A DNA stretch of 64,000 nt from Paenibacillus azoreducens (GTDB lineage Bacteria; Bacillota; Bacilli; Paenibacillales; Paenibacillaceae), in the NCBI RefSeq assembly GCF_021654775.1, contig NZ_AP025343.1, forward strand, positions 4,245,501-4,309,500. Direction: 5' to 3'. Shown piece after piece: positions 1-64,000 of this stretch; position 1 is the stretch's first letter; every line of letters begins with the position of its first letter. A program made the position numbers and the translations under genes. Under the pieces are notes generated by a model. The model was not told the DNA's origin and made no database searches. It saw nothing but the letters and a program-made list of their open reading frames with translations.

Positions 1-319
1 TGCAGTTGTACTGCTGTTCGATATGACGGATCATCAATAGCAAAAAACGTTTGGCGTAGCCTTTCCCCTGATAGGCGCGATCAACCATAAACCGGTCCAG
101 CCAAGCGCTTTGATCTTCGGCGGAAGGCCAGCCGTACATGGCAAATCCGATCATGGTGTCATTGTCGTACATGGCCACGGATACGGCGTTTTTCTCGTAA
201 AAGCACTCCGCCATGGAAAATGCATTGCTTTCAATAAAATGCTGCTGCTCCGGGGCAACGGACAAAGCGGTGGCGTTCCGCCAATTATCTTGATTAATTT
301 CTCTGATGTACAAACTCAT
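1..319 (-). CDS. GNAT N-acetyltransferase, BltD/diamine acetyltransferase-like, 3' part outside window
   Basis: The first 106 codons of an acetyltransferase; the rest lies beyond the left edge. The N-terminus MSLYIREINQDNW, the phrase GFAMYGWPSAEDQSAWLDRF and the acetyl-CoA loop QGKGYAKRF closely resemble Bacillus BltD, a spermine/spermidine acetyltransferase (family knowledge recalled, not searched). The enzyme would act in the cytoplasm on a polyamine or small amine. The ATG follows a purine-rich AGAGAGA ribosome site. The gene is separated from ridA by a terminator and a repeat cluster, so it is probably transcribed alone. Substrate is uncertain, because closely related GNAT enzymes differ widely. 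Confidence 0.75.
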   Translation of the reverse strand, partial: MSLYIREINQDNWRNATALSVAPEQQHFIESNAFSMAECFYEKNAVSVAMYDNDTMIGFAMYGWPSAEDQSAWLDRFMVDRAYQGKGYAKRFLLLMIRHIEQQYNC

Positions 320-428
320 AAGTCTCTCTCTTTTCTGTGCAAAGTTTTAGAATCTTTATCGGCGTATAATTTCCATGTTCATATTCCCGCATATATCCAG
401 TTTATCCACAAAACCGTATCGCTTCAAC

Positions 429-563
429 CTAACGAAACTGTGACACGCTATTCAGCCCAATAGAGGTTCATTCGGCCGTATTTCGGGCAAATAACGATTT
501 GCAGTTTCGTTAGAGTTAATTCGGCTCTGTTTTTGCGCTTATAACGCTCCCCAGTTTCGTTAG
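429..563. repeat. TAACGAAACT intergenic repeat cluster (left)
   Basis: Three copies of a short repeat: CTAACGAAACTG followed by a CGCTATT-like tail at 429-452, and two inverted copies ending in CAGTTTCGTTAG at 490-513 and 538-563. The first two form an imperfect palindrome of about 85 bp. The same motif recurs at 47090-47275. It fills the gap between the acetyltransferase and ridA genes (320-648), which otherwise holds only the terminator below. Confidence 0.8.
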
Positions 564-586
564 CCGATTTTCTTCCCGCCAAGCTG

Positions 587-611
587 AAAAAGCCCGACCG
601 TGTCGGGCTTT
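587..611 (-). terminator. Rho-independent terminator after ridA
   Basis: AAAGCCCGAC-CGTG-TCGGGCTTT forms a strong hairpin 38 bases downstream of the ridA stop, with A/T runs on both sides. It closes the minus-strand cluster that begins at the YheO-like regulator. Confidence 0.85.
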
Positions 612-648
612 GGCCGGGCTTTTCGCTGTAACTCCTAATCGTGGATCT

Positions 649-1032
649 TTATTTCACCGCAATGACTTCAATTTCGACAAGGCCGCCTTTCGGCAGCTTG
701 GCTACCTGGACCGCGCTGCGTGCCGGATAAGGCTCAGCAAAAAACGTCGCATAAACCTCATTGACCTTCTGAAAATCATTCATGTCCTGCAAAAATACCG
801 TCGTTTTGATGATATTCTCCATCCCGAAACCGGCGGACTCCAGGATGGCCTTTACATTAAGCAGCGACCGCTCGGTCTGTTCTTCTACAGTTTTAGGGAA
901 TTCGCCTGCCGCGTTCATGCCGAGCTGTCCGGATGTGATCAGGACGTTTCCGATTTGGACCGCCTGGGAATAAGGCCCGATGGCCCCAGGTGCTTCGCTC
1001 GTTGCAATCGTAAGTCTCTCTTGTTGTGTCAT
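649..1032 (-). CDS. ridA: RidA family reactive enamine/imine deaminase
   Basis: 127 aa, the normal length of a YjgF/YER057c/UK114 protein. RidA hydrolyses 2-aminoacrylate and related imines released by PLP enzymes, protecting other PLP enzymes in the cytoplasm. Visible family marks are APGAIGPYSQAV near the N-terminus, TSGQLG, the FLQDMNDF stretch and the YPARSAVQV segment carrying the conserved substrate-binding Arg. The ATG chosen has GGGGAGAGAG just upstream; an in-frame ATG 18 bases earlier would include that ribosome site in the coding sequence. It is the last gene after patB and nhaC on the same strand. A 230-base gap precedes it, so it may also have its own promoter. Confidence 0.9.
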   Translation of the reverse strand: MTQQERLTIATSEAPGAIGPYSQAVQIGNVLITSGQLGMNAAGEFPKTVEEQTERSLLNVKAILESAGFGMENIIKTTVFLQDMNDFQKVNEVYATFFAEPYPARSAVQVAKLPKGGLVEIEVIAVK

Positions 1033-1262
1033 GATTTTCTCTCTCCCCATTCGCGCTTTTTTTCTGCGCTTATATTTATAATAAATCTTGCAATAACGTT
1101 AACAATTCTCACACTTCACGTAGGCATTGACCGGGATCGATAGCGTTTTCCGACCATTGTGGAATTCAGAAACCTTGGGGCTAGCCCCATATTATGACCT
1201 TCCGGCAGTAGAACTTGGTGCACGCTCTTAACGGGTTTATGCACCTTACCTATGCACCATGC

Positions 1263-2765
1263 CTATGCACCTTGCTTTTGCCCCAGCTCTTCGGCGTCCG
1301 AACTTTCGTATTCCTTCAGCATTTCTTTTTGTTGTTCAGGCGTCAGCTTCGCGATTCCGAATCCGGTATAGCCCCAAATCGTTGCGAAAATAATACCTGT
1401 CCAGCACAGCATCGCCCATGGCAAATAGGACAGTGTTGCGACTCCCAAAGTACCGGCCATGTAAGCGCCCGCCGCCGTCCAAGGCAAGATAGGTTCAATG
1501 ATGGTCGCGGAGTCTTCGATTGTACGGCCGAGGTTTTTCGGATGCAGACCACGGCGGATATAAGCTTCGCGCAGCATTTCGCCCGGCATCAGAATCGATA
1601 CTTGGCCGTTGCTCGTTACCCCAATCATCGTCAAGCCGGTAATAATCGTTGCAACGATCAGCGAACCTGTCGAACGCACATATTTCAAAATTTTATTTAC
1701 GATAAGTTCAAGCGATTTGGTAAGTGAAATTGTGCCCGCAAACGTGATGGCGCAGAAACAAATTAACAGCGTGCCCATCATAGAATTCATGCCGCCCCGG
1801 TTAAGAAGTCTCGGAATGTCCGGAATAACGGCGCTTGCATCAAAACCTTTTGCATGAACCATCGCAATGTCAAACCCGTTCAATACCGAACTCACGACGT
1901 CATGCAGGGTGAAACCTTGGAAAATCATTGCGTTGGCCATGGCAACGGCTGAAGATATAAGCATTATGGGAATCGTCGGTTTTTTGGTGATTGAGCCGTA
2001 TAACACGATCAACACCGGCACGACAAGCAGCAGATTCCAATCATAAATGGTGCTGAGCGTATCCAGGATCGTGCCGACCTTTTCGGGAATGGCGACGCCG
2101 GCAGCATTCATGTTCAAACCTGTGATGACATAGGCGATACCCGCGACAACAAATGACGGCAATGTCGTATACAGCAAGTGACCGATATGCTCGTACAGGT
2201 TAACGCCTGTAGCCAAGGATGCAATATTCGTCGTATCCGATAACGGAGACAGCTTGTCTCCGAAATAAGCGCCAGCTACGACCGCTCCGGCGACGGCAGC
2301 CAAATTGGCATCCAGCCCTGCGCCGACTCCCATAAACGCAACCCCGATCGTTCCCGCCGATCCCCAGGATGTCCCTGTACATATGGACACGACGGAAGTA
2401 ACAAGGAAAGCGGTGATGAGCAAAAATTGCGGATTAATGATTTTCAGTCCGTAAAAAATCATCATCGGAATCGTTCCGCCAACCATCCATGCGCCGATCA
2501 TAAATCCGACAGTAATCAAAATAAGAATGGCCGGCATCGTCTTGGCTATTTTTTGGGCGATGGACCCCATAATGTCGTCGTAGCTGTAGCCCAGCTTTAT
2601 GGCGATCATCCCCGCAACCACAGTCGAAGCGATAATAAGCGGCTCGGGCGGCAGTTCAAACATGACATAACCTAAACTAAGCAGCACAACCATGGTGATG
2701 ATCGGAACTAAAGCTAAAAACAATGTCGGTTTCTTGATGGTTTTTTCCTTCGCTGGTTTAGCCAT
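1263..2765 (-). CDS. nhaC: NhaC family Na+/H+ antiporter-type transporter
   Basis: 500 aa polytopic membrane protein with roughly twelve hydrophobic segments. Family marks include the TGTSWGSAGTIG loop and AYFGDKLSPLSDTTNIAS, both typical of the NhaC group, which exchanges Na+ for protons and in some members exchanges an organic acid. ATG follows an AGGGGGA site and lies 33 bases after the patB stop, so the two are probably co-transcribed. The C-terminus is short and acidic (YESSDAEELGQK). In this setting it may import an amino acid or export a product for the PatB/RidA pathway, but the sequence itself only supports the transporter family. Confidence 0.88.
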   Translation of the reverse strand: MAKPAKEKTIKKPTLFLALVPIITMVVLLSLGYVMFELPPEPLIIASTVVAGMIAIKLGYSYDDIMGSIAQKIAKTMPAILILITVGFMIGAWMVGGTIPMMIFYGLKIINPQFLLITAFLVTSVVSICTGTSWGSAGTIGVAFMGVGAGLDANLAAVAGAVVAGAYFGDKLSPLSDTTNIASLATGVNLYEHIGHLLYTTLPSFVVAGIAYVITGLNMNAAGVAIPEKVGTILDTLSTIYDWNLLLVVPVLIVLYGSITKKPTIPIMLISSAVAMANAMIFQGFTLHDVVSSVLNGFDIAMVHAKGFDASAVIPDIPRLLNRGGMNSMMGTLLICFCAITFAGTISLTKSLELIVNKILKYVRSTGSLIVATIITGLTMIGVTSNGQVSILMPGEMLREAYIRRGLHPKNLGRTIEDSATIIEPILPWTAAGAYMAGTLGVATLSYLPWAMLCWTGIIFATIWGYTGFGIAKLTPEQQKEMLKEYESSDAEELGQKQGA

Positions 2766-2798
2766 TTTGTATTCCCCCTGGAGTAAAATGAATTCTTG

Positions 2799-3974
2799 CT
2801 AATCGTTGCGCAATGGGTACCTTTCCGCCAAACGTTCCAGCGCTTTCTTTAAAAGCGCTTTCGGAGCAGCTGCATTGATGCGGATAAAACCTTCGCCAGC
2901 GGCTCCGAATGTAGACCCAAAGCTGACGCTGACCCTGCTTTTCTCCTGTATCCACTCCACTAAATCGCTTTCATCTTTGCTGCAGCCCGTACAATCGATC
3001 CACAACAAATAGGTCCCTTCAGGCTTAATTACCTTCAATTCAGGCATGTGCTCAGCAATAAATTTTTCCGTAAAAGAGATATTTTCCGTGATATAGGCCC
3101 GCAGTTCCTCAAGCCAATCATCGCAAGCCGTATACGCCGTCTCCAGAGCAGGGACCGCAAAAAAAGTCGGATTATGGATTCCCGCCTGCTGCAGCCCTTC
3201 CTTGAAAAGTTCCCGGAGCCGTTCATTCGGAATGACAATGTTAGCAATCTCAAGACTTGCAAGATTGAAGGTTTTGCCTGGTGAGGTGCAAATGATCGAA
3301 CGTTCTGCGGCCTCATCCGACAATTTGGCTATCACCGTATGCTTATGGCCTTCGTGAACAAAATCGGCATGAATATCGTCCGAAACGATCAGCGCATCAT
3401 ATTGAACGCATAGTGCCGCAATCCGCTCCAGCTCCTCTTTCGTCCAGACGCGGCCTGTAGGGTTATGGGGCGAAATCAGAAGCACGATTTTGACCCCTTC
3501 CTTCATTTGGCGCTCCATATCCTCCCAATCAATCTCGTACCGGCCGTCAACCAGCCGAAGCGGGCTTTCCACCAATCTCCGGTCATTGATCGTAACCGCT
3601 TTCGCAATCGGCTGATAAGCAGGAGTATGGATCAAAATGCGGTCGCCCGGAGCCGTGAACTTCTGAATGATTATGGATGCGGCTTGGACAATTCGCGGGC
3701 AAAACACGATCCATTCCGCAGGGACATGCCAATCGTAAGCTTTGGCAAGCCATTGCTTTACTGCCTGAAAGTACGGCGGGAAAGGATCCGTATACCCGTA
3801 TATTCCATGCCGGGCCATCTCCACCACTTTATCCACCACAACGGGAGGCGCTTGCAAGTCCATGTCGGCAACCGAGAGGGCAATCATCCCCTCTCCGAAT
3901 GACTGGGCCATCCCGTCCCATTTGGCGCTGTTCGTTCCGTATCTGCTGATGATTTGATCGAAATTATACTTCAT
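2799..3974 (-). CDS. patB: PatB/MalY-type PLP-dependent C-S beta-lyase
   Basis: 391 aa fold-type I PLP enzyme. PatB/MalY proteins cleave cystathionine or cysteine conjugates to a thiol, ammonia and pyruvate through 2-aminoacrylate. Seen here: ISPHNPTGRVWTKEEL, SDDIHADF with the cofactor-contacting Asp, and SPGKTFNLASLEIAN with the Schiff-base Lys. The start is the ATG preceded by AAGGATGGTG. A longer frame opens at 4025, but its extra 17 residues are encoded by a MITE-end fragment and look spurious. Transcribed after the YheO-like regulator and before nhaC and ridA. An aminotransferase role is less likely given the MalY-type signatures. Confidence 0.87.
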   Translation of the reverse strand: MKYNFDQIISRYGTNSAKWDGMAQSFGEGMIALSVADMDLQAPPVVVDKVVEMARHGIYGYTDPFPPYFQAVKQWLAKAYDWHVPAEWIVFCPRIVQAASIIIQKFTAPGDRILIHTPAYQPIAKAVTINDRRLVESPLRLVDGRYEIDWEDMERQMKEGVKIVLLISPHNPTGRVWTKEELERIAALCVQYDALIVSDDIHADFVHEGHKHTVIAKLSDEAAERSIICTSPGKTFNLASLEIANIVIPNERLRELFKEGLQQAGIHNPTFFAVPALETAYTACDDWLEELRAYITENISFTEKFIAEHMPELKVIKPEGTYLLWIDCTGCSKDESDLVEWIQEKSRVSVSFGSTFGAAGEGFIRINAAAPKALLKKALERLAERYPLRND

Positions 3975-4011
3975 GGTGTCACCATCCTTAATCACCGTAT
4001 TAAAAGATGTG

Positions 4012-4038
4012 TTCAAAAAGTCCATTTGGGATCACGAA
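4012..4038. repeat. Solo end of the MITE-like element
   Basis: TTCAAAAAGTCC followed by a GATCACGAA segment matches the terminal inverted repeat of the element at 14487-14653. It lies alone in the 75-base gap between the regulator stop and the patB ATG, so it looks like a remnant of an old insertion. Confidence 0.6.
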
Positions 4039-4049
4039 CTAAAACGATA

Positions 4050-4721
4050 TTATTTTAGCTTTTGCAAATACCGGTATACCGTCGGTTCCGATATGGACAA
4101 TGCCGCTGCTACCTGCGAAACGCCGCCCTTCAGCAGAAAAACCCCCTGCTCGTTCAGTTCTTTCACGATCTCGATCTTCTCTTTGGAGGATAAACGGTCC
4201 GGAGGGATGCTTGTTTTGCTAAGCACGGTAGTGATCACATGCTGAAGCAGGTCATCCGCATTGCCTTGCAAATACTCCTTGGATTGCTTGTCTTCCTGCG
4301 GCGAATCGATCGATGTGGGCGGAACAAGCGAACCTCCCTGCAAAATGTGCTGGATCCATTCGGCCGCAGCTTCCATATGCGTAATGTCGATATTCAAACA
4401 CATGAGTCCGACTAATTTTCCGCTGTCATTTTTAATGAAATATGTGGATGATCTGAAACTCTGTCCAAGCTTGCCTGAAGCCTTATAGTTGGCAATAAAC
4501 TGTTCTTCATGGTATGCCTCTGCTTTAAGCAGCTTCAAGACGAGGTCAGTCGATGCATCGCCAACTTGGCGTCCGCTGATATGGCCGTTTTCGATAAAAA
4601 TAATAGAACGCTCGGGGTCGCTGATATCATGGACAACCACCTCGCATTTCGGTCCGATAATGGCCGCAATGAAGGATGCAATCGGGAAAAACTTTTCAAG
4701 GAACTGCCGGTTTTCGCTCAT
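4050..4721 (-). CDS. YheO/DauR-like transcriptional regulator (PAS-like + HTH)
   Basis: 223 aa. The N-terminal half, about residues 8-130, fits a YheO-type PAS domain (GPKCEVVVHDISDPE, IENGHISGRQVGD, FRSSTYFIKNDSGKLVG). The last 50 residues form a helix-turn-helix (KGGVSQVAAALSISEPTVYR). This family, which includes DauR of D-arginine catabolism, senses a small ligand and controls a neighbouring amino-acid or transport operon. A 52-aa linker separates the domains. It heads the patB-nhaC-ridA cluster on the same strand and is its likely regulator. Direct repeats at 4748-4794 just upstream could be its binding site. Confidence 0.82.
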   Translation of the reverse strand: MSENRQFLEKFFPIASFIAAIIGPKCEVVVHDISDPERSIIFIENGHISGRQVGDASTDLVLKLLKAEAYHEEQFIANYKASGKLGQSFRSSTYFIKNDSGKLVGLMCLNIDITHMEAAAEWIQHILQGGSLVPPTSIDSPQEDKQSKEYLQGNADDLLQHVITTVLSKTSIPPDRLSSKEKIEIVKELNEQGVFLLKGGVSQVAAALSISEPTVYRYLQKLK

Positions 4722-4747
4722 CGATAACGTTTGCTCCTTTCCATTCC

Positions 4748-4794
4748 TTATCTTGGTAAAATTTTATCGTTATAATAATTTATTATCTTGATAA
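4748..4794. promoter_or_regulatory. Direct-repeat operator candidate upstream of the YheO-like regulator
   Basis: TTATCTTGGTAA (4748-4759) and TTATCTTGATAA (4783-4794) repeat with one mismatch at a 35-base period in very A/T-rich DNA just before the regulator ATG. The second copy has TTATC/GATAA arms. Spacing and position suggest autoregulation; the assignment is an inference. Confidence 0.45.
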
Positions 4795-4993
4795 GATTGT
4801 ATTACAAAAATAAAACGGTTTCAATACCTTTTTTGATAAAAATTTATTTTCGCAATAATTTTTTTGCTCGACGAATCCATAAAGATGCCGCCGAATCAAT
4901 AACGTTTGAAATCATGACTAAAGTCCTCCATCCAAAGATTCATAAATTCACAAAAATGATTTTGCCAAAATCAAGACATATAGGGTAAAGGTA

Positions 4994-5020
4994 TTAAGAA
5001 TATGAGTTTTTATTCGATAT
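4994..5020 (+). promoter_or_regulatory. Sigma-D type promoter for the chemoreceptor gene
   Basis: TTAA, exactly 15 bases, then TTCGATAT. The Bacillus sigma-D consensus is TAAA-N15-GCCGATAT, so this differs at three positions and keeps the spacing. It lies 75 bases before the receptor ATG. The rest of the 4722-5094 gap is A/T-rich and holds no gene I can support. Confidence 0.6.
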
Positions 5021-5094
5021 ATAAGATGACGGTATGTCGAATTATACTTCATATTGTCGAATCATATCATTCACATCATAGAGGAGGAACAGCA

Positions 5095-7149
5095 ATGTTA
5101 AAAAGCATTCGAATGAAACTGATTCTAGCCTTCCTGGCAGCCATCTTGATCCCTATTACGATCATTGGCGTCATCGTTCACAAAAGCATGGTTAGAGAAA
5201 TCACCGATACATTCGTGATGGCGACATCCGATGAAATTTCGCAGGTGGACAAAAGAATGGCTTTATTTTTCGATACGACGAAAGAAAATGTAAAATACCT
5301 GGCGGATACCCCGATTGTCCATCAAGCGGATAACACGATCACCACCTACATGAACCAAACGGAAAAGCAAAAATCTCATTTCGCTCAAAATGGCGGCATC
5401 GAAAGCAAACTTTTTGAAGATTTCGAACGGTTCGCCAAAGCTCATCCCAATACGTCCTCCGTGTTCATGGCCACAAGCAACGGCGGTTACGTTCAATGGC
5501 CGGAGAAAGAAATGGCCGCCAAATACGATCCGCGGACTCGTCCTTGGTATAAGGATGCGCTTGCCAAACCGGATGAAGTAACTCTAACCGAACCGTATGT
5601 GGATTCGGTAACAGGAGAACTGCACATGAGCAGCGTGTCTGCCGTCAAGGATCAAAATGGCAAAACGATCGGCGTGATCGGACTGGATACGACCCTGGGC
5701 AAGCTGGCGGAGCATCTCAAAAGCATCAATATAAAGTCGACCGGGTATGTCGTGCTGCTGTCCAACGACGGAACGATTCTGGCGCATCCGCAGAAGCCGG
5801 AGCTCATCTCCAAAAACATTGCCGACATCGGCGTACCTGAACTCGCTGACATTAAAAATAAATCGGCGGATTATTTCAGAATCAATCTGAATGACAAGGA
5901 TTATATGGCGAATTTATTCTCGTCCAAGCTCACCGGGTGGAAATATTTAGCCTTCATTGAGGAAAGCGAATTGACCGCCGAAGCTAACCAGCTCGGGCGT
6001 CTCAATTTTATTACCAGCTCAATATGCGCCCTGTTGTCCATTCTTCTGGCGCTTGGGGTTGCATCAAGCATTACGAAGCCGATTAAAGTCGTCGTTAACA
6101 AGCTGAAAGAAATTAGCGCTGGCGATTTTACGGGTGAGGTCCCTGCTTCCGTCTTACGGAAAAAAGATGAAATCGGCATTTTGGGCCAGTCGCTGCAAGC
6201 GATGCAGAACTCGATGCGCCAATTGGTTGGGGAGGTGCGAAGCACCGCCAAGACGTTGGCAGCTTCATCTGAACAGTTGTCCGAACATACTGCGGAAAGC
6301 ACGCGGCAAATTAAAGAAGTCGACTCCATCGTCAAAATCGTCGCAGCCGGTGCCGAGACGCAAATGCGGGGTACGGAAGAGGGTTCGAAAGCGATGGAAG
6401 AGATGGCAACCGGCATTCAACATATTGCGGAGAGCGCAGCCAGTATCTCCGAAACGTCATTGGATACAACCCACCAGGCCAATCAAGGAAATATGCTGCT
6501 TCAGGAGGCCGTTCGGCAAATGGATTCTATCGCCCAATCCGTGCGAAACTCGGGGGAAATGGTTCAAAATCTGGAGGAGCGCTCCGAACAGATGGCTCAT
6601 ATCGTCGATGTCATTACCCAGATTGCTTCGCAAACAAACCTGCTGGCCCTGAACGCCGCGATTGAAGCTTCCCGCGCCGGCGAGCAAGGCAGAGGTTTTG
6701 CCGTCGTCGCCCAAGAAGTACGAAAGCTGGCGGAACGTTCGGCCGCATCGGCACATGAAATCGCCGAGCTGATTGACGTGACAAAGCAGGATGTCAATCA
6801 GACCGTAAAATCAATGGAGCTTGTCCGGCATAACGTCGCGGACGGCATATATAAAGTCCAAAATTCAGGCGAAACCATCGAGCGCATTTTAACGGATATT
6901 ACGGAAATGTCGGCTCAAATCCAGGACACTTCGGCTGTTACACAAGAAATGTCCGCCGGATCCGAAGAAGTGCTGGCTTCTGTGAATGAAATCGCCCATA
7001 TCGCCGAAAAGAACTCGGAACATGCCGTGGATCTGGTGAAGTTTGCAGATCGGCAGCTGTCGGATATGGCTGCATTGGTTAAAAATGCGGAGCAGTTAAA
7101 CCAGATGGCGCAAACACTCAGCCAAATGATAGACCGTTATAAACTATAA
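5095..7149 (+). CDS. Methyl-accepting chemotaxis protein with extracellular Cache sensor
   Basis: 684 aa. Order: short cytoplasmic tail, membrane helix 1 (residues about 8-28), dCache-type extracellular sensor (about 35-295, with [11 protein letters not shown] and [12 protein letters not shown]), membrane helix 2, HAMP ([18 protein letters not shown]), then a long coiled-coil signalling domain whose tip reads [20 protein letters not shown]. It reports a small ligand, often an amino acid or organic acid, to CheA. The start is the ATG after GAGGAGG; an upstream in-frame ATG at 5002 falls inside the sigma-D promoter and is rejected. Single gene, ending at a hairpin shared with the opposite MATE gene. 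Confidence 0.93.
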
Positions 7150-7163
7150 TCGAAAAACGCAGC

Positions 7164-7196
7164 AAGGCGGAGCAGGAATCTATCCTGCCCCGCCTT
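7164..7196. terminator. Bidirectional terminator between chemoreceptor and MATE genes
   Basis: AAGGCGGAGCAGGA-ATCTAT-CCTGCCCCGCCTT is a long near-perfect stem between two converging genes. Confidence 0.8.
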
Positions 7197-7222
7197 ATTC
7201 ATTTTTCATGAACTGCAGCAGC

Positions 7223-8614
7223 CTATGTGGCCGCGTTTTGTGAAGAATCCGCCGAATTCGCTTCGTTATTAAACATCCGAATCCATTTGAAGCGATTCAC
7301 TTTGACAATGGCGACGAAACATTTCAAGATTTGGTCGCACTTCAGGCAGATGAACGTAATCAGAGGCGAAAAATTAAAAACGAATGCGCAAAGCGCGGAC
7401 GCAGGCAGCACAACAAGCCACATAAAAATAAAATCATTATACAATACGAATTTCGTATCGCCCCCGCTGCGAACGATTCCGGTTAAAGCCGGCATTTGAT
7501 ATGCGGTACCTACCACCGTGATCGACAATACCGTCATAAAATGAACAGCCAAAGTTTTGGACTCATCGGAGATTGCATACAGTCCCGTGACATAATCCTT
7601 CGTAACAAACAGGACCAGTCCGGTGCCGAGCCCGATCAAAAGATACAAGAGTTGCATCGTTTTGCTGTAGGTTTTAATTTTCGATACATGCCCTTCGCCA
7701 ATGGTCTTTCCGATCATGATCGCCGTTGCGCTTGCCGAAGCATACGTAATGACGGTTACGAGTTGAAAGACGGTTGTCGCTACGCTGTTCGCCGCAATCG
7801 CCGCTTCTCCCATATGCCCCAAAATGGCGGATTGAGTAGCCATCGCGCAAGCCCATAAAGCATTCGCCAGCAAAATCGGCGAGCCGATACGCAAGTACTG
7901 CCTGAACAGCTCCTTGTCGACGCGGTAAAAATCCTTCAGCTTAAGCTTGAGCCTGCGGTCGAAACGTTTGATAAATACGATGACGATGCAGGTTTCGATG
8001 ATCCTGGCCGCAAGCGTGGCCGTGGCCGAGCCGCTGACCCCCATTCGCGGAAACCCAAAATGGCCGTAAATCAGCACATAATTCAAGCAAACATTAATAA
8101 TCAGCGTGGATAAAGATACGATAAAGCCAATTCTGACGATTTCGACGCTGCGCAAGGATGCCAGCAGCATGTTCGTGACCGCAAAAAACACATAAGAAAA
8201 ACAAATGATTCTTAAATATTGCGCCCCTTCCTGTATGACCCGCTCCTCATTGGTAAACAGCGACATACAGCCTTCCGGGAGCAGCAGCACGACGATCCAC
8301 ATCACCACGCTAACCAGCAGCGCGATCCGCATGCCAATGCTTGCCGCTTTTTTTACGGCCTCCATGTTTTTTGCTCCCCAGCTTCTGGAGGATAAAATCA
8401 CCAGTCCCTCCGCCGCCCCCATCACGAGCATCTGCAAAATGAACTGAAGCTGATTGGCCAGTGCCACGCCGGATAATGCCGATTCGCTATAGCCTCCGAG
8501 CAGCAGGTTATCGGACAGATTCACGCCAAGGGTAATGATATTTTGCAGCGCAATCATCAAGGTCAACCTGAAAAAAGTTTTGTAAAATGACGTTTCTTTC
8601 ACCCATATGCTCAT
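7223..8614 (-). CDS. MATE family multidrug/metabolite efflux transporter
   Basis: 463 aa with twelve probable membrane helices in two related halves, as in MATE (NorM/DinF) exporters that use Na+ or H+ to expel cationic compounds. Typical segments are TLGVNLSDNLLLGGYSES near the N-terminus and SGGDTKFVLYNDFIFMWLV in the second half. The ATG of MSIWVKETSF is preferred because AGAAGGA lies before it; an ATG seven codons earlier lacks a site. It is unlinked to its neighbours. Substrate cannot be told from sequence. Confidence 0.88.
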   Translation of the reverse strand: MSIWVKETSFYKTFFRLTLMIALQNIITLGVNLSDNLLLGGYSESALSGVALANQLQFILQMLVMGAAEGLVILSSRSWGAKNMEAVKKAASIGMRIALLVSVVMWIVVLLLPEGCMSLFTNEERVIQEGAQYLRIICFSYVFFAVTNMLLASLRSVEIVRIGFIVSLSTLIINVCLNYVLIYGHFGFPRMGVSGSATATLAARIIETCIVIVFIKRFDRRLKLKLKDFYRVDKELFRQYLRIGSPILLANALWACAMATQSAILGHMGEAAIAANSVATTVFQLVTVITYASASATAIMIGKTIGEGHVSKIKTYSKTMQLLYLLIGLGTGLVLFVTKDYVTGLYAISDESKTLAVHFMTVLSITVVGTAYQMPALTGIVRSGGDTKFVLYNDFIFMWLVVLPASALCAFVFNFSPLITFICLKCDQILKCFVAIVKVNRFKWIRMFNNEANSADSSQNAAT

Positions 8615-8857
8615 GGCATTCCTTCTCTTCTCCATAACTTTGATGTACAGCCGGATTACTTATCTGTCTCATATGTATATTCGTAGTTATTCTTTACAAG
8701 CATACCATATCCAGTATGATGCCGGGGCCTGAAAATCGCGGCCTATCTCACAAAAAAAATCGTAATTTTATACGTCCGAAATACGAAAATTAATGCTTGA
8801 CTTTGTACAGGTAAAACCTTTGCTGTCTGGTTCCCTCCCTTTAAGCTATCCGTAGTG

Positions 8858-9808
8858 TTAGATAAACCTGCGCGACTTTGGGTTTGCCCTGCTTATACGA
8901 GGCTCCCGCTCGATCCCGATCAAGATCATGCCGGCAATGACCAGCAAGCCCCCTGCCCATTGCAGCCATCCGGCATGTTCTTTCAGCAGCCAAACCGAGA
9001 GAGTCAGGGAAGTGAACGGCATCATGCCCGAGAAGGCGGCTGCGGTCGACGCACGGCAGCGCCTTATGCCTGCATACCAGCAAATAAATGCCAAGGCGGT
9101 CACGACGGGACCATACCATACCAAGGCCAGCCACCCTTGCCATCCCAAACCGGAGAGAGCCGCTAAAGGCTGCTCAACCAGGCAAGGAATCAAACTGATC
9201 AGCCATGCCATTGCGGAGACAATCGTCGTCTGCACGACAGGATGAATGGCCTCTTTTTTCATGTTGCTTTGGACTGCTGCTGCGCGGGAAAGTACATTAA
9301 ACAGCGATTCGCAGCCGGCAGCACACAGGACCAGAATGTTACCGCTGATATGTTCATTGGAAAAACGGCTTTCCGGCATAATCACGCCCTGGATCAACAA
9401 TATCCCGCAGACCGTGCCGAAGACGCCTAAAATATGGGCAACATTCATCTTTTCACGCAGCACCAGCCAAGCCAAAAAAACAGTTATCGCAGGAGTCGCA
9501 CCGGTTAAGATGCCGGCCTCCACCGAGCTTGTACGGCTGAGTCCGTAGAGCAGAAACATGCGAAACAGCAGAACGCCAAACGAAGCCTGGCAGAACAGCA
9601 GCAGCCATTCTCCTGGCGTCAGTAAGCGAATCGTTCTCAGCAGCTTCGACCCACAAAACGGCAGCAGACAAACCAGCGAGATCAAGAGGCCCATTGAAGT
9701 GATCGTAAATGTCCCTAGCCTTCCGCTCACAAACGATGCCGCAACGACAGAGGTGCCGGCGAGCCCAAATGCGCATAACAGGTAAGCATAACCTTTGATT
9801 CGTTCCAT
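8858..9808 (-). CDS. EamA/DMT superfamily transporter
   Basis: 316 aa with ten predicted membrane helices arranged as two EamA repeats (SVEAGILTGATPAITVFLAW marks the first; ALAFICWYAGIRRCRAS and FSGMMPFTSLTLSVWLL the second). Such proteins export amino acids or other metabolites across the cytoplasmic membrane. It is divergent from a MocR-type regulator with a palindrome between them, the usual arrangement when the regulator controls the exporter. ATG of MERIKGY is chosen; GTG three codons earlier is the alternative. Confidence 0.87.
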   Translation of the reverse strand: MERIKGYAYLLCAFGLAGTSVVAASFVSGRLGTFTITSMGLLISLVCLLPFCGSKLLRTIRLLTPGEWLLLFCQASFGVLLFRMFLLYGLSRTSSVEAGILTGATPAITVFLAWLVLREKMNVAHILGVFGTVCGILLIQGVIMPESRFSNEHISGNILVLCAAGCESLFNVLSRAAAVQSNMKKEAIHPVVQTTIVSAMAWLISLIPCLVEQPLAALSGLGWQGWLALVWYGPVVTALAFICWYAGIRRCRASTAAAFSGMMPFTSLTLSVWLLKEHAGWLQWAGGLLVIAGMILIGIEREPRISRANPKSRRFI

Positions 9809-9871
9809 TCTTAGCACATCCCCGATACAGTATTTTCGTTATCCAAAAGATTGTTATATCATAGAGGAACA

Positions 9872-9895
9872 AACTGGTACGGAAAAGTACCAGTT
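9872..9895. promoter_or_regulatory. Palindromic operator between exporter and MocR regulator
   Basis: AACTGGTAC-GGAAAA-GTACCAGTT is a perfect 9-bp inverted repeat, and a further ACCAGTT half-site follows at 9914-9920. It lies between the divergent start codons, so it probably binds the MocR protein and controls both genes. Confidence 0.7.
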
Positions 9896-9931
9896 CATCC
9901 CGAAATCAAACTAACCAGTTGGAGGATTGCC

Positions 9932-11347
9932 ATGTGGGGAATTGATTTGGATCGGAGCCTGGACATTTCATTAAAGCGGCAAATCTATCAAAGGTTGCGG
10001 GATCAAATGATAAACGGAACCCTAAAAGCGGGCGCTTCCCTTCCCTCTACCCGCGAATTGGCCAAGACGCTTTCCGTGTCACGGAATACCATTAATGAAG
10101 CGTATGACATGCTGATCGTCGAAGGGTATGTGGAGACCCGGCAAGGGGCACCGTCCCGGGTCGCAAGAGGTTTGATTCTGGCCCAAGCCCAGCAGAGTGC
10201 GGCCCTGCAGCGTCAGAAACCGGCCTCTGTTCCTACATTCCTGGCGGATTTCAAGACAGGCCAGCCGGATCTGCGCCAGTTTCCGCGCTATGTATGGCAG
10301 CGGATATCCCAGAAATCTTTGAGCGAAATGTCGATGGAGCTTCTGGGCTATAGCGGCCCTCAAGGTCTGACGCAGCTTCGTGAAGAGATTGCCGCTTGGC
10401 TTATGCGCAGCAAAGGACTGGCCGTTGATGCCCGTGACATTTATATTACCGCGGGCGCCACACAGGCGCTTCACTTGGTTGCCGACCTTTTGTATGCGGA
10501 CCATCCGGAAATTTTGGTTGAGGATCCCTGCAATATTGAAATGATCCAAACCTTTATTCAGAAGGGATACACGGTGACGCCAGTGCCCGTGGATGCCCAG
10601 GGGCTACAGACGGATGCGTTATCTATGGACCATCGCGGGCCGATTTACGTTACACCATCGCATCAGTTTCCTCTTGGAGGCATTTTGCCTGCCGCAAGGC
10701 GCGCCGCCCTGATTCGCTTTGCGCGCCGCTGCGGCAGCTATGTCATTGAAGATGACTATGACAGCGAATTCCGATACTACGGCGAACCGGCGACGCCTTT
10801 GTATGCGATGGCCCCGGATCGGGTCATTTATATCGGTACGTTTAGCAAAGTTCTATTTCCTGCCCTTCGGATCGGGTATGTGCTCGTTCCCCGCGAGCTT
10901 CAAAGCCGCTGGAGCAGGCTGCGAACCTATACGGACGTGCAGAATCCACCTTTCGAACAAGCGGCGCTGGCCGAGTTTTTGCGTACCCGGAAATTTGACC
11001 GGCATATCGCAAAGATGAGGAAGTTATACAGAGAACGGCGCCAGGCTCTTCTCGATGCGCTAAGGGACTTTTTTGGAGAGCACTGGCGTCCATGGGGAGA
11101 TGCGTCAGGGCTGCATTTGGCCGTCGAATTTACCGGTATGGTCTTTGATGAGGCGTTTCGGGAGCAAGCCCGCCGGGCTCGGATACGCACAGTGCCGCTG
11201 GAACATCACTGCATGCGGAAAGGAAGGCATGCCGACAAGCTTCTGCTTGGCTACGGTCATCTGGAACCCGATGAAATCCGACTGGGAGTCCAACATATTC
11301 AGCGATTTATAGAGGAGTATTTTAAGGAACATGCGCGTATTCGCTAG
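9932..11347 (+). CDS. MocR/PdxR-type regulator (GntR HTH fused to aminotransferase)
   Basis: 471 aa. Residues 10-80 are a GntR winged helix (PSTRELAKTLSVSRNTINEAY); the remainder is a fold-type I aminotransferase-like domain that binds PLP, with YVIEDDYDSEFRY and IGTFSKVLFPALRIGYV carrying the PLP Asp and Lys. MocR proteins sense PLP or an amino-acid aldimine. The ATG is preceded by GGAGG; the longer frame from 9851 would run through the operator. Divergent from the DMT exporter. It may control amino-acid export; a PdxR role in vitamin B6 synthesis is less likely as no pdxS/T is nearby. Confidence 0.88.
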   Translation: MWGIDLDRSLDISLKRQIYQRLRDQMINGTLKAGASLPSTRELAKTLSVSRNTINEAYDMLIVEGYVETRQGAPSRVARGLILAQAQQSAALQRQKPASVPTFLADFKTGQPDLRQFPRYVWQRISQKSLSEMSMELLGYSGPQGLTQLREEIAAWLMRSKGLAVDARDIYITAGATQALHLVADLLYADHPEILVEDPCNIEMIQTFIQKGYTVTPVPVDAQGLQTDALSMDHRGPIYVTPSHQFPLGGILPAARRAALIRFARRCGSYVIEDDYDSEFRYYGEPATPLYAMAPDRVIYIGTFSKVLFPALRIGYVLVPRELQSRWSRLRTYTDVQNPPFEQAALAEFLRTRKFDRHIAKMRKLYRERRQALLDALRDFFGEHWRPWGDASGLHLAVEFTGMVFDEAFREQARRARIRTVPLEHHCMRKGRHADKLLLGYGHLEPDEIRLGVQHIQRFIEEYFKEHARIR

Positions 11348-11440
11348 ATTCCTCGTGCAGTAGCGCTGGAAGCCAAAGTCATCTATTATGAATTTTAAGG
11401 AACCATGTCAAATAGAATAGAAAAAGGAGCGAAATTCCGC

Positions 11441-11794
11441 ATGAAGGTCAAACGTATCGTCACCAATATACATACGGAGAAAATGGCCGAGGCGAGGCGG
11501 TTTTATGAGGAAGTCCTCGGCCTGGAATTACTCATGGATCACGGCTGGATCGCCACGTACGGTTCCTCGGAGCAAACGAGCGTGCAGATCAGCTTCGCCT
11601 CCGAAGGCGGTTCCGGTACCCGGACACCTGATCTATCCATCGAAGTGGATGATGTGGAAGAAGCATACAACCGCATGCTGCAGGCCGGATTCAGGATTGA
11701 ATACGGCCCCGCTGACGAACCTTGGGGCGTCAGGAGATTTTATGTACGCGATCCTTTCGGCAAACTTATTAATATACTGAGCCATCAATCCTAA
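11441..11794 (+). CDS. VOC/glyoxalase-fold protein
   Basis: 117 aa vicinal-oxygen-chelate protein with the paired beta-alpha-beta-beta-beta layout. The N-terminal module reads EKMAEARRFYEEVLGLELL and the C-terminal one ends VRRFYVRDPFGKLINIL, usual in the glyoxalase/bleomycin-resistance superfamily. These act as metal-dependent lyases, dioxygenases or drug-binding proteins; nothing here fixes which. The ATG with AAGGAG upstream is used instead of one at 11405. A strong terminator follows. Confidence 0.8.
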   Translation: MKVKRIVTNIHTEKMAEARRFYEEVLGLELLMDHGWIATYGSSEQTSVQISFASEGGSGTRTPDLSIEVDDVEEAYNRMLQAGFRIEYGPADEPWGVRRFYVRDPFGKLINILSHQS

Positions 11795-11804
11795 CGTCAA
11801 AAAG

Positions 11805-11844
11805 AAAGACACTCCCTGCCGTCATAGGGCAGGAAGTGTCTTTT
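11805..11844. terminator. Bidirectional terminator
   Basis: AAAGACACTCCCTGCC-GTCATAG-GGCAGGAAGTGTCTTTT lies between the convergent VOC and GH84 genes; long stem with T/A runs on both sides. Confidence 0.88.
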
Positions 11845-11869
11845 GTTATCTATCGGTAAAAATCGGTAC

Positions 11870-14452
11870 TTATATCCCTTTCGATGTTCTGACGCTTGGC
11901 AGCAGCGGTCCGCTCGTCCGCTCAACGAAAATCCGGTTACCATACTCCTGCAGCGGAATTCCTTCAAAGATAACCATTCCACGGTCTTCCCCAGCCGGCT
12001 TGGACACGGCCACCGGGGTATCCGCCTGCAGCGAACCAAATAACGAGATTACATCGCCCTTGTTGACCTCACGAATGGTTACATTGCCGGATGCGTCCAA
12101 TTGAATGTTCTCCGTAAATACTTTATCCGAAGGCTCCGGATAAAGCTCATCGAACAATTCAAACGCATAGATGCGCGTATGTCCGCTTCCCTCAACGCTT
12201 GTCTGCGCCGGTTCCATGATCTGCAGCCGGATGTAGCGGGCCTTAACCTCTTGCGGAAGGATTCGGTTGACCACGTCGGCTTGATTGCCGGTAAATTCAT
12301 CGATTAGAGTAAAGGACTCTCCATCCTGACTTGCAAGTATCTGGGCATGCATGGTGTTCCAATATTTCGTTTCCTTTGCTTCCGGATGCCCGCAATTGAC
12401 CAGCCGGTATTGTTTGATCGACTTCGCTTCCTTCAAATCGACCGTCAAATGAGGACGATGCTCGGAGGAACACCACTTGCCGCTGCCGATGACGCCGTCA
12501 ATCGTTTTGGAGGCATTTTCGATATCGTTTACGCTGCTGGAAGCGGTCGCTGTTACGCCGAGCGAAGACAGGGCCAAGTTCTTCCGTTTATAATTCATCG
12601 CTTTCGGCGCCTGTTCGGTTCCAGCCTTCACGGCTGTCTTCACGATCATATCCGCAATAAACGGCTTGATCAACAAGGTGCCGACATCAACCGTAAAATC
12701 AAAAGGATGCTCTTCTTTCAGACGATTCACTTTACACTCTTCCATCGCCAGCAGCAGCTTATGAGCTTCTTCGTTGTGGCGCTCCATTTGAAGCACATTT
12801 TCTTCATTCATCGCAGTGATCGCGCAAATGACATGCTGCCCGGCCTCCGCCATCAGCTTAAAAGCTTTCAGGAATGGCGCCAGCTCCTGTTGCAGTCTTC
12901 TGTTCAAGCAATGGCTTTCAATCTGCTCCGCTGCCTTTTCCATACGTTCAAAACTTGCCAGCAAAGCGGCAGCAGGCGCCGAAATATCCCGTCCGGCTTC
13001 AAATCCTTCCCGCACCGCTAACATGTCTTGTTTAATATCCCAAGATTCATCAAAATAAAAATCCCCGCTTGCGCCGCCGTCATCTTTCAAATAGCTGCAG
13101 TTTGACGCAAAAATCTCCAATTCTTCCGCAACCTCGGGCGCCAGCGCCTTGAATGAAGCGGAAAAACTGCGTGCAGCATCAAATGCATCCGTATTCCAGT
13201 TATGGTCGGCTATGCAGAATAATGCTTGTTTGGAAGCTTGGGCCTGGTTCATCGGATTCGCGAAAAAGCCGTTGACATTGTCCAGATCGGCGCTTAAGTT
13301 TTCAATCTTGCCCATCAAAATTTTCGAATCGCAATAGTCATTGACCGGGTAATTCCACCATACGGAGAGATTGCGGTCAGAGCCGATCTGACGTTTGGGC
13401 GCATCATATTGTTCCTTGGAAATATTGGACATGGTGGCCGCCCCGGTCCACATGACCTCGACATCCTCATGCAGCGTGTCCATGAAAGGTTTGAAATATT
13501 CAGTCATTGACGGCCCCCAGGCTTCGCAATACCGCGTACCCACCGTAATCAACGGGCGCACGTCGCCTTTAGGTTTCACGAATTCACTGTCGATCCGGTT
13601 GATGAATTCCGCCTGCTGCTTCCCGTCCGGAACTCCCACCAAATCGTCGAACAAAACGCCGAATTGGCGTACGCCAAGATCATACAGCTGTTCCAGCTTG
13701 CGAATCGCGGAGTGAAAATCATCTTCGGAAGATAAATCAATGGAGTCCCCCGGATGGATCGTCCAAACGAAGTTCAGATTATTGGCATGTCCGGCTGCGG
13801 CAAGCCCGGCAATTTCCCGGGCCTTATCCTCCGGATACAGGTCTCTCCAATGCTTGCGATGATAAGGGTCATCCTTGGGCGCATAAATATATGTATTCAG
13901 CTTTTGTTCACCGCCGAACCGCATCAGGTCCATCCGGTCTTCATGGCTCCAAGGGTAACCATAAAAACCTTCAACATATCCCCGGTAGAGAATCTCAGGA
14001 TAATCCTCAATCCGGCATCTCTTTAATCGACGCTCCGGGGATTGTCTCAGCATCTGGGACAACGTGACCACACCATAATGGATTCCGTCGGCGTCGCTCC
14101 CTAGAATCGCGATTTGCCCGGCTTCATTACCGCTGACCATCAACATATATCCTTCTCTTTGCATAACCAACCGGCCATGATCCGCGCCGATATTGGCAAT
14201 AAAATCCGCATTTTCATTGGAAACGAGAACAATGTGGGATTGTCCTGCCGTAAACTGATCGGAGACATGATAAGAATAACCATTGTCCCGTAAAGCTTGT
14301 TGCAGCTTGGGCAAAGTGGCCTGTTTCAAGCCCGCTTGAACGACGATATGCACAGTTTCGTTCAGCCTGGTTTCACCGCCGGCAGGAATGACCGCTTGAG
14401 GGACTGGATATAGTTCATAGAGATAGCTGTCCATGTTGTTGGAATTATTCAT
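11870..14452 (-). CDS. GH84 beta-N-acetylglucosaminidase, apparently cytoplasmic
   Basis: 860 aa. Residues about 8-135 look like the GH20b-type N-terminal domain, about 145-430 are the GH84 barrel (RGYVEGFYGYPWSHEDRM, YAPKDDPYHRKHWR, WTIHPG), then a helical region, and about 640-770 resembles an F5/8-type carbohydrate-binding module (EHRPHLTVDLKE). The catalytic Asp pair is present in QFGVLFDDL (Asp269, Asp270). These enzymes remove terminal N-acetylglucosamine by substrate-assisted catalysis. No signal peptide is visible from the chosen ATG, which follows GGTGGAGAG, nor from the slightly longer frame. That is unusual for a protein with a binding module. Single gene, upstream of a MITE-like element. 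Confidence 0.9.
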   Translation of the reverse strand: MNNSNNMDSYLYELYPVPQAVIPAGGETRLNETVHIVVQAGLKQATLPKLQQALRDNGYSYHVSDQFTAGQSHIVLVSNENADFIANIGADHGRLVMQREGYMLMVSGNEAGQIAILGSDADGIHYGVVTLSQMLRQSPERRLKRCRIEDYPEILYRGYVEGFYGYPWSHEDRMDLMRFGGEQKLNTYIYAPKDDPYHRKHWRDLYPEDKAREIAGLAAAGHANNLNFVWTIHPGDSIDLSSEDDFHSAIRKLEQLYDLGVRQFGVLFDDLVGVPDGKQQAEFINRIDSEFVKPKGDVRPLITVGTRYCEAWGPSMTEYFKPFMDTLHEDVEVMWTGAATMSNISKEQYDAPKRQIGSDRNLSVWWNYPVNDYCDSKILMGKIENLSADLDNVNGFFANPMNQAQASKQALFCIADHNWNTDAFDAARSFSASFKALAPEVAEELEIFASNCSYLKDDGGASGDFYFDESWDIKQDMLAVREGFEAGRDISAPAAALLASFERMEKAAEQIESHCLNRRLQQELAPFLKAFKLMAEAGQHVICAITAMNEENVLQMERHNEEAHKLLLAMEECKVNRLKEEHPFDFTVDVGTLLIKPFIADMIVKTAVKAGTEQAPKAMNYKRKNLALSSLGVTATASSSVNDIENASKTIDGVIGSGKWCSSEHRPHLTVDLKEAKSIKQYRLVNCGHPEAKETKYWNTMHAQILASQDGESFTLIDEFTGNQADVVNRILPQEVKARYIRLQIMEPAQTSVEGSGHTRIYAFELFDELYPEPSDKVFTENIQLDASGNVTIREVNKGDVISLFGSLQADTPVAVSKPAGEDRGMVIFEGIPLQEYGNRIFVERTSGPLLPSVRTSKGI

Positions 14453-14486
14453 CGGGTTGTCTCTCCACCTCTCCTTATAGAGGTAA

Positions 14487-14653
14487 TTCAAAAAGTCCGC
14501 TTTTGATCACGAAGTGAACCAGGAAGCGCGTTCGGCATCGAATCTTGAATTCAGCCGGGCCTTCCGGTACTCACGTACCCACTACGTACGCTCCGCTCCT
14601 GAAGTCCCTATCTTCGTCCAATCTTCTCGGTGCTGAAAACCGAACTTTTTGAA
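14487..14653. mobile_element. MITE-like element with ~28-bp imperfect terminal inverted repeats
   Basis: The left end reads TTCAAAAAGTCCGCTTTTGA and the reverse complement of the right end TTCAAAAAGTTCGGTTTTCA. Both continue with a CAC-GAAG-like block. About 167 bp, no coding capacity, with internal small palindromes around CGTACCCACTACGTACG. A solo end lies at 4012-4038. It sits in the 14453-14873 gap, whose remainder is A/T-rich promoter-like DNA. No flanking target duplication is obvious by eye. Confidence 0.75.
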
Positions 14654-14873
14654 CTCGCACTCATAACATTATTAATTATTATATCAATGAAGTCATTGCT
14701 AGGACACCATTTTGCTCATATCCGCAAAAATCGGGACAAAGAGCCATTTTTCTTGGGACGATCCGGCATATTTCACGTATAATAGGAAAAAACGCTTATT
14801 GACTTACACGTATGAAATACAGACCGCGTTTGAAATTCTGTAAGCATTGATGAAGTCGATTGGAGGACATACC

Positions 14874-15953
14874 ATGGGATTGTTTGATTTTATTAAAGGC
14901 CAATTTATTGAAGTTATTGAATGGACCGACAATACCAATGAAATTGTTCATCAGTTTCCGGTATATGACAAAGCGATCAAAATGGGCGCGCAGCTGACCG
15001 TACGCGAGTCCCAAGCCGCTATTTTTCTGAATGAAGGACAAATTGCCGATGTTTTCGGGCCTGGCAGATACATATTAAGCACCGAAAATATGCCGGTTCT
15101 GACAGCACTGAAATCATGGAAATACGCGTTTAATTCACCGTTTAAAGCGGATGTGTATTTTGTGAACACCCGTAATTTCACTGATCAGAAATGGGGTACC
15201 ACCAACCCGATTATCATGCGCGATCCTGAATTTGGCGCCGTCCGTTTGCGGGGGTTCGGCAGCTATGCATTCCGGGTGCAGGATCCGGCGCTTTTCTTGA
15301 AGGAAATCTTCGGAACCCAGTCTTCGTTTACTGCCGATCAGATCGGCGGATACCTGAAATCCCTTATTGTCTCCGGACTAAGCGATCTGATTGGCGAAGC
15401 GCGGATTCCAATCATGGACCTTGCGCTACATTATGATGAGCTTAGCTCCTCAGCTCAAGCCAAGCTTGAGCCTGTATTTAATGGTATGGGCTTATCTTTA
15501 TCAGGATTTTTCATCGAAAATATTTCGCTGCCTGAAGAGGTCGAAAAGATGATCGACCGCAAATCGTCGATGAATATCGCCGGGAATCTGGATCAATACA
15601 TGAAATTTCAGGCAGCCGAAGCTCTGCGTGATGCCGCAAACAATCCTGATGGCGGGGCAGCCGGAACCGGAGCCGGACTGGGGGCGGGAATGGCCATGGG
15701 CCAAATCTTTGGGCAAGCGATGAACCAGGCTGCAGCAAATCCAGCCCCGACACCGGCAGCTCCTGCAGCGCCAGCTCCGGCGGCCGCCGAATCGACGCAA
15801 CCCTGCAGCTCCTGCGGACATGGGCTTAAGCCTAATGAGAAATTTTGCCCGGAATGCGGTACGCCAAGACCCGAAAAGAAATTCTGCTCCGAATGCGGCG
15901 GTACGCTTGAGCCCGGCATGAAATTCTGTCCGAGCTGCGGCAACAAGGCGTAA
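14874..15953 (+). CDS. ydjI: YdjI-like SPFH-domain protein with C-terminal zinc ribbons
   Basis: 359 aa. The N-terminal 230 residues are an SPFH/virion-core-like domain (GLFDFIKGQFIEVIEW, FGPGRYILSTENMP, LPEEVEKMIDRKSSMNI). A Gly/Ala/Pro-rich linker of about 50 residues follows, then two to three double-Cys zinc ribbons (CSSCGHGLKPNEKFCPECG, KFCSECGGTLEPGMKFCPSCG). In B. subtilis YdjI acts with YdjG/YdjH to place PspA at the membrane under envelope stress. The start has TTGGAGGA upstream. The ydjG-like gene follows after 12 bases, so the pair is an operon. No PspA gene is next to it here. Confidence 0.85.
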   Translation: MGLFDFIKGQFIEVIEWTDNTNEIVHQFPVYDKAIKMGAQLTVRESQAAIFLNEGQIADVFGPGRYILSTENMPVLTALKSWKYAFNSPFKADVYFVNTRNFTDQKWGTTNPIIMRDPEFGAVRLRGFGSYAFRVQDPALFLKEIFGTQSSFTADQIGGYLKSLIVSGLSDLIGEARIPIMDLALHYDELSSSAQAKLEPVFNGMGLSLSGFFIENISLPEEVEKMIDRKSSMNIAGNLDQYMKFQAAEALRDAANNPDGGAAGTGAGLGAGMAMGQIFGQAMNQAAANPAPTPAAPAAPAPAAAESTQPCSSCGHGLKPNEKFCPECGTPRPEKKFCSECGGTLEPGMKFCPSCGNKA

Positions 15954-15965
15954 AGGAGAGCAGAT

Positions 15966-17072
15966 ATGACGGTTGAGACCCCTATCCGTTTCCCTTGCCC
16001 CGGCTGCGGCGCGCAGATGGTCTTTGACGCCGACAGCCAGCAGCTTAAATGCTCATATTGCGGCAATACGGCCCCTATCGATGTTCCCGAAGACTATGAG
16101 GAACCGGTCGAACATGATCTGGATTTTGCAGATGAAAGCGATGAATCGCTGCGAGATTGGGGAACCGAGCAGCAGGTCATCAAATGCGAAAACTGCGGCG
16201 CGGAAATGCTGATCCCGGTCCTGCAGACGGCGGCCATGTGCGCTTTCTGCGGTTCGCCCAAAGTGCTGTCGCAAGGAAGCGATGACAGCATCAGACCCGA
16301 ATCCTTGATTCCCTTCCATATCACGAAGGAAAAAGCCGTCGAGCTTTTTCTGAAGTGGAAAAGGAAAAGATGGTTTGTGCCGAACGCATTTAAAAAGCAG
16401 CACATCAATTCAAATGTGACGGGAATTTATGTGCCGTTTTGGACCTTTGACGCGCAAACCGACTCCGATTATTCGGCTGAGGTCGGCATATACCATTACC
16501 GTACCGAAACGCGCACGCGAACCGTTGACGGCAAGACGGAAACCTATACGGAGCAGGTCCGGTATACGGTCTGGCATTCCACAAGCGGATCATACAGCCT
16601 GTTTTATAACGATGTGCTGATTCCTGCCTCCAGCCTGCATGACAGCAAACTGATCCGCAAGTTCGATGATTTCGATCTGAACGATCTCTCTCCTTATAAA
16701 CCTGAATATTTGAGCGGATATATCGCCGAACGTTATAATGTTTCGCTGCGGGATGGCTGGGATGAGGCCGAAACGCAGATCGATTCAGACCTTGAGAGCC
16801 GAATCCGCAGCAAAATCGGCGGCGACGAAATCCGGAATTTGCGGATCTGTACCGACTATTACGATAAAACATACAAACATGTCTTATTGCCTTTATGGAA
16901 TGCGACATACACCTATAGGAATAAAACCTATCAATACATGGTCAACGGCGAAACGGGCAGCATAAGCGGCAAGGTCCCGCGCAGCGCCTGGAAAATCACC
17001 TTTTTTACCCTTTTTTGCATTCTTATCGTTATCGGCCTGATCTGGTATTTCAATCAGCCATCATATTCATGA
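15966..17072 (+). CDS. ydjG: YdjG-like zinc-ribbon membrane-anchored protein
   Basis: 368 aa. Two N-terminal zinc ribbons (CPGCGAQMVF with CSYCGN; CENCGAEM with CAFCGSP), then an all-beta region (GIYVPFWTFDAQTDSDY) and one C-terminal membrane helix at about 342-362, followed by a short tail. This matches YdjG-type proteins that work with YdjI and PspA in membrane stress. Preceded by AAAGGAGAG and translated right after the YdjI-like gene. Only one membrane helix is visible. The shared zinc ribbons in both proteins suggest a complex. Confidence 0.83.
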   Translation: MTVETPIRFPCPGCGAQMVFDADSQQLKCSYCGNTAPIDVPEDYEEPVEHDLDFADESDESLRDWGTEQQVIKCENCGAEMLIPVLQTAAMCAFCGSPKVLSQGSDDSIRPESLIPFHITKEKAVELFLKWKRKRWFVPNAFKKQHINSNVTGIYVPFWTFDAQTDSDYSAEVGIYHYRTETRTRTVDGKTETYTEQVRYTVWHSTSGSYSLFYNDVLIPASSLHDSKLIRKFDDFDLNDLSPYKPEYLSGYIAERYNVSLRDGWDEAETQIDSDLESRIRSKIGGDEIRNLRICTDYYDKTYKHVLLPLWNATYTYRNKTYQYMVNGETGSISGKVPRSAWKITFFTLFCILIVIGLIWYFNQPSYS

Positions 17073-17085
17073 TTCATACAACAAA

Positions 17086-17122
17086 AAGACCGATCCGGGT
17101 TACCCCGCGGCCGGTCTTCTGT
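17086..17122. terminator. Bidirectional terminator
   Basis: AAAGACCG...CGGTCTT stem with a GGGT/ACCC inner stem, between the converging ydjG-like and monooxygenase genes; T-rich tail on the plus strand. Confidence 0.75.
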
Positions 17123-17142
17123 TTTTAAGCATAGGTAGGCTT

Positions 17143-18159
17143 TTATTGGTTTATCCCCGCGACTTCCGCCACAATCTCATATGAACGCAGCCGGGCTTTA
17201 TGATCAAAGATCGAAGAATGGATGATCATCTCATCCGCCCGCGTTTCATTCAGGAAAGCCTGCAGCTTCCGTTTCACTTCTTCCGGATTGCCGATAATCG
17301 AGGTGGCCAACTGCTTCATGATGATCAATTTCTCCTGCTGCGTCCACAGTCCTTCCATCGACTTCACCGGCGGAGGCAGTTGTCCCGGTTTATTCCGGAT
17401 CAAGCTTAGAAATTGCTGCTGATGCGATGTGGCAAGATATTCGGCTTCCTCCGTCGTGTCCGCAGCGAACACATTCACGCCAACCATCGTATGCGGCTTA
17501 TCAAGCACGTCCGATGGTTTGAAGCTGCTTCGGTATTGGTCCAGCGCCGGAATGGTATATTCGGGAGAAAAGTGACTTGCAAAGGAAAAAGGAAGCCCTA
17601 ACCGTGCAGCCAACGCGGAACTGAATCCGCTGGAACCAAGCAGCCAGATCGGAATGTCCTGTCCCTCGCCCGGAAAAGCCCGCACCCGATTATATTTCGA
17701 ATCCGGATGAAAGTAAGCTCTGAGCTGTTCCAACTGCTCCGGAAACTCTTCCCCATTTGCCCGGACATCACGCCGGAGCGCCATGGCTGTCAGCTGGTCG
17801 CTGCCGGGAGCGCGTCCCAGCCCCAGATCGATCCGGCCCGGGTACATGGCCTCCAGCGTTCCGAATTGCTCGGCAATGACCAGGGGCGAATGGTTTGGCA
17901 GCATGATGCCGCCGGCACCAACCCGGATCCTGCTTGTTCCTCCGGCCACATATCCGATCACGACTGAGGTGGCCGAGCTGCCGATGCCCGGCATATTGTG
18001 ATGTTCAGCCAGCCAATAACGGTGATAACCCCATTTTTCCGCATGCTGCGCAAGGCTGAGCGTGTTTTGGAAAGCATCCGATGGGGTGCTTCCCGCCGTT
18101 ATCGGGGCAAGATCCAAAACGGAGTAAGTGATCTGATTCAATCTTTTTGTTGTGTCCAT
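17143..18159 (-). CDS. LLM-class flavin-dependent monooxygenase (MsnO8/YhbW type)
   Basis: 338 aa bacterial-luciferase-like TIM-barrel protein, about the normal length. Landmarks are [47 protein letters not shown] and the [11 protein letters not shown] loop. Such enzymes use reduced FMN and oxygen on unknown small substrates. The ATG lies six to seven bases after GAGGTG; the frame could begin three codons earlier at GTG. The DUF896 gene ends 15 bases upstream on the same strand, so both are probably co-transcribed. Confidence 0.86.
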
Positions 18160-18174
18160 CCTATGCACCTCGCT

Positions 18175-18411
18175 TTAGTGAAGACGTTTGCGTGCTTCGT
18201 TGATTTGATGCGTCCGGACCTTTTCGGGGGTCACGTCGTTTCCTTCCGGGTCTACGATCGTTAATCCCTGAAAGGACTTCAGCACCTGCCCGCGGATTTC
18301 GCGCAAATAATCTTCACGCAAAACCTGCTGTTCCACCCGCTCGGAATTGGTTAATCCTACTTCACGCTCTTTTTTGGCAAGTTCATTAATACGTCCCAAA
18401 ATCGGAATCAT
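18175..18411 (-). CDS. DUF896 (YnzC-like) small protein
   Basis: 78 aa. The start MIPILGRINELAKKE and the end RTHQINEARKR are the conserved ends of the DUF896/UPF0291 family, small cytoplasmic helical-hairpin proteins of Firmicutes. Function is not established for this copy. It lies between the Rrf2 regulator and the flavin monooxygenase, all on the minus strand. Confidence 0.88.
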   Translation of the reverse strand: MIPILGRINELAKKEREVGLTNSERVEQQVLREDYLREIRGQVLKSFQGLTIVDPEGNDVTPEKVRTHQINEARKRLH

Positions 18412-18447
18412 CCGTTTCCCTCATTTCTAAAATTTATTGTTCAACGA

Positions 18448-18933
18448 TTATTTAACAACCATTTTTTCTTGCACCCATGCTTGCAATGCCTCCAATTGCC
18501 GTGTAAAACGTTCCGCCTGCATCTCTTCGGCCAAATGCGCAACAGTCTTCCGTTTGAGGACGGATTTCCAGGCATTTTCAGCTTCATCCATCAGCTCCGA
18601 CAATAAGCAGCATCGGTCTTGCTCGCACAGTTCAAGCATGTCGTTCAAAATCCCGCTTGAAGAATATAGCGACTGCCTTCCTTCAATGGCGAGGTATACG
18701 TCGTAAATGCGAATATCCGCGATCCGCTTTTTCAGCTTAAAGCCGCCTTTAATCCCCGGGACGGAAGCTATCAGATCGGCGCTCACCAGTTTTCTTAGCA
18801 ATTTCTGAAAATAAGTGGCTGACACGCACAACTGCTGACTGATCGCTTCGCCCGGCAAAACCGCCTTTTCCGGCAGCATGCTCAATATCAGAATCGCATA
18901 TACGGATTGTTCGACGCCTGTTTTCATATGCAT
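18448..18933 (-). CDS. Rrf2 family transcriptional regulator
   Basis: 161 aa. Winged helix at residues 1-85 (LPGEAISQQLCVSATYFQKL then PGIKGGFKLKK), followed by the Rrf2 dimer helix. A Cys cluster LCEQDRCC sits where iron-sulfur Rrf2 proteins such as IscR and NsrR carry their ligands, but the spacing is C-x5-CC, not the usual three-Cys pattern, so redox or metal sensing is possible but unproven. A strong palindrome lies 28-53 bases upstream of the ATG, fitting autoregulation. It may control the two genes that follow it. AAGGTG precedes the ATG. Confidence 0.87.
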   Translation of the reverse strand: MHMKTGVEQSVYAILILSMLPEKAVLPGEAISQQLCVSATYFQKLLRKLVSADLIASVPGIKGGFKLKKRIADIRIYDVYLAIEGRQSLYSSSGILNDMLELCEQDRCCLLSELMDEAENAWKSVLKRKTVAHLAEEMQAERFTRQLEALQAWVQEKMVVK

Positions 18934-18961
18934 GCAGATTCACCTTGTCTTGCTTATTTTA

Positions 18962-18986
18962 AAAGTGGATAAAGAATATCCGCTTT
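18962..18986. promoter_or_regulatory. Rrf2-type palindromic operator candidate
   Basis: AAAGTGGATA-AAGAA-TATCCGCTTT: 10-bp arms with a single mismatch and a 5-base spacer, just upstream of the Rrf2 gene. Confidence 0.6.
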
Positions 18987-19042
18987 ATACATTATATTCG
19001 ATTAATCTATAATTGCAAGCATGCTCGGAAAGACACGCAAAA

Positions 19043-19073
19043 AACCGGCACAGATCTCCCCTGTATACCGGTT
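19043..19073 (-). terminator. Terminator after rsiV
   Basis: AACCGG...CCGGTT stem with an ACAG/CTGT extension and a T-rich tail on the minus strand, 10 bases past the rsiV stop. Confidence 0.75.
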
Positions 19074-19082
19074 CTTAGGCTC

Positions 19083-19970
19083 TTATTTAATATATTTGTG
19101 GCTAACGAGATCAGCCGATATGGCTTCGGTTGGAATCACGAATTCCACGGCTCCCATGTATCCCGGCGCAACGTCGTATTTATTGAATGCGATGACAAGC
19201 TTGCCGTCTTGGTTGATATAGAAGTTTTGGTCTTTTTTGATGGATTTGAATTCATCCGTCGGCTGCAAATCGAGAGTTCCCGTTGTCCAGTACACTTTAT
19301 CCGGATCAGCTTTCATCTGCGCCTTCATCTGTTCTTTGATATTTTCGCTGATAAGCTGGATATACCGGTCATCCTTAAACAACATCGGCAATGTGATCAG
19401 CACCTGGTTCTTTTTGTCGATGGTATCCAGCTTGATTTCTTCGGATGATGAACCTGCGCTTTCTACGACATACCGTTCAATCGCGAGGATTTCTTCGGTG
19501 TCCGTTTTGACCTCATAACCTGCGTCCAGCCCCAAATGGCCGTCGCCTTGTTTCTTCATCTCTTTAATTTCCGCCTGGAATTTATCGTACAAAGCCTTGT
19601 TTTCTTTGAGATATTTCTCGTTTAATCCAAGCTCTAGCTCTTTGTTGTCGAGATGAGTGATGGCAGGCACCTTTATATTCGCATTATAGTTCTTCTCATC
19701 CACCACGTATTCCTTCAGCATAAGCACCTTGATGATCCGGTCAACACCGGGGATAGTCGATAAAGCATTCGCCACAGTCGAACTCGTATTAATGGTTACC
19801 AGGAAGATCAGCGCAGCCGCGCCAACGCCGGCGACCCATTTGTATTTGACGTTTTTATTTCTGCGGGCCTTGGTGGATTGCTTAATGGCCCTGCCTACGA
19901 TCATATCCAGCTCTTCAGGAATCGGTATTTCCTCGTATTCTTTCTGCAACTGGTTTATTTGCATATTCAT
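19083..19970 (-). CDS. rsiV: RsiV-like anti-sigma factor, lysozyme-sensing type
   Basis: 295 aa. Cytoplasmic segment 1-43 for sigma binding (EEIPIPEELDMIVGRAIKQS), one membrane helix about 44-63, then an extracellular DUF4163/DUF3298 domain ending near residue 290 (FYINQDGKLVIAFNKYDVAPG). In B. subtilis, RsiV binds lysozyme and is then cut by signal peptidase, freeing SigV. An AxA-like site (VANALS) lies just after the helix here and could be that cut. The ATG has AAGGAGAG upstream and begins one base after the sigma-factor stop, so the two are translationally linked. Confidence 0.87.
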   Translation of the reverse strand: MNMQINQLQKEYEEIPIPEELDMIVGRAIKQSTKARRNKNVKYKWVAGVGAAALIFLVTINTSSTVANALSTIPGVDRIIKVLMLKEYVVDEKNYNANIKVPAITHLDNKELELGLNEKYLKENKALYDKFQAEIKEMKKQGDGHLGLDAGYEVKTDTEEILAIERYVVESAGSSSEEIKLDTIDKKNQVLITLPMLFKDDRYIQLISENIKEQMKAQMKADPDKVYWTTGTLDLQPTDEFKSIKKDQNFYINQDGKLVIAFNKYDVAPGYMGAVEFVIPTEAISADLVSHKYIK

Positions 19971-19971
19971 T

Positions 19972-20478
19972 TTACTTACTCTCCTTTAAGGATTCGTCTA
20001 CCATCTTCACCCGCAGCATCTGCAGTCCTTGATAGAGCCTTGTTTTGATAGTATTGACATTCTCACCGAGCACTGCCGCCACTTCATCTATTTTCATGTC
20101 TTCAAAATATCTGAGTATAATGACACTTCGGTATTTCACCGGCAAATCATCAAGCGTTCTTTTCAAATCAATGTCTGTATATACATCCTCTGCGCCAGGC
20201 GCATAGATCTCGATCGTTTCATGGTCCATAGACTGAACCTTTTTATTCCTGCGCAGAAAATCCAATGCGGTGTTTACGACGATCCGGTAGAACCAGCTTT
20301 TGACGGCTTCCGGATTTTTTAACATTTCAATATTGGTCATAGCCTTATAAATGGAATCTTGTACGATATCAAGCGCATCTTCTTTATTTTTCACGTAGCT
20401 GTATGCAAGCCGGTAAACATTCTCTTTATGTTCCGTAATACAGCGTGTTAGCAATTTCTCTGTTTTCCTATTCAGCAT
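19972..20478 (-). CDS. sigV: ECF RNA polymerase sigma factor, SigV-like
   Basis: 168 aa. Region 2 is at residues 15-80 (YSYVKNKEDALDIVQDSIYK, WFYRIVVNTALDFLRR) and region 4 at about 110-160 (LPVKYRSVIILRYFEDMKI, VNTIKTRLYQGLQML). It directs transcription of envelope-stress genes, in B. subtilis those for lysozyme resistance such as oatA. Followed directly by rsiV. An ECF promoter with the same -35 and -10 blocks as that of the secreted RsiV-like gene lies 70-100 bases upstream, consistent with autoregulation. Confidence 0.88.
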   Translation of the reverse strand: MLNRKTEKLLTRCITEHKENVYRLAYSYVKNKEDALDIVQDSIYKAMTNIEMLKNPEAVKSWFYRIVVNTALDFLRRNKKVQSMDHETIEIYAPGAEDVYTDIDLKRTLDDLPVKYRSVIILRYFEDMKIDEVAAVLGENVNTIKTRLYQGLQMLRVKMVDESLKESK

Positions 20479-20548
20479 GTCGTTTTACCCTTCTCTGTAT
20501 AGTGGCTGGTGTCAGGATTTTCTTGGTAACCCTGTTTTTCAGGAGTAA

Positions 20549-20575
20549 GACGAATGAATACGGGGAAAAAGTTTG
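20549..20575 (-). promoter_or_regulatory. ECF (SigV-type) promoter of sigV-rsiV
   Basis: On the minus strand: CAAACTTTTTC (20575-20565), 12 bases, CGTC (20552-20549). The block, spacing and -10 are identical to those at 22058-22084. The rest of the 20580-20898 gap shows no gene; a weak GACCGG/CCGGTC hairpin at 20825-20858 may end the upstream gene. Confidence 0.75.
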
Positions 20576-20898
20576 CGAAAAATAAATTTTTTTATTGCCC
20601 CAGTGTGTTGATGGCATTAACGAGAATCGAGGCGTAATATTCCGCACCATCCCGCTTCAAAATGGTTTTTTGCGACATAAAAAAAATCGCCAACCTGATA
20701 CGGCTCTCGCGTACCAAATTGACGAATGCTGTGTAGAATTATTTATCCCAATTGATGATTCTAAGCAAAATGGGGGCTTTATCGTGAAACGTATAACCTG
20801 TAAAAAAAGGCGAAGCCATGTTCAGACCGGAAAAACGCCCCTCCCGGATTAGCCGGTCAATCACCTTCCAGAATACAATGGACAAATTGCCTTCCAAA

Positions 20899-21999
20899 TT
20901 ATTTTTGCACTTGGGCATTCAAAATTTCGGACACAAATTGTACAGGAACATAGATTTTGTTGTTATGGATTACAGGAGCAGCGCCTAAAGCTTTAGGAGC
21001 CATTTTGGCGATTGCATACGTATCCTTCCCAATGGCAATTCGCGTCCACACTGCATTTTTATGAAGTTCGACGCTTTTGGCCGCCTTGTTCCATGTCAAT
21101 TCAAAATTCAATTGATGAGCAACGTCACGCAAAGATACCATAGTGATGCCGTGACGGTTTTGGAATTTGCCCGCTTTTTTCAGATCAAACTTCACGTCCT
21201 TCCCCGTTTTGGGTGCTTCGGGTTTGGCACTGTCCGCGGACTGCCCCTTCAGGCTAAAACGGAATTCGGGTGAACCCTCGGAACCTGGAGCGATGCTGTA
21301 TTTAGGGAAAACGATAACAAGCTCGCCATGTTCGATGTAAAACGTCTGCTCTGTTGAAGTCCCTTTGTAGTCCTCTACGAAATATTTGTCGGGATTTTTT
21401 TTGATCTGTGCCAGAATGTCGGCGTCAAGCTTCTCTTTGTAATTTTTCCCGAGCAGATCGGCCAAAGTTACGCGTTCCGCAGCTGCTTTATTTTTTACAT
21501 TGTAAGTATCGATTCTTGGCATGCCGGTGCCGCCCGTCGAACCTGCGGTGATTACTTCCAGAGAAACGATGCCCGCGGGAGTTCCCGTTCCATCCGATTT
21601 GAGGCTGTAGCTGATATAAAGATCGTATGGATTGAGTTTCTGATGATTCGCTTTGGCTTCCGCCGCTGCTTGTGCCGCGTCCTTCTCCCATTGTTTCAGA
21701 TCTTTCTCCGCATGGGAAAGAATAATATAGTTCAACTCTTCCTGATATTTTTTATCCAGCATTCCAGACAATTGCGGTACTTTAATCTCCGTGTTCAGGT
21801 ATTTGCTGGCGGTAGTCAGCACCTTCTCATGCACTTTCACGCCAGCTGCCGCAGGTTTCATAACAAGCGCCTTCGTATGCACTGCCTGAGATTGAACCGG
21901 GGCCATTGCATGCACCGGAAGATTTGTCGCACTCAAGCCCAAGATGGCCGCGCAACATACCGCACTCATTTTGAACATCATCATAGTTTTCTTTTTCAT
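20899..21999 (-). CDS. Secreted RsiV-like (DUF3298) protein fused to a copper-amine-oxidase-N stalk domain
   Basis: 366 aa. Signal peptide (hydrophobic core ILGLSATNL, likely cut after VHA), then a DUF4163/DUF3298 domain at about 55-255, then a copper-amine-oxidase-N domain (about 275-365: GITMVSLRDVAHQL, NKIYVPVQFVSEIL). The line FYIEHGELVIVFPKYSIAPG matches RsiV's FYINQDGKLVIAFNKYDVAPG almost position for position. It lacks any cytoplasmic or membrane part, so it cannot hold a sigma factor. It may bind lysozyme outside the cell as a decoy, inhibitor or accessory sensor (inference). A SigV-type promoter precedes it. The ATG follows TTGGAGGA. Confidence 0.85.
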   Translation of the reverse strand: MKKKTMMMFKMSAVCCAAILGLSATNLPVHAMAPVQSQAVHTKALVMKPAAAGVKVHEKVLTTASKYLNTEIKVPQLSGMLDKKYQEELNYIILSHAEKDLKQWEKDAAQAAAEAKANHQKLNPYDLYISYSLKSDGTGTPAGIVSLEVITAGSTGGTGMPRIDTYNVKNKAAAERVTLADLLGKNYKEKLDADILAQIKKNPDKYFVEDYKGTSTEQTFYIEHGELVIVFPKYSIAPGSEGSPEFRFSLKGQSADSAKPEAPKTGKDVKFDLKKAGKFQNRHGITMVSLRDVAHQLNFELTWNKAAKSVELHKNAVWTRIAIGKDTYAIAKMAPKALGAAPVIHNNKIYVPVQFVSEILNAQVQK

Positions 22000-22057
22000 G
22001 TCTTTTATCCTCCAAGCTTTTCTAGATAAGTGCCTTTTGACCACACTCATGGACTAG

Positions 22058-22084
22058 GACGCAAGAGGAGCATGAAAAAGTTTG
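22058..22084 (-). promoter_or_regulatory. ECF (SigV-type) promoter of the secreted RsiV-like gene
   Basis: On the minus strand: CAAACTTTTTC (22084-22074), 12 bases, CGTC (22061-22058); same layout as the sigV promoter, and 59 bases before the ATG. Confidence 0.75.
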
Positions 22085-22135
22085 GAGCTTCCCAAAAAAA
22101 AATTCGAAAATCGCAAATGAATTTATAAAACGATT

Positions 22136-24529
22136 TCAATCTCCCCAGCGAATGGACGATGAATCGGTCGCATCATAGGCCTGCGCCCAATAATACCCGT
22201 CAGCCGTAATCCGTCTTGCAGCAAAGCCGATCTCCCCGGACGGGGCGGAAACCGCTTCGGAGCTGGCAGTAAAGGATCCGGCGGCTGCAGCTGTGCCGTT
22301 TACATATTTGCCGGCCATGAACGTGAAACGTCCGGATACACTGGCGGCGATTCCCGCTCCGGTCTTCAGATCGGCGACATGGAGCGTAACCGTGGCTTTG
22401 GAGCCGTCAAAACCAAGATTCATCTTCGATACGATCATCGGCTTAAGCGACGTGGGCTCTGTATGAGCCTTGACGGGATTGCTCGGGGGTCCCTCATTCC
22501 CGGAGGTATCGACGGCCGCAACTTTATAAACATAGCTCGTATCCGGCAGCAGCCCCATATCCCGGAAGCTTAATCCTTTGGAAATTCCGGCAAGATGCGT
22601 TTCATCGGGTGCAAAATCCGGTTCGGTTCCACGATAAATACGGTATTCTTCAACAGCCCTATTGTCCGCAGCGGGACCATATGTGATATCAATCCGCTGG
22701 TAATCGAATACGTTCGCCTGCGGATCAGCCGTCACCGCAGTCGGCGGCTCGTTGTCCGGCGGCCCTTGCCAGAAGACCGCTTCCGGTCCCCAAACAGGCG
22801 GAAGGTTGCGGATGGATTCATAGTGGTGGATCGCAATTCCCCCGAAGGCGGGGTTGCCGTCAAATGCGGCGTACACTTTATCTAGCTCCGCTTCCATGTA
22901 CAGCCGTCCCTCTTCGTGGAAGGTAATGCTCTCAGGATCGCCTCCATCCGCTATATCTTTTGTTTCAACGCCAAGAATAACCGAATATGGCTTTCCTATT
23001 TTATTCGCATACTCCATTTCGCCCTTCGCCTGGTCAATGATTCCGACGCTTCCGTCAGCCTGATCGCGGTAATCCATAATGGAAATGTAATCGAGCGTAT
23101 CCTGCACATGTTCCGAGAGAGGTTTTATGGAACCGTTCCATAAAATATCGGTCGCGTCCGCAGAGGTATCAAACCAGCGGGGAATCGCCGCCCCGACCTG
23201 AAGCGAAAGTCCGGAGGCTTGCTTGCGTTCCATTAGATTCTTTAGCATATCAAGATATTGAATCTGGACGGAAGGCTTGGCGTTTTTAAAATCAGGCAAA
23301 CTGTATGGCTCGGTATCCATATTGACCCCATCAAAACGTTCGCGTTCTTTGGAGGATAGGTTATAGTTTAAAATCTGTTCGAATTCGGCAACGGCCTGTT
23401 TCCGGTATCGTTCATACGCTCCGAAATACGGCGGAATTGTTCCGCCCGCAATTAACGCTTGCACCTGATAACCGCGGTCATGGGCCCAACGGATAAAATC
23501 ACGAACCTCAGCCCGTATATCTTCGAGCATCCGGATGCCATTGTATTTCCCCACCGCCAAATACCATGTGCGGATTGGGTCTTGGCCGAAAGTGTCAGTA
23601 TCTGATGACATGGCATCCAGCACCGTTCTTGAACCGGGATTCAGGATCAAGGGATAAGAATCATTTTCCCAAATCCACATCGCTCTGTCTTGCGGACGTA
23701 CCTCATGTTTCATCGTTGAAACTGCATCTTCTTCCATAACGCCCCTGTTGTCGTCTTCTATTTGGCCATTTCCGTCCCTAATCCCATCATACGTTCCAGT
23801 GGCATCGCTTCCATGATTCCCCACATCCGTTGATATCCCAGCCTTGACATACACGGTTTGGCTGTATCCGACATTTCCATTCACATCCTCGGCTTTCGCC
23901 TCCAGACTGATGATCTGCCCTGAAAATGGACCCATATTCCAGCGCAGCAAATAACCTGAGGCGGTTGGATCGGCATCCTGCCACTTCCCACCATTAATTC
24001 TAACCTGAACATGGCTGATACCGTTTTTACCTGATGCTCCTACTTGCACCGTTACCTGCCCTTGCAGTACCTCCTGCTCCGCAGGACTGATCACCCGCAC
24101 TTCCGGTACATTTGCAGCAGGATGGTTCACTTCGATTTGTATAAAAGATGACCATGCATTGTAACGGGTAACCGCATCCTGCCCCCTTGCAACCAGTTCG
24201 ACCTGACCATCATACATCGATAAATCAATGTCTGCGTACCAAGTACCGGCAGTTATGCCTTCCATATGGGCGTCTGTCAGCGAATCGCCGTTAACCACAA
24301 TTTGGACGTCATAAACTCCTGCGTACGATCCGGTCAAATGCAGCATCCCCGCTTCAAGCGGTTCGCTCGTATCCGGAGGGTTGATCGTAATTTGCGGGGA
24401 AGCCGCAGCAGGCAAAGGCGAAACAAGCACAAATACCAGAACAAAAGACAAAACCAAACGATTCAGCCATACATAACCTGTCATCCTCTTTCGGGTCCGG
24501 TTCCTAACCTTCCCTTGTTTTATTGCCAT
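22136..24529 (-). CDS. Secreted multidomain protein: Ig-like modules, glycosidase-like TIM barrel, FnIII
   Basis: 797 aa. Signal peptide in the first 45 residues (long basic N-region, cut near AAASP). Two Ig-like modules follow (about 45-235, RVISPAEQEVLQGQVTVQVG), then an acidic linker. A region of about 280-590 reads like a glycoside-hydrolase-type TIM barrel (AMWIWENDSYPL, RFDGVNMDTEPYSLPDF, YISIMDYRDQADGS, FGGIAIHHYESI). An FnIII module (about 600-690) and a C-terminal beta module complete it. The DTE after a strand and the MDYR strand recall GH18, but the classical DxxDxDxE is absent, so family and substrate are unknown. The ATG follows AAGGG; a start four codons earlier is possible. Confidence 0.78.
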   Translation of the reverse strand: MAIKQGKVRNRTRKRMTGYVWLNRLVLSFVLVFVLVSPLPAAASPQITINPPDTSEPLEAGMLHLTGSYAGVYDVQIVVNGDSLTDAHMEGITAGTWYADIDLSMYDGQVELVARGQDAVTRYNAWSSFIQIEVNHPAANVPEVRVISPAEQEVLQGQVTVQVGASGKNGISHVQVRINGGKWQDADPTASGYLLRWNMGPFSGQIISLEAKAEDVNGNVGYSQTVYVKAGISTDVGNHGSDATGTYDGIRDGNGQIEDDNRGVMEEDAVSTMKHEVRPQDRAMWIWENDSYPLILNPGSRTVLDAMSSDTDTFGQDPIRTWYLAVGKYNGIRMLEDIRAEVRDFIRWAHDRGYQVQALIAGGTIPPYFGAYERYRKQAVAEFEQILNYNLSSKERERFDGVNMDTEPYSLPDFKNAKPSVQIQYLDMLKNLMERKQASGLSLQVGAAIPRWFDTSADATDILWNGSIKPLSEHVQDTLDYISIMDYRDQADGSVGIIDQAKGEMEYANKIGKPYSVILGVETKDIADGGDPESITFHEEGRLYMEAELDKVYAAFDGNPAFGGIAIHHYESIRNLPPVWGPEAVFWQGPPDNEPPTAVTADPQANVFDYQRIDITYGPAADNRAVEEYRIYRGTEPDFAPDETHLAGISKGLSFRDMGLLPDTSYVYKVAAVDTSGNEGPPSNPVKAHTEPTSLKPMIVSKMNLGFDGSKATVTLHVADLKTGAGIAASVSGRFTFMAGKYVNGTAAAAGSFTASSEAVSAPSGEIGFAARRITADGYYWAQAYDATDSSSIRWGD

Positions 24530-24819
24530 AAGTCCCTTCACTTCCCTTCATCTCACGTGAAAGACCTTTGACATGATAACTGGAACAGGCAAAATGCGTT
24601 GAATGCAGAAGCTTGTCGTAGGAATAAAGCGCTTACTTTTTCATATTGCGACGAATTTCATGTTAGAACCGTAAGCAGGAAAAAATCACGTCCGCCCCAC
24701 ACGAAAGTGAAGCTAATGATTGCAAACACTGCTACTATTCTATACAATATTATACAAAACAAGTATATTATAACAAACAGACAAAACTTCTTTCCCATAC
24801 AGCAGGCGTATACTCCATT
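24530..24819. other. Gap without a recognisable gene
   Basis: A/T-rich DNA upstream of the secreted TIM-barrel gene. It should hold that gene's promoter, but no clear -35/-10 pair stands out. Confidence 0.5.
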
Positions 24820-25010
24820 CTACTAGTAATTCCCTTGCACACTACTCCTATATTTGCAGAGCCGGGAGTTACGCCATCATCGGAGAAATCCAAGCCGGTA
24901 TCCAAGTATCCAACTCCAGGATTGTAACCGCTTTCCCCATGTGGTGCGGCCTGGAGCTATTGGTTCGGGATATAAAAGGCGTCCCCATTGACGGAGATTC
25001 CTATTTTTAA
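24820..25010 (+). pseudogene. Possible C-terminal gene remnant
   Basis: A frame without a good start encodes SYAIIGEIQAGIQVSNSRIV, then FPMWCGLELLVRDIKG and a TAA stop 20 bases before the decarboxylase ATG. The composition is protein-like and the G+C content matches the host, unlike the gene that follows. I do not recognise the family. It may be the truncated end of a gene left after the decarboxylase arrived, or chance. Confidence 0.3.
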
Positions 25011-25030
25011 AATAATAAGGAGAATTAGAC

Positions 25031-26665
25031 ATGAATAAAAAAGCCATTGTAGAAGAGGAATTTCTACATTCCCAAGAAGATAATTTAGAAACGTTATTAA
25101 ACAAGACTGCCCTCCTTCAAAAGCAGCTAAAAGCCAACAATCATCTTAACCCTAAATTCCCTTCAGAGACATTTCTTTATAAAAAAGAGTTGGAAAAGAG
25201 TTATATGCCTGAAACCGGAGTAAATACAGAGGGGGTGTTTGCAAGTTTATCTGAAATGTTTGATGGAAGCATGCGACCACAATCACCATATGCTCTCTTT
25301 AATATGCTTCCATCCCCCTTACTGGATACAGTGGCTGCAACAACAATGACGCAATTATACAATTCAAATAGTCTAATGGATACCTTTGGCGGCAAAACCA
25401 TATTATTCGAACAACGTATAGCAAGGGCCATTGGTCGTTTAGTAGGCTGGGATCAATCGCATGGAATTTCCTGTAATGGCGGTAAATTAACCCTATTTTA
25501 TGCCATTAAATCAGCCATTTCAAAAATCGTTCCTGAGTCAAGACGTGAAGGCATTCCAAAGGATCTCGTTGTTTTAACAAATGAGGGGGCGCATTATTGC
25601 GTTGAACATGTATGTTCAATACTTGGATTAGGGGCGAATCAATGCATTCGTATTGGAACAAAAGAAGATTGGCGAATGGACGTAGATAAACTAAAACAGG
25701 TTATTCACGATCAATTAGCCAAAGGTAAGCGTATCGCAGCCATTGTTTGTTGCGGCGGAACCACAATTAATTTCGCTTGTGATGATACAAATGAAGTTTA
25801 TCAATGTGTAAAGCAGGTTTTTAAAGAAACGAACCAAACGTATTTCCCATATTTTCATCTGGATAGCGTTATCGGTTGGTTGTGGTTTAATTTTATGGGT
25901 TTAAGTGAAGAAGAATGGGAACAACGGGTTGAAAATCCTGAAATCCGCTTCAAAATTAAGCGAGTGGCACAAAAATTGGAAGGCGTCTCTCATTTTGATT
26001 CATTTGGTGTCGATATGCATAAAAATGGTTTATGTCCGTATTCAACAAGCTTTTTTGTTTCAAAAACAGATGAATGTTTTAATCTCTTGAATGATGGTTC
26101 ATATACTTACGGAGAAAATGACTATGAATTTGGCAATTTTCGCGCCTATCGATATACTATTGAAAACTCTCGGCCAGCTACCGGCATCGCCGCTGCCTGG
26201 GTCGCAATGAATCGTTTAGGGAAAACAGGCTATCAAGAATATTTGGTCCGACTACATACATTAAGTTCATTGTTTAAAAAAGAATTAGAAAATCTAAGCG
26301 GCGTGTCTGTTATTACTGCTTCACTCGGCTGGGAAATTGTTTTTACGATTTCATTTAACCGGATTCAATCATATTCCTCCGATTTTGATCCGAACGAAAT
26401 TGCCAAAACATTCATTCAATATTGTTGGAACGAAACGAATAAAGGACGGGAAATTCCATTAATTAGTATTGTGCCAGAATTTAAAGTGACTCCAGAGGAT
26501 CGAACGAGAATAGCTTTTCTACTATATCCGATGCATTTATTTTCCGAGGATAAAACCGGAGAGATTATAAGTAAATTAGCCTCGTGTATTTACGAATTTG
26601 AAACGAAAGTACTATCAGGAGAAATTGTAATCGAGAATCGCCTCTTGGAAAAACCAATCCGCTGA
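25031..26665 (+). CDS. PLP-dependent group II decarboxylase-like protein
   Basis: 544 aa of the glutamate/aspartate/aromatic amino-acid decarboxylase fold. The PLP site is intact: AHYC with His188 stacking on the ring, HLDS with Asp277, and DMHKNG with Lys331. NGGKLTLFYAIKSAI is the phosphate-binding helix. An N-terminal extension of about 90 residues precedes the fold. The substrate amino acid is not evident. The coding sequence is visibly A/T-richer than every neighbour, with frequent TTA, AAA and ATT codons, so acquisition from a lower-GC Firmicute is likely. It stands alone with an AAGGAG site and is followed by a hairpin terminator. Confidence 0.82.
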   Translation: MNKKAIVEEEFLHSQEDNLETLLNKTALLQKQLKANNHLNPKFPSETFLYKKELEKSYMPETGVNTEGVFASLSEMFDGSMRPQSPYALFNMLPSPLLDTVAATTMTQLYNSNSLMDTFGGKTILFEQRIARAIGRLVGWDQSHGISCNGGKLTLFYAIKSAISKIVPESRREGIPKDLVVLTNEGAHYCVEHVCSILGLGANQCIRIGTKEDWRMDVDKLKQVIHDQLAKGKRIAAIVCCGGTTINFACDDTNEVYQCVKQVFKETNQTYFPYFHLDSVIGWLWFNFMGLSEEEWEQRVENPEIRFKIKRVAQKLEGVSHFDSFGVDMHKNGLCPYSTSFFVSKTDECFNLLNDGSYTYGENDYEFGNFRAYRYTIENSRPATGIAAAWVAMNRLGKTGYQEYLVRLHTLSSLFKKELENLSGVSVITASLGWEIVFTISFNRIQSYSSDFDPNEIAKTFIQYCWNETNKGREIPLISIVPEFKVTPEDRTRIAFLLYPMHLFSEDKTGEIISKLASCIYEFETKVLSGEIVIENRLLEKPIR

Positions 26666-26809
26666 TAAACTCTTAATAATTTCGCAATTGGAAATCCAGA
26701 TGGTTCTCCAAATCCCTGGGTAGAATTGCGCGCTCTATGAATTTCCGGATCGGTGGCCCGCAATTTAGCGGCTGATTGAAGCATCTTAACACATTGTCCC
26801 TTACGAAAT

Positions 26810-26847
26810 ACACCCCAATTGTTAGTTACGCCTAACAAATTGGGGTG
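26810..26847. terminator. Terminator between decarboxylase and NAT genes
   Basis: CACCCCAATT-GTTAG...CTAAC-AAATTGGGGTG stem with TTTTATTTATT following on the plus strand. Confidence 0.8.
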
Positions 26848-26856
26848 CAGTTTTAT

Positions 26857-27708
26857 TTATTCACCGGAAAACGGAAGGGTTATGCCAAAATAGGTCTGCA
26901 ATGCCTTGTGGTATTCATCCGGAGAGCGTGGAACAAATGTTTGCGCCCCCGCTGATGTAAAAATTCTGAATTCATCTCCCGCCACCGTATTCCGCCCCTC
27001 CAGAGTACGGATAAATACCATCGCCGTCTGCGTAAAGATCGAGTCAGGAGCATGCTGACACCAATAGGAGGCCATCTCATAATCCTGCGGCAGCTGCGGT
27101 TCCTCGGTAAAGGAATAAATCCGGCTCCACTCCCCATGCTTTCGTTCACTCAACATCCAGCCGTAAAACGGGTCGAGCTCCAGTCGGTAACATTCCCCGC
27201 CCAGCTGTTGTTCAAGACCCTCTACTAGCAGCAAGGGCCGAGCCGGCACAATGCCTCCAACGCCGACATCGCAAATATAGGACTGCCCTTCCGCCTTTAC
27301 CCGTAAAACATGATGTCTGCGCATCGGCGGCGGATTTGGTTCGTCACGCCAAAACCTCGCGAAATAGCGGGTAACCTGAAAACCAAGCTCCTCAAGCAAC
27401 CAGCCGAACAATGCATTCAGTTCAAAGCAATATCCGCCGCGGCGGCGCAGCACGATTTTATCGTACAAATCATCCAACTCCAGGGACAGCGGTATCCCCT
27501 GCAAGATATCCAGGTTTTCATACGGCACAGCATAAATATGATGTTCTTGAAGGCTTGCCAGTGTGGACGCAGAGCGGTCGATCGCTCCGGTATACCCGAT
27601 CCGCTCCAGATAAGCGGCAGCGCGCTGCGAGATTTGCGAATGGAATGAATTCATGGGACGATGTACCTCACCTTCATCGATATCAATTCTTCTTCTGTAG
27701 TCTTCCAT
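26857..27708 (-). CDS. nat: Arylamine N-acetyltransferase
   Basis: 283 aa from the ATG after GGAGGTG. NAT enzymes move acetyl from acetyl-CoA to arylamines or related compounds in the cytoplasm. The catalytic triad is visible: Cys94 in RRRGGYCFELN, His in RRHHVLRV and Asp in ICDVGVGG. The Cys lies about 25 residues later than usual, so a start at MNSFHSQ (27654, Cys76) is equally possible. It is a single gene facing a repeat-filled gap upstream. In sporulating relatives some NATs serve secondary metabolism, but no such cluster is visible here. Confidence 0.88.
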   Translation of the reverse strand: MEDYRRRIDIDEGEVHRPMNSFHSQISQRAAAYLERIGYTGAIDRSASTLASLQEHHIYAVPYENLDILQGIPLSLELDDLYDKIVLRRRGGYCFELNALFGWLLEELGFQVTRYFARFWRDEPNPPPMRRHHVLRVKAEGQSYICDVGVGGIVPARPLLLVEGLEQQLGGECYRLELDPFYGWMLSERKHGEWSRIYSFTEEPQLPQDYEMASYWCQHAPDSIFTQTAMVFIRTLEGRNTVAGDEFRIFTSAGAQTFVPRSPDEYHKALQTYFGITLPFSGE

Positions 27709-27924
27709 ATCGGAGCGTCCACCTCCTCCCTGCCGCAGCAAAAAAAGCGTTTTCATAGATCAATAGATTTATTGGAAATAGCAGATCTATGCGAAAATTG
27801 CTGATAGCGGCTAACTACGATTTTCCCTCGGTAGCCATCCGCCAATAGAAAAAAATCTCGACGTTCTTCAGGGGCGTTGGCACGTGGTCTTGAGCGTGGT
27901 TTGAACGATAGGAATGCAATTGAT

Positions 27925-28081
27925 TCAAAGTGCATCCTCTCTACGCTCGATGCTGGTGCATTCAATGAACTCCTGCAAAAGAACATCCTCTTCACGCTCG
28001 ATGCTTGCGCATTCAATGAATTCCTGCAAAAGAACATCCTCTTCACGCTCGATGCTTGCGCAATCAGTGAATTCCTGCTTA
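27925..28081. repeat. Tandem 51-bp minisatellite
   Basis: Two nearly identical 51-bp units (27958-28008 and 28009-28059) are flanked by partial copies on both sides. Each contains CTGCAAAAGAACATCCTCTT and CACGCTCGATGCTTGC. A period divisible by three keeps frames open on both strands, which explains small open frames here; I do not call them genes. Confidence 0.85.
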
Positions 28082-28197
28082 ATGAATAATATTACGGGTA
28101 TTTGAACAGTGGCATTATGAAATGGATTCTTGAATTCGTTTTTTGGATTTTAGTAAAATCCTCCATACAAAAATGACGGGCTGTTCCATCTGAAAAG

Positions 28198-28373
28198 TTG
28201 CAAAAGTGCATTTATTTTAGCGTTCCAGGCAACTATGGCTAGAAAGCTTGCAAAAGTGCATCTTTTCCCCGGCTTTTAGGCAGAGACAGGCGATTCATAG
28301 TCAAATGGATGTACTTTCGCAACAATTTTACATTTCACGCTATAAAAGGCCTGAAAAGGATGCACTTTCGCAA
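28198..28373. repeat. TTGCRAAAGTGCAT repeat cluster, two direct and two inverted copies
   Basis: TTGCAAAAGTGCAT at 28198-28211 and 28248-28261; ATGYACTTTCGCAA, the inverted form, at 28309-28322 and 28360-28373. Spacing within each pair is 50-51 bases, like the adjacent minisatellite, whose core TGCAAAAGAACATC is related. No gene is supported anywhere in 27709-28747. Confidence 0.8.
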
Positions 28374-28617
28374 CATTTTTCCTTTTCACATGATCAACTG
28401 TCTGCAAAAGCTTGCGCCCTGAATCCATTTCATATTGGATTGATATCGAGTATTTGAGCCGAAAAAGCCTGCATTTTTCAGGCTGTCGAGACCTCCCCCC
28501 CTTTCATTTCACGGGGTTTAAATTGCCTCGCGGGTCTCTCAAGTGGGGTGCTCAGAGCATTTTAAATCGATTTTTATTTTAAAAGATATGCTTCCCTGCT
28601 TCCCCCATATAAAAAAT

Positions 28618-28654
28618 AGGGTGCCGAAAAGTCCGCTGGACATTCTCGACACCC
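28618..28654 (-). terminator. Terminator after the first SDR gene
   Basis: On the minus strand CAGGGTGTCGA...TCGGCACCCTA with an inner GTCC-AGC-GGAC stem, then TTTTTT. Confidence 0.85.
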
Positions 28655-28725
28655 TGATTTTTGCAGGCTTTTACCACACCTGCTGCTAGGCACCTTGTTC
28701 TGCTGCCCCTTCGGATTCCCCCAAT

Positions 28726-28771
28726 TAGACAGCAGTATATCCGCCATCTAGACAGCAGTATATCCGCCATC
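28726..28771. repeat. 23-bp tandem duplication across an SDR stop codon
   Basis: Units 28726-28748 and 28749-28771 are identical (TAGACAGCAGTATATCCGCC plus ATC). The junction creates the TAG stop of the dehydrogenase, so the last codons of the gene are repeated just beyond it. Confidence 0.85.
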
Positions 28772-29491
28772 CACAAGCAGGCTTGTGCCGGTGATGAACG
28801 ATGCGTCGTCGCTGGCAAGGAACAGGACGGCTTTCGCAACTTCCTCCGGTTTGCCCAAGCGCCCCATTGGATGAAGCCCGATCAGATGATTGTTCAACGC
28901 TTCGGTTCGGCCCTGAATTAGCGGCGTATCGATGTAACCTGGGCAAACGGCGTTAATGCGTATTCCTTGGGAAGCATAGTCAGCGCTCAAGCTTTGGGTC
29001 AGCAGTTTCACGCCGCCTTTGGCGGACGCATAAGCGGTGACTCTCGATTTGCCGACATGGCTGTGAATGGAGCCGCAGTTCACGATCACGCCGCCAGCCC
29101 CTTGCGCCAGCATTTGCTTGATCGCATATTTATCGCAAAGGAAAACTCCGGACAGATTAATGTCGATCGTCCGCTGCCAGCTTTCGTATGACAGTTGATC
29201 CGCAGGCGCATCCTGCGCAATGCCCGCGTTCGCAAACAAAATGTCCAATTTTCCGTATTTCTCCACGGTTTGCTCAACCAAGCGAATGACATCCTGCTCC
29301 TTCGTTACATCGGTTTTGACGAATAACGCATCGAATCCTTGCTGGTTCAGTTCATCCGCAACAGCTTGTCCGCGATCCGCAAAATCCGCAATGACGACCT
29401 TTGCACCTTCCGCCGCAAACAGTCTAACAGTGGATTCACCGATTCCGCTTGCACCGCCCGTTACGATTGCTACTTTATTTTCAAATCTCAT
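28748..29491 (-). CDS. Short-chain dehydrogenase/reductase (SDR)
   Basis: 247 aa classical SDR. NAD(P) motif TGGASGIG at 11-18, NAG motif ANAGIA, catalytic Ser in NCGSIHSHVG and YASAKGG with the Tyr-x3-Lys pair, and a C-terminal ASFITGTSLLVDGGY. Asp38 after the second strand (VIADF) favours NAD over NADP. Reaction: oxidation or reduction of an alcohol/ketone, substrate unknown. GGGGAGAG lies before the ATG. It follows a second SDR on the same strand and ends in a duplicated 23-bp tract. Confidence 0.88.
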   Translation of the reverse strand: MRFENKVAIVTGGASGIGESTVRLFAAEGAKVVIADFADRGQAVADELNQQGFDALFVKTDVTKEQDVIRLVEQTVEKYGKLDILFANAGIAQDAPADQLSYESWQRTIDINLSGVFLCDKYAIKQMLAQGAGGVIVNCGSIHSHVGKSRVTAYASAKGGVKLLTQSLSADYASQGIRINAVCPGYIDTPLIQGRTEALNNHLIGLHPMGRLGKPEEVAKAVLFLASDDASFITGTSLLVDGGYTAV

Positions 29492-29622
29492 CTTTTCTCT
29501 CTCCCCGTACACAAATTGCATTAAACATTTCGAATAATTTTAAAAAAGTGGTTTGTACTGTTCGCTTCAACCTCGATTGTTTTTATGGTGGTTTAATATT
29601 AGGCATGTTATATATTGTTCTA

Positions 29623-30378
29623 TCAGTTTGCCGTGGCGCCGCCGTCGATGATAAATTCGGAGCCTGTAGAATAAGACGACTCGTCGGAAGCCAGGAACAA
29701 AACCAGATTGGATACTTCTTCGACGGTACCGAACCTTCCCATTGGAGCCACGCGTTTCCCGAGCTCTGCCTCGGACATCTGGCTCATTTGTGCCGCATAA
29801 TCACCCATGGCGGTGTTGATATATGCCGGATGGATGGAATTGACCCGAACATTGGCAGAGGCGTATTCAATCGCCGCATCTTTGGTCATCGTCCGTACCG
29901 CGCCTTTAGTTGCTCCATACGCCAAATGTCCCGACGCTCCAATCAGACCGGCAATAGAGGAAGCGTTAATAACCGAACCGCTTTTTTGTTTGGCCATCAC
30001 CGGTAGGACATGCTTCAAGCCCAGGAAAACGCCCGTCACATTGATCGAAATCATCCGGTTCCACTCATCCAAGCCAATCTCCGCAATCGGTTTAATAAAG
30101 TAAATACCGGCGTTATTGAACAACACATCGATAGCACCGAATTGATTTAATGACTCCTCAACGATACTCTTCCATTGGTCTTCGTTGCTTACATCATGTT
30201 TGAATGCCAGGGCCGTACCGCCCGCCTTTTCGATTTCCGCCGCCGTCTGGCTTACGCTTTCCAAGCTGATATCCGTAACGATGACTTTGGCGCCTTCTTG
30301 CGCGAATCGAATTGCCGTTGTTTTTCCGATGCCTGCTCCCGCGCCTGTAATAAGTGCGACTTTACCTTCCAATCTCAT
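29623..30378 (-). CDS. Short-chain dehydrogenase/reductase (SDR)
   Basis: 251 aa classical SDR resembling 3-alpha/20-beta-hydroxysteroid and cyclopentanol dehydrogenases. Motifs: TGAGAGIG, NNAGIY, Ser in NASSIAGLIG, YGATKGAV, and SYSTGSEFIIDGG at the C-terminus. Asp after VIVT suggests NAD use. It diverges from a LysR regulator across an A/T-rich gap with a palindrome, the usual arrangement for LysR control. The downstream SDR is in the same direction, 131 bases away, and may be part of the same unit. Confidence 0.88.
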   Translation of the reverse strand: MRLEGKVALITGAGAGIGKTTAIRFAQEGAKVIVTDISLESVSQTAAEIEKAGGTALAFKHDVSNEDQWKSIVEESLNQFGAIDVLFNNAGIYFIKPIAEIGLDEWNRMISINVTGVFLGLKHVLPVMAKQKSGSVINASSIAGLIGASGHLAYGATKGAVRTMTKDAAIEYASANVRVNSIHPAYINTAMGDYAAQMSQMSEAELGKRVAPMGRFGTVEEVSNLVLFLASDESSYSTGSEFIIDGGATAN

Positions 30379-30502
30379 GCGACCTCTTCCTTTCCATCCA
30401 TTGCTTTGTGGCAGATCATAATCAATAACTAAGGGGCATGCAGTGCTCCAGCTTTAGTTCAAAGGTACCCCCAAACTTTACTTCTATGGTATCATCGAAA
30501 TT

Positions 30503-30521
30503 AATTAAAAAAAATTTAATT
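30503..30521. promoter_or_regulatory. A/T-rich palindrome between SDR and LysR genes
   Basis: AATTAAA-AAAAA-TTTAATT is a perfect 7-bp inverted repeat between divergent starts, shaped like a LysR T-N11-A box. In such A/T-rich DNA chance similarity is a real possibility. Confidence 0.45.
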
Positions 30522-30569
30522 ATTTTTAATTTGATTTAAGAACAACTTAAACCAAGGAGGCGGATCATC

Positions 30570-31484
30570 ATGAATATCGAAAGATTGGAGTATTTAGTTG
30601 AAGCTGCCAAAACAGGCTCCTTGTCTAAAGCTGCCCAAAATCTTCATGTGACCATCTCGGCAATCAGCCAATCCATTTCAAGCCTGGAGGAAGAATGGGG
30701 AGTTACGCTTCTCAAGCGGTCGAGAACAGGCGCTATCCCTACCCCCGAAGGAGAAGTCATCATTAATAAAGCTATTGAGCTGCTGCAAAAGTACAATGAG
30801 TTAAAAGAAGCAGCGTTAGGTTATTCCGAAACGGTTGAGGGAAGATTGAGGGTAGCCACCATCCCTGGTCCCGTGTTTCTCTTGGAGCAAGCCGTGCTTG
30901 ATTTTAAAAAACAACATCCGCAGGTTAAAGTCGAAATCGCCGAGCAAGGATCGCAGGACATCATCGATGATATTTTGAATGATAAAAGCGACCTTGGCAT
31001 TATCATTCTATTTAAAAACCGTTTGATTGAGCATATGGACCTGGAATTCGAGCGCCTGTTAAAAGTAAAGATGGTGGCGGCTACAAGCCTCCGCTCCCCG
31101 CTCGCCTTTAAAAAGGTAATTACGCCGGCGGAGCTTATCCAGCAACCGGTTGTCCTGTATAATGATGATTATGTAAAGTGGTTTATGGATGAGTTTCAGA
31201 AAAAGTACGGAAATGCCGACATTGTCTACACGACCAATAATCGGGCTTTAATCAGCCGTGCCTGCATGAATTATTTGGCGGTAACGCTGGGACTCAATTA
31301 TTCCTTCATCACGGAGCCTTTATTTCCGGAAGACGATACCATAATCCTGGATTTGGATCTTCCGCAGCAAAGCCCGGTATATTTGGGAGTGATCCAGCGA
31401 AAAGACCGTACGCCATCGACCATTTCCCGCCATTTTCTCGAACGATTGAAACATGATATATCCGAATTGCGGCAAATGATGTAA
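30570..31484 (+). CDS. LysR family transcriptional regulator
   Basis: 304 aa. The N-terminal winged helix covers 1-60 (LVEAAKTGSLSKAAQNLHVT, SQSISSLEEEWG), followed by the LysR substrate-binding domain (LRVATIPGPVFLLEQAVLDF). Probable activator of the two divergent SDR genes; the inducer is unknown. AAGGAGGCGG lies upstream of the ATG. The cardiolipin synthase gene starts 38 bases downstream on the same strand, with its own ribosome site, so read-through is possible. Confidence 0.9.
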   Translation: MNIERLEYLVEAAKTGSLSKAAQNLHVTISAISQSISSLEEEWGVTLLKRSRTGAIPTPEGEVIINKAIELLQKYNELKEAALGYSETVEGRLRVATIPGPVFLLEQAVLDFKKQHPQVKVEIAEQGSQDIIDDILNDKSDLGIIILFKNRLIEHMDLEFERLLKVKMVAATSLRSPLAFKKVITPAELIQQPVVLYNDDYVKWFMDEFQKKYGNADIVYTTNNRALISRACMNYLAVTLGLNYSFITEPLFPEDDTIILDLDLPQQSPVYLGVIQRKDRTPSTISRHFLERLKHDISELRQMM

Positions 31485-31522
31485 TCTAGATTGGAAGCAA
31501 AGCCGAGGAGGAGCTTGTAGCA

Positions 31523-32971
31523 ATGAATTTTTCGTCCCTTATTCTAGGATTAATTCTATTCCTTAACTTTATATTTGCATTATTCGTTGTGTTTAAAGAA
31601 CGCAGGGACGCCGGTACAACCTGGGCCTGGCTGCTGGTTCTATCTTTTATTCCGATTGCCGGCTTTTTGCTGTACCTGCTGTTCGCCCAGAACTTCCGGC
31701 ATGTGCGTCTGTTTCATTGGGGGGACCTCAAAAAAATTGGCGTCGAGGAGACTTTGCTGGAGCAGCTCGAGCAGATGCAGAATGGAAACTATCAATTCCG
31801 CAACGAATCGGCACGCAAAAACCGCGATTTGATTTACATGCATCTGAATAACAACCATTCTATTTTTACGGAGGAAAATGCGGTCGATATCATTACAGAC
31901 GGACAGGAAAAATTCGACCGGCTGTTCAAAGACATTGCAGAAGCAAAAAATTATATTCATGTCCAATACTACATCATTCGGAATGATGCCTTGGGCAAAA
32001 AACTGATTGGCATTCTCACGCAAAAAGCAAAAGAAGGCGTCAAAGTCAGAGTATTATATGATCAGCTTGGTTCCAAAACATTGACAAAAAGATTTTTCCG
32101 CGAATTCCGCGCTGCCGGCGGATTAGCCGAGGCTTTTTTCCCTTCGCGGCTGCGGCTCATCAATTTGCGGCTTAATTACCGTAATCACCGCAAGCTTGTT
32201 ATTATTGACGGTGATATCGGTTATGTCGGCGGATTTAACGTAGGTGATGAATATCTGGGGCTCAACTCAAGTTTTGGATATTGGCGGGACACCCACCTCA
32301 GGATCACCGGTTCGGCCGTATATGCTATGCAGATCCGGTTTATTTTGGATTGGAACCAAGCGTCGCATCATCATTCCATTACATATACCCCCAATTTATT
32401 CCCCCGCGTGGAGCATGCAGGAAAAATTGGGATGCAGATCGTAACCAGCGGCCCGGATAGCGAGTTCGAACATATCAAAAACGGATATATCAAAATGATA
32501 TCGTCAGCCAAAAAATCAATTTATATTCAGACGCCTTACTTTATCCCGGATGCAAGTTTGCTCGATGCGCTGCGGATTGCCGCCTTGTCCGGCGTCGAGG
32601 TGAAAATCATGATTCCCGATAAACCGGATCATATCTTTGTATACTGGGCAACGTATTCATACATTGGCCAGCTCCTGAAAACCGGGGCTACCGTGTATCT
32701 GTACAATAATGGATTTATACATGCCAAAACGATCGTGATCGATGAGGAAATCTCGTCGGTAGGAACGGCCAATATCGATTTCCGTAGTTTCAAGCTGAAT
32801 TTTGAGGTTAACGCCTTTTTGTATGATGAACGAATTGCGAAAAAGCTGACCGAAGTGTTCGATGAGGATTTGCGTGTTTCCAGGCAGCTCACGCTGCATG
32901 AATACGAACAGCGTCCGAGATGGATTCGACTCAAGGAGTCCGTTTCCCGTCTGCTTTCGCCGATTTTATAA
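31523..32971 (+). CDS. cls: Cardiolipin synthase
   Basis: 482 aa phospholipase-D-type enzyme joining two phosphatidylglycerols to cardiolipin at the membrane. Two N-terminal membrane helices (about 5-25 and 33-54), then two PLDc domains with intact HKD motifs: NHRKLVIIDGD (His222, Lys224, Asp229) and IHAKTIVIDEE (His400, Lys402, Asp407). Length is normal for the Cls family. Terminated by a strong hairpin 9 bases past the stop. Confidence 0.93.
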   Translation: MNFSSLILGLILFLNFIFALFVVFKERRDAGTTWAWLLVLSFIPIAGFLLYLLFAQNFRHVRLFHWGDLKKIGVEETLLEQLEQMQNGNYQFRNESARKNRDLIYMHLNNNHSIFTEENAVDIITDGQEKFDRLFKDIAEAKNYIHVQYYIIRNDALGKKLIGILTQKAKEGVKVRVLYDQLGSKTLTKRFFREFRAAGGLAEAFFPSRLRLINLRLNYRNHRKLVIIDGDIGYVGGFNVGDEYLGLNSSFGYWRDTHLRITGSAVYAMQIRFILDWNQASHHHSITYTPNLFPRVEHAGKIGMQIVTSGPDSEFEHIKNGYIKMISSAKKSIYIQTPYFIPDASLLDALRIAALSGVEVKIMIPDKPDHIFVYWATYSYIGQLLKTGATVYLYNNGFIHAKTIVIDEEISSVGTANIDFRSFKLNFEVNAFLYDERIAKKLTEVFDEDLRVSRQLTLHEYEQRPRWIRLKESVSRLLSPIL

Positions 32972-32979
32972 TGAATTTT

Positions 32980-33011
32980 AGAAGCTGTCCTACCGTGGAC
33001 AGCTTCTTTTT
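32980..33011. terminator. Bidirectional terminator
   Basis: AGAAGCTGTCC-TACCGT-GGACAGCTTCT perfect 11-bp stem followed by TTTT, between converging cls and GH18 genes. Confidence 0.92.
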
Positions 33012-33020
33012 GCGTGCACC

Positions 33021-34262
33021 TTATTTCATTTCAAGCGACTGATTGATCTGCGACCAGGCCGGCTTGCCGAAGAGCCCCAAACGCCAAAACGCAACGCCTT
33101 TGAGATCATATCGTTTGGCCAGGCCGATTTTGGAATTTACCGTTGTATCCTTCTCGCTTCCTAGCGAAATTCCCAAGATCAGCTTGTCCTTGCTTGTTTC
33201 GTTAAGCGCTAAACGGATGGCTTCATCCACTTTGTTCAGCGGCTCAGGCCCTTTTTCCTGTTCGAATGCATATGCCATAATGACCAGGTCATCGGCCAAA
33301 TTCGCCAATGTTTTGTAATCGTATCCGGAATAAGAGCTGTTCAGCGGATGCAGAACTACAGTCAACTTAAGCCCTGCCTGATGGGCTTTGCCTGAAAGAT
33401 TTTTGATAAATCCGTTGTAATCCGATTTCACTTTGTTTTTGTCCCCGGTGAGACCCAGTCCTTCAAGATCGAGCGCAATGCCTTTGAATCCTTTTTCGGA
33501 TGCGGTCTTCACGATTTGCGAAATCGTATTTGCCTGCAGTGCAGGATCTTCCAAATTTTTCGTGAGCTCATGGTTGGAATCAACCGAGTAGACCATCAGG
33601 TATGGCGCCGTCCCCTGCTGGGCCGCATCCTGAATAATCGATTCAGGCGTGATGTCGCCCGCTGCCTGCGGCCATTTGTATTCCTTGCCTTCAACCGTGA
33701 ATTGCCCGTTCGCATCAATCCGGCTCCAGCCAAAAGCAACGGAATTAAACGAAGGGATATATGCCCGCTCATCAAAGGAAGAAAGCGCATAAAAACCCAT
33801 CGTGTACATTTCTTTTTGCGGCGAGGTGATCGATACGGTTTGTGTCGGTTGATCCCATGCTACCTCTGCCCCAAACTGCTGGCTGAAGAAGCTGAGCGGG
33901 ATCATCGTGCTGTTTTGGATCGTTTGCGGTGCGTTGGCGAGTGGGACGGACTTTCCGTCGACCAGGGCATTTTTACTGCCGATGGTGAGTACCACCTTCT
34001 TGGTTTCTCCGTTGCTTGCTTTGGTCGCCGTGATCGTCTGCTCCTTCGGATTCCATACCACGGCAATCCCCAGCGCCTCTGAAATGGCGCGGAAAGGCAC
34101 CATGGTCGTTCCTTTCATGACGGTCGGCTGCACCGGAAAAGCCAGCGGGTAGCCATCAAGCATGATGCCGACTTTGCCCGAAGCGGCTTCCGCTGACGGA
34201 ATGGCGGCAAATGATCCGGCGAGGATCGCGGAACTCAAAATAATTTTTCCTATTATTTTCAT
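33021..34262 (-). CDS. Secreted GH18-like glycosidase with copper-amine-oxidase-N domain
   Basis: 413 aa. Signal peptide (cut near AEA), a copper-amine-oxidase-N stalk domain (about 30-150: GTTMVPFRAISEAL, NSTMIPLSFFSQQF), then a GH18 barrel of the SleL/YaaH type (MGFYALSSF, GIALDLEGLG with the acid Glu, LVIMAYAFEQEKGPEPLNKV). Such proteins bind or cut peptidoglycan or chitin-like glycans at the cell or spore surface. GGAG precedes the ATG. It is followed upstream by the ECF sigma/anti-sigma pair on the same strand, but a 97-base gap separates them and co-regulation is unproven. Confidence 0.87.
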   Translation of the reverse strand: MKIIGKIILSSAILAGSFAAIPSAEAASGKVGIMLDGYPLAFPVQPTVMKGTTMVPFRAISEALGIAVVWNPKEQTITATKASNGETKKVVLTIGSKNALVDGKSVPLANAPQTIQNSTMIPLSFFSQQFGAEVAWDQPTQTVSITSPQKEMYTMGFYALSSFDERAYIPSFNSVAFGWSRIDANGQFTVEGKEYKWPQAAGDITPESIIQDAAQQGTAPYLMVYSVDSNHELTKNLEDPALQANTISQIVKTASEKGFKGIALDLEGLGLTGDKNKVKSDYNGFIKNLSGKAHQAGLKLTVVLHPLNSSYSGYDYKTLANLADDLVIMAYAFEQEKGPEPLNKVDEAIRLALNETSKDKLILGISLGSEKDTTVNSKIGLAKRYDLKGVAFWRLGLFGKPAWSQINQSLEMK

Positions 34263-34359
34263 AGTTAGCTCTCCTTGTAAAACTAGCAATATTTCAACTC
34301 ATAGATTACTAGATTTACTATATCACTAGTCCGGATGCCATTTCTACTTTTGAACTCCC

Positions 34360-35505
34360 CTAGTTTCTATTGACCTCCACCTCCACCGCCAGCTGATCCA
34401 GCTCTTGTTCGGTATAATCCCCATCCTCGGGATGCACCGGAAATTTCATAAGGACAGGCACAATGATAACCTTCTTGGCTTCTTTCGGAATCGGTTCGGC
34501 ATATAAGCGCACATCTTTCAGTTGACTCCACTGGTCTTCAGGGAGCTTGCGGTCTTTGATCCGGCTGGAGTCCACGGAGGTCACGATGTTAAGGGGTTGC
34601 CCTTCCGCTTTGATCAAATATTTGATGCCGTAAAAGGTCTTTTCAGCTTTCTGGTTAGCCGCAATCATGCTCTGCGGTATTTCCCAGTGAAGCTTCCATT
34701 CGGAAGCAGTATCCGAAAAACGGGCTTGAACCACGTTAAACCGGACTTGCTGAAAATCGCGGGCTGCGCTCTCTTGATATATTTCGCTTGCAACGCCGTT
34801 TCCGGTTTGTTGGATATCAACGGCAAAATCCCAGTTCCCCTGTACCGTTTGCTGCCCCGCTGCATCTGTACTCGTGTCCATCACTCCAAGCGCAGGAACA
34901 TGAACTAGAAGCTTGAATTTTTCCGGAAGTTTACCCTGAAAGAAATAGTTGACGATTCCCGCTTTGCCCTGATTCAGCACACCTCCGGAATCCGATTTCA
35001 AGACTGCGGGATCCAATTGTTTGATGGTCGCGTCCAGTTTGAAATCCGGAATGACATGGACATCCTTGGACATTACATTATCTTTTTTCTCAAGGCTGTA
35101 ACTCAAGGAAAGTCTCATTCCATCGAATCTGGTCTCATGAATCTTTAAAATATAACCTTGATCTTCTTTTTGAGCCAGCACAGGCAGCACGGTCCCCCCT
35201 GAATCGTTTTTGCCTGAAGCAAGCCCCCGATCTCCCATCCATGAGAAAATGGAATGCACCCATGGCTTGATGGCGTCGGCAAAGGTGCTTTTGGAAAGAG
35301 CTATGATGGAAAAAGCCAACAGCAAACACGCCACGAATCCGGCAGCCGCTTTGCCCATGCGTAATCTATCCCTTCGTTCATGTGTTGGATCATGAGGCAG
35401 CCGGTTCAATGTGTCATCGATGCGCCGCCTTACCACATCCGGAATGGGATGCAGGCTATTTTCCATATTCGCTTTAATCCGCTCGTCCAGGACCGCTCGC
35501 TTCAT
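34360..35505 (-). CDS. DUF4179-type transmembrane anti-sigma factor
   Basis: 381 aa. Cytoplasmic part about 1-50 for sigma binding (NSLHPIPDVVRRRIDDTLNR), one membrane helix about 52-72 (AAAGFVACLLLAFSIIAL), and an extracellular DUF4179 region with a distal beta-rich part. It would hold the sigma factor encoded just upstream; the signal is unknown. The ATG overlaps the sigma-factor stop in an ATGA, so the pair is translationally coupled. No zinc-binding HxxxCxxC motif is visible, unlike ZAS-type anti-sigma factors. Confidence 0.83.
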   Translation of the reverse strand: MKRAVLDERIKANMENSLHPIPDVVRRRIDDTLNRLPHDPTHERRDRLRMGKAAAGFVACLLLAFSIIALSKSTFADAIKPWVHSIFSWMGDRGLASGKNDSGGTVLPVLAQKEDQGYILKIHETRFDGMRLSLSYSLEKKDNVMSKDVHVIPDFKLDATIKQLDPAVLKSDSGGVLNQGKAGIVNYFFQGKLPEKFKLLVHVPALGVMDTSTDAAGQQTVQGNWDFAVDIQQTGNGVASEIYQESAARDFQQVRFNVVQARFSDTASEWKLHWEIPQSMIAANQKAEKTFYGIKYLIKAEGQPLNIVTSVDSSRIKDRKLPEDQWSQLKDVRLYAEPIPKEAKKVIIVPVLMKFPVHPEDGDYTEQELDQLAVEVEVNRN

Positions 35506-36035
35506 TGCTGCTCCGCCTCCCCTTCCGTTTCTTTGAACAATACGGCTAATTTTGCCCTTGCCCGGTGCAGCCTCGATTTGACTGCGGATTCCGAAATCCC
35601 CAATGTTTGCGCTATATCTTTTACGGGAAAATCCTCCAAATAATACAACATGACAACCTCCTTATGTTCGAAGTCCAGACCGCATAGAAAATCATAAAGT
35701 TCAAGCTGCGACGCAGCTTCTATGCGATTGGATGGGTCCGCCCTCTCAACGATGTGCTTCAGCGGAATCACTTTGCCCTTTTGCCTGATCAATTGCCTGC
35801 ATTCGTTAATGAGAATCCGGATGAGCCAGGTTCGAAAATACGCCGGTTCCCTCAGTTTGGTTATTCCTTTATAGGCTTTAAGGATGGTCTCTTGGATCGC
35901 ATCAGCCGCGTCTTCATCCGACTTAAAAAATCCTTTGGCTATTGCATACATCATCTGCTCGTTTTCATGGATCAGGCAAATAAAAGCTTCGCGCGAGCCG
36001 CTTCTGGCCTCCTGCACGGTTTGTATGCTGCTCAA
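35502..36035 (-). CDS. ECF RNA polymerase sigma factor (SigX/SigM-like length)
   Basis: 177 aa. Region 2 (FFKSDEDAADAIQETILKAY, YFRTWLIRILINECRQLIRQ) and region 4 (LYYLEDFPVKDIAQTLGISE, AVKSRLHRARAKL) are complete. The start is TTG: an in-frame TGA lies immediately before it and no ATG or GTG gives a full region 2. A GAGGAG site lies 11 bases upstream. An ECF-type promoter precedes it, as expected for autoregulation. Its anti-sigma gene overlaps the 3' end by four bases. Regulon unknown. Confidence 0.86.
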   Translation of the reverse strand: MSSIQTVQEARSGSREAFICLIHENEQMMYAIAKGFFKSDEDAADAIQETILKAYKGITKLREPAYFRTWLIRILINECRQLIRQKGKVIPLKHIVERADPSNRIEAASQLELYDFLCGLDFEHKEVVMLYYLEDFPVKDIAQTLGISESAVKSRLHRARAKLAVLFKETEGEAEQQ

Positions 36036-36068
36036 TCAAAGCACGTCTCCTCTCTCTGCTTTTAACCA

Positions 36069-36097
36069 TTAGATGGGGAAATACGAAGTGCGGTTGC
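36069..36097 (-). promoter_or_regulatory. ECF-type promoter of the second sigma/anti-sigma pair
   Basis: On the minus strand GCAACC (36097-36092), 16 bases, CATCTAA (36075-36069). This resembles the CAACC/CGTCTAA signature of several Firmicute ECF groups and differs from the CAAACTTTTTC/CGTC type at sigV. Confidence 0.55.
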
Positions 36098-36125
36098 CCA
36101 AATTCTCAAAATTTGTATGCATAGC

Positions 36126-36152
36126 AAAAAACCCGCCATTTAGACGGGTTTT
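36126..36152 (-). terminator. Terminator after the LtaS-like gene
   Basis: AAAACCCG-CCATTTAGA-CGGGTTTT stem six bases beyond the gene's 3' end, with A/T runs on both sides. Confidence 0.8.
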
Positions 36153-36157
36153 AATAA

Positions 36158-37972
36158 TCATGAATTAAAAAGCAGATTCACCGAGTATTGTTTGCCTTCC
36201 AACAGATCATACTCTACCATTCTGTAATCGTTAACCAGTTCTTGCTGCTCCGGATTCAGTCCTGAGATGACGCCCGAAGAACCAATCAGAACCTGTTTGT
36301 TAAGCCCAGGAATTTCCGATTTGACTTTTTCAAGCAATCTGTAATAAGGCGGCATATTCTGTCCGCTTAACTGAAAAACAGTCGGTCCGATAAATGCAGG
36401 GCTCAGCGTTCCCACTGATTGTTTGCCGATATCGAAATTCGCCATGTAGAGCAGCTTCGTTTCGTGCTTTAATCTTGGGTTATCGTTCCAGCCCGTTTGC
36501 GTGTAAATCCCTTCGGACAATGCCGGCAGGTGATCTCCCCAAAATACGACGATGGTCGGCCGCTTGATGTTCTTGATTTCCTTGCTTAGATATGCAAGCG
36601 CATCGTCGGTCAATTTGGTATCATGCACGTACGTTTCAAGTTCATCTTTATATTCCTGCTTTACGCCGCCCACCGTAATGGTATTCTCGCCATTCAATCC
36701 TTTGGTAAACGGAAAATGGTTTTGCATGGTTACCAAATGAAGGAATGTTGGTTTGTCCGCTTTTTTCAGCTCGCTAACGGCTTCCTGCACGGCAAACATA
36801 TCCGAGATGTATCCGTTTGGCGTGAAACGATCGGCATTCTGCATATCCTTTTCGCTTGTAAACTGGTCAAAGCCAAGAATCGGGTACACCCGGTTGCGGT
36901 TATAAAAGGTATCGTCAAACGGGTGGAGCGCTTTGGCCTCATATCCTTTTTCTTTGAGGATGCTGACAATCGACGGCAGTGACGGCATTTTGACGATCCG
37001 CTGCTGATACGGAATCGAGCCGTCTTTCAGAAAATACATCGATAATCCTGTTAAAGCTTCGAATTCAATATTGGCCGTATTCCCGCCAAATTCAGGTGAC
37101 AGCATAAATCCGGATGGCGTCGTATTCTGCACCCGATGGATGAACTGCAATGGATCTTGACTGAACGTATACGTCGGCATTCGGGTCGGATCGAAAAAAG
37201 CCTCGTCCATCAAATACATTATATTTGGTTGTTCAGCTGGGGCCTTTCCGCTTGGCGTATCCGGCAGACCGCTGTATTTTTGGGCAATTTCAGCGATCGC
37301 TTCCTCACTGTACCCATCCGGCTTGTCCATCAAATTCTGATTCAGATTGCCTGTAAAAGCATACACAAATCCGTTTTGCGAATAATTCACCTTCTGGTTC
37401 CAAGGAATGCTTTGATATTTCATCGAAGTGGCCAGCACATGCTGTCCGCCAACCATTTGGATGAAACCGGCAATCATCATGATAGAAACGACCACTAGCG
37501 TTAAACGCAGCGGCAGTTGAACTTTGATTTTGGGCAGCTTGCAGATCAAGTAGATCAGCGCCGCAATCAGAACGATGACCGCAACCACCGCAATCGGCGA
37601 TATCATCCCTTTGGTGATTTTACTCATTTCTTTGGCATTTTTAATCTGCATCAAATCCCAAGGAAAAAGCGGTTCTCCGGTTGTCCCCAGTTTTTTGTAG
37701 TTGGCTAACGCCAGAATCGAACAAACCAAAAACGCAATCAGCGCGCCCGAATACATATTCGGAATAACCGCCGCAAATACGAGCAAAATAAAAAAGAAAA
37801 ACAAACTACCGGAAATATATAGCCAGCAATATTGCGAGATCCAGGCAAAAACGCTGCCGAAATCCATATTCAGCGAAGCTGCCTGCATGATGAAATTCAA
37901 CACAAAGCCGCCGAGGAGGAATGAGAGCAGCGCTGCTCCCAGCCGCTTCGATGGCTTGAAATACTGAAACAC
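36158..37972 (-). CDS. LtaS-like sulfatase-domain phosphoglycerol transferase
   Basis: 604 aa. Five N-terminal membrane helices (about 10-200), then an extracellular alkaline-phosphatase-like domain (about 245-590). Metal and nucleophile region: NIMYLMDEAF and GGNTANIEFEALTG with the probable Thr nucleophile, HPFDDTFYNRNRV, VTMQNHFPF and VFWGDHLPAL. The family includes lipoteichoic-acid synthase and related phosphoglycerol transferases that use phosphatidylglycerol outside the membrane. Slightly shorter and divergent from LtaS, so it may decorate another glycan. Unlinked to the sigma-factor pair except by position. Confidence 0.85.
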   Translation of the reverse strand: MFQYFKPSKRLGAALLSFLLGGFVLNFIMQAASLNMDFGSVFAWISQYCWLYISGSLFFFFILLVFAAVIPNMYSGALIAFLVCSILALANYKKLGTTGEPLFPWDLMQIKNAKEMSKITKGMISPIAVVAVIVLIAALIYLICKLPKIKVQLPLRLTLVVVSIMMIAGFIQMVGGQHVLATSMKYQSIPWNQKVNYSQNGFVYAFTGNLNQNLMDKPDGYSEEAIAEIAQKYSGLPDTPSGKAPAEQPNIMYLMDEAFFDPTRMPTYTFSQDPLQFIHRVQNTTPSGFMLSPEFGGNTANIEFEALTGLSMYFLKDGSIPYQQRIVKMPSLPSIVSILKEKGYEAKALHPFDDTFYNRNRVYPILGFDQFTSEKDMQNADRFTPNGYISDMFAVQEAVSELKKADKPTFLHLVTMQNHFPFTKGLNGENTITVGGVKQEYKDELETYVHDTKLTDDALAYLSKEIKNIKRPTIVVFWGDHLPALSEGIYTQTGWNDNPRLKHETKLLYMANFDIGKQSVGTLSPAFIGPTVFQLSGQNMPPYYRLLEKVKSEIPGLNKQVLIGSSGVISGLNPEQQELVNDYRMVEYDLLEGKQYSVNLLFNS

Positions 37973-38107
37973 AAATATCCTCTCCCATCTTTTCTAGGCG
38001 AATAGTATACGACAGTAATCTTAAAAATAGATTAAAATCTTCGAAGTTACCATATCTATTTATAATAACATGTGAAATCCTTTAATTCCGGGATATAACA
38101 AAAATAA

Positions 38108-38170
38108 CCACAAAGCAAAGTGGAGTCCATACTTTTTGATATTTGCTTCCAGCCACTTTGCGGGAACCCC
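38108..38170. repeat. CAAAGT/ACTTTGCGGG stem-loop repeat, copy 1
   Basis: CCACAAAGCAAAGTGGAGTC begins the copy and CCACTTTGCGGGAACCCC ends it, giving a long imperfect hairpin. Same family as two 57-bp copies at 55452-55575. The rest of the 37973-38309 gap holds the operon terminator and A/T-rich DNA. Confidence 0.75.
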
Positions 38171-38196
38171 AAAAAACTCATAAATTCTAAAATCAC

Positions 38197-38239
38197 AAAA
38201 AAAAAGGATGCGCCTTCAGTTCCGCTGAGGCCGTCATCC
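38197..38239 (-). terminator. Strong terminator of the alkylation-repair operon
   Basis: On the minus strand GGATGACGGCCTCAG-CGGAA-CTGAAGGCGCATCC followed by nine T. It lies about 70 bases after the last gene of the six-gene operon. Confidence 0.92.
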
Positions 38240-38309
38240 TAATGTCCAGAAGTGTATATTTGCTAACTATAATTCTATGATTTGCCAACCTAAATTGATA
38301 AGCCAAACC

Positions 38310-38993
38310 CTATTTCCGCTTCATACTGCGGATTAGTCTCTTGGTTTCGGCATCGACTCGCAAAGATTCCGTTATTTTTTGCAGCGCCTTATTATACGTA
38401 AAATCATCGACAGAGCTATGCTGCAAATAGGCCATGGTCGGAATAGGTTGTTTTACGTAGCAGATCGATAACGCCCAGGCTACAGCCATTCTGACATAAT
38501 AGGCATCATGCCGGATGTTGTCCAGAATATGCAGCACACGTTCAATATAGGTTTCATTCGCATAATAATCAAGCAGCATGACTACGCCAAACCGGATTTC
38601 ATATTCCTTGTCGGATTGCAAATAGGGCTGCAGAAATTCCCACACCAGCTCCTGATGGGTTTTGGCGAATTTCAAACCTGTGCAAAAACTGTCGCATACG
38701 GACCAGTTATCAATCTTCGGAATAAATGCAGCCACCAACCCTAGCTTCTCATTCACGTCTGCTTTAATATATTCAATCAACATGCCTTGGAGCATGATTT
38801 CTTCAAAATAATCACATTCCGCCTGCTCTAGATAAGCGCGCCAGTCTTCTTTGGCGATTCTCTTGGCCAATTTCCGAAGCTCCGGGATCCGTACGCCGAG
38901 CAGATTGGTAACCCCCGGGATCAATGACGCCGAGAATTTCTGATAATCTTCTTCTGCAAGCTCCAGCAATTCCTCCCGAATGGTTGTCGTCAC
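38310..38993 (-). CDS. DNA alkylation repair protein, AlkD-like HEAT-repeat family
   Basis: 227 aa, all alpha-helical. IPELRKLAKRIAKEDW, NWSVCDSFCTGLKFAK, IRFGVVMLLDYYANETYI and YYVRMAVAWALSICYVK mark the AlkD/COG4912-type fold (family recalled, not searched). AlkD removes 3- and 7-methylpurines without base flipping; some relatives lack activity. The sequence has the DNWSVCD stretch seen in the AlkD2-like branch. Last gene of the operon, 48 bases after the AlkA-type glycosylase and directly followed by the strong terminator. Confidence 0.87.
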   Translation of the reverse strand: MTTTIREELLELAEEDYQKFSASLIPGVTNLLGVRIPELRKLAKRIAKEDWRAYLEQAECDYFEEIMLQGMLIEYIKADVNEKLGLVAAFIPKIDNWSVCDSFCTGLKFAKTHQELVWEFLQPYLQSDKEYEIRFGVVMLLDYYANETYIERVLHILDNIRHDAYYVRMAVAWALSICYVKQPIPTMAYLQHSSVDDFTYNKALQKITESLRVDAETKRLIRSMKRK

Positions 38994-39041
38994 TTTATAA
39001 ACTCCTTCCTAATATCTGCTGCAAATCAGCAATAAACATTC

Positions 39042-39659
39042 TTATTCAAACGATATTTTCCATAGATAGATGGATGCGACGGAACCGTAGGGAGAATAGC
39101 GTTCCCTGTACCCGTCAAACTCTTTTTTCGTCATGCTGTCCAGTCCATACAGTTTCATCATTCCCCGACGGATCGCAACATCTCCAAAGCTCACCACATC
39201 CGGCCGTTCCAGGGCATGGAGCAGCAGCATTTCGGCGGTCCATTGGCCAATGCCGTCCAGCGCGGTCAACCTGCGGATAACTTCCTGATCAGGCAGATGA
39301 TGAAGCTCACTCAAATCTAGTTCCCCGGAAGAGATTTTGGCGGCGATCCGGTGAATACATTCGGCTTTTTTCCGGGTCAATCCGCAGGCTTGAATTTGCT
39401 CCGGGAAATGTCCGGCAATTGTAACGGGATCCATGCTTTTAAAATGGTGTTGCATCCGCTGCCAAATCGATTCTGCGGTTTTGACCGAAATCAGCTGGCC
39501 GACAACCGCATAAATCAATGCATGGAACAGGTCCGGCATCGTTTCGCGCTCCACCTTCCCTAACCTTGAAATGGCATCGCCAAGGACAGGGTCCGCTTGT
39601 TTCAGCGCATCCGTTTCTGTCTTGCCATACTTAAAAAACGAGGTTTCGATGAGCGGCAT
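39042..39659 (-). CDS. DNA-3-methyladenine glycosylase, AlkA/HhH-GPD type
   Basis: 205 aa, short form without the N-terminal AlkA domain. Helix-hairpin-helix ALDGIGQWTAEMLL (about 133-146) and the catalytic Asp160 in VVSFGDVAIRRGM are present, as is AVVGQLISVKTA. It excises methylated purines from DNA as a monofunctional glycosylase. No iron-sulfur cysteines, so it is not an EndoIII/MutY member. It lies 46 bases downstream of the radical SAM gene in the alkylation operon. Confidence 0.9.
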   Translation of the reverse strand: MPLIETSFFKYGKTETDALKQADPVLGDAISRLGKVERETMPDLFHALIYAVVGQLISVKTAESIWQRMQHHFKSMDPVTIAGHFPEQIQACGLTRKKAECIHRIAAKISSGELDLSELHHLPDQEVIRRLTALDGIGQWTAEMLLLHALERPDVVSFGDVAIRRGMMKLYGLDSMTKKEFDGYRERYSPYGSVASIYLWKISFE

Positions 39660-39705
39660 TTCCCCTGCTCCGCCTTTCTTCCTTGATTAATCTGAACGTA
39701 AAATG

Positions 39706-40524
39706 TTAAGGTTCAAAACCTTTTTGGCTGATATACACGTCACTTTCCGCAAAAACCCGGATAAATCGTTCATAAACCATGCGGTATGCCTCCCGGCTGT
39801 ACCACTCCTCAAGGCCGAGTTCCTGATAAATCCGCTCAACCCCTAAACTTCGCGTGCGTTTGCCTCCGCTGCCATCCCCCATAAAATAATCGTCAATGCA
39901 GATGCGGTTAACCAGCGGACGCAGCTTAACCGGGAACTCTTCCGAGCTTGGAAGTACCGGGGCAATCGTGGCTTGAGCCGGTATGCCGGCTTCCTTCAGC
40001 TGTTTTAAAGTCCGAAGCCTGGCTTCAATCGGAGGCGTTCCTGGCGTAAAACGCAGGCGAATGTCCTCACGGTCCGTTTCCACCGTCATGCTGACTCTCA
40101 CCCGCTCCCCCAACCGGAGCAGCAGATCGATATCCCTTTTTAAAAGGGGACTTCTTGTTTGGACGAGCAGAAAATCCGGCGGATCTTCCGTCATGACTTC
40201 AAGAAGAGAACGGGTGACGCAGGCTTTGGCTTCTTCCGGTTGGTACGGGTCCGTACTGGAAGACATGAAAATCGTCACAGGACCTTTGCTCTTGGCTTTG
40301 CGAAGTTCCTTGCGAAACACATCGGCCGCGCCTTGTTTTATATCCACCCAAGTACCCCAAGGTTTGCCGCGAAAGGTTGACACCGGCATCTGCCGCACAT
40401 AGCAATAAGAGCAGCCAAATGAGCAGCCTGCATAGGGATTTAGCGAATGCGTGTATCCGGACAGAAAACCTGTACCTTTATTCAGCATCGATTTGGGTGT
40501 TTTGTATTCAGGCGTATAGACCAT
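39706..40524 (-). CDS. SplB-like radical SAM protein in the alkylation operon
   Basis: 272 aa. CxxxCxxC radical SAM cluster near the N-terminus (Cys34, Cys38, Cys41 in YAGCSFGCSYCYV), an SSSTDPYQPEE motif, SMTVETDRED and GIPAQATIAPVLP. This fits the COG1533 group related to spore photoproduct lyase. Members cleave SAM to a radical; substrates of the non-SplB members are mostly unknown. The C-terminal Cys of true spore photoproduct lyase is absent. The ATG follows GAGGAGGGG, 43 bases after the oxygenase gene. Placement among repair genes suggests a DNA or nucleotide lesion as substrate (inference). Confidence 0.85.
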   Translation of the reverse strand: MVYTPEYKTPKSMLNKGTGFLSGYTHSLNPYAGCSFGCSYCYVRQMPVSTFRGKPWGTWVDIKQGAADVFRKELRKAKSKGPVTIFMSSSTDPYQPEEAKACVTRSLLEVMTEDPPDFLLVQTRSPLLKRDIDLLLRLGERVRVSMTVETDREDIRLRFTPGTPPIEARLRTLKQLKEAGIPAQATIAPVLPSSEEFPVKLRPLVNRICIDDYFMGDGSGGKRTRSLGVERIYQELGLEEWYSREAYRMVYERFIRVFAESDVYISQKGFEP

Positions 40525-40567
40525 GCAGCCCCTCCTCTTTTGATCTTGAACGATCATAACTCCTAGC

Positions 40568-41281
40568 TCAGTTTGCATCATGAAAAATGATGCCCAAACT
40601 GTATCTTGTGCCCGCCGTAACGGTTCCTACCCCATGGCGCAGCGTAGTCCGGTAATATCCCCTCATGCCTTGAACAGGCCGGAAGCTTGTCGGAAAAATA
40701 ACGCCGCCGCCTCGCTCCGGCCGGATTACATGTCCACGGCTTTGTGCGCGCGGGCGCTGTTCTACCAGCAAAAACTCGCCGCCTTCGTAATCTGTTTCCT
40801 TCTGGTTTAATGTTAGGAGCACTTGAAACGGAAAAAACACCTCTCCATACAAATCCTGATGAAGACAATTATATCCGCCGGCTTCGTATTTCAGAATCAG
40901 CGGCGTTGAACGGTTCTGCCCTGCCTGATGGCATTTATCCAGAAACTCGGGCAGCGAGGCCGGATAAGAAGCTTCCTTGCCAAGCCGCTCCATCCAGCGG
41001 TTCGCAGCCGCGGCCAGCTGTGGATAAAAAGCCGCCCTGAGCTGCTGCAAAACCTCGGGAAGCGGGGAATGGAAATATTTGTACTCCCCGATTCCAAACC
41101 GGTACCTCTTCATGTCGATGGTTTTTCTATACAAATCGTCCGCATCATAAGACGCGATCAGAGCATCACATTCCTCCGTATCCAATATCGGTGGAAAAAC
41201 GGCGAATCCCTGCTCATCCAAACTTCGTTGTACAGCAGACCAATCCATGCCAACGATTCGCTCAGGCAAACCTTTAGACAT
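40568..41281 (-). CDS. 2OG-Fe(II) oxygenase of the DNA-damage-associated type
   Basis: 237 aa with the iron triad His141-x-Asp143 (NCLHQDLYGE) and His216 (TTLRHGV), and Arg226 (TRYSLGIIFH) as the likely 2-oxoglutarate anchor. GEFLLVEQRPRAQSRG and GGGVIFPTSFRPV mark it as a prolyl-hydroxylase-like fold, probably the Oxygenase-NA/COG3826 group (from memory). It is not AlkB, whose C-terminal Arg pattern is missing. It starts inside the last eight bases of the methyltransferase gene, so the two are coupled. Likely role: oxidative removal of an alkyl lesion or a regulatory hydroxylation; substrate unproven. Confidence 0.83.
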   Translation of the reverse strand: MSKGLPERIVGMDWSAVQRSLDEQGFAVFPPILDTEECDALIASYDADDLYRKTIDMKRYRFGIGEYKYFHSPLPEVLQQLRAAFYPQLAAAANRWMERLGKEASYPASLPEFLDKCHQAGQNRSTPLILKYEAGGYNCLHQDLYGEVFFPFQVLLTLNQKETDYEGGEFLLVEQRPRAQSRGHVIRPERGGGVIFPTSFRPVQGMRGYYRTTLRHGVGTVTAGTRYSLGIIFHDAN

Positions 41282-41831
41282 GGCGGCCAGCCTCTTGCGT
41301 CAAGGAAACTACCGCGTTTTTCTCCAACGCCAGCAGTCTTGTTTTCATGTCGAGCCCGCCGCGGAAGCCGGTTAAAGTCCCGTTTTTGCCAATGACGCGG
41401 TGACAAGGCACCGACATCAGGACCGGGTTGGCGCCGATGGCTGTACCAACCGCCCGAACCGCGGCAGGTTTGCCAATCAAATCCGCGATGTCGGAGTAAG
41501 TGCATGTTTCTCCGTATGGGATTTTACAAAGCGCTTCCCACACCGACTGTTGAAATGCCGTCCCCAGCAAATCGCATGGCATCGAAAAACGGACAAGCTT
41601 TCCGGCCAGAAAAGCCGCCAATTCCTCTTTGTAGGGCATTAACGCCTTATCATCCCTTAACAAGTTAAAGGCTTTAAAATGCTTGCGGACCCACTCTTCC
41701 ATCTCTTCATACGGCTTGTTGGCCGAACCCACATAACAAAGTCCGTTTGCCGTCGCAGCTAGATGCAGGTTCCAGTCTTCAAATTCAAGCACGGACCAAT
41801 AAATCGTTTGCTTCTGATCATGTTTCATCAT
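41274..41831 (-). CDS. adaB: Methylated-DNA-protein-cysteine methyltransferase (AdaB/Ogt)
   Basis: 185 aa, normal length. The acceptor Cys143 lies in the PCHRVI motif; FQQSVWEALCKIPYGETCTY is the DNA-binding helix-turn-helix and RAVGTAIGANP the Arg finger region. It transfers methyl from O6-methylguanine to itself once. It follows adaA by 28 bases, matching the adaA-adaB order of B. subtilis, and overlaps the oxygenase gene. Start is one of two adjacent ATG codons. Confidence 0.93.
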   Translation of the reverse strand: MMKHDQKQTIYWSVLEFEDWNLHLAATANGLCYVGSANKPYEEMEEWVRKHFKAFNLLRDDKALMPYKEELAAFLAGKLVRFSMPCDLLGTAFQQSVWEALCKIPYGETCTYSDIADLIGKPAAVRAVGTAIGANPVLMSVPCHRVIGKNGTLTGFRGGLDMKTRLLALEKNAVVSLTQEAGRHV

Positions 41832-41859
41832 AAAAAACCTCCATGGCTCAATCCTGATT

Positions 41860-42426
41860 TTACATTATTTGCCGCCTGTAATCGGACGGGGTATACCCGA
41901 AATTCTGTTTGAATAACGAGATGAAATAGGAGGTGTTAGGCAATCCGACCCGTTTTCCGATCGCGGCGATCGAAAGATCGGGTTGCTTCAGCAATGCCTT
42001 GGCGTGGTCCAACCGAATCCGCTGCAAATATTCAAGCGGCGTCATGCCCATGATTTTCTTGAAAGTCCGGTGCAAATGATATGGGCTTCCATGGCCGATT
42101 TCGGCAAGCAAATGAAGGCTTAACGGTTCGGCGAAGTTGTGGTCCATATACCGTGTAATCACTTCAATCCACTCATGGTCAGGCAGACGTTCTCCCGTTG
42201 GCTTGCAGCGTTTGCATGGGCGGAACCCTTCCCTGATCGCCCGTTCGGCGTTCATAAATATCCGTACATTCCCCCGGTTGGGGGGCTTGGATTTACAGGA
42301 AGGCCTGCAAAATATCCCGGTAGATTTCACCGCATAAAAAAATTTGAAGTCATAGGACTCGTCATTGCCGATGATCGCCTCCCACTTTTCCTCCGTCAGC
42401 GGTTCGCTCTCGTCTACATGCCTCAT
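41860..42426 (-). CDS. adaA: AdaA: methylphosphotriester-sensing AraC-type activator
   Basis: 188 aa. N-terminal Ada zinc domain with four Cys (Cys40, Cys44, Cys71, Cys74 in GIFCRPSCKSKPP and FRPCKRCKP); Cys40 should accept methyl from DNA methylphosphotriesters. The C-terminal AraC helix-turn-helix pair is at 90-188 (LHLLAEIGHGSPYHLHRTFK, AIGKRVGLPNTSYFISLFKQ). Methylation turns it into an activator of its own operon. It is the first gene of six; GAGGTG lies before the ATG and a TATACT -10 about 21 bases upstream. Confidence 0.93.
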   Translation of the reverse strand: MRHVDESEPLTEEKWEAIIGNDESYDFKFFYAVKSTGIFCRPSCKSKPPNRGNVRIFMNAERAIREGFRPCKRCKPTGERLPDHEWIEVITRYMDHNFAEPLSLHLLAEIGHGSPYHLHRTFKKIMGMTPLEYLQRIRLDHAKALLKQPDLSIAAIGKRVGLPNTSYFISLFKQNFGYTPSDYRRQIM

Positions 42427-42444
42427 AGGATCACCTCTTCAAGC

Positions 42445-42500
42445 ACAGTATACCCCTTTTATCGCCATGAAGAATGATTTTGGGAATAGAAAAGCAAGAT
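42445..42500 (-). promoter_or_regulatory. Probable AdaA-dependent promoter
   Basis: Minus-strand -10 TATACT at 42452-42447 without a good -35 at 17 bases, as expected for an activated promoter. CCGCAATGCCACAATCTTGC, just upstream, contains GCAA/TTGC half-sites that could bind AdaA (inference). Confidence 0.5.
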
Positions 42501-42534
42501 TGTGGCATTGCGGTTTTTCATCGTAAAGCATGTA

Positions 42535-43059
42535 CTAGCAAAATTCGACTTCCTCCGTCTTGACCGCCTTGGCAAATTGACGGAACAGTTCATTGTATTC
42601 CATGATGATTTGCGCGGCAGTGCGGCCTTCCTGTCCCCAAGTGCTGTGGGCATCTTCGGCGACGGTAATTTCGTATCCCAATTGATTGGCACGGCGGCTG
42701 GTCGTTTGAACACATACATCCGTTTGAATTCCGGCAATAACAAGTTTTTCGATTCCTTTTCCTGCCAGCACTTCCTGCAGGTTCGTTTCATGAAACGAAT
42801 CCGGCACGAATTTCTGAATAACGGCGTCTTCCGGCGCCGGTGCGATGGACGGGTGGATCCCCCAGGCTGAGGTTCCGGTTTCCAAAGGCTCACCGGGTCC
42901 CTCGTTGTGCTGGACGTAAATCACGGGAACACCGCAGGATCTGGCGTTATGCAGCAGCGTCCGCAGCCTCTCCAGAAGAACCTCGCCTTCATATACCGGA
43001 TCGCTTTCCGGAAACATGCCTGCCTGGACATCAATCACAAGTAATGCTTTGTTCTGCAT
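42535..43059 (-). CDS. Isochorismatase-family cysteine hydrolase
   Basis: 174 aa with the Asp-Lys-Cys triad: Asp10 in LLVIDVQ, Lys83 in VIQKFVPDSF and Cys116 in GIQTDVCVQTT. Members hydrolyse isochorismate, nicotinamide, N-carbamoyl compounds or similar; the sequence is nearest the generic YecD/YwoC kind. The start follows GGGAGG; the in-frame ATG seven codons earlier includes that site. It is transcribed away from gerAA, and a LexA-like box lies 77 bases upstream, next to a possible -35. Confidence 0.87.
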   Translation of the reverse strand: MQNKALLVIDVQAGMFPESDPVYEGEVLLERLRTLLHNARSCGVPVIYVQHNEGPGEPLETGTSAWGIHPSIAPAPEDAVIQKFVPDSFHETNLQEVLAGKGIEKLVIAGIQTDVCVQTTSRRANQLGYEITVAEDAHSTWGQEGRTAAQIIMEYNELFRQFAKAVKTEEVEFC

Positions 43060-43134
43060 GAAACAATCCTCCCTATTCATGATTTGTCGTCCCTTGGTGT
43101 ACTATCTTTTTATCTATCAATTCTCATATTACCA

Positions 43135-43148
43135 AGAACATATGTTCC
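43135..43148. promoter_or_regulatory. LexA/DinR-type box
   Basis: AGAACATATGTTCC matches the Bacillus consensus CGAACRNRYGTTYC at 13 of 14 positions and is a perfect GAACATATGTTC palindrome. It sits between the divergent isochorismatase-family and gerAA genes, beside TTGGTA on the minus strand and within a weak TTACCA-N17-TAAATA arrangement on the plus strand. Confidence 0.65.
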
Positions 43149-43235
43149 GTGTAAATATATTTTATACGCCCTCTCTTTTTCAAAAAAATGCATATTTGCT
43201 AAAGCCCCGGGAAAAGTTATCCTCGAGGTGTTTAT

Positions 43236-44726
43236 ATGGGTTTTATGCAGAAATTATCGCAGTTTTTGTTCACTCAGGATCATGCGACTGAAAGGGAAAC
43301 GGTCAAAACAGAAATTAAAAACGAGAGACCTACGTTGGAGCATACGCTCGACCAGTTTCAAAATTGCTTTGACCTGGTGCAGCGCACCTACCCCGAGTGT
43401 CAAATACATATCGTATATCTGACTTTTTTGGCCGGTGCGGATCAAATCATGCGTGAAATCATCCTCCCTTTTTCGGATGCAGGCGAAGAGGAAGCCGCAA
43501 AGATTTTAAAGCGGTCGCAATACACTCTAGTTACCGATTCGAAAGAATGCATCAAGGGGATATTGGGAGGCAAAGCGGCGATCTTTTTCCAGGAGCAAAC
43601 GTACCTGGTTGACATTTCAGAGCCTGTCGGCCGGACGATTTCGCAATCGGAGACGGAAAGCGTCATTTCCGGTCCCCATGATGGCTTTGTCGAAAATATA
43701 TCCCAAAACATCGGCGTGCTTCGCAAAAAAATCAAAAGCTCCCATTTGAAAATCATCCGTTTCGAGGTCGGGGAAATCGCCAAAACCGAGGTCGTGTTAG
43801 CCTATATAGACCGGATCGCCAATCAGGGACTGGTGGACGAGCTCGCCAGGCGGATTGAAAATATCGAATTTGATGCCATTACGGACTCCAATATGCTCGT
43901 ACAGTTGATTGAGGAAAATCCGAATTCGATCTTTCCCCAATTCATGACGACCGAACGGCCGGATTCGATTATTTCCAAGCTCATCGGCGGCAGAATCATA
44001 GGATTTGTGGACGGCAGCCCGGCCGCATTTTGTTGTCCGAACAATTTTTTCGATTTTTTCTCGTCTGCAGATGATTACTACCAGCGTTGGCTGCTGGGTT
44101 CGGCATTAAGAGTGCTTCGTTTTATCGGTTTTCTGATCACCATAGGCTTTACGGGATTCTACGTCTCAGTGACGACCTTTCATTACGAGATGATTCCGCA
44201 TACAATGCTGCTTAACTTAACCGAATCCAGAGCCAAAGTCCCGTTTCCGCCGCTGCTGGAAGCGTTATTGATGGAAACGACCAGCGAACTGCTGCGAGAA
44301 GCGGGCGCAAGGCTCCCTACGAAAATCGGGCAAACGATCGGGATCGTAGGCGGCATCGTGATCGGTCAGGCCGCGGTGCAAGCAGGGTTCACAAGCAACA
44401 TCCTGATTATCGCCGTCGCCACCTCGGCCATCGCGTCCTTCGTCATTCCGAGCTATATTATGAGCGCATCCATCCGGCTGATCCGTTTCGGACTTATCAT
44501 TTTGGCGGGAGTTCTCGGGAATTTGGGGCTGATCATGGGGATCGGTCTCGTGATCATTCATCTGGCCGGCATAAGAAATCTGGGAACCTCCTATTTGACA
44601 CCGCTAGCGCCGATGAATTTTTCCGATTTGCTGGATACCTTCATCAGGGGTCCGTTCTGGGGATTAAGAAAAAGGCCGTCCATCGTTAAGACCGAAAATC
44701 AGTCAACGAATAAAATGCGAAAATAG
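43236..44726 (+). CDS. gerAA: GerA family spore germination receptor subunit A
   Basis: 496 aa. N-terminal soluble domain about 1-290, four to five membrane helices at about 290-460 with RVLRFIGFLITIGFTGFYVS, then a short cytoplasmic tail. Motifs NLTESRAKVPFPPLLEALLM and GGIVIGQAAVQAGFTSN are typical. With GerAB and GerAC it forms the nutrient receptor in the spore inner membrane. GAGGTG precedes the ATG. The gerAB gene follows within 11 bases. Expression in the forespore by sigma-G would be expected; I cannot place that promoter confidently. Confidence 0.93.
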   Translation: MGFMQKLSQFLFTQDHATERETVKTEIKNERPTLEHTLDQFQNCFDLVQRTYPECQIHIVYLTFLAGADQIMREIILPFSDAGEEEAAKILKRSQYTLVTDSKECIKGILGGKAAIFFQEQTYLVDISEPVGRTISQSETESVISGPHDGFVENISQNIGVLRKKIKSSHLKIIRFEVGEIAKTEVVLAYIDRIANQGLVDELARRIENIEFDAITDSNMLVQLIEENPNSIFPQFMTTERPDSIISKLIGGRIIGFVDGSPAAFCCPNNFFDFFSSADDYYQRWLLGSALRVLRFIGFLITIGFTGFYVSVTTFHYEMIPHTMLLNLTESRAKVPFPPLLEALLMETTSELLREAGARLPTKIGQTIGIVGGIVIGQAAVQAGFTSNILIIAVATSAIASFVIPSYIMSASIRLIRFGLIILAGVLGNLGLIMGIGLVIIHLAGIRNLGTSYLTPLAPMNFSDLLDTFIRGPFWGLRKRPSIVKTENQSTNKMRK

Positions 44727-44737
44727 CGGTGAATCAC

Positions 44738-45835
44738 ATGAAAGAAAAATTAAATGTTTTCCACATCACCTTGCTCATTTACATCACGGAAATGAACATC
44801 ACCTTGTTTAATCTGCCCCGGCTCGTAGCCGAAAATATCGGAACAAATGGATGGATCGGCTACTTGGGGCTGGCGGTTATAGCCACGTTCAATATTTTCT
44901 TGTATCAGATCGTTTATAAAATGGGCCGGGGCGCTTCCGCCTTTGAAATCATGGATAGCATGCTCCCGAAGACCGTAACCTACCCGGTATATTGGGCTTT
45001 GGCCCTGTTCTGGATCGTGACGGCATCGTTTATAGGCAAAAACTTTTTTTTGATTTTCCAGATGATATCGTTTCAGACAACCAACCCGATGCTGATCTTT
45101 CTGCTATTCTGCTTGATGCTGTTTTATCTGCTGATCAAAGACATATACAGCATCAGCAAAGCAAACACCATCTTTTTCTATATGTCAGTGTGGGTTGTAT
45201 TTCTGGCCTTTTATCATTTTAGGGAATGGGAAAGCGTGCGCTTCACCACCTATCTGTTCAAAGACGCGAAACAAGGCCATTCATTGCACAGTTGGCTCGA
45301 AGTTTACACTTCATTTGTCGGTTATGAATTTTGCCTGTTTCTTTTCCCTTATGTCAATAAGCAAAGCAAGCTGTTTCGCGGGGTTTATCTTGGGCATTGG
45401 ATGATTACGTCCGCCCTTCTTCTGCTGATTGTGGTTTCTTTCGGGTTTTTCAGTTTTGATCAAATTCAGTCGCTGCTGTATCCCGTGCTTGATCTGCTCG
45501 GTTTTATGGAATTTTCCTTTATCAACCGGATCGAGAATCTCGTCTTCGTTATTTTTGTATTGGGCAACCTGATCGTCACCCTCATGTTCTGCTTTGCGGC
45601 CCTGTCATCCCTGAAGCAAACTTTACCCCGTGCCAAAGGAAAAGGGATTGAGTTTGCCATCGTCCTGATGGTGTTTATTGTCGGATTTTTCCCCAAATAC
45701 CTCGCGCAATCGGAGCTGCTGCTAAGAAAAGTATTGTACATCGAAGTGATCCTGGCCTTCTCGATTCCGGCGGTTCTGATTTGCGCTCTTCAATATCTCA
45801 AGCTGAAAGGAAAGATGCCGAACAATGAAAGCTAG
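44738..45835 (+). CDS. gerAB: GerA family spore germination receptor subunit B
   Basis: 365 aa integral membrane protein with ten helices of the APC amino-acid-transporter fold (FHITLLIYITEMNITLFNLP, WLEVYTSFVGYEFCLFLFPY). It is thought to bind the germinant and relay it to GerAA. ATG after GGTGA is chosen, with GTG at 44729 as the alternative. It overlaps gerAC by 11 bases. The germinant cannot be inferred. Confidence 0.92.
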   Translation: MKEKLNVFHITLLIYITEMNITLFNLPRLVAENIGTNGWIGYLGLAVIATFNIFLYQIVYKMGRGASAFEIMDSMLPKTVTYPVYWALALFWIVTASFIGKNFFLIFQMISFQTTNPMLIFLLFCLMLFYLLIKDIYSISKANTIFFYMSVWVVFLAFYHFREWESVRFTTYLFKDAKQGHSLHSWLEVYTSFVGYEFCLFLFPYVNKQSKLFRGVYLGHWMITSALLLLIVVSFGFFSFDQIQSLLYPVLDLLGFMEFSFINRIENLVFVIFVLGNLIVTLMFCFAALSSLKQTLPRAKGKGIEFAIVLMVFIVGFFPKYLAQSELLLRKVLYIEVILAFSIPAVLICALQYLKLKGKMPNNES

Positions 45836-46937
45836 GCTGATATTGTTGGCGCTTTTACTCGTGTTAAGCGGCTGCAAGGACGAACATATATTGGAACAGA
45901 CGGGATTTATCCGGACCATTGCCTATGATTCGGCAGGCGACGAAGATAGAAACCTGCTGCGGGTGACCATCAGCATTCCCAAATCCAATCATAAGGATGC
46001 CATCGTTTATTCGACCGCTTCCAAATCGGATAAAAACGCCAAAATGTATTTTTCAAGGCAAAACAACCGCAAACTTGTAAACGGACAGCTGCGTCAGGTG
46101 CTGTTTGGGGAAAAACTCGCCGAAAAAGGGATTTGGAAACACCTGGATTCCCTAATTAGGGACCCTTCTATCGGTTCAAGGCTGCATATTATTGTTGCCG
46201 AAACGGATCCTCATCATCTGCTGCAGCGGAACGATTATCCTCAGGGACCGACAGCAGGTGAATACATCGATGCGCTGATCCGGACGGAATCGGCCAACGG
46301 GGAAATCCCCAATTCGGACCTATATTCTTTCTCCAGAGACTATTATGATGACGGCATTGATCCGGTGACCACGATTCTAAAGGAACAAAAAGAAAGCCTC
46401 ATGATCAATGGCATCGCCCTATTTGACGGCGACAGATTTGTGGGCAAAATCCGGCCTGATGACCGCATGTATTTCGGACTGCTGCATCATAATGTCAAGG
46501 CCGGAGACTTATATATCGATTTGAAGAAAAATCATGATGACGGCGAACAAGCGGCATTGCAGTTTTTAAGCAGCCGCCGGAAAGTTGAGATTCTCTCCGC
46601 CAAAGGACTGGCAAACAACAAGCAGCTGAAAGCGTCATTGCATATCCAACTTGAAGGCTCCCTGCTCGAATATATAGGAGATCTGGACATGAAAAAGCAA
46701 GCCGACCAGCGCAAACTGGAGCGAGAAATGAGAGATGCCATCCAGGCCAAATGCGAATCGCTGCTGCATATGATGCAGATGAAACATTCCGATGCGCTCG
46801 GAATCGGGCAATATGTACGGAATAAAATCCCCTATGAAACATGGAGCAAATTGGACTGGAAAAAGGTTTACGCGGATGCGGACATTTCAGTTCAGGTTCA
46901 TGTCCGCATCAAGGATTACGGCAAGCTGCTTCATTAA
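45825..46937 (+). CDS. gerAC: GerA family spore germination receptor subunit C (lipoprotein)
   Basis: 370 aa lipoprotein with lipobox LVLSGC (Cys17). The three-domain GerAC layout is seen: domain 1 (ILEQTGFIRTIAYD), middle domain and C-terminal domain ending WKKVYADADISVQVHVRIKD. Anchored on the outer face of the spore inner membrane after diacylglyceryl addition. Last gene of the operon, followed after about five bases by a terminator. Confidence 0.92.
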   Translation: MKARLILLALLLVLSGCKDEHILEQTGFIRTIAYDSAGDEDRNLLRVTISIPKSNHKDAIVYSTASKSDKNAKMYFSRQNNRKLVNGQLRQVLFGEKLAEKGIWKHLDSLIRDPSIGSRLHIIVAETDPHHLLQRNDYPQGPTAGEYIDALIRTESANGEIPNSDLYSFSRDYYDDGIDPVTTILKEQKESLMINGIALFDGDRFVGKIRPDDRMYFGLLHHNVKAGDLYIDLKKNHDDGEQAALQFLSSRRKVEILSAKGLANNKQLKASLHIQLEGSLLEYIGDLDMKKQADQRKLEREMRDAIQAKCESLLHMMQMKHSDALGIGQYVRNKIPYETWSKLDWKKVYADADISVQVHVRIKDYGKLLH

Positions 46938-46942
46938 CATCA

Positions 46943-46972
46943 AAAAAGCAGAGTTATAGTCTCTGCTTTTTT
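46943..46972 (+). terminator. Terminator of the ger operon
   Basis: AAAAAGCAGAG-TTATAGT-CTCTGCTTTTTT perfect stem right after the gerAC stop. Confidence 0.93.
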
Positions 46973-47089
46973 GATTTCCGAACTCCGTTATCGATTTTTA
47001 TTTCGGCGTCATGCATTTTTTCTGAAAGCGTTATTTTTATTCATCCATTTTTCGATTCGCAGGATGCTCTTTCGTACTGCAAACATTCG

Positions 47090-47275
47090 CTAACGAAACT
47101 AGCAATCGTTATTTACGCCAAAACAAACCTCAGAAATTTTTAACGAAACTGGGTATCGCTATTGATCCATTTTAACGCCAAATACGCTGTTTTTCCCCAA
47201 GATAACGATCTGTAGTTTCGTTACATTTCATTTAACCTCGTTTTTGAAGCTATAGCGTGTCTCAATTTCGTTAGC
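47090..47275. repeat. TAACGAAACT intergenic repeat cluster (right)
   Basis: Direct copies TAACGAAACT plus ATCGTTATTTACGCCAAAA-like tails at 47091-47123 and 47141-47183; inverted copies ending in GTTTCGTTA at 47201-47223 and ATTTCGTTAG at 47251-47274. Same family as 429-563. The outermost copy overlaps the last codon and stop of the CGNR gene. Confidence 0.82.
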
Positions 47276-47846
47276 ATGAATGCCCTTCTGTCTTTTTTCG
47301 CTCCCTGTATGCTTTATTTTTCGCCCGATTCCCGCAGGCTTTCATGGTGCACCATTTTCCCGTCCCTGGCCGTGACCGGTCCACAAACACCCATTGGCAA
47401 TCCGCCGCCGAGCATACCCGAATCCGGTTCCACATCTTTTGCCTCCTCAGTTCAAAGATCAAAACAAGCAGATGTCCAAGCCCTTTCCTTCCCCCACGCT
47501 GCAGTGGCAGCAGTTCCTCATGCTCTCCGGTAAAACGAAAAGTAAAGTTGAAGCTGTTTAACAGTTCATTCAGCTCTTTTAGCGTATCTGCCGCATCCCC
47601 CTGACCGTCAAACACATTATTTACAATCATTTTCCTTGTTTCATTTCTAAGTTGAATCGCTATATTCAGATCCTGGTCGTTCACTTCGTCCTCTTTTGAA
47701 ATCAGATGGTAACGTTCCAACCAACGCTTGAGATCCTCAGGCCGATTCAAATGCTCGACGCCCGGATCATTCTCAAAACGCATACGCCGATCATGAGTAT
47801 TATAGAAATCTGCGATCATTTCCAGTTCTTCAAAATCAGTTCCCAT
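47271..47846 (-). CDS. CGNR zinc-finger (ABATE domain) transcriptional regulator
   Basis: 191 aa. N-terminal ABATE-type helical domain (DFYNTHDRRMRFENDPGVEH and DLNIAIQLRNETRKMIV), then a C-terminal CGNR treble-clef finger (CSAADCQWVFVDRSRPGTGK, then WCTMKACGNRAKNKAYRERK). Such proteins are putative DNA-binding stress regulators. It diverges from an epoxide hydrolase gene over a gap with 19-bp direct repeats. The ATG after TAGGAG is used. Its stop codon is supplied by an intergenic repeat copy, so the C-terminus may have been altered by it. Confidence 0.85.
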   Translation of the reverse strand: MGTDFEELEMIADFYNTHDRRMRFENDPGVEHLNRPEDLKRWLERYHLISKEDEVNDQDLNIAIQLRNETRKMIVNNVFDGQGDAADTLKELNELLNSFNFTFRFTGEHEELLPLQRGGRKGLGHLLVLIFELRRQKMWNRIRVCSAADCQWVFVDRSRPGTGKWCTMKACGNRAKNKAYRERKKTEGHSC

Positions 47847-47881
47847 CCTAACACTCCTATTGACCAATCTATCCATAACCT

Positions 47882-47929
47882 TTAAAATACGTTTAACGGT
47901 TAGATGACTATTAAAATATATTTAATGGT
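47882..47929. promoter_or_regulatory. 19-bp direct-repeat operator candidate
   Basis: TTAAAATACGTTTAACGGT (47882-47900) and TTAAAATATATTTAATGGT (47911-47929): three mismatches, 29-base period, about three helical turns, between divergent CGNR and epoxide hydrolase genes. Confidence 0.55.
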
Positions 47930-48097
47930 CATTATTAAACCGCAACAGACTTGCGAGAAAAACGCTCTATTTACATCATTACACTTCACTGCAGCGGAAT
48001 CATTGCCCATGTTCTGACGTTTTACAGTTTATCAGAGCGGACGCTGCGATATCCAGTACATACGATTTCTTCAAATAAAACTTAAGGAGCAATGCGC

Positions 48098-49249
48098 ATG
48101 CCAATTAAACCTTTTACGATCCGGATAGACCCAAAAGAAATTGAGGACCTTAACCGCCGTTTGGATTTCACGCGTTGGCCTGACCAAATCCCTGGTTCAA
48201 CATGGGAATACGGTATTCCGCTTCCGTTTGTGAAAGAGATGGTCCATTATTGGAGGCATGAATTCGATTGGAGGCAAATCGAGAAAAAGATCAACTCTTA
48301 TCCTAATTACATCGCCCGCATTAACGGATTGGACGTTCATTACGTTCATGCCCGCGGAAATGGCGCCAATCCCTTGCCGATTCTGATTCCGCATGGATGG
48401 CCAAGCACTTTTTATGAAATGCTCGATCTCATTCCCTATTTGACGCATCCGGAGGAATTCGGCGGGAATCCCGAAGATTCTTTTGATGTGGTGATCCCTT
48501 CGATACCGGGACATGGTTTCTCGCAGATCCCGTTAACTCCGGCTTTCGAAGACAGGCGGGCTGCAGGCATACTGGCCAAATTAATGCAAGAACTGGGATA
48601 TGACCGCTTTGCCGCCCACGGCTATGATTTAGGCGCCAGCATTTTAGGTTTGTTGTGCCTTGACTATCCGGACAATGTCATTGGGTACCATACGACCTCA
48701 CCAGGCAATCCGAGTCCTTTTATTGCTCCAGGCGCGGAGTTAACGGCTGCCGAACAAAAGTACCTGGACGTTTGCAGGCAGTGGTATAGCGAGGAAGGGG
48801 GATACGCCCACATCCTTGGCACGAAACCTCAGACGATTGCCTATTCTTTACATGATTCTCCTGCCGGACTGGCTGCATTTTTATTGGAAAAATGGTATTT
48901 GTGGACAAGCCCGCCAAGCGGGAATTTGCTGCAGCATTTTAGTCAAGAGGACTTAATGGCCCATGTTTCCATCTATTGGTATACCCAAACCATCAATTCG
49001 TCGAACCGCTTTTATTTTGAAGGCAAACATACGAAGTGGCCCGGTCCGGATGATATCTCGTCAATTCCTATCGGCGTTTCCCTAAATGCCACACAAGCAA
49101 ACGAACGTCCGCCCCAGGAATATGTCGCAAGATTATTCCCGAACATCCAAAGCTGGGAAGAACTGCATACAGGCGGGCACTTCGTCGCCTCTGAGCAGCC
49201 GCAGCTCGTGGCCGGGAACATCAGATCTTTCTTTAAAAAACTCCGGTAA
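48098..49249 (+). CDS. Epoxide hydrolase (EHN + alpha/beta hydrolase)
   Basis: 383 aa. Epoxide-hydrolase N-terminal domain (about 1-90, FTIRIDPKEIEDLNRRLDF, RWPDQIP), then the alpha/beta hydrolase core with HGWPST oxyanion loop, nucleophile Asp177 in AAHGYDLGAS, and His361 in TGGHFVASEQP. It opens epoxides to diols. AAGGAG is eight bases before the chosen ATG; another ATG two codons earlier is too close. Probably controlled by the divergent CGNR protein. Confidence 0.9.
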   Translation: MPIKPFTIRIDPKEIEDLNRRLDFTRWPDQIPGSTWEYGIPLPFVKEMVHYWRHEFDWRQIEKKINSYPNYIARINGLDVHYVHARGNGANPLPILIPHGWPSTFYEMLDLIPYLTHPEEFGGNPEDSFDVVIPSIPGHGFSQIPLTPAFEDRRAAGILAKLMQELGYDRFAAHGYDLGASILGLLCLDYPDNVIGYHTTSPGNPSPFIAPGAELTAAEQKYLDVCRQWYSEEGGYAHILGTKPQTIAYSLHDSPAGLAAFLLEKWYLWTSPPSGNLLQHFSQEDLMAHVSIYWYTQTINSSNRFYFEGKHTKWPGPDDISSIPIGVSLNATQANERPPQEYVARLFPNIQSWEELHTGGHFVASEQPQLVAGNIRSFFKKLR

Positions 49250-49296
49250 GATTTCGCCCCTTCTTATACGAAGCCATCATCTCTCATAGAGAAAAC

Positions 49297-49333
49297 ATCC
49301 CTGATCCCCATCGATGCCGATGAGTTCAGGGAT
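49297..49333. terminator. Bidirectional terminator
   Basis: ATCCCTGA...TCAGGGAT with an inner ATCGATGCCGAT stem, between converging epoxide hydrolase and phosphoesterase genes. Confidence 0.75.
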
Positions 49334-49361
49334 ATTTACGTCTTACTTTACGATTCTCGCA

Positions 49362-50204
49362 TTATAGTACATTCGTCTCGCTTAATAGCTGCACCACTAG
49401 TTCCCTGTCCCGATCTTGCCCGCGGGCGTTTAAGGTCGGAGTAAAATGCTTGATATGTTGATGGAGCAGCTGCGCATGTTCAAGCACTTCCGGATTGCTA
49501 ACATCCACCGCCGAAATCCGGATCGCTTTATTCCCGATGTCCACAAGCCGGAATCCCGGCTGATCCAGGCAGGCGGACAGCTGCACGAATGACCATTCCT
49601 CCCGCTGTGCAATGGAGTCCATATGCGTATGTCCGTTAAAATAAATGCCGATGCCTTTGTTACGGTTCAGAATGCTCCACATATCGTTAGCCGGATGAAT
49701 CGAGCCTTTTTCCCGCTCCGAACCCGCGGTGGTTAGGTATACCGGATGATGTCCAAACACCAAAAGCGGCTTTTCATGGGACGCGACGACCATGCTTTCC
49801 AGCCACTCCAGCTGCTCAAAATCAAGCCAGCCGCCCCAATCCTTAAAATCCATCTCTTTGGCCGTATCAAGGAACACGAGCATGGCTTCTTCCGTATCCA
49901 GCACGTGGTACCGCTTTTGTCCCGTAATCCGCAGCACTTCCTGTCGCGGCTGGCCGTAGAGATCATGATTGCCGAGAACATGGATGAATTTTTTGCCTTG
50001 GCGCGCCAAAAGCGCATATACCTCTTCAAGCTCCGATGTTAAGCCAAAATTGGTAAGGTCTCCGAGCGAAATGTACAAATCCGCATCCAAATCCAGAAAC
50101 TGATCCAACACATGGCGATAGAAAGCGGTCCGGGCCTCCGCCAGCCCCGGAATCGACCGGTCGATCTCGTGATAATGCAAATCCCCAACCAAAGCCAATC
50201 TCAT
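49362..50204 (-). CDS. Calcineurin-like metallophosphoesterase
   Basis: 280 aa. All metal motifs are visible: GDLHYHEID at the N-terminus, SLGDLTNFG, LGNHDLYG, VFGHHPVYL and FNGHTHMDS. Two metal ions would support phosphomono- or diester hydrolysis; resembles CpdA/Icc-like enzymes, but the substrate is unclear. AAGGAG precedes the ATG. No signal peptide, so cytoplasmic. Stands alone. Confidence 0.88.
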   Translation of the reverse strand: MRLALVGDLHYHEIDRSIPGLAEARTAFYRHVLDQFLDLDADLYISLGDLTNFGLTSELEEVYALLARQGKKFIHVLGNHDLYGQPRQEVLRITGQKRYHVLDTEEAMLVFLDTAKEMDFKDWGGWLDFEQLEWLESMVVASHEKPLLVFGHHPVYLTTAGSEREKGSIHPANDMWSILNRNKGIGIYFNGHTHMDSIAQREEWSFVQLSACLDQPGFRLVDIGNKAIRISAVDVSNPEVLEHAQLLHQHIKHFTPTLNARGQDRDRELVVQLLSETNVL

Positions 50205-50327
50205 CTTTCTTCTCTCCTTTACGCCCATACGGGTGATTTCTTCCTATTAACATCATAAGAGGCAATTATCATTTGTCCGTTAAGTGTATGGGCATAATTT
50301 GTAAAAGAAAGATTTAATGAAGCGAAA

Positions 50328-51371
50328 TCATCCTCTAAGCAATGCATGCTGGCATGCCGTCTGCAGATCCCTCCAGGTTCGGTTAACTTCCGTGTCTTCC
50401 ATGCATGCCGACAACCCCAGCATCGGGAACAGGCTTAACCCGCAATCCAAAGAGGCTTTGGCTGCGGCAATACACTCGCTTGATATACGCTGCTCCATTT
50501 CAGGCGGCAAACTTCCTTTCCGCCCCAGCTCCTCCCAGGATTTGTCCAACACGCTGTAAAATGCATCTTTTTGACGCGCAAAATCCTCTTGTTTCTTATA
50601 AAGCTGTTCCAGCCCGCGTTCATTTCCGCGCTCCCGCAGCAATGCTTCGGACGCTTCCAGGAAATGATCCGCCAGCCCCATGGCTACACCGGCGAAGGAA
50701 GTCTGAGCAAATGCCAAAAACGGGTATTTATACAGCAATTCATCCTGATGCGAGCGGTATTCCGAAAACGAAAACGTCATTTCATCCGGCACAAAGGCAT
50801 TGGTCACCACCATGCTGTGGCTAGCGGTAGCTTTAAGCCCAAAGCTGTTCCAATCGTGATCGATCCGTACCTGATCGGGATTCATGATCAGAGTGACCAA
50901 CTGCGGAGATTCCGATGATATCGCCCGGCCCTCCTGCTCCAATACCGCATTCGCCGTAAACGTCGTGGCATGCGTCGAACCGCTGCAATATTTCCAGCGG
51001 CCATTCACGACATAACCGCCAAGGGCCCTGCGGGCCGTTCCCGTCGTTGCGCCGCTACCGGCGATCACCGCTTCCGAACGGGCATAAACCTTGCGCCCGA
51101 TCGCTTCCGTCATGAAAGGGACAAAATATCCGCCTCCTGCACCGATCGTCACGATCCAACCGAAGTTACCGTCGATGCGTGAGCATTCCTGAAAAATGCG
51201 GATCGCTTCAGGCAGCGGCGTCATGTTCCCTTCCAGATCATCCGCAACAAACAAATGAAATAATTTTTTATCGTATATGTATTGCAAAACTTCCGGCGTT
51301 ACTGCTCCCCCGCGTTCCATCTGCACCGATTGGCTGCGGATGATGCCGATTTCCTGCTGCGTAAATCCCAT
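50328..51371 (-). CDS. Acyl-CoA dehydrogenase-like flavoprotein
   Basis: 347 aa of the acyl-CoA dehydrogenase fold, closer to flavin monooxygenase relatives such as DszC/HpaH than to true fatty-acid dehydrogenases: short, with GGYVVNGRWKYCSGSTHATT and NSFGLKATASHSMVVTNAFV. No CoA-dehydrogenase catalytic Glu is evident. It could oxidise or hydroxylate a small aromatic or sulfur compound with reduced flavin. GGAGAGCGG lies before the ATG. No flavin reductase is next to it. Confidence 0.8.
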   Translation of the reverse strand: MGFTQQEIGIIRSQSVQMERGGAVTPEVLQYIYDKKLFHLFVADDLEGNMTPLPEAIRIFQECSRIDGNFGWIVTIGAGGGYFVPFMTEAIGRKVYARSEAVIAGSGATTGTARRALGGYVVNGRWKYCSGSTHATTFTANAVLEQEGRAISSESPQLVTLIMNPDQVRIDHDWNSFGLKATASHSMVVTNAFVPDEMTFSFSEYRSHQDELLYKYPFLAFAQTSFAGVAMGLADHFLEASEALLRERGNERGLEQLYKKQEDFARQKDAFYSVLDKSWEELGRKGSLPPEMEQRISSECIAAAKASLDCGLSLFPMLGLSACMEDTEVNRTWRDLQTACQHALLRG

Positions 51372-51473
51372 GTTTCCACCGCTCTCCTTCATGTATGTAT
51401 AGTGTGTTAACAGTCATTAAACTTTATTTTAACATGAACGGGCAGCATGCGGCTTTAAAGTGTTGCATACAAC

Positions 51474-51515
51474 ATCGGCCGGTTCACTCCCTCATAGGCG
51501 AACGAACCGGCCGAT
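51474..51515. terminator. Hairpin after the copper operon
   Basis: ATCGGCCGGTTC...GAACCGGCCGAT perfect 12-bp stem 30 bases past the glutaredoxin stop. No long T run on the minus strand, so efficiency is uncertain. Confidence 0.55.
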
Positions 51516-51545
51516 TTATATATATGTTCAAGATAAATGGATATC

Positions 51546-51785
51546 TTAACTTAACAGTGCCGTGATTTCCTTGAAATTTTCAGCAAAGCCGACAAACACT
51601 CTGTCTTCGATCACAATCGTCGGAACAGTCTGCATACCGGTCAGTTCCCGGACCTCCTCGGCATAAACCGTATCCTCTTCGCAATTATATTCTACGAAAT
51701 CAATGTTATGTTCCTTGAAATAACGTTTGGCCTGATGGCAATCACTGCACGTAGATATTGTGTAGATCTTAACAGATCTTTGCAT
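51546..51785 (-). CDS. Glutaredoxin-like thiol protein
   Basis: 79 aa, thioredoxin fold. Active site CSDC (STCSDCHQAKRYFKEHNI), cis-Pro in MQTVPTIVI and VGFAENF near the end. It is a NrdH/glutaredoxin-type dithiol reductant. Position last in the copper operon, 31 bases after copZ, suggests a role in thiol or copper handling. ATG after AAGGAG is chosen; a longer frame would run upstream into the intergenic DNA. Confidence 0.85.
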   Translation of the reverse strand: MQRSVKIYTISTCSDCHQAKRYFKEHNIDFVEYNCEEDTVYAEEVRELTGMQTVPTIVIEDRVFVGFAENFKEITALLS

Positions 51786-51816
51786 CTCATTCACTCCTTC
51801 GTTGGCTTTAGCCCCT

Positions 51817-52020
51817 TCAGTGAGCAACCTGATATCCTTTGCCGCGAATGACATCTTCAATCTCGGCCAGCTTGACTTTAGCGTCATCATAAGATACATC
51901 CACTTGACCTTCGGACAAATTCACGCTGCCCTTAACGCCGATTTCTTCAAGCGCGCCTTCAATCTTGCGGACGCAAGAGCTGCAGGATATACCGGTAACT
52001 TTAATCGTAGCATTTTGCAT
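51817..52020 (-). CDS. copZ: CopZ-type copper chaperone
   Basis: 67 aa heavy-metal-associated domain with metal site GISCSSCVRKI. Cytoplasmic Cu(I) carrier delivering to CopA. AGGAGGTG lies before the ATG. 34 bases after the sirohaem-like gene and in the same direction as copA. Confidence 0.92.
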   Translation of the reverse strand: MQNATIKVTGISCSSCVRKIEGALEEIGVKGSVNLSEGQVDVSYDDAKVKLAEIEDVIRGKGYQVAH

Positions 52021-52054
52021 AGTTTTACACCTCCTTTCAAGCGGAATCACGGGA

Positions 52055-52675
52055 TCAGCATACAAGTTCCCTGATCTTTTCAACCGTCATCCGGTGGACG
52101 AATTTACTGAACTTCTCTTTGCCTTTAGCACCCGACTTATACAAATCAAGGATTTTTTCGATAATTGGAATGACTTCGTCTTCTTCCAGCCCCGAAACCA
52201 GAAGTTCGGCGAATATCGTTTTGATGCCTTTCGGTTCTCCTCCAATGTATAAGCTGAATGTGTCTTTCATTTTGACAACGCTAATGTCTTTAAGCAAAGG
52301 TTCGCTTGTTCCAAGCGCGCATCCGGCATAACCGATCTTCAGCGGAGCCGGCGTTTCAATGCCGGCCACCGCCTTATGAATGGATTGGGCTGTACGCAGG
52401 CCCGCCGATTCGGCGCCATTGCAAAACTGACAGGCGATCAAGCCTTTGATTACGGATCCTGCCGGGTAAATCTCCAGTCCAGCCCGAAGCAGTTCTTTCT
52501 CAATCCGTGCAGTCTCGCTGCTTGGAATCTCGATATAAATCTGTCTGAATGGCGTGATTTCAATGTGGGCATCCGAACCTGCAGCCGCAGCAATCGCCGC
52601 GAGCTGATCCGGAGTAATAACATTCCCGCCAATCTGAATAGGTGTCGACACCGCAATTTTTGTCTTTTCCGCCAT
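52055..52675 (-). CDS. Single-domain nitrite/sulfite reductase-like protein
   Basis: 206 aa. Residues about 10-75 look like the ferredoxin-like half domain of sulfite/nitrite reductases (GGNVITPDQLAAIAA, EITPFRQIYIEI), followed by one 4Fe-4S/sirohaem-type domain (LIACQFCNGAESAG, IGYAGCALGTSEP). The usual C-x5-C plus C-x3-C ligands are reduced to C-x2-C and a single Cys, so the cofactor set must differ or be absent. A full reductase needs two such halves; this protein has one. It lies between copA and copZ, which suggests a role in copper or sulfur redox chemistry. The true reaction is unknown. Confidence 0.78.
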   Translation of the reverse strand: MAEKTKIAVSTPIQIGGNVITPDQLAAIAAAAGSDAHIEITPFRQIYIEIPSSETARIEKELLRAGLEIYPAGSVIKGLIACQFCNGAESAGLRTAQSIHKAVAGIETPAPLKIGYAGCALGTSEPLLKDISVVKMKDTFSLYIGGEPKGIKTIFAELLVSGLEEDEVIPIIEKILDLYKSGAKGKEKFSKFVHRMTVEKIRELVC

Positions 52676-52763
52676 GGCAATTCTCCCTTGTCTAATCTTG
52701 GCATTACGGATGGAATAGGATAGTACCGTATTTTAATTTGTCGATTTACCCTTATCCGGATGA

Positions 52764-55202
52764 TTATCGAATCTTAACCCGCTGCAGGCGAAGGGCGTTC
52801 AACACGACGGAGACGGAACTCAATGCCATTGCAGCACCTGCGATCCAAGGCGCCAACAGTCCGAGTGCCGCAACCGGAATGCCCAGCGTGTTATAACCAA
52901 GCGCCCAGAACAGGTTTTGCTTGATGTTGCCCATCGTTTTGCGGCTCATGTAGATGGCATCCGGAATGCTCGACAGATCGCCGCGCATAAGCGTGACATC
53001 CGCTGCCTCCATCGCCACGTCCGTTCCTGTGCCAATCGCCATCCCGATATCCGCTGTTGCAAGAGCGGGCGCGTCATTGATGCCGTCACCGACCATGGCT
53101 ACCTTTTTACCTTCCGCCTGCAGTTTCTTCACTTCCTCCGCTTTACCTTCCGGCAGTACCTCGGCACGGACATGATCGATGCCGACCTGTGCAGCGATAG
53201 CCTTGGCGGTACGTTCGTTGTCACCGGTAATCATGATGACCTGAAGCCCCATTGCCTTCAAGCGGCTGACCGCTTCTTTCGAAGTTTCCTTAATGGTGTC
53301 GGCGACAGCTACCATACCGGCATACTCGCCATCTATTGCGACAAGCATGGCTGTTTTTCCGGCTTCCTCCAGACGTGCCATCACTTCATAAGCATGGGAT
53401 GCCGAGACGCCGAATTTCTCCATTAATCTGCGGGTGCCTATCAGCAGCCCTTTGTCTTCGACTGCGGCTTCAATGCCATAACCCGGAATCGCTTTAAACG
53501 TTTGTGTATTGGGAAGCGAGAGTCCTCGCTCCTGAATGCCAGCCACAATCGCTTCGGCAAGCGGATGTTCCGAATTTTTCTCTGCCGCGCCGACCAGTTT
53601 GAGGAATTCCTGCTCATCTCCCTCGGCTATGACATCCGTCAACTCAGGTTTGCCTTTCGTGACCGTACCCGTTTTATCCAAAATAATCGCATCGATTTTA
53701 TGCGTTTGTTCCAAATGTTCTCCGCCTTTGAACAGGATGCCCAGCTCTGCTGCGCGCCCGGAGCCGGCCATGATCGAGGTTGGCGTGGCAAGACCCAACG
53801 CGCATGGGCAGGCAATTACAAGTATGGCAATCGCTTTTTCAAGCGCAGAGGCAAAATCCCCTGGCGTAACGAGGAAGTACCAGACAAGGAATGCCACGAC
53901 CGCGATGCCGACGACAATCGGTACAAAAATACCGGAGATGATATCGGCTATCCGCTGAATCGGCGCCTTGGAGCCCTGAGCTTCTTCTACAACTTTGATG
54001 ATCTGGGCTAGTGCAGTTTCTTTGCCCACTTTGGTGGCCTTGATTCTTAACACGCCGTTTTTGTTCAGCGTCGCACCGATGACCGGATCGCCAGCCTTCT
54101 TCTCCACCGGTAAACTTTCGCCGGTCAGCATGGATTCATCGATCGATGATTCGCCTTCCAGCACCTCGCCGTCCACCGGCACTTTCTCCCCCGGCCGGAT
54201 CATGACGATATCGCCGGCAATGACCTCTTCTACCGGAACCGTTAGCTCTTGACCGTCTCGGATCACCCGCGCCGTTTTGGCCTGCAGTCCCATCAAGGAT
54301 TTGATGGCTTCTGACGTACGCCCCTTGGCCAGTGACTCAAACAATTTACCCATAATAACAAGCGTGATCAGAATGGCACTCGTTTCATAATACATGGAAG
54401 GACCGTTGTGCATTCCGCCTCCGCTAGCGTACCAATCAATCGTCAGATACAGGCTGTAAAAATACGCCGCCGAAGTTCCCAACGATACCAGTACATCCAT
54501 ATTGGCGCTGCCGTTGCGGAGCGCTTTGTAGGCCCCCACATAAAACGGCTTCCCGATGTAAAACTGCACCGGAGTTGCCAGTATCAGCTGAAACCATGGA
54601 TTCATGAAGAGATCCGGCAAATAAATCCATGAAGTAAAGGAAAAATGAGCGACCATCGACCAAAGTAATGGAATGGACAGGATGGCCGAAATCAGCAATT
54701 TTCGTTTTTGTTTCCGGATTCCGTCGTCCTTGCCGTTTTTTTGCTCATCTTTCTCTTCCGCGGTGATCGCTTTGTACCCAAGCTGCTTGACTTTATTTTG
54801 CATATCCGCCACGGAGATTTCACCAGGAGCATATTCCACGGTCGCGGTTTCCATTGCGAAATTAACGGAAGCGCTGGATACGCCCGACAGCTTGCTTAGT
54901 CCCTTTTCAATCCGGGTTGCGCATGCCGCGCAGGTCATCCCTTCAAGCTTCAAATGGGCTACTTCCTTCGCCGTGCCGTAACCGAGCTTCTGAATGGTTG
55001 CTTCCAGATCGCTCGGTCCGATCCGTTCGGGGTCATAAGTCACGCTCGCTCTTTCCAAAGCGAAGTTCACGTTCGCACCATCAACGCCTTCCAGTTTGTT
55101 CAAGCCTTTCTCAATCCGGTTCGCGCATGCCGCGCAAGTCATGCCGGTAATTTGCAGCGTCGTTTGCTTCTGCTGTTTCGTAGCAGCTGCCTCCATCATC
55201 AT
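52764..55202 (-). CDS. copA: CopA Cu(+)-exporting P1B-type ATPase
   Basis: 812 aa. Two N-terminal heavy-metal domains, each GMTCAAC (about residues 20 and 90), eight membrane helices, CPC motif in [13 protein letters not shown], phosphorylation site [13 protein letters not shown] actuator loop and [11 protein letters not shown] hinge. Pumps Cu(I) out of the cell. Start lies in a run of ATG codons after GGAGTGA; exact choice uncertain. Transcribed with the sirohaem-like gene, copZ and glutaredoxin genes; the promoter lies just upstream with a CsoR-like G-tract. Confidence 0.95.
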
Positions 55203-55281
55203 TCACTCCAATATGATCAAAGTTTTTATAAACGAATCCATCATCGCATTAACAATGTCTTCCATTGTCTTGCTTGTTTTT

Positions 55282-55311
55282 AGTATACCCCCTCACCCTA
55301 TATTTCGTCAA
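55282..55311 (-). promoter_or_regulatory. copA promoter with candidate CsoR site
   Basis: Minus-strand -35 TTGACG (55311-55306), 18 bases, -10 TATACT (55287-55282). The spacer contains ATAGGGTGAGGGGGTAT, resembling one half of the CsoR operator TACCCNNNGGGGGTA; a second ATAGGGTACAGGGGTAC lies 20-30 bases upstream. Confidence 0.6.
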
Positions 55312-55451
55312 TATATTTTACAGTACCCCTGTACCCTATTCTAATTGCGAAATATTCCATTCCTTGAATAATTAGCTATAATATGCACTACATCCTATGC
55401 TAACCGCATATAAAAAGCTCATCTGTACAGCATAAATACATGCTTAAATAA

Positions 55452-55575
55452 CCCCACAAAGTGGAGCCTATGCTTCGATGCTTATTCCAAATACTTTGCG
55501 GGGACCCCGGAAATTCTACCCCACAAAGTGACGCGTGACCTTTGGAGCCTATTCCGATTACTTTGCGGGGACCCC
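55452..55575. repeat. CAAAGT/ACTTTGCGGGG stem-loop repeat, copies 2 and 3
   Basis: Two 57-bp copies, 55452-55508 and 55519-55575, each starting CCCCACAAAGTG and ending ACTTTGCGGGGACCCC, so the ends pair in a hairpin. They lie at a 67-base period. The remainder of the 55203-55633 gap is A/T-rich promoter DNA and the csoR terminator. Confidence 0.85.
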
Positions 55576-55602
55576 AAAGATCTTATAAAATCTGTAATCG
55601 TT

Positions 55603-55623
55603 AAAAAGCCGCCTTGCGGCGGC
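55603..55623 (-). terminator. Terminator after csoR
   Basis: GCCGCC-GCAA-GGCGGC-TTTTT on the minus strand, 11 bases past the csoR stop. It separates csoR from copA, so copA needs its own promoter. Confidence 0.92.
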
Positions 55624-55633
55624 CTTCCATACG

Positions 55634-55984
55634 TTACTTGATTAATTTGTTCATCGTGGTCATCAGTTCCGTCAGCACTTCCTGATCGCCTTCCTGTATC
55701 CGTTGCACCACGCAGCTCTTCATATGATGCTCGAGCAGCAATTTCCCCACACCATTTAAAGCGGATTGTACGGAGGCAATCTGGTTCAGAACATCATCGC
55801 AATACGTATCTTTTTCAATCAGGCCTTTGATGCCCCGCACTTGACCTTCGATGCGGTTCAAACGGCTGATAAGACTGTTTTTAACCTTGTCAGAGTGATG
55901 GCTTTTCCGTTCCGAATGGTCGCCGCAGCAAGCTTCCTTCTTCTGTTCCATGTTCTCATCCATCATTTCCGGCATCGTGTTCAT
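55634..55984 (-). CDS. csoR: CsoR copper-sensing repressor
   Basis: 116 aa. Cu(I) ligands Cys62 (DTYCDDV), His87 and Cys91 (HHMKSCVV) are all present, on a helical-bundle fold (LISRLNRIEGQVRGIKGLI). Cu(I) binding releases it from DNA and turns on copA. The first 35 residues are an additional His/Cys-rich tail (CCGDHSERKSHH), not part of the core fold and possibly metal-buffering. AAGGAGG precedes the ATG. It is a separate unit upstream of copA. Confidence 0.93.
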   Translation of the reverse strand: MNTMPEMMDENMEQKKEACCGDHSERKSHHSDKVKNSLISRLNRIEGQVRGIKGLIEKDTYCDDVLNQIASVQSALNGVGKLLLEHHMKSCVVQRIQEGDQEVLTELMTTMNKLIK

Positions 55985-56118
55985 CGGCTCGCCTCCTTTA
56001 CCTTTATTCCCTATTATACTCGGCAAGCGAACGGAAACAAAGCATTCTCACAATCCTTTGGGCGAGAGGCTTTGATGCCGGATGAATGACGGCCGCCATG
56101 CCAGTTTCCGCTGCACCT

Positions 56119-56910
56119 TTATTTCAGCGCCACAATCGTTTGAACGGAAATCTGTTCAGCAAAAATCCCTTCCGGATGAATCTCATGCAAAGCCGAGCGC
56201 ATTTCCGCTTCGAATTGTTCGATTCTTTCCCCGAAAAAATGCCTTGCGCCATACGATGTAGAATAAATATTGCCGAGTATGGATTCAATCGTCCAGTTAT
56301 GCGTATACTCCGGGAGGGTATGTTTCTTAACGCTGCGAAACGGGAATTTGCTGATCGTATCCTCATATTTTTCCTTGGGAGGGGTGTATGTACCTTGTCC
56401 CGCCCTTCTCTGCGGACCCAGATATGCCTTCATTATTTCATCCACGCGCTGCTGCCAAACGAGCGGCTCCTTGTCCTGTTGATCATTGTCAGTTATGACA
56501 ATGCCGCCGCCTTCTTCAAGGCGTGGATACACTGCATTCAATACAGCTTCCCGATCCATCCAGTGGAATGCCTTGGCAATAGTGACCAGCCGAAAGGAAG
56601 ATTGCTCCGCAGCTTTCTCCTCTGCCCTGCCATGAATCCAGTTCATGTTCGTCAGCCGGTTGATATCCGACAGGCGCCTGGCAAGCATCAGCATTTCCTC
56701 CTCCGGATCAACACCGATAATTTCCTCAAACCAATCGCTGAAACGCATCGCCAGCTGGCCGGTTCCGCAGCCCAGGTCCACCATGCGCCCTTGTCCGTCC
56801 AATCTGAAGAAATCGACGATAAACCGGATCAACGAAGACGGATAGGCAGGACGGTACTGGGCGTAGTAAGAGGCAGTCCCCTTAAACAGGTCATCGCCAT
56901 ATAAGCTCAT
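56119..56910 (-). CDS. Class I SAM-dependent methyltransferase
   Basis: 263 aa Rossmann-type methyltransferase: motif I MVDLGCGTGQLA (about 43-54), IIGVDPEEEML, and the FHWMDREAVL segment typical of the UbiE/YcgJ-like group. Substrate is unknown. The C-terminal 120 residues form a lid-like region. It is flanked by an unrelated csoR and VanW gene. ATG is preceded by GGAAGGGG. Confidence 0.85.
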   Translation of the reverse strand: MSLYGDDLFKGTASYYAQYRPAYPSSLIRFIVDFFRLDGQGRMVDLGCGTGQLAMRFSDWFEEIIGVDPEEEMLMLARRLSDINRLTNMNWIHGRAEEKAAEQSSFRLVTIAKAFHWMDREAVLNAVYPRLEEGGGIVITDNDQQDKEPLVWQQRVDEIMKAYLGPQRRAGQGTYTPPKEKYEDTISKFPFRSVKKHTLPEYTHNWTIESILGNIYSTSYGARHFFGERIEQFEAEMRSALHEIHPEGIFAEQISVQTIVALK

Positions 56911-57077
56911 AGCTTGTCCCCTTCCTTGTGAATCGGATAAACTTGATTCGACTTGTCCTTATACAACAACTTTATTGGTGAATTTCAGAAATTGCCGCAC
57001 ACTCGAAGTTAACATTTTCCACCTGAGGAATCAATCGTTAACATTCTATTCTTTTGTTTGGATGCAAATAGAACTTT

Positions 57078-57893
57078 TTAATTCCCGGACTCAAGCAACG
57101 GCTGATACATCATCAGCGCGCGGTTCTCCGTAATAAACTCATCCGCAATCTGCTCTCCATCTGTATTAAAAACTTTACGGTAGATGCTGTTGTAACGCTC
57201 ATAACCACCCCAATAAAGTTGGGAAATGCGGTGTTCCTTTTCATAAATTTCGTAGCGGTGCGGCAGCGGCGCCATCGTTCTCCACTCCCCGGTCAAATCG
57301 CCTTCTTTCATGCCGAGCCGAAGCTGGTACGGCACTTCGGTGTTATTTCTGATGCGGAGATCCAAATAATTATAGGCGCATGTCGCTCCGCTTCCAAACG
57401 GCTGCGTCCGGTTCGAGTCGGGAAAAACGTCATAGCTGTGGCGATGCCTTTCGATCACTTCAAGCGGGGTGTGCAGCGTGATCCAATACAGCAAATTGGA
57501 GAGCTGGCAGAGACCTCCGCCGATTCCCGGCTTGAAACCTCCATAAAATAGAACCATCCCATCAACGTATCCCTTCCTGCGGGTAGGCTTGCCGATCAGT
57601 CTCCAGTAGGAAAAGGTTTCTCCCGGCATGATCGTAATGCCCTGCAGGCGTTCCATCGCGATTTTCAGATTCGTGATTTTATTATGCTGCAGCCACATAT
57701 CCACGTCTTTCAGCTGTCTGAGCATCGGCGTCCGGTGTTCGGAAATCCGGTAAGGCAGAAGCTCATCATTCTTTGTTTTTGCAAACCGATCCCCACCGAA
57801 AATCCACTCCAAATACCGCCTGCCCCTGTAATACGTCGTCCCCAGCTTAAGTCTCCATTTGGACCGCTGCACCGGTTTTTGTATCGCTCCCAT
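57078..57893 (-). CDS. VanW family protein
   Basis: 271 aa. The VanW domain is at about 55-240: TNLKIAMERLQGITIMPGE, FSYWRLIGKPTRRKGYVDGM, GIGGGLCQLSNLLYW and HSYDVFPD. VanW genes accompany some glycopeptide-resistance clusters, yet most members are chromosomal with unknown function; no other van gene is visible. No clear signal peptide. The ATG with GGAGAG upstream is chosen over an earlier one whose extra 23 residues lack support. Confidence 0.87.
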   Translation of the reverse strand: MGAIQKPVQRSKWRLKLGTTYYRGRRYLEWIFGGDRFAKTKNDELLPYRISEHRTPMLRQLKDVDMWLQHNKITNLKIAMERLQGITIMPGETFSYWRLIGKPTRRKGYVDGMVLFYGGFKPGIGGGLCQLSNLLYWITLHTPLEVIERHRHSYDVFPDSNRTQPFGSGATCAYNYLDLRIRNNTEVPYQLRLGMKEGDLTGEWRTMAPLPHRYEIYEKEHRISQLYWGGYERYNSIYRKVFNTDGEQIADEFITENRALMMYQPLLESGN

Positions 57894-58118
57894 CCTTTCC
57901 ACTCTCCCCATCGGTATGAAACATGCCAATCGCATTTCCGCATACGTAAAAAGGGCCTGCAAAAGGTCTCCGCAACCCCTTCATGTTGATCGTTAATTTA
58001 TGATAACATACTTGTATATATGGAAGAATATGCCGAATCTCAATTTTTAAATTAGATACCTGCATATACCAAAAACGGATTACGGCAGCAGCATATTTCA
58101 TAAAAGAGCTGGACTGCA

Positions 58119-58910
58119 GTGAATAAAGAGCATACCGCCGTAGTAGAAAAAGCGATCCGTTATATGAAAGATCATTTGGATGAGGATATTACCTCCGGTT
58201 TTCTTGCTTCTTATGTTGGCTACAGTTCTTTTCATTTTGTACGGATCTTCAAGAACGTCACAGGCATTTCGCCCCGTCATTTCCTGTCCGCCCTCCAGAT
58301 GGAAGCGGGAAAAACGGCCTTGCTGCAAGATCCCTCGCTGCTGATGAAAATACTGCTTTCTGTCGGCTTCCACAGTCCAGGCTCCTTCAATACTCGCTTC
58401 AAGCCAAATGTCGGCATGTCACCGCGCAAGTTCAGCATTGACTCGCTATCTTTATCCAGTTATGTCAGACAATACGAACATGAAGAGCTGCAATTGGAAG
58501 AGCATAGGTCCAATCGGAGCGTTTCGCAGCAAATCCGCTGCCATATCGAAGCACCCGCTGATTTTCGCGGCATTATTTTCGTCGGCTTGTTTACGCACCC
58601 AATTCCAGATCAAAAACCCGCGGCGGGGACCGCCTTGAACCGGAAGAAGCGGACATGCTCGTTTACCGATGTTCCTTCGGGGACTTATTATGCATTAGCT
58701 GCCGGCATTCCATGAAGTCTGAATCCGAAGGATTATTTTGTTCTGACCCATTCCCTGCGCGGTAAATCCCTTACTGCAATTGAAGTCACGGGGCACTCCA
58801 ACCTGGATGTACATATTTTGCTTCGGGAACCTCTCGACGTTGATCCGCCCATCGTCATCAATTTGCCGCTGCTCCTTTTCGAGCAAAAAGAACGAAACAC
58901 AGCAAAGTAG
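58119..58910 (+). pseudogene. AraC family regulator interrupted by an in-frame TGA
   Basis: The frame starts at GTG, runs through two AraC helix-turn-helix motifs (DITSGFLASYVGYSSFHFV, ILLSVGFHSPGSFNTRFK; residues about 8-105) into an effector domain, and meets TGA at 58713-58715. Reading through gives SLNPKDYFVLTHSLRGKSLT and a natural TAG at 58908-58910, all in the same frame. A TGG-to-TGA change at codon 199 of 264 fits. The intact N-terminal part still carries the DNA-binding domain and may be made. Alternatives are a sequencing error or read-through. Confidence 0.75.
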
Positions 58911-59044
58911 AAGAACTTGTCCCTTCTTATCACGGTTATAATACGAGCTGAAAATAAAACATTCAGCGGAGAAAACAGGTAAGATGAATATTTGCGTGAG
59001 TTCGATTCGATCATTTTTAATCTCTGTGTAAGGAGGATACGGAC

Positions 59045-59509
59045 ATGACGATCAAACAGGAAATACATATTGATGCTTCCCCCCATACCGTGTGGAACGC
59101 ATGGACCAACCCTGATCTCATTACGGTTTGGTTTGCTCCGGCAGCCCGTGTTGAGCCGGTTGTTGGGGGGCGTTTCGAGCTTTATTTTGACCCGGCTGAT
59201 CCAAAACGAATGAATACGGCAGGCTGCCGCATCATCGCTATGAATGCCCCCAATCAGTTTGCATTTGAATGGAAAGGACCCGATCCATTTGCAGACGTCA
59301 TGAATATTCCGGGCCAATTGACCTGGGTAGAAATTATGCTGAAGCCATGTGCAGGAGATACAACCCGGCTTCAAATGAAGCATTCGGGCTGGGGAGCTTC
59401 CTCGGATTGGCAGGAGGCCAAAGCTTGGCACGTGGAAGCCTGGAAGCAAGTCCTCGTGAGCCTCAAGTCTGCCGTTGAATCCGGCGAAGGCGATCATTGC
59501 TGCGGTTAA
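59045..59509 (+). CDS. SRPBCC/AHSA1-type START-like protein
   Basis: 154 aa. The fold is marked by IDASPHTVWNAWTNPDLITVWF at the N-terminus and a C-terminal helix (WHVEAWKQVLVSLKSAVESG). These proteins bind hydrophobic ligands or assist Hsp90; many are stress genes next to small regulators. An upstream AraC-type regulator lies in the same direction but is broken. AAGGAGG lies before the ATG. Ends in a Cys-rich DHCCG tail. Confidence 0.83.
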   Translation: MTIKQEIHIDASPHTVWNAWTNPDLITVWFAPAARVEPVVGGRFELYFDPADPKRMNTAGCRIIAMNAPNQFAFEWKGPDPFADVMNIPGQLTWVEIMLKPCAGDTTRLQMKHSGWGASSDWQEAKAWHVEAWKQVLVSLKSAVESGEGDHCCG

Positions 59510-59516
59510 AATAACA

Positions 59517-59567
59517 AAGAGGCTGTCCCCCGGCGGCTCCGGCAACCGCCGCTCGGGAGAGCCTCTT
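59517..59567. terminator. Bidirectional terminator
   Basis: AAGAGGCT...AGCCTCTT outer stem with an inner GGCGG/CCGCC stem, between converging SRPBCC and YitT genes. Confidence 0.85.
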
Positions 59568-59578
59568 CGTCATTGCAA

Positions 59579-60463
59579 TTATTTTTTCCTGCCGACCTCA
59601 AAACGCCGGGCAAAAACCACTTTCGCTTCCGGATCCATCCGCTTCACTACCGCTTTAAAACGCGGAATGTCCAAAACGTGCACAGTGTACCGCAAACCGT
59701 CATGCTCTATGTCTCTGTCATCCACGTTCGGAAATGAAGTTTCCGTGTCAAGCTGTATTCTCCGCTTGATCTCAAGCCTGATCTCTTCCAGGTTGGAGGA
59801 TGTCACGCATACCGATCTCCGCGTCCCCCATAATATCAATGCGGATGTCTCGTATGCGGCTATACAGGCCAGAGCCGAATACAAAGTTCTTTCCCATCCC
59901 ATTGCCGCCCCGGCGCATATCAATACAGCACCATGACAGACGAGAAACAGATGTTTCATTAAAAATATCCGGTTGAAGCGCATAAACGCGATTGGTCTGA
60001 CCTGACAATTCTCCTCAAGTCCCAACGTATCCAGCAATCCTCCCGATTTAACCGCCAATCCGGCCCCGATTCCCAGGCATACTCCGCCTGCCAAGGCTGC
60101 GATCACCGGTTCGCCGCTCATGGCGGGTAACGGAGTAAGCAGAACCGCCGAGCCCGCAAAAGCTAACAGCCCCGGCAGCACATTTAGCAGAACCGGTCTA
60201 CGGCCTAGAAGTGAGTATAAGAACAGGAGCGGCAAATTGAACAGCAGCAGCAGGACGCCGAAATGCTTTTCCGTGTAAAAAGACACCAAAGCCGAAATCC
60301 CTGTGACGCCTCCCGCGATAAGCTCATGGGGATGCAGGAACAACTCGAGTCCTGCCGATGCCGCTATCCCTCCCAATACCGACTGCAGAATCATTTTCCC
60401 TTTCGAGTAAAAACGCATCCGCTCTTTAGTCGGCCTCGCGGCGTCATTCATCATCCGATTCAT
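59579..60463 (-). CDS. YitT family membrane protein (DUF161/DUF2179)
   Basis: 294 aa. Five or six membrane helices in the first 200 residues (GLELFLHPHELIAGGVTGIS, LKSGG-like AVKSGGLLDTLGL) and a cytoplasmic DUF2179 tail (about 215-290). Family role is not established; several YitT proteins are linked to spore or stress physiology. AAGGAGG lies before the ATG; the frame could extend six codons. Single gene. Confidence 0.84.
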   Translation of the reverse strand: MNRMMNDAARPTKERMRFYSKGKMILQSVLGGIAASAGLELFLHPHELIAGGVTGISALVSFYTEKHFGVLLLLFNLPLLFLYSLLGRRPVLLNVLPGLLAFAGSAVLLTPLPAMSGEPVIAALAGGVCLGIGAGLAVKSGGLLDTLGLEENCQVRPIAFMRFNRIFLMKHLFLVCHGAVLICAGAAMGWERTLYSALACIAAYETSALILWGTRRSVCVTSSNLEEIRLEIKRRIQLDTETSFPNVDDRDIEHDGLRYTVHVLDIPRFKAVVKRMDPEAKVVFARRFEVGRKK

Positions 60464-60522
60464 AACCTTCCCTCCTTGCAATTGGAAGCAGAAGCATCAT
60501 GACTTTTTGAGATTTAAAGCGC

Positions 60523-61734
60523 CTATTCCTGCTGTACGCGCCTGTCTTTAAACTTAAACCAGCGGTTCAACATTATAAAAATCGGCTTGGATTGCTTGGT
60601 CAACAGCGGCCCGAGAATGGCCAGAATTAGCACATAAACCGCCGCAAAAGGCTGAAGTATTTCCATTAATCCCCCATCCTTCCCGAGGTTGGCCATAATA
60701 ATGGAAAACTCCCCTCTCGCCACTATCGTCAGGCCGATATTCGCTGACGCCTTCGGAGATAAGGATGCCGTACGTCCGGCGATCATCCCTGCGCTGAAGT
60801 TACCGATCAAGGTAATGATAACCGCAGCCAGCGCGAGCCAAACCGCATTGCCGCCAAGGGACATCGGATCGATGGATAAGCCGAAGCTGAAAAAGAAAAC
60901 TGCGCCAAAGAAATCCCGGAACGGCATGATCAGATGCTCAATCCGTTTGGCATGCTCCGTCTCGGCCAGCACCAATCCGACCAGCAGCGCACCGATCGCT
61001 TCAGCCACATGGATGGTCTCCGAAAAACCGGCAACCAGAAACAAAGTTCCGAAAACTACCAGAGCGAACAATTCATTGGAACGGATCCGCAGCCATTTGT
61101 TCAGCAGAGGAACAGCTTTACGTCCAAGAATAAGCACCGCGAGCATAAATCCGAGAGCTACTAACGCGGACAGCAGCACCCCGCCCAAGGAACTGGAGTC
61201 GCTCAGCACGAACCCCGATAAAATGGAAATATATACGGCCAGGAACACATCTTCGAACATAATGATTCCGAGTATCATTTCCGTCTCGCTATTTGCCGTG
61301 CGTTTCAGATCCACCAATACCTTCGCAGCTATGGCACTCGATGATATCGTTGTAATTCCGGCAATGACTAGTGTCTCCGCCAACGGAAACCCGCTAAGAA
61401 ACCCGAGCAGCAGCCCTAACGTGAAATTAATGCCAATATATATCGAACCGCCAACCACGATGGAACGTCCCGACTTGATCAGCCTGCCGACCGAAAATTC
61501 CAGTCCCAGATAAAAAAGCAGGAACAGGACTCCGATTCTTCCCATAAAGTCGATAAAGGGAGCGCTGTCGATAAAGCGGAAATCAAAATGCCAAAGTTCC
61601 ATTGCATGCGGCCCTACGGCCATCCCGATCAATATATAAAAAGGAATGACGGAGAAGCGAAGCTTCGCCGAAATTAACCCTCCAAGCGCAATCAGTCCAA
61701 GCGCCAAACCAATTTCAAATACCAAATGCTCCAT
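60523..61734 (-). CDS. khtU: KhtU-type CPA2 K+/H+ antiporter
   Basis: 403 aa with twelve to thirteen membrane helices of the Kef/CPA2 family: LSFYLGLEF-like LLFYLGLEFSVGRL, ISSSAIAAKVLVDL, MFEDVFLAVY with the ion-path Asp, and GRSIVVGG. No TrkA-N domain is fused; instead the partner regulator is the upstream gene, as in B. subtilis KhtTU. It expels K+ and is opened by signals such as c-di-AMP or alkaline pH (family knowledge). The start lies four bases after the KhtT stop. Confidence 0.9.
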   Translation of the reverse strand: MEHLVFEIGLALGLIALGGLISAKLRFSVIPFYILIGMAVGPHAMELWHFDFRFIDSAPFIDFMGRIGVLFLLFYLGLEFSVGRLIKSGRSIVVGGSIYIGINFTLGLLLGFLSGFPLAETLVIAGITTISSSAIAAKVLVDLKRTANSETEMILGIIMFEDVFLAVYISILSGFVLSDSSSLGGVLLSALVALGFMLAVLILGRKAVPLLNKWLRIRSNELFALVVFGTLFLVAGFSETIHVAEAIGALLVGLVLAETEHAKRIEHLIMPFRDFFGAVFFFSFGLSIDPMSLGGNAVWLALAAVIITLIGNFSAGMIAGRTASLSPKASANIGLTIVARGEFSIIMANLGKDGGLMEILQPFAAVYVLILAILGPLLTKQSKPIFIMLNRWFKFKDRRVQQE

Positions 61735-61738
61735 CCTT

Positions 61739-62233
61739 TCACCCGCTTCCGTTCATTAGGATTTGTTTAAAACGTTTTTGCTGCTCCCTTTCGCCTACGG
61801 CGATCACCGTTGCTTCCATATTTAAAACCGCGGTTGGACCAGGATTACTTTGTTTTCCTTTTTTCTTATCCATCAATGCGATCACGGATGCGCCGGAATT
61901 TTGCCTGATATTCAGCTCGCCGATGGTTTTGCCAACGCACGCATAATGCGGTTCGATTCTGTACCATTCGATCGTAAGTTCGTCGAACGCCATCTCCACA
62001 CTTTCCAACTGCTTCGGCTTATAGACCATCCCGCCGATTAGAGCGGCAAGCTGTCTCGCTTCCTGGTCCTCCAGCGTCACCATCGAAATACTCTCATCAA
62101 GATTTTCATAGGAAAAATGATACAGTTCACGTCTTCCGTCATCATGGATCACCACAACAATCCGGTCGCCACTCGCGGCGTCCATCTGATATTTCATCCC
62201 GATCCCCGGTAAAAAAGACTCACGAATATCCAT
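61739..62233 (-). CDS. khtT: KhtT-type regulatory subunit (TrkA-C/RCK_C)
   Basis: 164 aa. N-terminal domain about 1-70 (MDIRESFLPGIGMKYQMDAA), then an RCK_C domain (about 75-160: ESVEMAFDELTIEWYRIEPH, CVGKTIGELNIRQNSGASVI, VIAVGERE). KhtT binds c-di-AMP and gates KhtU. AGGAGG precedes the ATG. Translation is coupled to khtU. Confidence 0.9.
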   Translation of the reverse strand: MDIRESFLPGIGMKYQMDAASGDRIVVVIHDDGRRELYHFSYENLDESISMVTLEDQEARQLAALIGGMVYKPKQLESVEMAFDELTIEWYRIEPHYACVGKTIGELNIRQNSGASVIALMDKKKGKQSNPGPTAVLNMEATVIAVGEREQQKRFKQILMNGSG

Positions 62234-62549
62234 AGAAATATTGCCTCCTGAACTTTAATTATTATATTGGGAAAATTTTCACATAACGTTCGGATCTCAT
62301 AAAAACTTCAAATACCTTCTATTTTTTTGCAAATTTCGATTCCAAACGCTTCGCGGAACAATATACACACGAGCGAAACCGTCTCGCTCGATATATGCTT
62401 GAAGCCGCTTCTTGGATTTTTGATAAATCATCAGTTGAATATGCGTTTTTGGGTATGAGAAATAAACCGTTCCTGAATCGGATTTTTTTCAGCATAAACA
62501 CACTTGCCTGCGGTCAGCCGAAAAAGGAACCGTCAATGGGTAGGCAATA
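62234..62549. other. Gap without a recognisable gene
   Basis: A/T-rich region upstream of khtT. A 60-codon minus-strand open frame at 62319-62501 has no ribosome site and no protein-like pattern. I see no riboswitch or repeat. Confidence 0.5.
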
Positions 62550-62903
62550 TTAAACCACGTAATTCGAGGTGAACTTAATGGGCAAAAGAAATAAGTATTT
62601 TTTGCGGACTAAAATGTACGGAACAAACGGCAATCGGGGTTTGGGGATTCGCAGCAGCCACAGCAGCGGAATCACGAACAGCAGCGGCAGGACCGATGCT
62701 GCAATCAACAGCTTTTGGATAAAAGCAGGGGTTCTGCGTGTCAGCAGTTTGCTTTGCGAATCGATGCGGCTGTGTACCGTCTCGGTTTCGCTATTGTAGA
62801 CGTGGGTAACTTCCTCTTCGAAAGAGATGGGAAAAGTGAACATTTGGACGCATCCAAGTACGACGATAAGCAGCATACGTAGTCTTTTTGTCAGTGTCGT
62901 CAT
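62550..62903 (-). CDS. Small membrane protein, function unknown
   Basis: 117 aa. Hydrophobic segment at 10-25 (MLLIVVLGCVQMFTFPIS), a polar stretch rich in Glu/Thr/Ser at 28-58, and a second membrane helix at 64-84 (LLIAASVLPLLFVIPLLWLL) followed by a basic tail. A GGGAGGGATGGG site precedes the ATG, which supports a real gene. I do not recognise a family. It stands between khtT and cysI with no clear partner. Confidence 0.55.
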   Translation of the reverse strand: MTTLTKRLRMLLIVVLGCVQMFTFPISFEEEVTHVYNSETETVHSRIDSQSKLLTRRTPAFIQKLLIAASVLPLLFVIPLLWLLRIPKPRLPFVPYILVRKKYLFLLPIKFTSNYVV

Positions 62904-63050
62904 CCCATCCCTCCCTCTTGTGAAAAATTCATATATATTTATTTTAACATGAAAAAAGATTCCGTTTCAAATCATACCTTCTGTAAATATTATGCTTTAT
63001 GTACGGCGGCGATCACTTTCTCTTAGAAGTCGTATGTCATAAAATAACCA

Positions 63051-63082
63051 AAACCCTCCGCCATGAAACATGGTGGGAGGGT
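63051..63082 (-). terminator. Terminator after cysI
   Basis: AACCCTCC-GCCATGAAACATGGTG-GGAGGGTT with an inner CCAT/ATGG stem, about 50 bases past the cysI stop. Confidence 0.8.
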
Positions 63083-63133
63083 TGTTGACGTCTTTTCATT
63101 CATTCTGGCGAGAAATAAACACCCGCGCTTGAT

Positions 63134-64000
63134 TTATGCGTGAAACTCCTGCCCGTCGCGAACCTCCCGCACATACCCTGCCCGGATCACGAAGTCTCCG
63201 AAACGCTCTCCTACTTCCCGCTCCGCCGCGTAATGCGCCAGAATCGGCCGGAGCGATTCGAGAATTTCCGCTTCGCCGATGTTTTCTTTGTACAGCTTAT
63301 TCAACCGGTTGCCCGCAAAACCGCCGCCCAAATACATGTTGTATTTCCCGGGGGCTTTGCCGATAAACGAAAGTTCCGCCAGTGCCGGCCGAGCGCAGCC
63401 GTTCGGACAGCCGGTCATACGGATGACGATCTCTTCTTCCCCGATACCTTCCGCTTCGAGAATCCGTTCAATTTGATCCAGTAAAGACGGCAAATATCGT
63501 TCGGACTCGGCCATGGCAAGACCACAGGTTGGGAGGGCGACACAAGCCATCGAATTCCGCCGCAAGCTTGAAAAATGAACGCCGTCCATTAAGCGGTATT
63601 GCTCGATCAACGCTGCGATTTTTTTCTTGCTTTGCGTAGCGATGTTGGCAATAATGAGGTTTTGATTCGGCGTTAAGCGGAAATCTCCTTTATGAACTTT
63701 GGCGATCTCACGCAGTCCCGTCATTAACGGATAATCCTCCAGATCCTTTACGCGGCCGTTTTGAATAAACAGCGTAAAATGCCATTTGGCGTTGCTGCCC
63801 TTCACCCAGCCGTACCGGTCGCCATTGTCGTCGAATCGAAACGGTCTGGCTTCCTCAAGCTTCCATCCGAGGCGTGCGGTCAGCTCATCCGTAAACCAAC
63901 CGATTCCCCGGTCGTCGATCGTGTATTTAAAACGGGCATGCTTGCGGACGGCACGGTCTCCATAATCACGCTGAATCGTAACGGTTTGTTCGGCGACATC
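63134..64000 (-). CDS. cysI: Assimilatory sulfite reductase hemoprotein (CysI/Sir), 5' end outside window
   Basis: The last 288 codons. The 4Fe-4S/sirohaem ligands are intact: [16 protein letters not shown] and [10 protein letters not shown], giving C-x5-C and C-x3-[21 protein letters not shown] and [18 protein letters not shown] belong to the two ferredoxin-like modules. It reduces sulfite to sulfide with six electrons for cysteine synthesis, using CysJ or ferredoxin. Note contrast with the altered copy at 52055-52675. Upstream partners lie beyond the right edge. Confidence 0.93.

Follow-up and report, generated by a model that had tools for sequence, protein, structure and literature searches.

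In the window analysed here, a stretch of 64,000 nucleotides from Paenibacillus azoreducens, a lysozyme-sensing sigV-rsiV gene pair adjoins a gene that is very likely under SigV control: its predicted product is a secreted protein that shares both its fold and its promoter type with the sensor RsiV of these soil bacteria. This is a high-confidence conclusion because of where the promoter site occurs among the gene's rsiV-linked and unlinked homologues and before sigV itself, and lysozyme very probably induces production of the protein. It could plausibly act as a lysozyme decoy or inhibitor, and below we weigh that role against several others.

Results

Paired SigV-type promoters at the sigV-rsiV locus

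On the minus strand of the window, sigV (positions 19972..20478) encodes an ECF sigma factor of 168 residues with Sigma70_r2 and Sigma70_r4_2 domains, and rsiV (19083..19970, minus strand) an anti-sigma factor of 295 residues with one membrane span and a DUF4163-DUF3298 ectodomain. The latter matches the RsiV of PDB entry 5jen with an E-value of 1.2e-60, passes the Pfam cut-off for DUF3298 while PdaC stays below it, has its hydrophobic stretch from residue 46 and keeps the equivalents of S168, S169, P259, G260 and Y261. Upstream of sigV lies a 3'-end remnant of oatA (20609..20661, minus strand), whose 53 bases are 88.7% identical to the intact copy (L066:8585-8637) at a second sigV-rsiV locus of the genome. 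Judging from this remnant, the window locus has lost the oatA of a secreted gene-oatA-sigV-rsiV arrangement by decay.

The promoters of sigV-rsiV (20549..20575, minus strand) and of the secreted gene (22058..22084, minus strand) both read CAAACTTTTTC-N12-CGTC with 0 mismatches, so that the identity of block and spacing claimed in the sequence-only reading holds exactly. The secreted protein most likely starts at the ATG at 21999 (366 residues) rather than with the longer open reading frame from 22050, a start that would leave nearly no leader after the promoter. The first base of AAAC then stands 84 bases 5' of the ATG, within the range of 70-85 seen in orthologues, whose start codons were picked by a simple rule. 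With 3 mismatches allowed, the pattern matches at four places in the window against 2.86 expected by shuffling: the two promoters and two others with 3 mismatches each.

Genome-wide, AAACTTTT-N14-CGTC occurs exactly six times, with five of the occurrences at the two sigV-rsiV loci: two at the window locus and three at the second one, upstream of oatA, of a secreted protein that has no Pfam match, and of sigV2, the sixth falling within an open reading frame. What makes the second locus informative is that oatA belongs to the SigV targets of Bacillus subtilis (PMC5014341). A control pattern with a gap one base shorter gave four exact matches in the genome, none of them, by coordinates, at either sigV-rsiV locus. 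Near matches with at most 1 mismatch numbered 70 versus 144 for a reversed-pattern control and thus show no genome-wide excess, so the promoter signal lies in the place of the sites and not in their number. A keyword search of the open-access literature found no printed SigV promoter consensus to set beside the pattern, the passages covered of an Enterococcus paper included.

Promoter conservation across the family

Of the 394 family genomes searched, 90 yielded homologues of the secreted protein at E <= 1e-20 and 81 yielded RsiV; as each search scored the top 5 or 6 candidates in a genome, some homologues may have been missed. The 92 tabulated homologue places exclude the second-module rows of G286, G291 and G294 and include, as recovered pieces, the interrupted copies of G061, G072 and G206; 42 lie within 10 kb of rsiV and 50 are unlinked. 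Such linkage follows identity to the window protein, being found in 18/18 homologues at 60% or above, 8/9 at 46-59%, 14/17 at 41-45%, 2/7 at 38-40% and 0/41 below. The linked homologues with a site of their own, here called type A (n=26), coincide with those linked at 46% identity or above, a split noticed after the type A and type B labels had been given from the sites. In every one of the 26, AAACTTT and CGTC are present, the gap after AAAC is 18 bases and the site lies at -70 to -85; just one of these promoter regions has an additional match with a different gap in the range 13 to 23. The final C in the TTTTTC block varies among relatives. The remaining 16 linked homologues, type B, share 40-44% identity and have no site of their own (0/16). 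Fifteen of them sit directly behind sigV-rsiV, whose promoter has a gap of 17 in 14 cases and of 18 in one; for the sixteenth, G300, which is divergent from sigV-rsiV, no SigV-type site was found.

Unlinked homologues extend the pattern: the site stands before 8/14 of those from genomes with rsiV versus 0/36 of those from genomes without it (Fisher 5.6e-6, kinship ignored). Seven of the eight site-bearers belong to one genus and have the gap of 17 that is also found at the rsiV loci of the same seven genomes, and the eighth, G286, has a gap of 18, so this evidence amounts to two lineages. G222, the sole unlinked homologue at 46% identity or above, has no site. Before sigV itself a site was found at 56 of the 79 named RsiV loci used (of 80, L330 being skipped for too little upstream sequence), with a gap of 17 in 33, of 18 in 24, both in one, and no other gap in a scan from 13 to 23. 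By label, these sites occur at 33/39 Paenibacillus, 9/9 Bacillus or Bacillaceae, 2/3 Clostridium and 1/11 Lysinibacillus loci. The membership in the SigV regulon that had been proposed from the shared promoter of one locus is thus strongly supported by genome comparison as a predicted property of the gene. Chance similarity of the promoters is ruled out by the placement of the sites, the pair with 0 mismatches, the conservation in linked homologues and the contrast among unlinked ones.

The order secreted gene-oatA-sigV-rsiV, all in one direction, is found in 18/26 type A genomes (16/19 within the genus, 2/7 outside it). In five others (G045, G206, G213, G246 and G229) the secreted gene lies behind sigV-rsiV and retains its own site. 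It precedes sigV, with intact oatA absent, in G041 and the window; and in G346 it is divergent from oatA-sigV-rsiV, again with its own site. Six genomes have no site that we could find directly before sigV. Five of them have a GAAC variant before oatA, so transcription of the unit probably starts at that variant or at the secreted-gene promoter. The idea that the latter is the cassette's only SigV-type site in all six was rejected on the same ground, G060 alone being without a second site.

A stalk-domain protein carrying the sensor's module

The secreted protein (20899..21999, minus strand) combines a DUF4163-DUF3298 module with a C-terminal Cu_amine_oxidN1, or stalk, domain. The DUF3298 and Cu_amine_oxidN1 domains named in the sequence-only reading are both above the Pfam cut-off and PdaC/DUF4163 passes as well; the predicted fold agrees with the module assignment. 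Residues 1-50 (21850..21999, minus strand) form a putative signal peptide and a low-confidence linker (pLDDT under 50), and export through this peptide is called from a single hydrophobic stretch. That stretch begins at residue 6, versus 46 in RsiV, and an RsiV-type cytoplasmic domain is excluded because there is no room before it, which agrees with the earlier description of a protein without a sigma-binding or membrane part. Pfam finds no polysaccharide deacetylase domain in it. The best PDB match by sequence is 3CYG, which is also the top structural match for the predicted model, tied with RsiV by Z; the weak rows of the structural search rank below the DUF3298 and amine oxidase entries.

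A quick tree of 78 rows, with loop columns removed, 30 of the 108 aligned rows excluded and long outgroup branches (3cyg and L004), places the RsiV rows on one side of a branch (SH-aLRT 99) and the secreted protein outside the RsiV clade, grouped with stalk-domain DUF4163-DUF3298 proteins. This tree rejects an origin of the secreted gene as a truncated rsiV duplicate, and two further features, the presence of a stalk and the identity of the closest PDB entry, likewise point elsewhere. It also puts the linked but siteless G300 beside type A, and the unlinked G167, G168, G147 and G222 near the linked groups. The module and not the stalk is the constant part of these proteins, since G286 has two tandem modules and no stalk behind its SigV-type site, and G045, G067 and the database proteins P0047, P0049 and P0050 have a single module without a stalk.

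The mean net charge of the module is -7 in type A, -10.5 in type B and -15 in RsiV, and the stalk tail is basic (+5, +8), a pattern that is weaker in unlinked proteins (-4.6, +3.4). With an acidic module and a basic tail, such proteins would be well matched to a cationic ligand and to a negatively charged wall; in the window protein the module is near neutral (net -1) and the tail +9.

Lysozyme-facing loops

RsiV contacts lysozyme through loops that include S168-S169 and P259-G260-Y261, with S169, P259 and Y261 reported to matter, and its single mutants P259A and Y261A inhibited lysozyme like the wild type (PMC5014341), which speaks for some tolerance of change at these places. In 32 RsiV proteins of the family these positions are nearly invariant: S168 in 30/32, S169 in 29/32 (Thr in two), P259 and G260 in 32/32 and Y261 in 30/32 (Ser in two). 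The window secreted protein has, by alignment, Gly-Thr in place of S168-S169, and at the S169, P259 and Y261 places it reads Thr (an assignment that the loop alignment leaves uncertain), Pro and Ser. Its close relatives are similar: in type A, loop 1 reads GGT(S/G)MPR in 25/26 and DGTSMPR in G346, with Thr aligned to S169 in 26/26, and loop 2 has Pro in 25/26, P-G-Y (once A-G-Y) in 18/26, and Ser or Ala for the Tyr in eight, the window among them. In type B, loop 1 differs again and loop 2 has P-G in all 15 readable proteins (the G023 row has no letters there), followed by Ser in 12 and Tyr in one. Of the 50 unlinked homologues, 31 were aligned and three more read separately; among the aligned ones, loop 1 reads GG.HG in 23, and the G260 place holds Tyr in 23 and Gly in five. 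Thus the Gly of the active-site loop is common to RsiV and the linked proteins and absent from most unlinked relatives, with the Tyr present in 18 type A proteins; a PGA loop also occurs in three proteins from genomes without rsiV. The RsiV-like PG loop of the linked proteins may have evolved independently or been retained from an ancestral state, and both are allowed because the RsiV and secreted branches are separate and the root permits no choice.

Taken as a set, the RsiV contact columns show no special conservation in linked proteins (mean entropy rank 0.53 in type A and 0.46 in type B). Loop 1 of type A is conserved above the average column (mean rank 0.71, versus 0.60 in unlinked proteins). 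SigV control does not depend on such a surface being RsiV-like, because the loops of the seven site-bearing homologues from a single genus have the generic GGAHG and APYAGG sequences; the same seven proteins reject the notion that the SigV promoter always accompanies RsiV-like loops.

The sequence-only reading had pointed out that DUF3298 is the domain with which RsiV binds lysozyme. The domain by itself does not predict such binding: Rv1980c, which has DUF4163 and DUF3298 but falls outside the RsiV group, failed to co-elute with lysozyme (PMC5014341), and the loops of the window protein differ. Further points against binding are the generic loops of the seven SigV-site proteins, the PGA loop in genomes without rsiV, the near-neutral module of the window protein, the weaker charge pattern of the same kind in unlinked proteins and the unremarkable conservation of the contact columns as a set. 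What speaks for binding is the PG loop shared by the linked relatives, with the Tyr in 18/26 of the close ones, and the precedent of LbpA (PMC9044953).

Discussion

Relation to known systems

The published account of Clostridioides difficile LbpA presents an RsiV ortholog that lacks the sigma-binding part, is encoded in the sigV operon (csfV), is membrane-bound, binds lysozyme and confers resistance to low levels of it (PMC9044953). Compared by this published description and not by sequence, the secreted protein is likewise a stand-alone protein of RsiV fold that has no sigma-binding part and is assigned to the sigV operon or regulon, here by promoter only. In contrast to LbpA it lies outside the RsiV clade, has a signal-peptide-like stretch in place of membrane attachment and usually a stalk domain, and the secreted family differs from LbpA in origin, architecture and solubility. 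From the RsiV ectodomain (5jen) it is set apart by the lack of a sigma-binding part and internal span, by its S168-S169 loop and Tyr261 place, and by its separate branch. The uncharacterised Fervidobacterium DUF3298 protein 3CYG, although the best PDB sequence match and joint top structure, has generic GGAHG and APYASG loops; the PdaC/PgdA-type peptidoglycan deacetylases share the DUF4163-DUF3298 module, which in the secreted protein comes without a deacetylase domain. The inhibitors Ivy, MliC and PliC, known here by description, resemble it in proposed function, and RsiV loops enter the lysozyme cleft similarly, but these proteins are Gram-negative and very different in structure (PMC5014341). 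A keyword-limited search of titles and abstract starts in the open-access literature found no paper on a secreted SigV-regulated DUF3298 protein or on SigV in Paenibacillus.

A proposed soluble effector and its rivals

We tentatively favour, at somewhat below an even chance, a soluble, wall-retained, lysozyme-binding SigV effector resembling LbpA. Lysozyme binding would lead to loss of RsiV and free SigV, which would then transcribe sigV-rsiV and, from the matching promoter, the secreted gene, with oatA behind it in many relatives; the product would leave the cell through its putative signal peptide. The steps up to secretion follow from sequence, and transcription by SigV is the one that we hold strongly. 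The basic C-terminal stalk domain might then hold the protein near the anionic cell wall, and its DUF4163-DUF3298 module may capture and block lysozyme, or a muramidase that resembles it, in parallel with the action of OatA. One by-product might be that RsiV meets less free lysozyme, and the response could conceivably damp down.

The main rival is that the module's ligand is peptidoglycan or some other polymer of the wall, and not lysozyme, and that the protein protects or organises the wall alongside OatA under lysozyme stress. We hold this to be unlikely on balance yet a serious contender, because at 4/80 named loci a polysaccharide deacetylase near rsiV carries this module as a fusion, in two of them directly behind rsiV. 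(At one such locus, L280, a SigV-type site was rejected as a deacetylase promoter, as it sits just before oatA fragments behind which the deacetylase lies.) Rather less probable is a module whose target is a muramidase from bacteria, phages or invertebrates, or some other cationic protein, in place of C-type lysozyme; a loop 1 unlike that of RsiV and still conserved above average in type A (0.71; unlinked 0.60) would fit such a ligand, but the regulon is shared with a SigV that is lysozyme-specific in B. subtilis (PMC5014341).

That the gene encodes an ordinary stalk-domain envelope protein with an incidental SigV-like promoter is very unlikely: homologues are indeed common without rsiV (36/50 unlinked places), but the promoter stands before 26/26 linked homologues at 46% identity or above and separates the unlinked ones at 8/14 versus 0/36. 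Least probable of all is the role of second sensor or presenter suggested in the sequence-only reading, where the protein would carry lysozyme to RsiV and enhance signalling. Adjacency and a shared promoter type are what speak for it; against it, RsiV binds lysozyme unaided (PMC5014341), and in 36/81 rsiV genomes these searches found no homologue of at least 40% identity, some of them having more distant ones.

Implications

If a soluble RsiV-fold protein is under SigV control in many Paenibacillaceae, it would show a response that makes its own ligand sink, and even as a wall binder the protein would be a consistent added member of the SigV lysozyme-resistance gene set. A broader evolutionary reading, which we consider improbable though worth stating, is that Paenibacillaceae lysozyme traps arose from stalk-domain proteins and not from RsiV, were captured repeatedly by SigV and evolved their loop independently in the linked lineages. 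Were this true, sensor and soluble inhibitor would share fold and promoter, giving the circuit a built-in negative feedback. Under that reading, capture would have taken place in several settings: next to sigV and oatA, directly after rsiV, and at unlinked sites, the two-module version among them. The promoter rule itself, AAACTTT and CGTC with a 17- or 18-base gap after AAAC, is usable for mapping SigV regulons.

Local Loss of oatA, a Second sigV-rsiV Locus and an rsiV Fragment in the P. azoreducens Genome

At the window locus, a remnant of the oatA 3′ end persists between the secreted gene and sigV (window 20609-20661): oatA has been lost here and is still present at a second sigV-rsiV locus of the same genome. 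The latter harbors another complete sigV-rsiV pair (L066:5525-10541, corresponding to G000:C1:3536524-3541540) and further encodes, in addition to oatA, a secreted protein without a Pfam match, with sigV-rsiV, oatA and the Pfam-less gene each preceded by the same SigV-type promoter as that found in the window. Relatives of this Pfam-less protein adjoin sigV in three genomes (G035, G068 and G272). Elsewhere in the P. azoreducens genome lies a third, broken rsiV (L005:1459-1629, or G000:C1:3836909-3837079), which retains the last 54-57 residues at 67-69% identity to the window RsiV.

Promoter Spacing and Locus Architecture in Other Genomes

Comparison of sigV upstream regions shows that the AAAC-CGTC gap in SigV promoters is either 17 or 18, varying by lineage, and that both forms occur in tandem upstream of sigV in G285, G286 and G287; in a search of the sigV upstream regions of 11 Lysinibacillus loci, neither form was found in 10.

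Gene content varies as well. In Paenibacillus polymyxa ISL-58, sigV-rsiV and the secreted gene are followed by a SigV-type site, by oatA fragments, which this site adjoins, and by a DUF3298-polysaccharide deacetylase gene (L280:8313-10192). In G183, the sigV-rsiV pair occurs twice in succession, followed by the secreted gene (L200:3595-9887). Finally, the secreted protein encoded at L206:5510-6923, downstream of a SigV-type site, consists of two tandem DUF4163-DUF3298 modules without the stalk domain, its gene and rsiV being found on separate contigs.
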